Assembly: GCA_016281085.1 (NCBI GenBank)
Contig: JAEEHY010000013.1
Coordinates: 1 to 40,069, forward strand
Reading direction: 5' to 3'
Origin: Lachnospiraceae bacterium
GTDB taxonomy: Bacteria > Bacillota > Clostridia > Lachnospirales > Lachnospiraceae
DNA length: 40,069 nt
Shown: positions 1 to 40,069 of the stretch, in pieces
Layout: every line of letters starts with the position of its first letter
How positions within the stretch are numbered: the stretch's first letter is position 1
Notes under the pieces: generated by a model
The model's database searches: none
Seen by the model: only the letters and a program-made list of their open reading frames with translations
What the model was told of the DNA's origin: nothing
Translations under genes and position numbers: made by a program

Positions 1-684
1 ATAAGATGCGAGGGTGTTCTGCATATTTCGAAATGCCAGATCCATCGACCATAACGGCGTTGAAACCTGATCAAAAGAAGTTTTGCCCGATGGGACGATG
101 AATTTACCTGAATCTATATATGGTTGCAGTACGTCAATCGCACCCCGGAAGAAGAACTTGGCATTATTGTCTGCCGGATCGCCTGTAACAAGTTCGATAT
201 TATAAGTGCCGTCAGTTTCGTCCGGATGGAGTGAATCAACTATATACTGTCCCTGTAGTGCACCTACCCTGTAATTGTCAAAGGAAACGTAGCAGTCTAC
301 AGCGTCTGAGTTCATAACGAGTGTATCATAAGAGATGACGGGAATATTTTTGATCTTTGCGTCTTCCAGTGTTCTTGACAAAGTGCTGCCGTCTATTGGC
401 ACAACAAAGAGTATATCAACGTCATCCGCTATAAGAACCTGTATGTCATTGATCTGGTGTAATATGTTGTTATCGGCAAATCGCAGTTCGACGTTATACC
501 CTTGTTTTTCTAAAAGTGTTTTGAGATAGTTACCGTCACGGTTCCAGCGTTCAATAGTCTTTGTGGGCATTGATATGCCTACAGTTTTTGCGGATGGATC
601 ATTTGCGCTGTTACATCCCTGCAGGACCAAAACGACTGAAAGATATGTAATTAACAAAAAGAGTCTTCTTGTCACAATCTTCAT
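1..684 (-). CDS. Sugar-binding lipoprotein (XylF/periplasmic-binding-protein family), C-terminus beyond window edge
   Basis: Minus-strand reading from ATG at 684: MKIVTRRLFLLITYLSVVLVLQGCNSANDPSAKTVGISMPTKTIERWNRDGNYLKTLLEKQGYNVELRFADNN...VLIADDVDILFVVPIDGSTLSRTLEDAKIKNIPVISYDTLVMNSDAVDCYVSFDN; lipobox LQGC; type-1 sugar PBP pattern. Open to the window start, so absent from the ORF track. Confidence 0.85.
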   Translation of the reverse strand, partial: MKIVTRRLFLLITYLSVVLVLQGCNSANDPSAKTVGISMPTKTIERWNRDGNYLKTLLEKQGYNVELRFADNNILHQINDIQVLIADDVDILFVVPIDGSTLSRTLEDAKIKNIPVISYDTLVMNSDAVDCYVSFDNYRVGALQGQYIVDSLHPDETDGTYNIELVTGDPADNNAKFFFRGAIDVLQPYIDSGKFIVPSGKTSFDQVSTPLWSMDLAFRNMQNTLASY

Positions 685-692
685 AATATGTA

Positions 693-721
693 ATTATAAG
701 GGTAGTTGAGAAGATTAGCAA
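693..721 (-). promoter_or_regulatory. Candidate sigma-A-type promoter TTGCTA-N17-TATAAT, 8 nt upstream of the ATG at 684
   Basis: Minus strand: TTGCTA (721-716), 17-nt spacer (715-699), TATAAT (698-693), then TACATATT and ATG. Confidence 0.5.
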
Positions 722-734
722 CAGCTTAGTGGAT

Positions 735-1007
735 TTATGGAGATTTTTTTTGTAATTGGAACTGATCGTAATTATGGATAAAAACGAAAGCCTGTTCAAG
801 ATTGATCGCATATCCGTGAAGGTAGCGGTCCGAATCCATATAGGGCATGCGGTATATGATGATGTTTTCAATATTGTCGGCTCCGTTTGACAGTATATTC
901 CAGTAGAGTCCGGAATTGTTGGAAAGTAAGGTTAGTGTCGATTCGTTCTGATCGATTATGGAGAAATAATCCGTATCGATGAGCTTGATATCTTTTGCAG
1001 TAAACAT
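735..1007 (-). CDS. Small hypothetical protein (~90 aa)
   Basis: Within ORF 735..1142; internal ATG (MFTAKDIKLIDTDYFSIIDQNES...) preceded by GGGAG at SD distance, so a better start than the upstream ATGs. Confidence 0.5.
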   Translation of the reverse strand: MFTAKDIKLIDTDYFSIIDQNESTLTLLSNNSGLYWNILSNGADNIENIIIYRMPYMDSDRYLHGYAINLEQAFVFIHNYDQFQLQKKSP

Positions 1008-1073
1008 GATAACTCCCGATGATAGCTTGTGTGATATATAATAGTAACAATTAACTTCAGATTGACAAGCCAC

Positions 1074-1102
1074 ATTATAGCAGACGTCAGGAAAATATGC
1101 AA
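1074..1102 (-). promoter_or_regulatory. Candidate promoter TTGCAT-N17-TATAAT for the small minus-strand ORF
   Basis: Minus strand: TTGCAT (1102-1097), 17-nt spacer, TATAAT (1079-1074), ~67 nt upstream of the preferred start at 1007. Confidence 0.45.
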
Positions 1103-1229
1103 TATGATATTTTGATGTTGGATTATGAGACATATGTGACAATACATCCCTCTCTGTTTTTATTCCTTTACTGCACGGTTCATGTAATGTTATTATAATT
1201 AAGGTACTCTAAAGAATGGGGAAAACGGT

Positions 1230-3815
1230 ATGAAGAAGTTTAAGCTTTTTGACAGCAAAGGCGCAATATATCTTTGCGCTTTTATAGTACCTTTTTTGAT
1301 GGTACAGATTTTTTATGCGATCTGCAGGATATATCCATACGGTCCTTTTTCGATATTGACGGGCGATATGGATCTTGAGTTTGTCAATTTCTATACATAT
1401 TATCTGAATACCTTCGTTTCAAAAAACGATCATTTTTATATGCTGGCCAAGACCCTTGGCGGAGACTATCCCGGACTTGCGGCATTTCAGCTTCATGATC
1501 CGCTGCTTTTCGTACTCCTGCTTTTTCCCGGGGAGAGGATAGCAGCCGGCGTGGAGCAGTACTTTGCCCTGCAGATATCGGTGGCAGGGCTGTGTACATC
1601 GGTACTGCTTAACGGCAGATATAAGAGATCATGGATGTCCCTGCTGTTCTCGACAGCCTATTCCTTCTGCTCGTTTTTCTTCGGATATCTGGTACTTACC
1701 ATTTATTTCGGTGCGCTTGCACTGCTTCCTCTTGTTATATATTTCTTTCTTAACGCGCTGGAAGATAAGAAATATGAAATTCCTTATATCATAGTCACGG
1801 CTCTGTATATTTATATTAATTATCATGTGGGCTTTATGCTTGTTATCTTCCTTGTACTTATGTTTGTTTCCCGCCTGATCACAGACATGGAAGTGTTAAA
1901 GAAGCTCCCGATGTTTATACTTTCGGGTGCCACCGTGATCATGCTGGACGGTTATTTCCTGATAAGGACCGGTCTTTCCCTTCTTGGTGAGAAGACGACT
2001 TCGGGAGCGGATTACGGTATATACAGAAGATTTGCGCTTAACCAGCTGTTTGCCAATCTGTTTTCGGGCAGTTCAAGGAATGATCTTATGCCGCTTATCT
2101 ACTGCTCCGTGGCAGCTGTGTTCTTTGCCCTTATTTATTTTATGTCAAAGGAATACAGCATAAGGGAAAAGCTTGCCAATCTCTTTCTTCTGGCTGCGGT
2201 GGCGGTAAGTATGTGGATCAATATACTTGATACGGTATGGCACGGCTTCAACAATCCCGAAGGCTTCTACTGGAGATATGCCTACTTCATAAGCCTTACC
2301 CTGATCGTTCTTGGGTATAAGGGCTTTATTTCCCTTGCATACCGGAGTGATGACAGAAAGAAATCCATAATAAAGGCATTCGTTTCAGCCGGAGTGATCT
2401 ACCTGTATATGGTATGGCTGGCAGTTTCGGGAAATCACTACATGGATCTTCCGAGACATATCATAAATGGTGTTATGATCGCGATGCTCCTTATGGGGAC
2501 GCTCATGCTTCTTGAGCAGAATAAGCTCAGAATACTCGGGCCGATACTGCTTCTTGTGATTTCGGCAGCCGATATGATGTACAATGCCAATGTGGTATAT
2601 ATGAAGCTTAATTCCTATGACGGACAGCTTCCCGAAATGAGCCGCTTCGTGGAAGATTACACATCGATAAAGGATGTGATCGACAGTGTCAAAGCAGGGG
2701 ATCCCGGAATGTATCGTATTGAGAAGGATTTCGACAGAGCGGTCAATGATCCTGCCATGTTTGATTATATAGGTATGTCGCATGACAGTTCATGTGAGAA
2801 AGATGAGCTTATCAACTGGCTTAAGAACTTCGGCTTCTGTAAGACGGAATATTACACGTATTATAACGGAGGAAGTACATCCTTTGTTGATATACTGTTC
2901 GGTATCAGGTACTATATCTCGAGGTTTGATGAGACATTGAAGCCTTATGATAAGCTTCCTTATGAAGGAAAATACCATGCATTTGAGAACGGATATGCAC
3001 TTCCGATGGTTTACAATGCACCTGAGGAATTCAGAAATTACGTTTTTGACATTAATAAGAATACCTTTGCAAAGCAGAATGAGATCGCCGCGATGTGGGG
3101 AAGCAAAAAAGATATCTATCTCAGGGCTGAGCCGGTTCAGGAACTGAGGAATGTCAGGGAGGATGAAGAGGGGCACTATATACGGACGGCAGATGAGGGA
3201 TATATTGATTATAATATAACCGTCAGCGAGGAAAAGCCACTGTATCTGTTCTTCTCGGCGCCGGACAGACAGGGAGCACAGCTGTACATAAATGATGAGT
3301 ACGTGGATCCTTATTTTACCGAAACACACTGGGGTGTGATCTGTGCGGGGAGATATGGCATGGGTGATACGGTGAAGATAAGCCTTAAGCTTATTGATGA
3401 GGATATAAGGATAACTGAAGCGGGCTTTTACTACGAGGACGAAGAAGCGATACGTGAATGGAGCAGGCTTGCAGGGGCGTTAAACGAGGGTATTGGTGAG
3501 CTTAATGAGATCACCAGTTCGCACCTGACATTTAGTACCAGTTCCGCTGAAGACAGGCTGGTCGTAGTGTCTCTTCCATATGACAGGAGCTTCAGGATAA
3601 CCGTTGACGGTAAGAGGGTGAAGCCGGTTCCTGCGCTTGAAATGCTTATGGGCATGGAAATACCGGCAGGTGAACACAGTGTTGAGATGAGGTATATTCC
3701 AAGAGGTACAGTAGTGGGAGCACTTGTGTCGGCAGCCGGTATCGTGATGTTTGTTATTTTCTTTTGTATAAGGTTCCGCAGGGAACAGTCTTTATCTCAT
3801 AATCATTCCGATTAA
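1230..3815 (+). CDS. YfhO-family multi-spanning membrane protein (GT-C-like)
   Basis: 861 aa; many hydrophobic segments, N-terminal 'FNFYTYYLNTF'-type region and large extracytoplasmic C-terminal part ending in a TM, typical of YfhO proteins. Confidence 0.8.
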   Translation: MKKFKLFDSKGAIYLCAFIVPFLMVQIFYAICRIYPYGPFSILTGDMDLEFVNFYTYYLNTFVSKNDHFYMLAKTLGGDYPGLAAFQLHDPLLFVLLLFPGERIAAGVEQYFALQISVAGLCTSVLLNGRYKRSWMSLLFSTAYSFCSFFFGYLVLTIYFGALALLPLVIYFFLNALEDKKYEIPYIIVTALYIYINYHVGFMLVIFLVLMFVSRLITDMEVLKKLPMFILSGATVIMLDGYFLIRTGLSLLGEKTTSGADYGIYRRFALNQLFANLFSGSSRNDLMPLIYCSVAAVFFALIYFMSKEYSIREKLANLFLLAAVAVSMWINILDTVWHGFNNPEGFYWRYAYFISLTLIVLGYKGFISLAYRSDDRKKSIIKAFVSAGVIYLYMVWLAVSGNHYMDLPRHIINGVMIAMLLMGTLMLLEQNKLRILGPILLLVISAADMMYNANVVYMKLNSYDGQLPEMSRFVEDYTSIKDVIDSVKAGDPGMYRIEKDFDRAVNDPAMFDYIGMSHDSSCEKDELINWLKNFGFCKTEYYTYYNGGSTSFVDILFGIRYYISRFDETLKPYDKLPYEGKYHAFENGYALPMVYNAPEEFRNYVFDINKNTFAKQNEIAAMWGSKKDIYLRAEPVQELRNVREDEEGHYIRTADEGYIDYNITVSEEKPLYLFFSAPDRQGAQLYINDEYVDPYFTETHWGVICAGRYGMGDTVKISLKLIDEDIRITEAGFYYEDEEAIREWSRLAGALNEGIGELNEITSSHLTFSTSSAEDRLVVVSLPYDRSFRITVDGKRVKPVPALEMLMGMEIPAGEHSVEMRYIPRGTVVGALVSAAGIVMFVIFFCIRFRREQSLSHNHSD

Positions 3816-5541
3816 CGTAATCGAGCAGATAACCGCCGATCTCGTTCTCATTGGGAGCGGGGTCGGCTTCTATATCTCCGCAGCTTAAATAGCTTCCGTA
3901 CTCATCATTCAGAACAAGGATCATATCGGGATATCTGTCGGGATTCATAGTGTAGTACGGTTCCAGACGTTCGCTGTTAAACGGCGTCCGCCAAGTGGTC
4001 GGTGCGGCGCATTTAAGGTCTGTGCACATATATCCGAACGGCAGGATCCTGGTAATAAAGATAGTGCCTGTGCCGCTGTCTGTATTTTCAAGGTTCCCGC
4101 TCTGGCAGTATTTATGGATCGTAGAAGTGACTACATTGTAGGCAACGTAATGATCTGCCGTTGTATACAATCCTTTGGCCGGCCCGTATGAAATCTTAAA
4201 ATTGAGCATCTGTACCGGAGCATCGCGGTAGATGTTTACGAGTCTTAAAGTCATTGTCTGCACAAGACAGGCACAGATGATCGCTGTGCTGCACACGAGA
4301 AATACAGATCCGGTGTGCTTTATCGGAAGCATTTCTTTTGCAAACTGCTCCAGGATCAGTATGCATCCGATGCTTGAAATAAAATGTCCCATAGACAGTA
4401 CATACAGATATCCGTTTGAGGAGTAGCTGTATACGAGCGAGAATATAAGTCCGCTGAGTACCAGAGTACAGAACAGCTTCATATCTTTCTTCTTCTGCAT
4501 AAAAAAGAGAGGAAGTGTAAACAGACAGAGGGCTGTTTGAATGTATCCCGTATGCCCAAGTGAACATATGAAAAGATCTATGAACAGGATCACGTCCGCT
4601 ATGAAGATAAGAAGATAAAATGTATTGTTCCTGAAACGCTTGACAAAGGATGCGGCAAAAGTAACGATCACAAGGATATATGCGGCATATGCTCCGTACC
4701 CGAACACCTCATTTATTCCGATGAAGAATTTCTTTATGGGATATATGAGGCTGGTGCCGTGTTCCTCATCACTCAGTACATAAGGTACTGCCCGGAAGAA
4801 ATCGGAGAGTGAGACCGTGCACAGAAGGTAGATGAAAAACAATACGGCCGGTATCGCTATTCCGATGAAGGTATATTTTAATATTTCAGGAAGACGGGAA
4901 CTGTCTGCCGGCTGTGCAGCTTCGTTCCCCTTTGCGGAGCGCCCGGAACTGTATATTATGATACCGGTTACGATGATTACTGCCAGCCAGGCAAGACTGA
5001 GTGTCGGCAGGCTCAGTACACTTAATGCAAACAATATGCCTGAAATGATCAGATGATTTCTGTTCAGGCTCCTGAAATAATGGTAAACAAGAAGCATGGA
5101 CATAAGAAACAGCTGAACAGACATCGTGTAGTATGACATGGTGGCTATGTTCAGATGTGTATAGAACATCAGGCTTATTGAACATGCCAGAGAGGTAAAT
5201 ACGGAGGCATGCTGTTTGAGGATATTGAACATGATGACGGAATTCACGGTACTCATTACCACGAACATTATCCTGAAATAAAGGATAACCCCCGTGTTGC
5301 CGCCCATGATCAGATAATACAGGGCATAGAAGGGCAGAAGAATGACGGATGAGAGCTGTGTCGGAAACCATTCGTGCTTGAAAATACTGTCACCCGTAAA
5401 GAAACGGTGAACAGTTGAAAAATAGAAGGTTTCATCTGACCAGCAGAAGCTGTACATGCCCCTTATCAGCAGGATCAGAGCGCTTAAGGCTATTATAATA
5501 TATGGGTAGCATGTGTTGATTTTCTTTAGTGCGTTTTTCAT
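3754..5541 (-). CDS. Multi-spanning membrane protein, probable GT-C/PMT-like glycosyltransferase
   Basis: 595 aa; 'IRGMYSFCWSDETFYFSTVHRFFTGDSIFKHEWFPTQLSSVILLPFYALYYL' resembles the GT39-type first loop; ~12 hydrophobic segments; SD-like GGAG upstream. Confidence 0.65.
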   Translation of the reverse strand: MKNALKKINTCYPYIIIALSALILLIRGMYSFCWSDETFYFSTVHRFFTGDSIFKHEWFPTQLSSVILLPFYALYYLIMGGNTGVILYFRIMFVVMSTVNSVIMFNILKQHASVFTSLACSISLMFYTHLNIATMSYYTMSVQLFLMSMLLVYHYFRSLNRNHLIISGILFALSVLSLPTLSLAWLAVIIVTGIIIYSSGRSAKGNEAAQPADSSRLPEILKYTFIGIAIPAVLFFIYLLCTVSLSDFFRAVPYVLSDEEHGTSLIYPIKKFFIGINEVFGYGAYAAYILVIVTFAASFVKRFRNNTFYLLIFIADVILFIDLFICSLGHTGYIQTALCLFTLPLFFMQKKKDMKLFCTLVLSGLIFSLVYSYSSNGYLYVLSMGHFISSIGCILILEQFAKEMLPIKHTGSVFLVCSTAIICACLVQTMTLRLVNIYRDAPVQMLNFKISYGPAKGLYTTADHYVAYNVVTSTIHKYCQSGNLENTDSGTGTIFITRILPFGYMCTDLKCAAPTTWRTPFNSERLEPYYTMNPDRYPDMILVLNDEYGSYLSCGDIEADPAPNENEIGGYLLDYVNRNDYEIKTVPCGTLYKRK

Positions 5542-5693
5542 CTTTCAAACTCCGGTTTTTCTTTTTTTTAAATATGTGGTATATTATCATGGATTGCTTG
5601 AGACTGAAACATACCTGTTCGGAATAGTTACAATTATATCATAAACATATTTTTTATTCCAACTGAGATATATAGTACAAAGGGGAAACGGTT

Positions 5694-7013
5694 ATGGATC
5701 TGTATGAGAAAATCAAATCGGGAGAGGAAAAGATAGCACTTGTCGGTCTCGGATATGTCGGTATGCCGATAGCGGTTGCCTTTGCGAGGAAGGTTAAGGT
5801 TATAGGATTTGATCTTAATGAAGAGAAGATCAACAGGTACAGGAACGGTATTGACCCGACCCAGGAGGTAGGGGATGAAGTGATATCAAGGACTACGGTT
5901 GATTTCACATGTGATCCGGCAAGGCTTAAGGAAGCCAGGTTTCACATCGTAGCTGTGCCTACTCCGATCAATCTTGACAAGACGCCCGATCTGCATCCTG
6001 TCGAATCTGCCAGCAGGATACTGGGGAAGAATTTGACAAAAGGGTCGATCGTCGTATATGAATCAACGGTTTATCCGGGTGTTACCGAGGATGTGTGTGT
6101 TCCCATACTGGAAGAGGAATCGGGGCTTAAATGCGGTGTTGACTTCAAGGTGGGTTATTCGCCGGAGAGGATAAATCCGGGTGATAAGCAGCACAGGCTT
6201 GAGAATATAAAGAAGATAGTTTCGGGAATGGATGATGATACTCTCGATCAGGTGGCCAAGGTATATGAACTGGTCATAGAAGCGGGCGTCCACAGAGCCG
6301 GAAGCATCAAGGTGGCAGAGGCGGCCAAGGTTGTAGAAAATTCACAGAGAGACATTAATATTGCATTTATAAATGAGCTTGCGATGGCTTTTGACAAAAT
6401 GGGTATAGATACGAGTGAAGTTATCGATGCCATGAATACCAAATGGAACGCTCTTGGCTTCAGGCCCGGACTTGTCGGAGGGCACTGTATAGGAGTCGAT
6501 CCTTACTATTTCATATATGAGGCTGAGAAACTGGGATATCATTCGAGGCTTATTTCGTCGGGAAGGCAGATAAATGATGATATGCCGGCCTTTGTCGGTG
6601 ATAATATCATCAAATATCTCGTGCTTGCCAATAAACAGGTAAGACAGGCCAAGGTAGTCTTCTTCGGAGTTACCTTTAAGGAAAACTGTCCCGATGTCCG
6701 TAATTCGAAGGTTATAGAAGTCGTAAAGCATCTTGAACAGTATATGATACGTCCGGTTCTTGTTGATCCGAGGGCAGATGCGGAAGATGTTAAAAAGAGC
6801 TACGGATATGAGCTGTCAGACATAAGTGAGGCGTGCGGGGCGGACTGTATCGTGCTTGCCGTAGCGCATGATGAGTACAAAGCCATGAGCCTCGATCAAT
6901 GGAACAGGTTCTTCGGAAACTGTGCAAATGATGAGAAGGTCATTATAGATATTAAGTCAATCCTTAACAGGAACGAGGCTGTGGCCGGAGGCTACAGATA
7001 TTGGAGATTGTAG
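5694..7013 (+). CDS. Nucleotide-sugar (UDP-HexNAc type) 6-dehydrogenase, TviB/WbpO-like
   Basis: 439 aa; GLGYVGMPIA Rossmann motif, ESTVYPGVTEDV, catalytic GGHCIGVDPYYF. Confidence 0.9.
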   Translation: MDLYEKIKSGEEKIALVGLGYVGMPIAVAFARKVKVIGFDLNEEKINRYRNGIDPTQEVGDEVISRTTVDFTCDPARLKEARFHIVAVPTPINLDKTPDLHPVESASRILGKNLTKGSIVVYESTVYPGVTEDVCVPILEEESGLKCGVDFKVGYSPERINPGDKQHRLENIKKIVSGMDDDTLDQVAKVYELVIEAGVHRAGSIKVAEAAKVVENSQRDINIAFINELAMAFDKMGIDTSEVIDAMNTKWNALGFRPGLVGGHCIGVDPYYFIYEAEKLGYHSRLISSGRQINDDMPAFVGDNIIKYLVLANKQVRQAKVVFFGVTFKENCPDVRNSKVIEVVKHLEQYMIRPVLVDPRADAEDVKKSYGYELSDISEACGADCIVLAVAHDEYKAMSLDQWNRFFGNCANDEKVIIDIKSILNRNEAVAGGYRYWRL

Positions 7014-7014
7014 G

Positions 7015-7797
7015 ATGTTATTGGTAAATGCCGATGATTTCGGAAAGAACGAAGAGATAAACAGGGCAGTATGCGAAGCATTTGAAAAGGGCTACATTAA
7101 TTCGGCCACACTTATGACAAATATGCCCGGAGCCCATGAGGCATATAAGCTTGCAAAGGATAACGGATTTGCTGACAGGGTAGGGATACACCTTAATATA
7201 ACGGAGGGTATGCCGCTTACGGAGGGGATCCGGAACAATCCGCTGATCTGTTCCTCTGACGGAAGCTTCAATGCAGCGTTTTATCACAATACAAAATACA
7301 GGCTGTATATGGATCGTCAGTCGATAGACAGGATAAAAGAGGAGCTGGATGCGCAGATAGGACTGTTTCTTGAAATGGGATTTACGCTCCTTCATATAGA
7401 TTCGCATCATCATGTACATACCAATTATCCTGTATACCGGGCTCTTAAGGAGCTTGGAGTGAAATATGACTATGAGTATATAAGACTGTCAAGGAACCTG
7501 TATAAAGGCGGAAATCCCGTTAACGGGATATACAAAGGTCTGTATAATGCGAATGTAAAGAGGCTTGCGCGCCATACTTCATCGTATTTCGGTGATTACA
7601 GGGATCTGATGGGGTATTTCGGACTCGATCCTGCGAGGACGACTGACAGAATGCGCAGTTCATCAGGTCAGACGGATGTTTTCTTCGAGAAAAATGATGT
7701 TGAGATAATGGTCCATCCCATGTATGACAATTCCGGAAAGCTCACGGATACTGATATTCCGATGGATGAGCAGAATATCATACATTCTTGCCATTAG
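7015..7797 (+). CDS. ChbG/YdjC-family carbohydrate deacetylase
   Basis: 260 aa; MLLVNADDFG metal-binding motif, IDSHHHVH, EIMVHP; starts one nt after the dehydrogenase stop. Confidence 0.85.
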   Translation: MLLVNADDFGKNEEINRAVCEAFEKGYINSATLMTNMPGAHEAYKLAKDNGFADRVGIHLNITEGMPLTEGIRNNPLICSSDGSFNAAFYHNTKYRLYMDRQSIDRIKEELDAQIGLFLEMGFTLLHIDSHHHVHTNYPVYRALKELGVKYDYEYIRLSRNLYKGGNPVNGIYKGLYNANVKRLARHTSSYFGDYRDLMGYFGLDPARTTDRMRSSSGQTDVFFEKNDVEIMVHPMYDNSGKLTDTDIPMDEQNIIHSCH

Positions 7798-7816
7798 TTA
7801 TGTTTGATGATATAAT
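7788..7816 (+). promoter_or_regulatory. Candidate promoter TTGCCA-N17-TATAAT upstream of rfbA
   Basis: TTGCCA 7788-7793 (overlapping the end of the deacetylase CDS), spacer 7794-7810, TATAAT 7811-7816. Confidence 0.6.
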
Positions 7817-7829
7817 TTTAACGATTATG

Positions 7830-7864
7830 AGTATCGGAAGGGGATAGTATGCCCTTTTGATACT
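7830..7864 (+). promoter_or_regulatory. Leader stem-loop before rfbA (13-bp stem, two G-U pairs, 9-nt loop); terminator/attenuator or 5' stabiliser
   Basis: AGTATCGGAAGGG (7830-7842) pairs with CCCTTTTGATACT (7852-7864); follows the candidate TATAAT by 13 nt; only a weak T-rich tract follows. Confidence 0.55.
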
Positions 7865-7905
7865 TCTTTGTGTATTGTATTATTATTTTGAGAGGAGTAT
7901 GTCCA

Positions 7906-8775
7906 ATGAAGGGAATCATTCTTGCAGGCGGCTCGGGAACGAGGTTGTATCCGCTTACGAAAGCTGTATCCAAACAGATGATGCCGGTCTATGACAAACC
8001 GATGATCTATTATCCGTTGTCTATTCTTATGCTTGCCGGTATAAGGGAAATACTGATCATATCAACACCCAGGGATCTGCCGATGTTCCGTGAACTGTTC
8101 GGGACGGGAGAGCAGCTGGGACTGTCCATGGAATATGCAATACAGGAACAGCCCAGAGGTCTTGCGGATGCTTTTATCATAGGTGCCGATTTCATAGGTG
8201 ATGACAGTGTGGCGCTTATTCTCGGTGATAATATTTTCTACGGACAGAGCTTCTCCAGGCTGTTGAGACAGGTGGCAGAGAGGGAAAAGGGTGCTACCAT
8301 ATTCGGTTATTATGTAAGGGATCCGCGGGAGTACGGTGTGGTTGAGATAGATGATAACGGAATGGCACTGTCGATAGAGGAGAAACCGGAGAATCCCAAG
8401 TCCAATTATGCGGTGCCGGGGTTATATTTTTATGACAATGATGTGGTAAATATCGCAAAGAATGTTAAGCCGTCCGCCCGTGGGGAAATAGAGATAACAA
8501 GTATAAATAACGAGTATCTGTCCCGTGGTGAGCTGCATGTCGAGACGCTCGGCAGGGGTTTTGCATGGCTTGATACAGGTAATCATGATATGCTTCTTGC
8601 GGCGGCTGATTTTGTAAGTTCAATACAGAAACGCCAGGGTATGTATGTTTCGTGTATCGAAGAGATCGCATACAGAAGAGGCTTTATTTCAAAGGAGCAG
8701 CTTCTTGAACTTGCCAAGCCGCTCATGAAGACGGAATACGGCAAATATCTTACCGAAGTGGCCAACGGACTGTAA
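7906..8775 (+). CDS. rfbA: Glucose-1-phosphate thymidylyltransferase
   Basis: [55 protein letters not shown]; start at ATG 7906 with AGGAG upstream (track start 7870 too long). Confidence 0.95.
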
Positions 8776-8834
8776 TGTAAATGATTTAGAGGGGATTTTA
8801 CCGATAAGGGGTAGAAGCTTTAAAGGGAAAAGAA

Positions 8835-11800
8835 ATGGGTAGTAACAGGAACGATAACAACAAAAACGGGAAAAAGCCGGTCAATTACACATCGGTCGAC
8901 TGGAATGAATACAGGGTTAACAAGGACACGGATAGGCCTCAGCCCGGAAATTTCAGGGTTGACGGGCCGGATGATGATGTTTTTGATGAACGTATTTTCA
9001 GGGGAATTGACGAGATAAACGACAGCCTTGCTTCGGGTATTTCCGCAGATGGGAATTATTCACGAAGGGAAACGAAAAACAGCGGATCCGAAAGGAAGAA
9101 TTCCAAAGGCAGAAAGAAGTCTTTAAATACCAAGCTTGAAGAAATAAGCAGGGAAAAAGCCAAAAAAGACAGATCCAGGAAGGAAAAGGCCGAGCTGGAC
9201 ATACTTGAAAAGAACATTATTGAGATCACGTCCGGAACTCATGATGATTTTCTGGCGGGCGCTGTTGAGATCGTAAATAAGGCGCTTGAAGAGAAGGCCG
9301 GTAAGGAACGTCTGGAAGATACTGATGTAAACGGAACTTTTGAACTGCCCAAGCTTGACATACATTTCGGTGATACTGCCGAACTTAAGAATATAAGGGA
9401 TGCCATAGAAGGCACGGATTTTGGCAAGATGCTGAATGAGAAGGATCAGAAAGCGGGTATCGATCCCGATTTCTTTGATGATCCCGGACTTTCTGTGGAG
9501 GTATTTCATAAGGATGAAACACACAGGAAGAAGGAGCATGTCAAAAAACCAGATCAGACCTCATCGGTAAAGGAGTCTGCGGCTTCTGCAAAGAGAATGG
9601 AAAAGTCAGCCGCAGACAGACGGAAGGGAACATCCGCAAAGAAACGGGATGAGTCATTTTTAAAGGATGAAGACATTCTTGCGATAAATAAACAGGCTGA
9701 GGAACTTGCGGATAATAACGAAATACTCGCAATTAAGAAGGAGGCCGAGGCACTTATAAGGGATGTTGATGTTTCGTCGATTAAGGAGCAGGCCAGATTA
9801 CCCGAGAATAAGCCTGTTCAGAAACGTGTGAAGAAACAGACGGAAACACCCGAAAAGAAACCCGAAGAGAGGCGTGCGAAGAAACAGGCGGAATTAGCTG
9901 AAAAGAAACCCGAAGAGAGGCGTGCGAAGAAGCAGGCGGAATTAGCTGAAAAGAAACCCGAAGAGAAACGTGTAAAGAAGAAGGCTGCTGCACCTGCAGC
10001 GGATGATGACTTATCGTCAATAAATAAACAGGCCGGTTTACCTGCAAGGAAAAGCGAAGACAGACGTGCTCAGAAGAAACAGGAGGATTCACCCGCAAGG
10101 AAACGTTTGAAGAGACCCGAAGAAGACATGTCTGCACCTGTTGCTGTTGCGGAGAAAAAGAGTACAGAAAAGCCGGTTATCAAGAAGAAAAAAGCCGTAA
10201 CGGATGAACCGGCACAGATCAGGGAGAGCTCAAAGAAAAAGGAAAAGACCGGTTCGACAAAGAATAAAGCCGAAGAAAAGGTGATCATAAGGTCGGACGA
10301 ACTGGCGGAAGATAAGAAGGAACGCAGAGCTTTAAGGAAAAAGAAAAAAACCAAAGAAAGCGCTGCTGAAGGAAGCGTTAAGCAGGAGATCAAAGCTGCA
10401 AAAAAGGACGCCGCCGGGAAGACAGCCGGTGATAACGACAGTAATGTTCCTTCACAGGCAGGCGATAAAAAGAGAAAAAATGCTAAGGCAGGTAAGAAAG
10501 GTACCTCTGATTTCAGGGCGAAATCAGCAGATTGGAAGGATAAAGAAACAATTAAAAAGACCGCAAAGAAGGTAACCTTTGCAGAGAGAAAGAAAGCATT
10601 TTCGACAAGGATAAAGAATGTCACACCGTTACAGTGGACGATAGTTGCAATGGCACTTATCATCTTTGTTTCCGGGATCATGACATCAGCTGTTTACGCG
10701 AATTATCAGGGTGAGCAGAATAAAAAGATCGCGCTTTCAAATCTTAATCAGTACAGGGAGGATGACAGTTACACCGCTGCGGTTGAAAGCGTGACCCAGG
10801 AGATGCTGCCTGAGGTAACGGAAGAACCGGAAGAGATTCAGGCCAGGATGCTGTCGCTTGAAATGTCATCTGTTGAAAAAGATTTAAAGATCAGGCTTGT
10901 GGATGATGAGGACAACCTGGTAAAGGATGTTACCTGGAGCGTTACAGTAAAGGAAGATGAGGGTGACGATCAGTCTGATGAGGGAGATGATGCGGGAGAT
11001 GATGAGACATCACAGGGTGAAGTATATGAGGATGATGATCTGGACGGTGTCATCTACATTACGGATATAGCAGCCGGTGAATATGCGGTAACACTTAATC
11101 CCAGCGAGTCACTGGCAGATTATATTCTTCCTCAGGAAAAGCAGCTGGTTTCCGTAAAGGCAACCATTGAATACAAGGTTATCGCAAATATAAGGGACGA
11201 GATCAAAACAGAGAAAGAAGTAAATGTGGCGCTGGAGGATCCCAACGGTAATCAGGCGGCGGATGTTGAGACCGCACCTCCCGCGAACAATGATACGGTC
11301 GAATGGGTGGAATCGTCAAAGACAGCTAACGGAGAGGAATTTGTCGAAGCCACTCCCGATCTGAGCAAGACCGCGGTTTCGGTTAAAAAGGACACGGGCT
11401 TCCTGGCGGCTCTTGGCAATATCGGAAGAAATACAAAAACATCACTTGCGAAAACTTCTGTTCTTGGATTTAAGATGCCGATGGGTTATCTCGTGGCGGA
11501 AAATGAGAACATTGACAACAGCGAGCCTGACATAGCGGCACCTAAACCCACAGAGGCACCTACACCTACGGAAGCACCGGAGCCTACGGAGGCACCGGCA
11601 CCCACGGAAGCACCGGCACCCACGGAGGCACCTAAGCCGACTGAGGCACCCAAGCCCACAGAGGCACCCAAGCCCACAGAGGCACCGGCACCTACTGAAG
11701 CGCCCAAGCCCACAGAGGCACCCAAGCCCACACCTACTCCGACACCGACACCGGCGCCGACGGGAGGAGATCTTCTGTTGGATAATCCTGCATCCGGTAC

Positions 11801-12956
11801 TTTACTGGATACCGGATCGAAGACAAATGAGGACGGAAGTCTGTCAATATCAGGTCCTTCGTCAGTCATTGTCGGTTCGACCATTACGCTTTCCGCGCAG
11901 TATTCACCTTCAAGCGCAACAGTAAACTGGGGTGGATCGGACAGTGAGATCATTTCGGTCAGTGATAACGGAGATACCTGTACGGTCAAGGGAATTAAGG
12001 AAGGTACGGCTACGGTAACCGCCACATGCAGTAACGGCAAGACAACAACCATGACTGTAACCATTACGAAAGAAGAAGGGAAATACAGTGATGATGCCAA
12101 GCTGTATGATGCCAGCAAGAATCTGCTGTATGTATTGGACGGCGGTGAATACAGGCCGGCTACCTATGCTGATTACAAGAGCGGAAAGTTCACTACATAT
12201 TATCGTAAGCAGGAAGGTTTCCTGTATACGGGCTGGCAGGATATTGAAGGCAAAACTTACTATTTCAGAAGAGACAATACCTATGTTACCGGAACCCAGA
12301 TCATCCAGGGTATCAAATATACCTTTGGCGAAGACGGTGCGTTGTCCAAGGGATCGGGAACACTGGGAATAGATGTTTCGAAGTATCAGCCGAACATTAA
12401 CTGGTCGTCTGTTAAGGCATCGGGAATTAATTATGTTATCATCAGGTGCGGTTACAGAGGAGCCAGTACGGGTGTACTCATTCAGGATCCGTATTTTACG
12501 TCACATATTAAGGGAGCCAAGGCAGCAGGCCTTAAGGTCGGTGTTTACTTCTTTACAACGGCGCTCACGGAGACGGAAGCCGTTGAAGAGGCAAGTATGT
12601 GTGCGGCACTGTGTTCGGGATACGGAATAAATTATCCGATATTTATTGACTGTGAGAACAGCTCAAGGCCCGGATATAATTCGTTGTCTGCATCGGAGAG
12701 GACCCAGATAATAAAGGCATTCTGCAATACAATAAGGTCTGCCGGATATACCCCCGGCGTATATGCGAATAAGACATGGCTCACCAGCTATATGAATGTA
12801 TCGGCTCTTTCGGGATGCAAGATCTGGCTGGCACAGTATACTGCCGGATCACCGACATATTCGGGAAGATATGATATATGGCAGTATACGTCAAAGGGAC
12901 GTGTCGACGGTATTAGCGGATATGTTGATATGAACCAGTCATTTCTGGGATACTAA
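8835..12956 (+). CDS. Single-pass membrane protein: long charged cytoplasmic region, TM, acidic/beta region, Pro-rich linker, Big2-like domain, cell-wall-binding-like repeat, C-terminal GH25 lysozyme
   Basis: 1373 aa; TM 'WTIVAMALIIFVSGIMTSAVYANY' near residue 600; PTEAPx repeats; 'ISVSDNGDTCTVKGIKEGTATVTATCSNG' (Big2); 'GFLYTGWQDIEGKTYYFRRDNTYVTG' (CW-binding-like); GH25 motifs GIDVSKYQPNINWSSVKASGINYVIIRCGYRG, GVYFFTTA, IFIDCEN, IWQYTSKGRVDGISGYVDMN. Confidence 0.9.
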   Translation: MGSNRNDNNKNGKKPVNYTSVDWNEYRVNKDTDRPQPGNFRVDGPDDDVFDERIFRGIDEINDSLASGISADGNYSRRETKNSGSERKNSKGRKKSLNTKLEEISREKAKKDRSRKEKAELDILEKNIIEITSGTHDDFLAGAVEIVNKALEEKAGKERLEDTDVNGTFELPKLDIHFGDTAELKNIRDAIEGTDFGKMLNEKDQKAGIDPDFFDDPGLSVEVFHKDETHRKKEHVKKPDQTSSVKESAASAKRMEKSAADRRKGTSAKKRDESFLKDEDILAINKQAEELADNNEILAIKKEAEALIRDVDVSSIKEQARLPENKPVQKRVKKQTETPEKKPEERRAKKQAELAEKKPEERRAKKQAELAEKKPEEKRVKKKAAAPAADDDLSSINKQAGLPARKSEDRRAQKKQEDSPARKRLKRPEEDMSAPVAVAEKKSTEKPVIKKKKAVTDEPAQIRESSKKKEKTGSTKNKAEEKVIIRSDELAEDKKERRALRKKKKTKESAAEGSVKQEIKAAKKDAAGKTAGDNDSNVPSQAGDKKRKNAKAGKKGTSDFRAKSADWKDKETIKKTAKKVTFAERKKAFSTRIKNVTPLQWTIVAMALIIFVSGIMTSAVYANYQGEQNKKIALSNLNQYREDDSYTAAVESVTQEMLPEVTEEPEEIQARMLSLEMSSVEKDLKIRLVDDEDNLVKDVTWSVTVKEDEGDDQSDEGDDAGDDETSQGEVYEDDDLDGVIYITDIAAGEYAVTLNPSESLADYILPQEKQLVSVKATIEYKVIANIRDEIKTEKEVNVALEDPNGNQAADVETAPPANNDTVEWVESSKTANGEEFVEATPDLSKTAVSVKKDTGFLAALGNIGRNTKTSLAKTSVLGFKMPMGYLVAENENIDNSEPDIAAPKPTEAPTPTEAPEPTEAPAPTEAPAPTEAPKPTEAPKPTEAPKPTEAPAPTEAPKPTEAPKPTPTPTPTPAPTGGDLLLDNPASGTLLDTGSKTNEDGSLSISGPSSVIVGSTITLSAQYSPSSATVNWGGSDSEIISVSDNGDTCTVKGIKEGTATVTATCSNGKTTTMTVTITKEEGKYSDDAKLYDASKNLLYVLDGGEYRPATYADYKSGKFTTYYRKQEGFLYTGWQDIEGKTYYFRRDNTYVTGTQIIQGIKYTFGEDGALSKGSGTLGIDVSKYQPNINWSSVKASGINYVIIRCGYRGASTGVLIQDPYFTSHIKGAKAAGLKVGVYFFTTALTETEAVEEASMCAALCSGYGINYPIFIDCENSSRPGYNSLSASERTQIIKAFCNTIRSAGYTPGVYANKTWLTSYMNVSALSGCKIWLAQYTAGSPTYSGRYDIWQYTSKGRVDGISGYVDMNQSFLGY
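9852..9995 (+). repeat. Three 48-bp tandem repeat units encoding EKKPEERRAKKQAELA-type repeats
   Basis: Units start at 9852, 9900 and 9948; first two nearly identical at DNA level, third diverged (EKKPEEKRVKKKAAAP). Confidence 0.85.
11547..11762 (+). repeat. 18-bp tandem repeats encoding PTEAP(K/A/E/T), ending in PTPTPTPAPT
   Basis: About ten PTEAPx units read directly in the translation. Confidence 0.9.
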
Positions 12957-12977
12957 ATAAGGAAAGAGGATATTAAA

Positions 12978-13535
12978 ATGGGCAAGATAAAGGTAGAAAC
13001 ATGTAATATTGAAGGGCTTAAGGTTATAACGCCTACAGTATTCGGCGACAACCGGGGTTATTTTATGGAGACCTATAACTTCAATGACTTTAAGGAGGCC
13101 GGGATCGATATGGAATTCGTCCAGGACAATCAGTCGGCATCCAAAAAGGGAGTGTTGAGAGGCCTTCATTTCCAGGTCGATTACCCCCAGGACAAGCTTG
13201 TGCGTGTGATAAGAGGTGAGGTGTATGACGTAGCCGTTGACATGCGTGCAGGTTCGAAAACATACGGACAGTGGTACGGAGTAAGGCTGTCCGAAGAGAA
13301 CAAGAAAATGTTCTTTATTCCCAAGAATTTTGCCCATGGTTTTCTTGTTTTATCGGATTATGCGGAATTCGTATACAAATGCACGGATTTCTATCATCCG
13401 AATGATGAGGGCGGGATAATGTGGAATGATCCCGAACTTAATATAGACTGGCCTACAGAACCCGGAATGGAACTCACGATTTCCGATAAGGATACCAGAT
13501 GGCCGTCATTTAATGAGATAAGAAAGGACAGATAG
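12978..13535 (+). CDS. rfbC: dTDP-4-dehydrorhamnose 3,5-epimerase
   Basis: 185 aa; GDNRGYFMETYN, FVQDNQSASKKGVLRGLHFQ, KLVRVIRGEVYDVAVDMR, FFIPKNFAHGFLVLSD. Confidence 0.95.
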   Translation: MGKIKVETCNIEGLKVITPTVFGDNRGYFMETYNFNDFKEAGIDMEFVQDNQSASKKGVLRGLHFQVDYPQDKLVRVIRGEVYDVAVDMRAGSKTYGQWYGVRLSEENKKMFFIPKNFAHGFLVLSDYAEFVYKCTDFYHPNDEGGIMWNDPELNIDWPTEPGMELTISDKDTRWPSFNEIRKDR

Positions 13536-13541
13536 GAACAT

Positions 13542-14531
13542 ATGTCCCGAAAGAAGAAGCTTATTACCGCAGTTACGGTTGCAGTAGTGGCACTTAATCT
13601 GTATATAATCTTTCACCACAATCCGTTGGCGGACAGAACACAGGAAATAATCAAGAAGATCATTTCCTGTGTTATTTTGGAAGGATTTTATATAGTCTTC
13701 ATTAAGATGTATGACAAGATCATCATTCTTCCAATAGAACTCTACCAGAACAGGAAGCTTATATGGAAGCTTGCGAAGAACGACTTCAAGACAAGGTTTG
13801 CCGGTTCGTATTTCGGTATTTTCTGGGGTTTTGTTCCTCCCATTATCACGGTTCTTCTGTACTGGTTTGTGTTCGGAGTTGTAATGCCGAACAGAGCGAC
13901 CAATATAAAAGGTGATATGGAGCTTCCGTATATTTTGTGGCTGATCGTGGGAATAGTTCCGTGGTTTTATTTTTCCGAGGCTATTTCCGGAGGCACCAAC
14001 GCATTGCTTGAGTACAATTATCTTGTCAAGAAGGTTGTATTTAAGATCAGCATACTTCCTATCATTAAGATATTGTCTGCATTATTTGTACATGTTTTTT
14101 TCGTTTGTTTCACATTGATATTACTTGCGTGCTACGGATTTCTTCCAGATCTTTACACGCTGCAGCTGATCTACTATTCATTCTGTATGTTTATGTTTGT
14201 TCTGGGACTGAGTTATATAACCTGTTCCCTTATTGTGTTTTTCAGGGATCTGGGTCAGATGATTGCCATAGCGCTGCAGGTCGGTATATGGGCAACGCCG
14301 ATATTGTGGAATCTGCATCTGCTTGATAACAAGCCGGTGATACGCTTCATAATAAAGCTCAATCCCATGACCTATATAGTTGAGGGCTACAGAGGTTCGA
14401 TCTTTGACAAGATCGGGTTTTGGGAGACTTTCTATTCCACAGCATATTTCTGGATACTTACCGCATGTACCTTTGCTGTTGGAGCACTTGTGTTTAAGAG
14501 ATTGAAGATACATTTCGCAGATGTGTTGTAA
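13542..14531 (+). CDS. wzm: Polysaccharide ABC exporter permease (Wzm/TagG family) with ~65-70-aa N-terminal extension
   Basis: WKLAKNDFKTRFAGSYFGIFWGFVPPIITVLLYWFVFG...LNPMTYIVEGYRGSIF; N-terminal extra hydrophobic segment KKLITAVTVAVVALNLYIIF. Confidence 0.9.
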   Translation: MSRKKKLITAVTVAVVALNLYIIFHHNPLADRTQEIIKKIISCVILEGFYIVFIKMYDKIIILPIELYQNRKLIWKLAKNDFKTRFAGSYFGIFWGFVPPIITVLLYWFVFGVVMPNRATNIKGDMELPYILWLIVGIVPWFYFSEAISGGTNALLEYNYLVKKVVFKISILPIIKILSALFVHVFFVCFTLILLACYGFLPDLYTLQLIYYSFCMFMFVLGLSYITCSLIVFFRDLGQMIAIALQVGIWATPILWNLHLLDNKPVIRFIIKLNPMTYIVEGYRGSIFDKIGFWETFYSTAYFWILTACTFAVGALVFKRLKIHFADVL

Positions 14532-14532
14532 A

Positions 14533-15825
14533 ATGGAAAATGAAAACAGTCAGGTTGCCATTTCGGTCAACCATCTTACAAAAATATATAAGCTGTATGA
14601 CCGGAACAGGGACCGCCTGAAGGAAGCTCTGCACCTTGGTAAGAATATCAATTTCAGAGAGCATTATGCCCTTAATGATGTAAGCCTCGAGGTTAATACG
14701 GGAGAGACGGTCGGAATAATAGGTACCAACGGTTCGGGCAAGTCAACCATACTTAAGATAATCACCGGAGTACTTAATCCGAGCGGAGGAGAGGTGAAGA
14801 TAAACGGAAGGATATCGGCGCTTCTTGAGCTCGGAGCAGGCTTCAATATGGAGTTCACAGGTATTGAAAATATTTATCTGAACGGAACCATGATAGGCTT
14901 CTCCGAAGAGGAGATAGACGAGAAGCTTAATGATATTCTTGAGTTTGCCGATATAGGGGATTTCGTATATCAGAAGGTCAAAACCTATTCGAGCGGTATG
15001 TTTGTGCGACTGGCTTTTGCGGTCGCAATCAACATAGATCCGGAGATACTTATAGTTGACGAGGCTCTTTCTGTCGGAGATGTATTTTTCCAGAACAAAT
15101 GCTACCGCAAGTTCGAGGATTTCAAGAAACAGGGTAAGACCATTCTTTTTGTAAGTCATGATCTTTCATCGATAAGCAAATACTGTGACAGGGTCATCCT
15201 TCTTGAGAAGGGCAGGAAGATCGGAGAAGGCGGTCCCAAGGAAATCATCGACATGTACAAGAAGGTGCTTGTCGGACAGCTGGATAAGCAGAGTGACACA
15301 GGAAAGAGCGGTAAGATAAGTACAGGCAGCAAGTGGAAAGACAGAATGCAGCTTAATCCCGATAAGGATGAGTACGGAAGCGGACTGGCGGAATTCGAGG
15401 ATTACTGTGCATATGATAAGACAGGTGAGATTACCAATACTATAATAAAGGGTGAGGAATTCACCGTTAAGGTCAAGGTTCGTTTCTTTGAGACCATTCA
15501 AGATCCGATACTTGCGGTGTCGTTTAAGAACAGGCAGGGAACAGAGATAACCGGTACCAATACAATGTTTGAGAAGTTGAATACGGGAATGCCGGGACCC
15601 GGAGATGTGATGGAAGCCACCTTTACCCAGAATATGAGCCTTCAGGGCGGAGAGTATCTGGTATCATTAGGCTGTGTGGGTTACAGGGAAGGTGAATTCA
15701 CCGTATATCACAGACTGTATGACGTGTTTAATCTGACGGTCATATCTTCAAAGGATACAACGGGATTCTATGATATGGACAGTGTTGTGACGGTAACACT
15801 TAAGGACAGGCAGGAGGAAGCTTAA
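14533..15825 (+). CDS. wzt: Polysaccharide ABC exporter ATPase (Wzt) with C-terminal substrate-recognition-like domain
   Basis: Walker A GTNGSGKST, signature YSSGM, Walker B ILIVDEALSVGD; ~150-aa beta-rich C-terminal extension (VKVKVRFFETIQDPILAVSFKNRQGTEITGTNT) like Wzt C-domains. ATG at 14533 preferred over 14521. Confidence 0.92.
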   Translation: MENENSQVAISVNHLTKIYKLYDRNRDRLKEALHLGKNINFREHYALNDVSLEVNTGETVGIIGTNGSGKSTILKIITGVLNPSGGEVKINGRISALLELGAGFNMEFTGIENIYLNGTMIGFSEEEIDEKLNDILEFADIGDFVYQKVKTYSSGMFVRLAFAVAINIDPEILIVDEALSVGDVFFQNKCYRKFEDFKKQGKTILFVSHDLSSISKYCDRVILLEKGRKIGEGGPKEIIDMYKKVLVGQLDKQSDTGKSGKISTGSKWKDRMQLNPDKDEYGSGLAEFEDYCAYDKTGEITNTIIKGEEFTVKVKVRFFETIQDPILAVSFKNRQGTEITGTNTMFEKLNTGMPGPGDVMEATFTQNMSLQGGEYLVSLGCVGYREGEFTVYHRLYDVFNLTVISSKDTTGFYDMDSVVTVTLKDRQEEA

Positions 15826-15854
15826 CAGGCACTGACAGATTGCAGGGGGAAACA

Positions 15855-18209
15855 TTGACGGATATGGGCACGGATAAAATGGAAGCCATAGGAAATGTGG
15901 TGCTGAATTACAAATATTACAGCGGAGAGGATCTGTATTCGGAAGGAATCAGTGAAGATCTTCTGCTTGACTATGTCACGAATAATGAAGAGGCGGATTA
16001 CCCGCATGTGATCCAGAATACACGGTCGTGGTCAGTTATGTATCATCTGTCCAATGTCCGTGAGAACATCTGCAGCTGGCTTCCGATAAAGAAGACTGAC
16101 AGGGTTCTTGAGATAGGTGCAGGATGTGGTGCGGTAACAGGCTGCCTTGCAAGGCTTGCGGGGCATGTGACCTGTATTGAGCTGAGTAAGAAGAGGAGCA
16201 CTATCAATGCGGTCAGGCACAGGGAGCTTGATAATATTGAGATAATCGTAGGAAATTTCGAAGATATTGAGCCGGAGCTTACCGGGAAATATGATTATAT
16301 AACACTGATTGGTGTGCTTGAATATGCGGGAAGCTATATAAATTCCGAGGATCCGTACAGGGATATGCTTAAGAGGGTAAGATCGCATCTTACCGAAGGC
16401 GGAAAGCTTGTCATAGCGATAGAGAATCAGCTGGGACTTAAGTATTTTGCAGGCTGCAAGGAGGACCATACCGGCCGTTTCTATGAGGGAATCGAAGGTT
16501 ATCCGGGTACGGAGGGTGTCAGGACATTTTCGAGGAAAAAGCTTAAACGCCTGCTTGAGGAAAGCGGTTATGCTTCGAGATTTTATTATCCTTATCCCGA
16601 TTACAAGCTTCCGAATGTAATATATTCGGACAACTGGCTGCCCGAATGCAGCGAGCTTAATACCAATATCCGCAATTTTGATGCGGACAGGATGGTAACC
16701 TTTGATGAGACAAAGGTATTTGATACTCTTATAAATGAGGATATGTTTGCGGATTTTTCCAATTCGTTTCTTGTGATCGCCACCGAAGATAAGATACCGG
16801 ACAGTGAAGTTTTTCCGGTTTTTGCCAAGTATTCATCGGAGAGATCAAGTGAATACCGTACGGCAACTATCATAGCTTCGGACGAACCGGGCAGGAAAAA
16901 GGAAGTGTATAAGATCGCGTTAAGTCCTGAAGCCAATGCCCATATTGACAGGATATATCTTAATTATCTTGCGCTTGCAAAAGCTTTCGAGAGTACCGGT
17001 TTTGCCCCGAATGTGTGCAGACGCATAGATGAAGAGGATACGGGATCTGTGACCGAAGGCTTCAGGGATGATACTGCCGGAAGAATAGGACTGGAATTCG
17101 TTAACGGGATCACACTTGAGAATTATCTTGATGATCTGGAGCAGGAAGGTAAATACGAAAGAATGCTGCTGCTGATGAAGCAGTATGAAGCAATGATCTG
17201 CTCCATCAGTACCGAAACCTATGAAAATACCGACGGTTTCAGAGAGGTGTTCGGTGAATATATTGATAATGATTATAAGGCTCCTGCCGTGTCGGATCTT
17301 GATCTGATATTTACGAATATCGTGTTTGACAGGGTAAAGAAGGAGAACGGTGAGTGGACCGTACTCGATTATGAATGGACATATTCTTTCCCGATACCTG
17401 CCAAATTCATCATTTTCCGTGCATTGTTTTATTATATACAGACACACAGAAAAAGTGCGTTTATGTCTTATATCAAAAAGCGCGGTATCAATCTTTATTC
17501 GGAGTTTAAGATATCACAGGCTGAGAAGGATCTTTTCACCAGACTTGAGAAGCATTTCCAGCTTCATATAATAAAAGGTGCTCCTTCCCTTGAGGTTATG
17601 CATGAGCTTATGCCTGTGGCAACTGTTGATGCGGGCAGGGCGGCTGCCAGAGAGTTCAAATTAAAGTATCTTAACAATCCGGAGATTTATTACAGCAATG
17701 ACGGGATATTCGTAAAGGACAGACAGATATATATGTTTGCCGAGACGGATGACGGCCATGTTTCCATAGATATACCGCTCAGCGTCGATATGACCTTCTT
17801 AAGGTTTGATCCGACAGAATACAGATGTCTGCTCAAGCTGGATTCGGTCATACTGAAGGATAAGGCCGGAAATGATCAGCATTTGGAATCTTTCCTTACC
17901 AACGGTATAGTTCTTCCGGATATGACGATCCTGTTTGATACAATGGATCCGCAGCTGCATTTTCGTGCCCTTCCGGGGAAAGAGAAGACCATATGCCTTA
18001 AGTACAGTGTTTCCACGCCGGATGAGGAGTTGTTTAAGATACTTAAGAATCTGGCGGTTGAAAGGGAAGAACATAAGAAAAAGCAGCCGGTTATGATCGA
18101 TAAAGTGCTTAGAAGAAAAAAGGACGGTGCACAGCCGGTTCCGGAAGGACTTAGAAAGGTAACGTTATTGAGTATATCTTACGAAGGAAATGTAAATGAG
18201 CATATTTGA
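15855..18209 (+). CDS. Class I SAM methyltransferase fused to a protein-kinase/APH-like domain and a C-terminal region (WbdD-like architecture)
   Basis: SAM motif VLEIGAGCGAVTGCLA; kinase-fold signatures VYKIAL (Lys codon at 16911), hinge-like GLEFVNGITLENYL, DLIFTNIV (DxxxxN, from 17301), VLDYEW. AGGGGGA precedes the in-frame TTG at 15855 (track uses TTG 15840). Confidence 0.8.
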   Translation: MTDMGTDKMEAIGNVVLNYKYYSGEDLYSEGISEDLLLDYVTNNEEADYPHVIQNTRSWSVMYHLSNVRENICSWLPIKKTDRVLEIGAGCGAVTGCLARLAGHVTCIELSKKRSTINAVRHRELDNIEIIVGNFEDIEPELTGKYDYITLIGVLEYAGSYINSEDPYRDMLKRVRSHLTEGGKLVIAIENQLGLKYFAGCKEDHTGRFYEGIEGYPGTEGVRTFSRKKLKRLLEESGYASRFYYPYPDYKLPNVIYSDNWLPECSELNTNIRNFDADRMVTFDETKVFDTLINEDMFADFSNSFLVIATEDKIPDSEVFPVFAKYSSERSSEYRTATIIASDEPGRKKEVYKIALSPEANAHIDRIYLNYLALAKAFESTGFAPNVCRRIDEEDTGSVTEGFRDDTAGRIGLEFVNGITLENYLDDLEQEGKYERMLLLMKQYEAMICSISTETYENTDGFREVFGEYIDNDYKAPAVSDLDLIFTNIVFDRVKKENGEWTVLDYEWTYSFPIPAKFIIFRALFYYIQTHRKSAFMSYIKKRGINLYSEFKISQAEKDLFTRLEKHFQLHIIKGAPSLEVMHELMPVATVDAGRAAAREFKLKYLNNPEIYYSNDGIFVKDRQIYMFAETDDGHVSIDIPLSVDMTFLRFDPTEYRCLLKLDSVILKDKAGNDQHLESFLTNGIVLPDMTILFDTMDPQLHFRALPGKEKTICLKYSVSTPDEELFKILKNLAVEREEHKKKQPVMIDKVLRRKKDGAQPVPEGLRKVTLLSISYEGNVNEHI

Positions 18210-20361
18210 CAGGAAAAAACTGATCGAAGAGTATACTGAAGAAATCAAGAAGCAGACGGATCCGTATGGTTTTTTCTGCCGTAATGAGAATGTGAAAAGA
18301 GGGGAACATCATGAAGAGGGTTTCCCTCCTTTTTGCGTTATAGAAAGCCTCCTGGGACTTATGTCCGGACAGTACGGTACTGATTACGGCAGTATTTTTT
18401 CGGATAAAAAATACATACTTTTAAGCAATCCCGACAGTGAGTATGAGCTTGATGAGATAGCTGCGTTCATTAATGAAAATGATGATTTCAATCTTCTGTA
18501 CTGGGATGAAGACAGGGTGCTTTCGGACAAACGTCATGCACCGTTTTTCAAGCCTGACTGGTCTCCCGATACGCTCCTTAACTGTAACTATATAGGGGAT
18601 TCGTTCGTGATCGGAACGACTCTTGCCCTCAGTATCATGCAGAATATGATGGAGGAAGCAAATATCCTGCAGTTATATGAACAGCAGACTGGAGAGAGTG
18701 AGATCAGATATGACTTTCTTTTAAGGGCATCGGAGGCTGCCGGAAGGATAGTACATCTTCCGGTCATAGCACAGCATATTATGGATGAGACTGCGGATGA
18801 TGACGAGATCTATGCCGAATATACCTGGCGTAATCAGTCACAGAAATATATCAAGCTTAGAAATGATGCGTTTATAAGAAGAGGAATAAATATCTCTTAT
18901 GACAAGGTGTTTGAAAGGAAAGATAACAGCGTTATCAATAACAATGCTATCAATAACATTGTTATCAAACCCTTTGATGACTCGATGAACCTGTCGGTGA
19001 TCATTCCGTCCAAGGATCACAGCGACATACTTATCGCCTGCCTGGAAAGTATAAGACGATGCTTTGTTCCGTCTTATAATAAACATATCGAGATAATCAT
19101 TGTGGATAACGGAAGCAACAGTGCCGAAGGATTGAAGATCGAAGATTATCTCAGGGTTTATCCAAAGGAGATCCCCGTAAAATATATCTACAACAGGATG
19201 GAATTCAACTATTCGGTAATGTGTAATATGGGAGCCGGAGAGGCTGCCGGTGATATGTTCCTCTTCCTGAATGATGATATTGAACTGACGGATGATAATA
19301 CACTGGAGCGTATGTATGCCTATGCATCACTTGCTCATGCCGGTGCTGTCGGAGCGAAGCTTTATTATCCGGGCGGAAACATCATACAGCATACGGGAGT
19401 TGCGGTAGGGCTTGACTGCGGTCCCACGCACAAGCTTGCCACATATCCGGATGATAAGCCCTATTATTACGGGAGAAATGTATTTAATCTGAATGTGCTT
19501 GCCGTCACAGGAGCCTGCCTCATGCTGACACGTGAAAAGTACTTTAAATGTGGCGGTTTTAATGATAAAATGGGTATTGGCTACAATGATATAGACCTGT
19601 GCGTCAGGCTGTATGAACAGGGCTATATGAACGTTCTGCTCAATGAATGTATTCTGTTCCATCATGAATCGCTTTCGAGGGGACTGGATCATATGGATGA
19701 CAATAAATACAGGCGGCTTAAGGACGAACGGACGCTGTTGTATGAGCTTCATCCGTGGATACTTACTGACGGGGATCCTTTTTATTCGGTAAATCTTATT
19801 TCGGATACTCTTGATTATACGGTAAATATAATGCCCGAGTATGCCGTGAGATCACTTCGGAGCTCGCTTGTTGAGGATGAGAAGTTAAGGTTGAAGCTTA
19901 CCGCCATGGTAAGGGAAGATGAAGGAAACACGGAGCAGGGAGAGAGGACGGCCGGCAGACATAAGGGAAGCGGTAGGGTACATTTCAATATTGAGCGCAC
20001 CGGAACCTTCCGGGGAATAATGAAGGATGAAGAGGATTATTACTGTATAGAAGGCTGGGCTACTCTATCGAAGAGGGACAATGCGCTTTATACAACGGAG
20101 ATCGCTCTTGTTCCGGAAAACGGGGAGTGTCTTGTCTTTGATACATTCAAAGTGAGCAGGGAAGATGTTGCGGTAGTGTTCGTGAATGAGAAGAACCTGT
20201 TCCTGACGGGTTTTGTGTGCAAGATCAATTCGAGCCTTCTTAACAAGGACGAGATATACAGGATCGCCGTGATAAAGAGATCGGGTCTGACCGGGAAGAA
20301 ATATGTAGCTTTGGGAGATTATTATGAACCTTCAAGAGGATACAGAGCAGCTAAAGAGTGA
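18196..20361 (+). CDS. GT2-family glycosyltransferase with degenerate N-terminal GT-like domain and C-terminal accessory domain
   Basis: LSVIIPSKDHSDILIACLESIRRC...IIIVDNGSNS...FLFLNDDIEL...VTGACLMLTREKY; overlaps the previous gene by 14 nt. Confidence 0.85.
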   Translation: MSIFDRKKLIEEYTEEIKKQTDPYGFFCRNENVKRGEHHEEGFPPFCVIESLLGLMSGQYGTDYGSIFSDKKYILLSNPDSEYELDEIAAFINENDDFNLLYWDEDRVLSDKRHAPFFKPDWSPDTLLNCNYIGDSFVIGTTLALSIMQNMMEEANILQLYEQQTGESEIRYDFLLRASEAAGRIVHLPVIAQHIMDETADDDEIYAEYTWRNQSQKYIKLRNDAFIRRGINISYDKVFERKDNSVINNNAINNIVIKPFDDSMNLSVIIPSKDHSDILIACLESIRRCFVPSYNKHIEIIIVDNGSNSAEGLKIEDYLRVYPKEIPVKYIYNRMEFNYSVMCNMGAGEAAGDMFLFLNDDIELTDDNTLERMYAYASLAHAGAVGAKLYYPGGNIIQHTGVAVGLDCGPTHKLATYPDDKPYYYGRNVFNLNVLAVTGACLMLTREKYFKCGGFNDKMGIGYNDIDLCVRLYEQGYMNVLLNECILFHHESLSRGLDHMDDNKYRRLKDERTLLYELHPWILTDGDPFYSVNLISDTLDYTVNIMPEYAVRSLRSSLVEDEKLRLKLTAMVREDEGNTEQGERTAGRHKGSGRVHFNIERTGTFRGIMKDEEDYYCIEGWATLSKRDNALYTTEIALVPENGECLVFDTFKVSREDVAVVFVNEKNLFLTGFVCKINSSLLNKDEIYRIAVIKRSGLTGKKYVALGDYYEPSRGYRAAKE
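18922..18965 (+). repeat. Nested inverted repeats inside the GT2 CDS
   Basis: GATAACAGCGTTATC, then ATAACAATG-N10-CATTGTTAT; encodes NSVINNNAINNIVIK linker. Confidence 0.6.
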
Positions 20362-22339
20362 GTACTACAAAGAGCTGTACGAGAAGGAGCTTAAGAAAAA
20401 TGAAGAGCTCACTTCGAAGCTGGTTGATATTGAGGCCGAGAATGCGGATCTTACATATAAGCTTGACAAGATAAGAAAGAGTAAGCTGTGGAAGAGTATA
20501 TACCCGTTCAGGCTGGCATATTCCCATTTCAGGAATATGATAACCAGGATAAAACGTTACGGAAATCTCAGGAATCTGCTTGATAAGATAAAGAGTAAAA
20601 GGATAGAGAGGGCGGCATATAAGAGCTACGGAACTCTCAGCATGCCTGATGAAGCGGCAAGGAATGAACAGAGAAATACGAAGTTCAACAGAGAGATCAG
20701 GTTCAGTATCCTTGTTCCGCTGTACAACACTCCAAGGGGTTTTCTTACGGAAATGATCGATTCGGTCATTGCACAGACCTATGAAGGCTGGGAACTGTGT
20801 CTTGCCGACGGATCGGATGATGAGCATGCAGAGGTAGGCAGCATCTGCCGCGATTACGCGGATAAGGATAAGAGGATCATTTATCGGAAGCTTGAGGAGA
20901 ATCTCGGAATATCAGGAAATACAAATAAATGCCTCGAAATGGCAACGGGTGATTATATAGGACTCTTTGATCATGACGATCTGCTGCATCCCTGTGCACT
21001 GTATGAGTATATGAAGGTGATCGATGAACAGGAGGCAGACTATATTTACTGTGACGAGACCACATTTAAGGGTAACAGTATAGATGATATGGTCACTCTG
21101 CATTTCAAGCCCGATTTTGCTATCGATAACCTGAGGGCCAATAATTATATCTGTCATTTTTCCGTATTTTCCAGGGAGCTTATCGACAACACCGGACTGT
21201 TCAGATCTGAGTTCGACGGGTCACAGGATCATGATCTTATATTAAGGCTTACGCACAATGCGAAGAAGATCGTCCATGTGCCCAGGATACTGTACTACTG
21301 GCGTTCCCATGCGGGTTCCGTGGCATCTGACATAAATGCCAAGACCTATGCGATCGATGCTGCCAAGGGTGCGGTGGCCGCACATCTTACACAGTGCGGG
21401 TTTGAAGGTTTTCAGATTGAGAGTTCAAGAGCTTTTGAGACTATCTTCAGGATTAGGTACAGGCTGCTTGCGAAGCCTCTTATATCGATAATCATACCCA
21501 ATAAGGATCATGTTCCGGATCTGAGAAGATGCCTTGATTCACTGCTTGAGAAGACATCATATGACAATTACGAAGTCATAGTCGTCGAGAATAACAGCAC
21601 GGATCCGGAGACCTTCGAATATTATGAAACGATACAGAAGCATCCGTCGATAAATGTGATCAGATACGAGGGTGAATTCAATTATTCGGCGATAAACAAT
21701 TTCGGGGTATCCCATGCAAAGGGTGAGTACATTGTGCTTCTTAACAACGATACCGAGGTGGTCACGAGGACATGGCTGGAAGAGATGCTGATGTATGCAC
21801 AGCGTGATGATGTTGGAGCGGTCGGATGCATGCTGTATTATGAGGATTACTCGATCCAGCATGCCGGTATTGTTCTGGGACTCGGAGCACACAGGACGGC
21901 AGGTCATTCGCATTATCGTATGAGTAAGGATAACCTCGGATATATGGGGCGGTTATGCTATGCGCAGAACGTATCGGCAGTCACGGGAGCCTGTCTTATG
22001 ACATCAAAGGCCGATTTTGATTCGGTGGGAGGACTCAATGAGGATCTTAAGGTGGCTCTTAATGATGTGGACTACTGCCTTAAGCTCAGGAAAAAGGGAC
22101 TTCTGAATGTGTTTACTCCCTTTGCGGAGCTGTTCCATTACGAATCACGCTCCCGCGGAAGTGATGAGATAGGCAGGGCTGATAAGCAGCATGCGGACCG
22201 CTATAATAAGGAATGTGAACTGTTTAAGAGTATCTGGAAGGAAGAGCTTGAAAAGGGGGACCCGTACTTCAATCCCAATTTTTCGCTTGACTACAGTAAC
22301 TTTGTTCTTAAAGGCGACCCCAAATCAATGGTGTCGTAG
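20324..22339 (+). CDS. Tandem two-domain GT2 glycosyltransferase with N-terminal coiled-coil
   Basis: FSILVPLYNTPRGFLTEMIDSVIAQTYEGWELCLADGS and ISIIIPNKDHVPDLRRCLDSLLEKTSYDNYEVIVVENNST; GGGAG before ATG 20324; 38-nt overlap with the upstream gene. Confidence 0.9.
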   Translation: MNLQEDTEQLKSEYYKELYEKELKKNEELTSKLVDIEAENADLTYKLDKIRKSKLWKSIYPFRLAYSHFRNMITRIKRYGNLRNLLDKIKSKRIERAAYKSYGTLSMPDEAARNEQRNTKFNREIRFSILVPLYNTPRGFLTEMIDSVIAQTYEGWELCLADGSDDEHAEVGSICRDYADKDKRIIYRKLEENLGISGNTNKCLEMATGDYIGLFDHDDLLHPCALYEYMKVIDEQEADYIYCDETTFKGNSIDDMVTLHFKPDFAIDNLRANNYICHFSVFSRELIDNTGLFRSEFDGSQDHDLILRLTHNAKKIVHVPRILYYWRSHAGSVASDINAKTYAIDAAKGAVAAHLTQCGFEGFQIESSRAFETIFRIRYRLLAKPLISIIIPNKDHVPDLRRCLDSLLEKTSYDNYEVIVVENNSTDPETFEYYETIQKHPSINVIRYEGEFNYSAINNFGVSHAKGEYIVLLNNDTEVVTRTWLEEMLMYAQRDDVGAVGCMLYYEDYSIQHAGIVLGLGAHRTAGHSHYRMSKDNLGYMGRLCYAQNVSAVTGACLMTSKADFDSVGGLNEDLKVALNDVDYCLKLRKKGLLNVFTPFAELFHYESRSRGSDEIGRADKQHADRYNKECELFKSIWKEELEKGDPYFNPNFSLDYSNFVLKGDPKSMVS

Positions 22340-22394
22340 ATAAATAAACCAGCCGGCTTTTTCAGGTTGAAGATAACAAAAAGGAGGTATAACT

Positions 22395-24116
22395 ATGGGT
22401 TATATGGATCAGTACAAGTATTGGAGAGAGGATCCGTACTTTGATGAGGCTACAAAAAAGGAGCTTGCTTCCATCGAAGACAATGAGACCGAGATCGAGG
22501 AGAGGTTTTATAAGGATCTTGAGTTCGGAACGGGAGGACTGAGAGGAGTTATCGGAGCCGGAACCAACAGGATGAATATCTATACTGTCAGAAAGGCAAC
22601 CCAGGGACTGGCCAATTATATTATAAAGCAGGGAGCACAGGAAAAGGGAGTTGCGATATCATACGATTCAAGACGTATGTCGCCTGAATTTGCGGATGAA
22701 GCGGCGCTCTGCCTCAATGCCAACGGTATCAAGGCTTATGTGTTTACTTCACTTCGCCCAACACCTGTACTTTCGTATGCTGTAAGGAAGCTTAAATGTA
22801 CGGCAGGTATCATGGTGACAGCAAGCCACAATCCGCCGGAATACAACGGATATAAGGCTTATTGGGAAGACGGTGCACAGATCACATCCCCCAGGGATGT
22901 TGACATCATCAATGAGGTTAAGGCCGTAACCGATTACAATGATGTTAAGACAATGGATAAGGAGGAGGCTGTTGCAAAGGGACTCTACAATCCTATTGAT
23001 AAAGACATAGATGATCCGTACATGGAAGAGCTTAAGAAGCAGATAATCCATCCCGAGGTTATAAAAGAGATGGCTGATGATATCAAGATCGTATATACAC
23101 CGTTTAACGGTACGGGAAATCTTCCGGTAAGACGTATACTTTCCGAGCTTGGCTTCAAAAAGGTATTTATTGTTCCCGAGCAGGAGAATCCGGATCCTGA
23201 TTTCACTACACTGGAGTATCCCAATCCGGAAGATCCCAAGGCCTTCACGCTTGCACTTAAGCTTGCGAAGGAAAAGGATGCCGATATCGTACTGGCAACG
23301 GATCCCGATGCGGATCGTCTGGGTATTTATGCAAAGGACACCGCAACAGGCGAATATATACCATTTACCGGAAATATGTCGGGAATGCTCATCGCGGAAT
23401 ATATCTTAAGGGAGCGTGCCGCAGGCGGAACAATGCCGAAGAATCCGGCGCTTGTTAAGACGATAGTAACGACCAATCTTGCGGATCCCATGTGTGAAGC
23501 ATATAATGTCAAGCTGATAGAGGTGCTTACCGGCTTTAAGTATATCGGTGAGCAGATCAAGTGGTTCGAGGAGAACAATACATACAATTATGTATTCGGC
23601 CTTGAGGAGAGCTACGGATGTCTGGCCGGGACACATGCAAGGGACAAGGATGCGATCGTTGCTGTAATGTGCCTGTGCGAGGTTGCTGCATGGTGTAAGA
23701 GCAAGGGCATGACCGTATGGGATCAGATGATCAATATTTATAAGAAGTACGGCTTCTTCAAGGAGGGTATCCACACCCTCACGATGAAGGGAATTGAAGG
23801 AGCACAGGAAATACAGAACATAATGGATAAGCTCCGCAGCAATCCTCCTAAGGAATTTGCCGGTCTTAAGGTGCTTCAGTTCAGGGATTACAAGAAGAAT
23901 GAGGTCATTGATATGGCTACCGGCGCTAAATCCGAGACCGGACTGCCCGAATCGAATGTTCTGTATTTCGAGCTTGAAAATAATTCGTGGTGCTGTGCAA
24001 GACCTTCGGGAACCGAACCCAAGATCAAGTTCTATATGGGTATCAAGGGAGACAGCCTGGAGGATGCCGATGCCAAGCTTACGGAATTAAAGGATGCGGT
24101 TATAGCTGCCATTTAA
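22395..24116 (+). CDS. Phospho-sugar mutase (alpha-phosphoglucomutase type)
   Basis: FGTGGLRGVIGAGTNRMN, GIMVTASHNPPEYNGYKAYW, TDPDADRLGIYA, RPSGTEPKIKFY; strong AAGGAGG RBS. Confidence 0.95.
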   Translation: MGYMDQYKYWREDPYFDEATKKELASIEDNETEIEERFYKDLEFGTGGLRGVIGAGTNRMNIYTVRKATQGLANYIIKQGAQEKGVAISYDSRRMSPEFADEAALCLNANGIKAYVFTSLRPTPVLSYAVRKLKCTAGIMVTASHNPPEYNGYKAYWEDGAQITSPRDVDIINEVKAVTDYNDVKTMDKEEAVAKGLYNPIDKDIDDPYMEELKKQIIHPEVIKEMADDIKIVYTPFNGTGNLPVRRILSELGFKKVFIVPEQENPDPDFTTLEYPNPEDPKAFTLALKLAKEKDADIVLATDPDADRLGIYAKDTATGEYIPFTGNMSGMLIAEYILRERAAGGTMPKNPALVKTIVTTNLADPMCEAYNVKLIEVLTGFKYIGEQIKWFEENNTYNYVFGLEESYGCLAGTHARDKDAIVAVMCLCEVAAWCKSKGMTVWDQMINIYKKYGFFKEGIHTLTMKGIEGAQEIQNIMDKLRSNPPKEFAGLKVLQFRDYKKNEVIDMATGAKSETGLPESNVLYFELENNSWCCARPSGTEPKIKFYMGIKGDSLEDADAKLTELKDAVIAAI

Positions 24117-24137
24117 GTTATTGCCGTGTAAGAAATA

Positions 24138-25358
24138 ATGAACGAGCTGTTTACAAAGCTTTGGAGCAGAGAATGGGTAAGAAGGACCGTACTGGTTCTT
24201 CTTACACTCATGGCTCTCGTCTCTCTGGTGCAGGGAATAAGGAATGCGGTGGAATTCAGTCAGGATTTCCAGTGGGACGCTGCCAAGGCATTTACAATGA
24301 GAATAAATCCCTATGATGAATCCATGCATCCCGGCGGAATACCTGATGCTTACGGTTTTGGGGATTATTACCTTCAGATGGAAGCTAACCAGTTTCCATC
24401 CCTTTTGATGCTTTTAATTCCATATACCTTTTTACCGCCTCTTGCGGCAAGGTATGCGTGGATAGTATCAAATCTGCTGTTTACGGCAGGGATCGTATTC
24501 TTATTGAGAAAAACCTTTTTAAGAACTGCGGATAAGGATATATATGCGGTATTTATGCTTCTTATGATAGCAGGTACGCCGTACAGGAATCAGCTCGGTG
24601 TCGGGCAGCATACCCTGTTTGCTTTTTTCTTCTTTCTCCTTGCGGTGTGGTCTGACACGCAAAAAGACAGAAGAGCGGCTTTTGCGGGAACCGTGCTGTG
24701 CCTGTTTGTCTGTTATTTCAAGTACACACTGACAGTACCTCTGTGTCTTTATTTTGTGTACAGGAAGAGGTATGCGCAGATAGCTGTATCGGTGTTTATG
24801 CATGTGATCCTTACAGCTGTATCGGCTTGGTGGCTTGGAGACAGCTTTATAAATATGCTGATCAAACCGCTTAAGGTTTCAAGCGCTCTTGCCGCAGAGG
24901 GTGGCCTGGATTTCGGTGCACTTCTTGGAGGTTCACCTTTTGCATATGTACTGGCATTTGCTGTGATGGTATTTCTGCTCATCTTATCTGTGATGCTTGG
25001 AAGGATGAAACAAATGCAGGATAAGAACGACAGTGATAATGCTGCATATGAACGGATGATGAATGATCCTGCCGGCAATGAGCTTATAAGTGTGCTTATA
25101 CTCTGGTCGCTTATAATAACCTATCACAGGACTTATGATTTCTTTGTAATGGTAACGGTGCTTGCATTTTACCTTGCAAAGGAGAGGAGCCTGTTTCTTA
25201 AGACAGGATATGGAGTTGTGACCGTGGCTGTATTCTTCGGACTGAGGTTGTTTTCGGAATCAATACCGTCGAAGATAGTGGTTGGGATATTGTATTATGC
25301 ATTTACATTAACTGTTACCGGGATTGTTGTTTCCGGACTGTTGAAGGACATGAAATAG
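24138..25358 (+). CDS. GT87/DUF2029-like membrane glycosyltransferase
   Basis: 406 aa polytopic protein; VEFSQDFQWDAAKAFTMRINPYDE, LMLLIPYTFLPPLAARYAWIVSNL typical of DUF2029. Confidence 0.75.
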   Translation: MNELFTKLWSREWVRRTVLVLLTLMALVSLVQGIRNAVEFSQDFQWDAAKAFTMRINPYDESMHPGGIPDAYGFGDYYLQMEANQFPSLLMLLIPYTFLPPLAARYAWIVSNLLFTAGIVFLLRKTFLRTADKDIYAVFMLLMIAGTPYRNQLGVGQHTLFAFFFFLLAVWSDTQKDRRAAFAGTVLCLFVCYFKYTLTVPLCLYFVYRKRYAQIAVSVFMHVILTAVSAWWLGDSFINMLIKPLKVSSALAAEGGLDFGALLGGSPFAYVLAFAVMVFLLILSVMLGRMKQMQDKNDSDNAAYERMMNDPAGNELISVLILWSLIITYHRTYDFFVMVTVLAFYLAKERSLFLKTGYGVVTVAVFFGLRLFSESIPSKIVVGILYYAFTLTVTGIVVSGLLKDMK

Positions 25359-25380
25359 AAGAGGAAAGTATATTATAAAT

Positions 25381-26094
25381 ATGGTTAAGGAAGACAGCCT
25401 GTATATTGTTATACCGGCTTATAATGAAGAAGAGAATATAAGACAGGTAATAGCGGACTGGTATCCGATAGTGGATGTAAGGAGCGGCGACAGCCGTCTT
25501 GTTGTCGTGAATGACGGAAGCAGGGATAATACCTTAAATGTATTAAAGGAATTACAGAAGGAGCATCCTAAGCTTGTTGTTCTTGATAAGGAGAACGGCG
25601 GGCATGGTTCAACCATACTGTACGGATACGATTATGCTCTTAAACAGGGAGCGGAGTACATATTTCAGACTGATTCCGACGGACAGACCTATGCGTCCGA
25701 ATTTGACGCGTTCTGGAATGAGAGAAACAGTTATGATATGCTGATCGGTCACCGGAATCACAGAGAGGACGGGTTGTCAAGGGTTATCGTCACCAAGGTC
25801 CTTAAGCTCGTGATCGGTATGTGCTTTCATGTCAGCGTTACAGACGCCAATACTCCGTACAGGCTTATGAGGGCTTCTGTCCTGAAGGAGGAGATCGGTC
25901 TTGTACCTAAAGATTTCTTCCTGTCAAATGTACTGATAACCGTACTGTTTACAAAACATCTTCGCAAGATCAAGTACATTCCGATAACCTTCCGGCCAAG
26001 ACAGGGAGGCGTGAATTCAATAAATCTTAAGAGGATATTTAAGATAGGACGTCAGTCGCTTAAGGATTTCAGGGAACTTAACAGGAAAATGTAG
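25381..26094 (+). CDS. DPM-like GT2 glycosyltransferase, no C-terminal TM
   Basis: YIVIPAYNEEENIRQVI...VVVNDGSRDNT...GYDYALKQGAEYIFQTDSDGQ. Confidence 0.9.
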   Translation: MVKEDSLYIVIPAYNEEENIRQVIADWYPIVDVRSGDSRLVVVNDGSRDNTLNVLKELQKEHPKLVVLDKENGGHGSTILYGYDYALKQGAEYIFQTDSDGQTYASEFDAFWNERNSYDMLIGHRNHREDGLSRVIVTKVLKLVIGMCFHVSVTDANTPYRLMRASVLKEEIGLVPKDFFLSNVLITVLFTKHLRKIKYIPITFRPRQGGVNSINLKRIFKIGRQSLKDFRELNRKM

Positions 26095-26154
26095 AAGGGG
26101 CATTTTTGTTTTATATTTTTTATAAGAATCAAGTAACAGAGAGGAGAGTGTCAA

Positions 26155-26697
26155 TTGAGTACTTCAAAGACTGCTGCAGACCAGCAGGTAAATAATGAAA
26201 AGGGGAACAAAAAAAAGAAGCTGATTGAACAGATACTTAAATTCGGAGTTGTAGGAGGAATAGCGTTTCTTATAGATTTTGCGGTATATACGATCGCAAA
26301 TAAGCTGCTTCCTTTTGAGAAGGGTTATATAGTTGCCGGGGTTCTGGGCTTTTCCATATCGCTGATCTTTAATTATCTGGCCAGCATGAAGTTCGTGTTC
26401 GAAAGAAGAGAGGATACGAGCAGGCAGAAGGAGTTCACCATATTTCTGGTGCTGAGTCTTATAGGACTTGTACTTAATGAACTGTTTCTGTTGCTTTATG
26501 TTGAGGGTATGGATGCCCATATCGGATGGATACATTCCATACATGAGGCTATATACGGCTTTATCGCTTCGAAAGGAGTTAATGCGGTCGCGAGTGTTCA
26601 GGAGCTGGCAGAGTTCTTTGCCAAGATATTTGCCACAGCTCTTGTGATGGTATATAACTTCATAAGCCGAAAGATGATATTGGAGAAAAAGAATTAA
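26155..26697 (+). CDS. GtrA-family membrane protein (TTG start)
   Basis: QILKFGVVGGIAFLIDFAVYTIANKLLPFEKGYIVAGVLGFSISLIFNYLASMKFVF; GAGGAGAG upstream of TTG. Confidence 0.92.
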   Translation: MSTSKTAADQQVNNEKGNKKKKLIEQILKFGVVGGIAFLIDFAVYTIANKLLPFEKGYIVAGVLGFSISLIFNYLASMKFVFERREDTSRQKEFTIFLVLSLIGLVLNELFLLLYVEGMDAHIGWIHSIHEAIYGFIASKGVNAVASVQELAEFFAKIFATALVMVYNFISRKMILEKKN

Positions 26698-26712
26698 CAG
26701 GGTGTGATATAT

Positions 26713-27924
26713 ATGAATAAGTATAAAAGAATAGTATCGTTGACTGCTGCTGTAATGCTGATGCTGGGGGTTGTGCTGTCGGGGTGCGGAGCTGAAGATA
26801 CAAAGGATTTAACCAATATTGATATACAGGAAAATGCCGATCCCGTGAAAGATACGGCAGATAGTACGACTGTATCCGATGACAATACGGAAAATGCTGT
26901 TGATGATACGGACAGCACAATGCTCAATGTCGATGCAGAGGATGCGGTGGCATATTCATCCATACCGGCGGGAGAAGAGCCTGAGGAAGATGAAGAGGTT
27001 AACGAAGTGGTTGATGAAAAGGATCAGGTGCTTCGTACCGAAGACGGCAAGATCATAGTTGATCTTATTATGTTCATGGGGCAGAGTAATATGTCGGGTA
27101 CCGGAGGTAATGTGGACTATGCTCCCAAGGTTCCCGAAGGTCACGGATATGAATTCAGGGCTATTTCGGATCCGACGAGGCTTTATCCTGTTGAAGAGCC
27201 CTTCGGCATAAACGAGAATGTACCCGGAGCGATAGAGGATTATCCGATAGCAAAGAGAGGATCGCTTGTGTCGGCCTTTATAAATGAATATTATGAACTG
27301 ACCGGAGTACCTGTCGTTGCCGTATCGGCATCATCGGGAGGCAGGGACACTGCATTCTGGATGAGTCAGCCTGTAATGCATGATTTTGCCGAGAGGCAGA
27401 AAAGGGCTCAGGTATGGCTTGAGAGTAATGACTATTATATCCGGAAGCAGTATGTTATATGGCTGCAGGGTGAGTCGGATGCGGAAGACGGACTGACACC
27501 GGAACTGTATAATCAGAATATGGATAATATCATCCGTCCGCTCTTCATAGGAGGTCTTCAGAAGGTGTTTATCATAACGCCCGGACGAACACTTACCGGC
27601 AGGCGCTTTTTTGACAATATAGTCTATTCTCAGATCAATATGTGTAAGGTGAGCGGGTATTACGCACTGGCTACTACAGTACTTAACGGAGTGAGTACCG
27701 AGTATATGGTTGATGAGTACCATTACAATCAGTCGGCCCTCAATCTTGCGGGAAAGGAAGCGGCCAAGAGTGCAGCATACTATACACTTAACGGAAAAGA
27801 AATGTGCCTGTACAATTACAGGGATGATGAAGTATATGTACCCGAAGGCTTTGAATATACCGAGGAAGAAATGAAGGTTGAACCCGTTGATTTTAACGAA
27901 AACGGTGATCTGGTGAGGTATTAG
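26713..27924 (+). CDS. Secreted lipoprotein with SASA-type (sialate O-acetylesterase-like) carbohydrate esterase domain
   Basis: Lipobox VVLSGCG; VDLIMFMGQSNMSGTGG; WLQGESDAED; VDEYHYNQSALNLAGKEAA. Confidence 0.88.
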   Translation: MNKYKRIVSLTAAVMLMLGVVLSGCGAEDTKDLTNIDIQENADPVKDTADSTTVSDDNTENAVDDTDSTMLNVDAEDAVAYSSIPAGEEPEEDEEVNEVVDEKDQVLRTEDGKIIVDLIMFMGQSNMSGTGGNVDYAPKVPEGHGYEFRAISDPTRLYPVEEPFGINENVPGAIEDYPIAKRGSLVSAFINEYYELTGVPVVAVSASSGGRDTAFWMSQPVMHDFAERQKRAQVWLESNDYYIRKQYVIWLQGESDAEDGLTPELYNQNMDNIIRPLFIGGLQKVFIITPGRTLTGRRFFDNIVYSQINMCKVSGYYALATTVLNGVSTEYMVDEYHYNQSALNLAGKEAAKSAAYYTLNGKEMCLYNYRDDEVYVPEGFEYTEEEMKVEPVDFNENGDLVRY

Positions 27925-27925
27925 C

Positions 27926-28705
27926 ATGGATAAAATACTTGTTTTTATACCGGCATACAATTGCGAGAATCAGATAATCAGGGTGCTCGAGCAGTTCGAC
28001 AGCGAGGTGCTTGAGTATATATCGGAGATAATCGTGGTTAATAACCGCAGTACTGACAATACCGAGATGCTGGTTGCCGCATACATAAGGCAGCATAAGG
28101 AAATACCGGTATCCCTGCTCAGGAATAAAGACAATTACGGGCTGGGCGGATCGCACAAGGTGGCGTTTGATTATGCGGTTAATAACGGCTTTGAATATGT
28201 GGTGGTCCTGCACGGTGACGATCAGGGCTCAATAAAGGATTTCCTGCCGGTCTTTAAGAACAGGTATTACCGGAAGCATGACTGTGTGCTCGGAGCAAGG
28301 TTTATGGTCGGTTCGAAGCTTAAGGGATATTCACTGTTCCGGACCTTCGGGAATATTATTTATGATTTTCTCTTTGCGTCGGTGGTACGGAATAAGATAT
28401 ACGATCTTGGTTCGGGACTTAATATTTACAATGTCAATATGCTTAAGGACAGATATTACGAGAAGTTTCCGGACAATCTCATGTTTAATTACTGTATGAT
28501 CCTGGCAGCAGGCTACTATGGACATGATATCAGGTTTTATCCGATATCATGGCGGGAGGATGATCAGGTCAGTAACGTGAAGATGGTAAATCAGGCGGTC
28601 ACGGTACTTAAGATGCTCAGAGATTATCGAAGAAATCCGGATGTGATAACAGGAGAGTACAGGGAAGTAGTAATACCGGAGTACAGGGCTGAGATCATAG
28701 CATAG
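27926..28705 (+). CDS. DPM-like GT2 glycosyltransferase
   Basis: ILVFIPAYNCENQIIRVLEQF...IIVVNNRSTDNTE...VVLHGDDQG. Confidence 0.9.
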   Translation: MDKILVFIPAYNCENQIIRVLEQFDSEVLEYISEIIVVNNRSTDNTEMLVAAYIRQHKEIPVSLLRNKDNYGLGGSHKVAFDYAVNNGFEYVVVLHGDDQGSIKDFLPVFKNRYYRKHDCVLGARFMVGSKLKGYSLFRTFGNIIYDFLFASVVRNKIYDLGSGLNIYNVNMLKDRYYEKFPDNLMFNYCMILAAGYYGHDIRFYPISWREDDQVSNVKMVNQAVTVLKMLRDYRRNPDVITGEYREVVIPEYRAEIIA

Positions 28706-28721
28706 CGGTGGATGATTGGAT

Positions 28722-29510
28722 ATGATTAAGTTGGTGTTGGCAGGCATACTGTGTGTAGTATGGTTTTTCCTGATACATACAGTCAAGATGTTCCGTATGT
28801 ATCTTGTGCTTGTGGAGAATAAGATAACGTTTATAAGATTTGTTGCAGCCTACTGCAGGACGACACTGCTCAACCTGATCGTCCCGTTTAAGCTTGGCGA
28901 GATATACAGGATGATCGTATATTCAAGGCTTACGGGGAACCCGGGTGTGGGTATTGCGGGTGTGGTGGTAGACAGGTTCTTTGATACACTTGCACTGGTA
29001 TTTATCCTTTTGCCGCTCCATGCACTGTATCCGTCCGGTATATCTGCGGTGTCTGTATTTCTGTTTGTGTTTGTTGCCGTTGTGATTTTTGTGTTTGCGA
29101 TGTTTCCCGCGGCATATAAGTACCTTAATAAGTACATAATCATAAACCGTGAATCAAGGAACTCAATGACTGTGTTAAGATGGCTCGAGGTGCTTAACAA
29201 CGGATATGAATATGTAAGGAAGCTGGTTTCCGGGAGATATGCCCTGATAGCGCTTATGTCCTTTGGTGCGTGGGTGCTTGAAGGCGGACTGCTGTTTTTT
29301 ATTGCGGGGGTACTCGGTATTCCTTTTGACGCAGGTGATTTTTCGGACTACATTACGTCAATACTTTCAACTGCACACAGTGAGCTGCAGGGGAAGTATA
29401 CATGGTTCAGTATTATCGTGATGGCGATATTTACCGTGCCTGCTCTGGCGGCTGCCCTGGCAGACAGGAACAGATACAGATCGAAACAGGTCAGGAGCAG
29501 AGAGGGTTAG
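28722..29510 (+). CDS. Lysylphosphatidylglycerol synthase-TM/UPF0104-like membrane protein
   Basis: VENKITFIRFVAAYCRTTLLNLIVPFKLGEIYRMIVYSRLTGNPGVGIAGVVVDRFFDTLALVF pattern of UPF0104. Confidence 0.8.
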   Translation: MIKLVLAGILCVVWFFLIHTVKMFRMYLVLVENKITFIRFVAAYCRTTLLNLIVPFKLGEIYRMIVYSRLTGNPGVGIAGVVVDRFFDTLALVFILLPLHALYPSGISAVSVFLFVFVAVVIFVFAMFPAAYKYLNKYIIINRESRNSMTVLRWLEVLNNGYEYVRKLVSGRYALIALMSFGAWVLEGGLLFFIAGVLGIPFDAGDFSDYITSILSTAHSELQGKYTWFSIIVMAIFTVPALAAALADRNRYRSKQVRSREG

Positions 29511-29514
29511 ATAT

Positions 29515-30933
29515 ATGCGTAAGGTTTTGATAATATATGATGATTCAAGAAAGCCCGGTCAGGAAATAAGTCAGATAACCGGACGAAAGAGCTTCGGAAA
29601 TATCATTTTCAAGCGGTTGTCCTTAAGACAGAGGACCGGGGACAGGCTTGCGGGGCTTAAACATGTGGAAGCCTTTATTGCGGCAAGCGATACCGAAGCG
29701 CTTAAAAATGTTGATGTTTCTGCCGGACCGGCTGTATTTAAGCTGTATTCGGATTTTGAGACTGCTGATATAGAAGCGGTCAATGTACTTCTTGAGAAGT
29801 CATTATATGTTAAGGAGAATTATTCGGTCATCTGTGAAGACAGGATCGCAGCAGTGATCTATCCTTCGTTTGATGCATATAAAGCACAGCGGAATATATC
29901 TGATGAAGAGGAATATGAGAGGATCGTTTCGTCAGCCTTCATTTCCCTCGCGGATGCCGGAAATTTCAGAACCTTTATAACGAGCGGATTTGACGCAAGG
30001 TTCTTTAACGCACTTGAGGGTGATGACTATACTGTGGTAAAACGCTCGGCCGGTGTCGATAAGCTGAGAAGGGAATATACCTATTTTACTCTTCTGCCGC
30101 CCGAAATGAAGCAGTGGTTCGCCACGGTATATGATTACAAAGAAGGAGCTGACAGTGCATCATATTCCATAGAGCGGTATCACATGACGGACCTTGCCAT
30201 CAGGTATGTTCACGGGGCAATAGATGAGGAAGAATTCAGGGCGATCATGGAGCGGCTGTTCCATTTCATCAAAAGCAGGAAAGTAAAGCAGGTAAGCGAT
30301 GATGAATACAACAGCAACGCAAAGTCCCTGTATATAGACAAGGTTGTTGAACGGACAGAGACTCTCAAGGGTCTTAAGGGCTATGACAGGATAAGTGATT
30401 ATATAGCGACAGGTACGGATTACAGGAATATAGATGAGATCGTGGACAGATACAGGGGGCTGTATGAGAGTATCACCGGAGGGCGTAGGTTCATGAAGCT
30501 TATGGCAGTGGGACACGGTGATCTGTGTTTTTCGAATATCCTGTACAATCATGACGCGAGGCTGCTTCGTCTTATCGATCCAAAGGGAGCGATGACTGAA
30601 GATGAAATGTATATGAATCCGTATTATGACATAGCCAAGCTGTCGCATTCGATCTGCGGGTCATATGATTATTTTAACAGCGATCAGTATGAGATATCAG
30701 TTGATGCCGGAATGAAGCTGAAGCTTGATATAGACAGTGACAATGACAGATATATCAAAATATTCTATGAGTATCTGCATGGAAATGATATTGACGTCAG
30801 GCTGATCAGGCTGTATGAGGCATCGCTGTTTCTGTCAATGCTTCCGCTTCATATTGACAGGGAGAAGAAGGTACTTGGGTTTATTCTGAATGCGATACGG
30901 ATAATGGATGAAACGGAAAAGGGAGATTTGTAA
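29515..30933 (+). CDS. APH/choline-kinase-fold phosphotransferase with uncharacterised N-terminal domain
   Basis: GHGDLCFSNILYNHDARLLRLIDPKGA...MNPYYDIAKLSHS; N-terminal ~170 aa not assigned. Confidence 0.75.
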   Translation: MRKVLIIYDDSRKPGQEISQITGRKSFGNIIFKRLSLRQRTGDRLAGLKHVEAFIAASDTEALKNVDVSAGPAVFKLYSDFETADIEAVNVLLEKSLYVKENYSVICEDRIAAVIYPSFDAYKAQRNISDEEEYERIVSSAFISLADAGNFRTFITSGFDARFFNALEGDDYTVVKRSAGVDKLRREYTYFTLLPPEMKQWFATVYDYKEGADSASYSIERYHMTDLAIRYVHGAIDEEEFRAIMERLFHFIKSRKVKQVSDDEYNSNAKSLYIDKVVERTETLKGLKGYDRISDYIATGTDYRNIDEIVDRYRGLYESITGGRRFMKLMAVGHGDLCFSNILYNHDARLLRLIDPKGAMTEDEMYMNPYYDIAKLSHSICGSYDYFNSDQYEISVDAGMKLKLDIDSDNDRYIKIFYEYLHGNDIDVRLIRLYEASLFLSMLPLHIDREKKVLGFILNAIRIMDETEKGDL

Positions 30934-30935
30934 AG

Positions 30936-31340
30936 ATGGAAAATGATGCATTAACCTTCATCTTTGACATAGACGGAACATTGTGTCCGATAAAAGGGAC
31001 AGATGAGAGATATGAGGACATGGTACCTTATGCCGAAATGGTGGAAAGGATCCGTGAGTACAAGAAACAGGGTGCGAGGATAGTATTGTTCACATCCCGG
31101 AACATGAACACTTACAACGGAAACATCGGTCTTATAAATGCCAATACGGCCAAGGTTATACTGGAATGGCTTATGAAATGGGATATTCCGTATGATGAGA
31201 TAATCTACGGGAAGCCCTGGCCCGGACACAACGGCTTTTACGTGGATGACAGGACGGTAAGACCGGATGAATTTCTTAACAGGACTGTAGACGAACTTAA
31301 GGATATATGTAAAAAGAGCAGGTGCGATGGGAATAACTGA
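30936..31340 (+). CDS. HAD-family phosphatase (capsule-biosynthesis type)
   Basis: FIFDIDGTLCPIK, IVLFTSRNMNTYNGN, YGKPWPGHNGFYVDDRTV. Confidence 0.88.
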   Translation: MENDALTFIFDIDGTLCPIKGTDERYEDMVPYAEMVERIREYKKQGARIVLFTSRNMNTYNGNIGLINANTAKVILEWLMKWDIPYDEIIYGKPWPGHNGFYVDDRTVRPDEFLNRTVDELKDICKKSRCDGNN

Positions 31341-32787
31341 CAGACTGAACCAATTTAATATGAAACGGGCAATCAGTTATCTTAAACGGAACGGGGCCAA
31401 GAAGACATATTTCAAGGTTATGGAACGTCTCGAACGTGATGATGATGAAAAGTACTATACCGGCAGGGTGCTGTCCGAGAGGCCTGAACGATCCGAACTC
31501 GAAAGACAGAGGAACAGGAAGTTCTTTCATAACTACAGATTCAGCATACTGGTTCCCGCATATAACACTGATCCGGCAGCCTTTAAGGAGATGCTTGATT
31601 CGGTGGTGGAACAGACCTATATGAACTGGGAGCTGTGCATAGCGGACGGAAGTACGACGGAAACGGTAAATGAAACCCTGAAGTCTTACCGTAACGGACT
31701 GGATGAGCAGACCGGTAAGAAGATACGTTATCAGAGGCTCAACGCAAACAGGGGTATAGCAGGTAATTCAAACGGTGCTTTGGTAATGGCTTCGGGTGAT
31801 TATGTCGGACTGCTCGACCATGATGATGTCCTTACGCCCAATGCTCTGTATGAAATAATGGAGGCATTGGAAGCGGGTATTGAGAGAGACGGAAATATCT
31901 ATACCAGCAGGTTTAAGGCATTCTATTCGGATGAAGATAAGACCGATGAAGAAGGAACAAGGTATTTTGACCATCATATTAAGCCCGGTTTTGATATAGA
32001 TCTTCTCAGGAGCAACAATTATATCTGCCACTTTTTCGTGGTTAAGACGGCCGTTGCCCGTAAGGCGGGAGGTTTTCGGAGCGAGTATAACGGGGCGCAG
32101 GATCATGATTTTATTTTCAGGTGTGTGGAACAGCTGAAGCCCGATGAGATATATCATATTCCCAAGGTGCTGTATCACTGGAGATCCAGTGAAACATCAA
32201 CTGCCGAGAATCCGGACAGTAAGCTGTACGCATATGAGGCCGGAAAGAAGGCGGTAAGAGACCATCTTGAGAGGCTTAAGATCAAGGCATCGGTGACCGA
32301 TACCGCACATCTTGGATTTTACAGAGTCAGGTATGAGGTTAATTCACCCAAGATAAAAGAGCTTACCAAGGAAGAATGGGATTATCTGACTGCCGACGGC
32401 TTTAAGGCGATCGAAGAAGATTACATAATGATCATGGGAAATGATATAAAACCCGTTACAAAGGACTATCTTACGGAGCTTGCCGGAATGCTTGCCCGAG
32501 AGGAAGTTGGTGCTGTTGGAGGCAAGATACTGAACAAGCGCGGTGCAATAGACAGTGCGGGATATATGTTTGACGAGTCGGGAAAGCTTAATGCGGCATA
32601 CAGGGGTATGAATGGCAATTATTCCGGATATCACCACAGGGCGTCCATACAGCATAAGGTAGACGGTCTTGCGGCTGACTGTATGATGATCAAGAAAGCT
32701 GCTGTTGAGTATATCGATAAGCCGGTATTTTCTGACAGATTTATCTCGGTATATGATCCGTTTGCCGTATTTAAACGAAAACGATAG
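31327..32787 (+). CDS. GT2 glycosyltransferase with truncated/degenerate second domain
   Basis: FSILVPAYNTDPAAFKEMLDSVVEQTYMNWELCIADGS; NNYICHFFVV...GAQDHDFIFR; paralogous to the 20324 gene's N-half. Confidence 0.85.
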   Translation: MGITDRLNQFNMKRAISYLKRNGAKKTYFKVMERLERDDDEKYYTGRVLSERPERSELERQRNRKFFHNYRFSILVPAYNTDPAAFKEMLDSVVEQTYMNWELCIADGSTTETVNETLKSYRNGLDEQTGKKIRYQRLNANRGIAGNSNGALVMASGDYVGLLDHDDVLTPNALYEIMEALEAGIERDGNIYTSRFKAFYSDEDKTDEEGTRYFDHHIKPGFDIDLLRSNNYICHFFVVKTAVARKAGGFRSEYNGAQDHDFIFRCVEQLKPDEIYHIPKVLYHWRSSETSTAENPDSKLYAYEAGKKAVRDHLERLKIKASVTDTAHLGFYRVRYEVNSPKIKELTKEEWDYLTADGFKAIEEDYIMIMGNDIKPVTKDYLTELAGMLAREEVGAVGGKILNKRGAIDSAGYMFDESGKLNAAYRGMNGNYSGYHHRASIQHKVDGLAADCMMIKKAAVEYIDKPVFSDRFISVYDPFAVFKRKR

Positions 32788-32801
32788 CGTAAGATTGAGA
32801 G

Positions 32802-33797
32802 ATGCAGATGAATGAGGAAGCAGTGAGCATGGCCGGGGTCAGCGTAATAATACCCAATTATAACGGAAGTAAGTATTTAAGGGACTGCCTTGCATCTCTT
32901 AATGAGGCTGTGGCGGAGTATGAGCACGGCGAGGCGGAAATAATAATTGTTGATAATGCATCCACGGATGACGGTATTGAGATAATAAAGGAATGCTGTC
33001 CTGCAGCGAGGCTTATAATGCTTGACAGGAATTACGGGTTCTCAAGGGCAGTCAATGAAGGGATCAGGGCATCACGCGGGAAATATGTTATACTACTTAA
33101 TAATGATACAAGGGTATTCAGGGATTTTATCTCAAGGCTTGCAGAGGCGATTGGGAAGGATGACGGTATCTTTTCGGTGAGTTCCAGGATGCTTAAGATG
33201 TCTGACCCCGAGCTTATTGATTCCGCGGGAGATATGTACTGCTGTCTCGGCTGGGCTTTTGCAAGAGGTAAGGACAGACCGTCTTCGGAATATGATAAGA
33301 AAGCGGAGATATTCTCTGCATGTGCGGGTGCTGCGATATACAGAAGATCGGTATTTGATGAGATCGGTTACTTTGATGAAGAGCATTTCGCTTATCTTGA
33401 GGACGTTGATATAGGATACAGGGCGAGGATAAACGGTTACAGGAACTTCTATGAGCCTTCGGCATCCGTATATCATGCCGGAAGCGGGATAAGCGGTTCA
33501 AGATACAACAGGTTTAAGATAGATCTTTCGTCCCGAAACAATGTGTATGTGGCATACAAGAATATGCCTTTGTTACAGCTTGTTTTAAATCTTCCTTTTC
33601 TGGCTGTGGGAACATTTGTCAAAACACTGTTTTTCGCAGGAAAGGGTGAAGGTTTAACATATATCAGGGGGCTTGGAAAAGGATTGATGCTGTGTGTAAA
33701 GGGCAGAAAGTATCCTTTCAGAAATGAAAACCTCGGTAATTATATAAGGATTCAGTTCGAATTGTGGAGAAATATGTTTATACGTTTCCTGGGCTGA
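32802..33797 (+). CDS. GT2 glycosyltransferase (WbbL/rhamnosyltransferase-like)
   Basis: VSVIIPNYNGSKYLRDCLASLNEAV...IIVDNASTDDG...VILLNNDTRVF...ACAGAAIYRRSVFDEIGYFDEEHFAYLEDVDIGYRARINGY. Confidence 0.92.
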   Translation: MQMNEEAVSMAGVSVIIPNYNGSKYLRDCLASLNEAVAEYEHGEAEIIIVDNASTDDGIEIIKECCPAARLIMLDRNYGFSRAVNEGIRASRGKYVILLNNDTRVFRDFISRLAEAIGKDDGIFSVSSRMLKMSDPELIDSAGDMYCCLGWAFARGKDRPSSEYDKKAEIFSACAGAAIYRRSVFDEIGYFDEEHFAYLEDVDIGYRARINGYRNFYEPSASVYHAGSGISGSRYNRFKIDLSSRNNVYVAYKNMPLLQLVLNLPFLAVGTFVKTLFFAGKGEGLTYIRGLGKGLMLCVKGRKYPFRNENLGNYIRIQFELWRNMFIRFLG

Positions 33798-33811
33798 ACC
33801 GGTGAAGGATT

Positions 33812-35215
33812 ATGATCAAAGACAATCAGACCTTATTTAACAGAATACATGTATTTGTCGATGCCGGAATAATCGCAGGCAGCTACTGGCTGTCATGGTG
33901 GCTTAAGTTCAAGAGCGGCTGGATAGATTATTCAATGAGTCTCCCCGTAAGTTATTTCAGGAGAGTACTGTACTTTGTTATACCTGCATATCTTCTTCTG
34001 TATTACTTCTTCAATCTGTATAACAGTAAGAGGGCATCGGGACGTAAGAAGGAATTCTACAATATTATACAGGCCAATACGGTGGGAAGTCTCGGTCTTA
34101 TCGTAGCAATGTACATGATGAGACAGACTCATTTCTCACGTGAGATGATCCTGATATTCTGGGCTGTGAACATCTTCATGGAGACGTTCGTCCGCAACAT
34201 CATCAGGTATATACTGCGGTTCTTCAGGAAGAGAGGATACAATCTTAAATATGTCCTTCTGGTCGGATATTCGAAATCGGCAGAGTCATATATAAACAGG
34301 ATACGCCTGAATCCGCAGTGGGGATATGTAGTCCGTGGCATTCTTGATGATCATGTGGAACGGGGTACGATGTATAAGGGGATCAAGGTTATGGGAGTCA
34401 TAGATAACCTGCAGATGATCCTGGAAGAAAACAAGCTGGATGAGATAGCAATAACCTTAAGCCTTAAGGAATACTCGCGTCTTGAGGAAATTGTAAATAT
34501 GTGTGAGAAGTCGGGAGTACATACGAAGTTCATTCCCGATTACACGGGTATCATACCCAATAAGCCCTATACGGAGGATCTTCAGGGGCTTCCCGTTATC
34601 AATATCCGTCATGTTCCGCTTACAAATACCGTAAATGCGGTAATGAAGAGGATAGTGGATATTGTGGGCTCGTTCTTTGGTATAATCATTGCATCACCGC
34701 TCATGATCGTATGTGCCGTATTGGTAAGGCTGAGCAGTCCGGGTCCCGTTATATTTGTACAGGAGAGGGTGGGCCTTCACAATAAACCTTTTAAAATGTA
34801 CAAATTCCGTACCATGACGGCACAGGAAGATAAGGATGAGGATGACAACGGCTGGACGATAAAGGATGATCCGAGAGTGACCGGAGTAGGCCGTTTTTTG
34901 CGAAGGACCAGTATTGATGAGCTCCCGCAGCTGTTTAATGTGTTTGCCGGTAAGATGAGTCTTGTCGGTCCGCGTCCGGAGCGTCCAATGTTCGTTGAGC
35001 AGTTCAGGGAGACCGTTCCCAGATACATGATCAAGCATCAGGTGCGTCCCGGGATGACGGGCTGGGCACAGATCAACGGTCTGCGCGGCGATACCTCGAT
35101 CGAGAAGAGGATAGAATATGATCTTTATTACCTTGAGAACTGGACAATGGGATTTGATATAAAGATACTGTTCCTGACATTCTTCAGGGGATTTATTAAT
35201 GAAAATGCATATTGA
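33812..35215 (+). CDS. Undecaprenyl-phosphate sugar phosphotransferase (WbaP/CpsE-type initiating transferase)
   Basis: C-terminal bacterial sugar transferase domain: [21 protein letters not shown]...[34 protein letters not shown]...[18 protein letters not shown]-terminal TMs. Confidence 0.95.
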
Positions 35216-36164
35216 TATAGTAATTCCTGTATATAAACCGGATGAAAAGTTCAAGGCACTGCTGATGGGATTGGCAGATCAGACGGTTAAGCCCGATAAT
35301 CTGATCATCATGTACACGAAGACCGGCAGGGATGACCGGTTCCCGGATGAACTTCGTATGACGGGGACAGCGGTTTCCTGCTCGGATGCATCAGGCGGAA
35401 CCGGATTTAAAGTGTATGAGCTTGAAAAAAGTGAGTTCGATCATGGCGGAACCAGGGCCATGGCAGCGGAAAAGTCAGGAGCCGATATCCTTGTATATAT
35501 GACAATGGATGCCGTTCCGGCGGATAAGCATATGCTTGAGAAGCTGACAGGGATATTTGAAGAGGATGATACGGTCGGAGCGGCATATGCAAGACAGCTT
35601 CCGTCGGACAGTTCAAGTCCTGCCGAGCGTTTTACAAGAGGATTTAATTATCCCGACAAACCGGTCCTTAAGGGTGAAGAGGATCTGGAGAAGCTTGGTA
35701 TCAAGACCTTCTTCTGTTCCAATGTCTGTGCCGCATACAGGAAGGATATTTACGATAAGCTCGGAGGGTTTGTCAGGAAAACGATCTTCAATGAGGATAT
35801 GATCTATGCCCACAAGCTTATAGTGAACGGATATAAGATTTACTATGCGGCTGATGCAGGAGTCATTCATACACATGAATACACCCCGATGCAGCAGCTT
35901 CACCGTAACTTCGACCTGGCGGTATCACAGGCCATGCATCCAGAGGTTTTCGGAAGTGTATCCTCCGAATCGGAGGGTGTAAGATATATCAGATCGGCAT
36001 ATGCATTCTTTAAGAAGGAAGGAAAACCATACCTGATAATTCCGTTTGTATGGGGATGCTGTTTCAGGTATCTTGGGTATTTCCTGGGAAAGAGATACAG
36101 GAAGCTGCCTGAATGGCTGATAAAAGCATGTGCCATGAATAAGGAATTTTTTGAGTGCCTTTGA
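35199..36164 (+). CDS. GT2 glycosyltransferase (rhamnosyltransferase-like)
   Basis: [39 protein letters not shown]...FDHGGTRAMAAEKSGADILVYMTMDAVPAD...FNEDMIYAHKLIVNGYKIYYAADAGVIHTHEY. Confidence 0.9.
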   Translation: MKMHIDIVIPVYKPDEKFKALLMGLADQTVKPDNLIIMYTKTGRDDRFPDELRMTGTAVSCSDASGGTGFKVYELEKSEFDHGGTRAMAAEKSGADILVYMTMDAVPADKHMLEKLTGIFEEDDTVGAAYARQLPSDSSSPAERFTRGFNYPDKPVLKGEEDLEKLGIKTFFCSNVCAAYRKDIYDKLGGFVRKTIFNEDMIYAHKLIVNGYKIYYAADAGVIHTHEYTPMQQLHRNFDLAVSQAMHPEVFGSVSSESEGVRYIRSAYAFFKKEGKPYLIIPFVWGCCFRYLGYFLGKRYRKLPEWLIKACAMNKEFFECL

Positions 36165-36199
36165 CAGGCATTACAGGGTAGTTAAGGAGAAAATCGATC

Positions 36200-37885
36200 A
36201 TGTCAGATCAGAACAATAATAATAACAACAATAACAATAACGAAGGTGATTACGAAGTATACTGCCAGATGTGCAGAAGAGGCAAAAGTCAGGTCAGCGA
36301 TATGTTCAAGCTGTTTGACGGTATGTATGTCTGTTCGGACTGTATGCATAAGACTATGGATACTATGGGACAGTTCGGCTTTTCACCTCTGTCACTAAAT
36401 CCGTTCAATATGAACGGTTCCAATTCCAATCCGTCCGCATCTTCCGATGAGAACAGCGCAAAGACTTCCGGAGGCGGAGTACCGCTCGGAAGTATATTCG
36501 GTGATCTTAATAAGCAGTCAGCCGATGCTCTTAAGGAAATGAAGGAAGCGGCAGCAGGCGGAGACAGTCCCGAGGCCGGCAATGATGATCCTGATGGTGA
36601 TAAGGGGGATACCGACGGAGGCAGCAGTATTGACAATGGGGCATATCAGGGATTTCCGGGTATCAGTTTTCTTAATATGTCCGATATTCCGGGCTTATTC
36701 GGCCAGAGGACCAAGGTGAAGAAAAAGGGGAAGAGAACCACTCCCCTGGTAGATCTGAGCAAGATCCCCCAGCCGCATAAGATCAAGGAAATGCTTGATG
36801 AGTATGTGATCGGACAGGAAAATGCCAAGAAGAAGATTTCGGTTGCGGTATACAATCATTACAAGAGGATAGCGGCGGAGGAATTCCGTAAGGACAAGTT
36901 CGGAGAGGAATTCAAGGACGTTGATATAGAGAAGTCGAACATGCTCCTCATAGGGCCTACCGGCTGCGGTAAGACATATCTTGTCAAGACACTGGCCAGG
37001 CTTCTGGATGTGCCGCTTGCGATCGCCGATGCTACATCTCTTACGGAAGCAGGATATATAGGTGATGATATCGAGAGTGTTGTAAGCAAGCTGCTGGCTG
37101 CTGCCGACAATGATGTTGAGAAGGCAGAGACCGGTATCATTTTCATAGATGAGATAGATAAGATAGCCAAAAAGCAGAATACGCATTCAAGGGATGTTTC
37201 CGGCGAATCGGTGCAGCAGGGAATGCTCAAGCTGCTTGAAGGCAGTGAGATAGAGGTTCCGGTGGGATCCAATTCCAAGAATGCCATGGTGCCGCTTACC
37301 ACTGTTAATACAAAGAATATTCTGTTTATCTGCGGCGGTGCTTTTCCCGATCTTGATGAGATAATAAAGCAGAGACTCCGCAAGCAGACATCGATCGGAT
37401 TTAATGCAGAGCTTAAGGATGCACTGGACAAGCGCAAGGATATCCTTAAGGATGTAACGGTGGAGGATATCAAGAAGTTCGGTATGATCCCCGAGTTTGT
37501 CGGAAGACTTCCGATCATAGCTCCGATGGAGGGACTTAATGAGGATATGCTTGTTGATGTTCTTAAGGAGCCAAAGAATGCGATCATCAAACAGTATCAG
37601 AAGCTGCTTGCAATGGATGAGGTGGAGCTTGACTTTGATGAAGAGGCACTTCATGAGATTGCCAAGAAGGCAATGGAGAAGGATACGGGCGCGAGAGCTC
37701 TAAGATCAATAATAGAGGATCTGATGCTTGATATCATGTATGAGATACCCAAGGATGACAATATCGGAAGGGTTACGATAACCAAGGATTACATACTGGG
37801 AACGGGCGGTCCCGTGATAGACCTTCGGGGAGGCGGAATGAGCTTTGCCGAAAGGGAGAGGCTCAATAAACTGGCGGAGGCTTAA
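36200..37885 (+). CDS. Divergent ClpX-family AAA+ unfoldase
   Basis: Zinc-finger-like CQMC-x19-CSDC, GPTGCGKT, ADATSLTEAGYIGDD, GIIFIDEIDKIAKK, DVSGESVQQGMLKLLEG, IGF loop (TSIGFNAE); poly-Asn N-terminus and long Gly/Ser/Asp-rich insert. Confidence 0.93.
   Translation: MSDQNNNNNNNNNNEGDYEVYCQMCRRGKSQVSDMFKLFDGMYVCSDCMHKTMDTMGQFGFSPLSLNPFNMNGSNSNPSASSDENSAKTSGGGVPLGSIFGDLNKQSADALKEMKEAAAGGDSPEAGNDDPDGDKGDTDGGSSIDNGAYQGFPGISFLNMSDIPGLFGQRTKVKKKGKRTTPLVDLSKIPQPHKIKEMLDEYVIGQENAKKKISVAVYNHYKRIAAEEFRKDKFGEEFKDVDIEKSNMLLIGPTGCGKTYLVKTLARLLDVPLAIADATSLTEAGYIGDDIESVVSKLLAAADNDVEKAETGIIFIDEIDKIAKKQNTHSRDVSGESVQQGMLKLLEGSEIEVPVGSNSKNAMVPLTTVNTKNILFICGGAFPDLDEIIKQRLRKQTSIGFNAELKDALDKRKDILKDVTVEDIKKFGMIPEFVGRLPIIAPMEGLNEDMLVDVLKEPKNAIIKQYQKLLAMDEVELDFDEEALHEIAKKAMEKDTGARALRSIIEDLMLDIMYEIPKDDNIGRVTITKDYILGTGGPVIDLRGGGMSFAERERLNKLAEA
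36212..36241 (+). repeat. (AAY)10 triplet tract encoding ten consecutive Asn
   Basis: aacaataataataacaacaataacaataac read directly. Confidence 0.95.
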
Positions 37886-37886
37886 G

Positions 37887-39332
37887 ATGTTATTCAGTAC
37901 GGCTGCATTTGCGGTTTTCATGACTGTCGTCTTCCTGGTATATTGGCTCATACCGCATAAATACAGATGGATCGCTATCCTGTGCGCAAATGCCTGGTTT
38001 TATATATGCTATGATGTAAGATATCTGGCTGTGATCCTTGTGACCATGGTTGCGTCATATATATGCGGAATACGGATCGAGGGTCAGGAAGACATCAAAA
38101 AGAAAAAGACGATAATGATTACAGGGGTAATAGTCACATTATCCCTGTTACTTGTGTTTAAGTATCTAAATTTTGCTCTCTACACTTTTGCAAAGGTGCT
38201 TAATGTTCTCAGCATTCCGATGCAGGAGACTACGCTTAAGCTTATCATGCCGGTAGGTATCTCTTTCTATACCTTTATGGCAGTCGGGTACATAGCTGAT
38301 GTTTATAAGGGTAAGGTGAAGGCCGAGAGACATTTCGGCAAATATGCGATCTTCGTATCTTTCTTTCCCAATATATCATCAGGTCCCATCGAACGCGCCG
38401 GACATTTCATCCCTCAGATAGACAGGGAGAAAACCTTCGATTACGATTCGGTTGTTTATGGAGCCAGGCTTCTCCTGCTCGGACTCATTAAGAAGATCGT
38501 CATAGCGGATATGATGACCAAATATGTCGATGAGGTCTTCAACAAGGTTCCCGAGCATTACGGAATATGCTTTGCCTGGGCAACACTTCTCTATACCTTC
38601 CAGATATACTGTGATTTCTCGGGTTATTCGGATATGGCTGTAGGCGTTGCAAGGATGCTGGGGTTCGATCTTATTTCCAATTTCAGACAGCCTTATCTTG
38701 CCGGAAGCATTAAGGAATTCTGGGGCAGGTGGCATATCTCGTTGTCCACATGGTTCAGGGATTATGTATATATTCCTCTTGGCGGTAACAGATGCTCAAA
38801 GGTAAGACGCGATATCAACCTGCTTATTACCTTCCTGTGCAGTGGACTGTGGCACGGTGCGAGCTGGACCTTTGTACTGTGGGGCGGGATACACGGAGTA
38901 TGCCAGATCATTGAGAACAGGATAAAAGAAGCCGTTGGTCTTACAAGGGAAAAGGAGAAGGCACTTAAGGGTCCGGTGAAGCTGCTGCTTACCCTGCTGA
39001 CCTTCTGCATTGTAAGTTATGCGTGGATGTTCTTCAGGGCGAACTCGATCTCCGAGGCTCTGTATGTTGTAAGGAGCATGTTTACCGACTTTTCATTAAA
39101 GGGTGCAATGGCTCAGATGACCATGAGCGGTAAGTCGGTTGTTAAGACTACAGGCGCGATCCTCCTTCTCATGATATATGATCATTTCAATGAAAAGAAG
39201 GACCTTCTCAAGGAGATGAACCGTCTGAACCCCGTGTTCAGGTTCGCTGTATATGTAGTATCCGCTATCGTTGTAATAGCGCTGAAGGTGAATAATTCAT
39301 ACGCACAGGAATTCATTTATTTTAAGTTCTAG
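37887..39332 (+). CDS. MBOAT-family O-acyltransferase (AlgI/PatA-like)
   Basis: [100 protein letters not shown]. ATG 37887 follows the ClpX stop; track start 37845 overlaps clpX. Confidence 0.95.
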   Translation: [481 protein letters not shown]

Positions 39333-39362
39333 GGTGTGTATATAATACTTCAAGGATAAACA

Positions 39363-40069
39363 ATGAAGAAATTTGTAATTAAGTTCACGATATTTGCTGT
39401 GATCGTGCTGTCCTTTTTCATAGTGATAGGTGTGGTGATCGATCCGTATAACATCTTTCACTACGAATATCCGAGGAACAACGGCATTGAAGCAAATAAA
39501 AATTTCATAAAGACAAGGTATATCCTTCATCATAAGGATGAGTTCGATTCACTGCTGTTCGGTTCATCAAGGGCAGGATTTACGGATGTTGAAGCACTGC
39601 CTGACGGAAAGTATTACAATATGTGTTCATCGGAGGCATTACCGGCCGAGCATGTGCATATCCTTAAGACACTGATAAAGCATGGCTTTGTGCCTAAGAA
39701 CGTTACCGTGATGGTGGATGACATTTCGTGCTTTGTGGATCCCGACAGTCTTCATAAGACCATGCTGTTTCGTATCCAGTATCCCGATGATACGATAGGA
39801 TCATGGTTTGATTTTTACGTGAAATACTGCGATGTACTGACAATATTGCAGGCATATCGGGAGGTTAAGGATTACGAGCCTACGGATCCCGATTATACTG
39901 CAAGGTACAGGAGGAGCGGTTCGGAGCGGCTTGACAATGACAGACCGTTTCAGGATGATACCCATGTGGGTTACTGGGCCGATTACTATGAGCTGCGTGT
40001 GGATGCGGTAATGGCTGATATTAAGGAACTTAAATCCATATGTGAGGAGAACAATATTAACTTAAGGAT
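39363..40069 (+). CDS. SGNH/AlgX-DltD-like partner of MBOAT acyltransferase, truncated by window end
   Basis: Reading from ATG 39363: MKKFVIKFTIFAVIVLSFFIVIGVVIDPYNIFHYEYPRNNGIEANKNFIKTRYILHHKDEFDSLLFGSSRAGFTDVEALPDGKYYNMCSSEALPAEHVHILKTLIKHGF; signal anchor plus GSSR motif. Confidence 0.75.
   Translation, partial: MKKFVIKFTIFAVIVLSFFIVIGVVIDPYNIFHYEYPRNNGIEANKNFIKTRYILHHKDEFDSLLFGSSRAGFTDVEALPDGKYYNMCSSEALPAEHVHILKTLIKHGFVPKNVTVMVDDISCFVDPDSLHKTMLFRIQYPDDTIGSWFDFYVKYCDVLTILQAYREVKDYEPTDPDYTARYRRSGSERLDNDRPFQDDTHVGYWADYYELRVDAVMADIKELKSICEENNINLR

Follow-up and report, generated by a model that had tools for sequence, protein, structure and literature searches.

How long surface polysaccharides pass through and become fixed in the thick Gram-positive wall is poorly understood. 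In the open-licence papers that we found, GH25 enzymes encoded at polysaccharide loci are a known kind. In Enterococcus faecalis, the GH25 N-acetylmuramidase AtlE/EpaU belongs to the epa polysaccharide locus, and its action depends on the decorations of the polymer and releases EPA (PMC12208459, PMC13343894). In Lactococcus lactis, YccB combines GH25 with an Ig-like part and is encoded just downstream of the cwps operon, which it adjoins in every strain examined there (PMC10675428). Our search of the open-licence literature found no description of a membrane-anchored, long-tailed GH25 protein, nor of its position within Lachnospiraceae rml genes.

The window (the whole stretch of DNA analysed, 40,069 nucleotides) carries this gene as a single open frame, preceded by a putative ribosome-binding site, AAAGGG. 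The gene, its parts and its neighbours are as follows:

7870..8775, + strand: rfbA/rmlA, upstream neighbour (TIGR01207 over cut-off)
8835..12956, + strand: tailed membrane-anchored GH25 protein (LONG type), 1373 aa (single open frame, Pfam, genus orthologues, tree)
8835..10628, + strand: predicted cytoplasmic tail, residues 1-598, K/E-rich (composition, AlphaFold2 model)
8895..8915, + strand: tail motif 1, residues 21-27, VDWNEYR (W23 invariant in the 20-row genus tail alignment)
9825-9966, + strand: three 48-bp tail repeats, EKKPEERRAKKQAELA (tandem-array detection)
10272..10305, + strand: tail motif 2, about residues 480-490, EKVIIRSDELA (E489 invariant, S487 nearly so)
10506..10538, + strand: tail motif 3, residues 558-568, SDFRAKSADWK (S558, F560, R561 and W567 invariant; modelled helix 559-567)
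10638..10694, + strand: single transmembrane segment, residues 602-620 (hydropathy; helix in two structure models)
10836..11384, + strand: outer prealbumin-like (SpaA-like) module with an acidic insertion, residues 668-850 (genus conservation; beta-sandwich model)
11537..11758, + strand: PTEAP repeat stalk, about residues 902-975 (tandem array; pLDDT below 40)
11862..12059, + strand: Big_2 Ig-like domain, residues 1010-1075 (Pfam, over cut-off)
12228..12344, + strand: choline-binding-like repeat, residues 1132-1170 (Choline_bind_3, just below the Pfam cut-off; LytC fold match)
12369..12914, + strand: GH25 muramidase domain, residues 1179-1360 (Pfam; catalytic D1180, D1272 and E1274 present)
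12978..13535, + strand: rfbC/rmlC, downstream neighbour (TIGR01221 over cut-off)
13542..15825, + strand: wzm-wzt ABC polysaccharide exporter (PF01061, PF14524; Wzt has the polymer-binding Wzt_C domain)

The layout described in the earlier note (a charged N-terminal half, a transmembrane segment near residue 600, an acidic loop, PTEAP repeats, then Big2-like, wall-binding-like and GH25 domains) was borne out by hydropathy, Pfam and repeat detection, and the TIGR01207 and TIGR01221 matches on either side likewise placed the gene between rfbA and rfbC. Transmembrane segments were called with a hydropathy window, which along the 1373 residues revealed only segment 602-620 and no N-terminal hydrophobic segment that could act as a signal peptide of the AtlE kind. 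Judged from hydropathy and domain content, the C-terminal half would lie outside the cell, as its domains suggest; the protein past the membrane is net acidic in composition. Repeat detection showed the PTEAP stalk to be a true tandem array (window 11537-11732), and the acidic stretch (about residues 704-737) turned out to be an insertion within the outer module. This module, which the earlier note had left unnamed, is strongly conserved in the genus, with a mean column identity of 69% in the genus alignment. In the window protein it had no Pfam match, and a PDB sequence search found no relative of it; the predicted structure was a beta-sandwich, and in relatives PF17802 reached 25.2 bits (the SHORT paralogue described below) and 22.5 bits (L145) against a cut-off of 23.1. 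Other Lachnospiraceae, as well as other families, also gave weak matches to the module (E about 1e-4). Those whose DNA was retrieved (L242-L244) were rejected as members on inspection: they are proteins of about 1380 aa that have transmembrane segments at both ends and lack GH25, and were treated as SpaA-like surface proteins.

The GH25 domain matched PF01183 over profile positions 1-180 of 180 (E=1.6e-33, 117 bits against a cut-off of 27). D1180, D1272 and E1274 correspond in alignment to the residues known to be catalytic in characterised GH25 enzymes, including LytC, and were invariant in 167 homologous GH25 domains (32 from the genus, 95 LONG and 40 SHORT), so that the catalytic Asp and Glu residues, whose presence the earlier note had left to an alignment, are all in place. 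The domain is predicted to be a muramidase. The choline-binding repeat PF19127 scored 24 bits in the window protein, below its cut-off of 27, and 32-36 bits in three relatives. Both sequence and fold searches gave LytC and other GH25 lysozymes as the nearest solved relatives, LytC of Streptococcus pneumoniae (PDB 2ww5, 2wwc) being the best match by both for the repeat-plus-GH25 half, at about 23% identity across the region that aligns.

AtlE/EpaU and the window protein share a GH25 domain encoded in a rhamnose-polysaccharide locus; each also has a disordered segment and a region for binding the wall, the latter putative in the window protein. AtlE, however, has a signal peptide (residues 1-24) followed by an N-terminal catalytic domain, whereas the window protein has no signal peptide and a C-terminal GH25; the wall-binding repeats of AtlE are of another type (GW or DUF5776), and its descriptions include no long cytoplasmic tail, prealbumin-like module or placement between rmlA and rmlC. 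To our knowledge, LytC likewise lacks such a tail and a prealbumin-like module. YccB, which we liken to the window protein by description only, resembles it in joining GH25 to an Ig-like (YjdB/Big_2) part and in having a polysaccharide operon alongside, but its gene (513-2091 bp) lies downstream of that operon, in the opposite direction in the strain discussed, and no tail is described (PMC10675428).

The GH25 gene is tightly embedded in its operon, with 59 bp separating it from rfbA and 21 bp from rfbC, all on the + strand. The operon's polymer would probably still contain rhamnose, since rmlB and rmlD of the same genome sit on other contigs. An orthologue was present in 36/36 other species searched in the genus, and the order rfbA-GH25-rfbC-wzm-wzt was kept in nearly every genus contig spanning it, with gaps mostly below 100 bp; L037 and L038 retain wzm-wzt but have no rml genes beside the GH25 gene. 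Further upstream in the window, a conserved minus-strand gene was considered as a homologue of the GDSL-like gene found there in another genus, and no homology was detectable.

The same family occurs in rml/wzm-wzt operons across Lachnospiraceae. A profile of the transmembrane segment plus outer module matched named members including Eisenbergiella, Acetatifactor, Kineothrix and Butyrivibrio, in a search in which similar genomes are over-represented and most relatives are metagenome assemblies. Searches across the order (392 genomes) and the class (291 genomes) yielded no strong member outside Lachnospiraceae. Among 110 distinct full-length homologous loci, 105 had an rml gene within the fetched stretch, and homologues thus lie mainly inside polysaccharide loci. 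Of the remaining five, L037 has wzm-wzt, three (L142, L147 and L150) carry the gene close to a boundary of the fetched stretch, and L145 represents a genuinely different context, adjoining DUF6077. With one genome taken per genus, the family was strongly present in 13/76 genera. Wzt_C was over cut-off in 12/13 genera with the family and in 35/63 without it (Fisher p=0.013), and rmlC was present in 13/13 of the former (Fisher p=0.11), p-values that serve only as a guide as the genera are related to each other. Wzt was encoded within 20 kb of the family gene on the same contig in those 12 genera, the exception being G446. As 35 genera have Wzt_C without the family, ABC export does not require the GH25 protein. 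The connection with the polysaccharide locus suspected in the earlier note is thus strongly supported by its conservation in the genus and in Lachnospiraceae; the coupling of precursor supply or export to peptidoglycan opening, also proposed there, is something that we still infer.

Beyond the genus, the commonest order was LONG GH25 - rmlB - rmlA - SHORT GH25 - rmlC - wzm - wzt, in which the 360-aa gene is an RmlB-type dehydratase. The SHORT paralogue (about 430 aa, for example L109:10685-11998) has its transmembrane segment near residue 10. It shares the prealbumin-like module, GH25, catalytic residues and operon with the LONG form, but it lacks the tail, the stalk and the wall-binding repeats. 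A SHORT copy was seen in 35/77 tailed loci from elsewhere in the family and in no locus of the window's genus, which has the LONG form in its place.

The 598 N-terminal residues contain 17.7% K, 7.2% R, 11.0% E and 8.7% D (25% K+R, 20% D+E). AlphaFold2 gave pLDDT below 50 across most of tail residues 230-556, which is compatible with disorder and not proof of it, and modelled isolated helices in the rest of it, of which two coincide with conserved motifs. A huge charged extension is indeed unusual for a GH25 enzyme, as had been noted, but it is typical of this family. Its length, with start codons taken as the first ATG, GTG or TTG, is very variable across the family (109-585 aa) and its sequence is poorly conserved; complete copies scanned in the genus had tails of 157-585 aa, and that of the window, at 598-601, is at the long end. 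The other two GH25 enzymes of the same genome have only about 20 aa ahead of their transmembrane segments. Between genera, tails differ even in the sign of their charge, from poly-acidic and Tyr-rich to poly-basic, which argues against a single conserved interface family-wide. We claim no universal motif from the 101 tails in which one was sought: a Trp near the N-terminus was common and missing from 35/101, and the 48 regular-expression occurrences, against 19.8 in shuffles, are an excess inflated by relatedness. The three tail motifs listed above were seen to be conserved within the window's genus only, the second and third taking the genus forms EKIIIRSEEL (near 480-490) and SDFRKKSADWK (558-568).

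Such variability raises the question of whether the tail is low-complexity sequence that has expanded and drifts fast without serving any specific function, the anchor and outer domains being all that matters. Its tandem repeats and its range of lengths fit this, as does its divergence, far faster than that of the rest of the protein: compared with the 89%-identical orthologue of the nearest species (L034), the tail had a dN/dS of 0.38, against 0.04-0.15 for the outer domains. These values are nevertheless well below 1, and a second orthologue pair gave 0.16 in the tail against 0.09 outside it, indicating that the tail is protein-coding and under relaxed but real constraint. Moreover, a tail of at least 100 aa was kept in 100/101 distinct full-length copies outside the one genus with Wzx-type loci described below, and the three motifs were kept throughout the window's genus. 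We therefore regard pure drift as very improbable. Alternatively, the tail might bring the enzyme to the machinery of division or elongation, so that septal or growing wall is cut and the place in the operon reflects co-regulation only. MapZ-like bitopic wall proteins are a precedent, and such a role would suit a bitopic protein whose cytoplasmic part is disordered and bears short aromatic-acidic motifs. However, division proteins are nearly universal and this family is limited to some Lachnospiraceae, where it follows the rml/Wzm-Wzt locus, and the tail showed no known motif for binding FtsZ or GpsB; we consider this role improbable, if less so than drift.

The distribution of the tail was compared with the type of exporter. 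In a family sample of 49 distinct loci, 40 were Wzm/Wzt loci, and a tail was present in 39 of them, the start of the remaining copy (L186) being unclear. The nine tail-less copies all had a Wzx flippase and all came from one genus; the 22 tailed loci in which no exporter was visible mostly have short flanks. In the GH25 tree the tail-less genus stands beside the window's genus, nested inside the tailed group, so the tail was probably lost there. This loss coincides with another mode of export, which is suggestive, as a single contrast rather than statistical proof. The nine Wzx loci carry rmlB, often glf, rmlA and rmlC, and an initiating sugar transferase. As the tail-less copies thus still sit among rml genes, the data favour export over precursor supply as the link of the tail, again from a single evolutionary contrast.

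Taken together, the operon linkage across genus and family, the co-occurrence with Wzt_C, the invariant catalytic residues, the tail-exporter pattern, the genus motifs and the stretch of only about 20 aa in the other GH25 enzymes support a bitopic (N-in) muramidase dedicated to the rhamnose polysaccharide exported by the operon's Wzm/Wzt, with its tail docking to the export or synthesis machinery, a proposal to which we give an even chance of being right. The protein may instead be a Lachnospiraceae counterpart of AtlE/EpaU, that is, an autolysin recognising its own polysaccharide through wall-binding repeats and trimming polymer-bearing peptidoglycan (shedding, cell separation, wall loosening), with the tail as a mere anchor or spacer that has no partner in the export complex. 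The polysaccharide-locus GH25 enzyme AtlE/EpaU, which needs EPA decorations and releases EPA (PMC12208459, PMC13343894), is the model for this, and YccB adjoins the Lactococcus cwps operon in variants that track the CWPS type (PMC10675428). It also agrees with the first rank of LytC, a wall-binding-repeat muramidase, in the fold search and with the lack of a tail in the SHORT paralogue. It leaves unexplained, however, why nearly all Wzm/Wzt loci keep a tail of more than 100 aa under purifying selection and why motifs in it are invariant in the genus; we hold it to be possible but somewhat doubtful.

The mechanism that we propose for the dedicated, exporter-docked muramidase builds on the domain order, the catalytic residues, the rml/wzm-wzt placement, the tail-less paralogue and the selection on the tail, all of which are read from sequence. 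The GH25 half would sit outside and reach the peptidoglycan via the extended stalk, cutting glycan strands near the site at which the polymer emerges from the membrane or becomes attached; this cutting could open the mesh or trim polymer-bearing peptidoglycan, and the membrane anchor would keep it local. The disordered tail would serve as a flexible tether in the cytoplasm and dock through its short motifs to a partner, for which the export/synthesis complex of the same operon (Wzt or glycosyltransferases) is the likeliest candidate, and docking would place the cutting where the polymer is exported. Physical contact does not follow from the co-location and co-loss of tail and exporter. A narrower version, in which the tail binds Wzm/Wzt or the polymer-loading complex and gates wall cutting to the emergence of finished polymer, being lost on the switch to Wzx, seems to us unlikely. 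A muramidase anchored beside the exporter and bearing a cytoplasmic arm would connect the export of polymer with the opening of the wall in a concrete, testable way, in a major bacterial family of the gut and rumen, for which the tailed, SHORT and Wzx-type tail-less forms provide a natural comparison set.

Between rmlA and rmlC, the window's genus carries the long GH25 protein in the position of a short GH25 paralogue, and no short paralogue was seen in this genus. The short form is tail-less and has the same prealbumin-like module as the long one; at the related locus L109 (L109:10685-11998) it lies in the order rmlA, short GH25, rmlC, an arrangement with equivalents in many Lachnospiraceae loci. 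Long GH25 proteins without the tail were found in genus g34 (L218-L223 and L238-L241), where the setting is rml-glf-Wzx loci and the L218 copy contains MucBP domains.

Two further genes in the window were noted:

3754-5541, minus strand: 595-aa protein without a Pfam or NCBIfam match
36200-37885: ClpX-type AAA+ ATPase (TIGR00382 over cut-off)

The former is retained in its position as divergent upstream neighbour across many species of the genus. Many species of the genus have rmlB upstream of rfbA; this gene is absent from window 7797-7870 and was found on a separate contig (C122) of the same genome. The ATPase, located close to the end of the polysaccharide locus, has a longer N-terminal part.

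Tail composition differed among relatives. Acidic tyrosine-rich repeats (EDEEYY) build the N-terminal tails at L122, L139, L146 and other loci, whereas tyrosine is nearly absent from the window's tail. These repeats could be phosphorylation targets.
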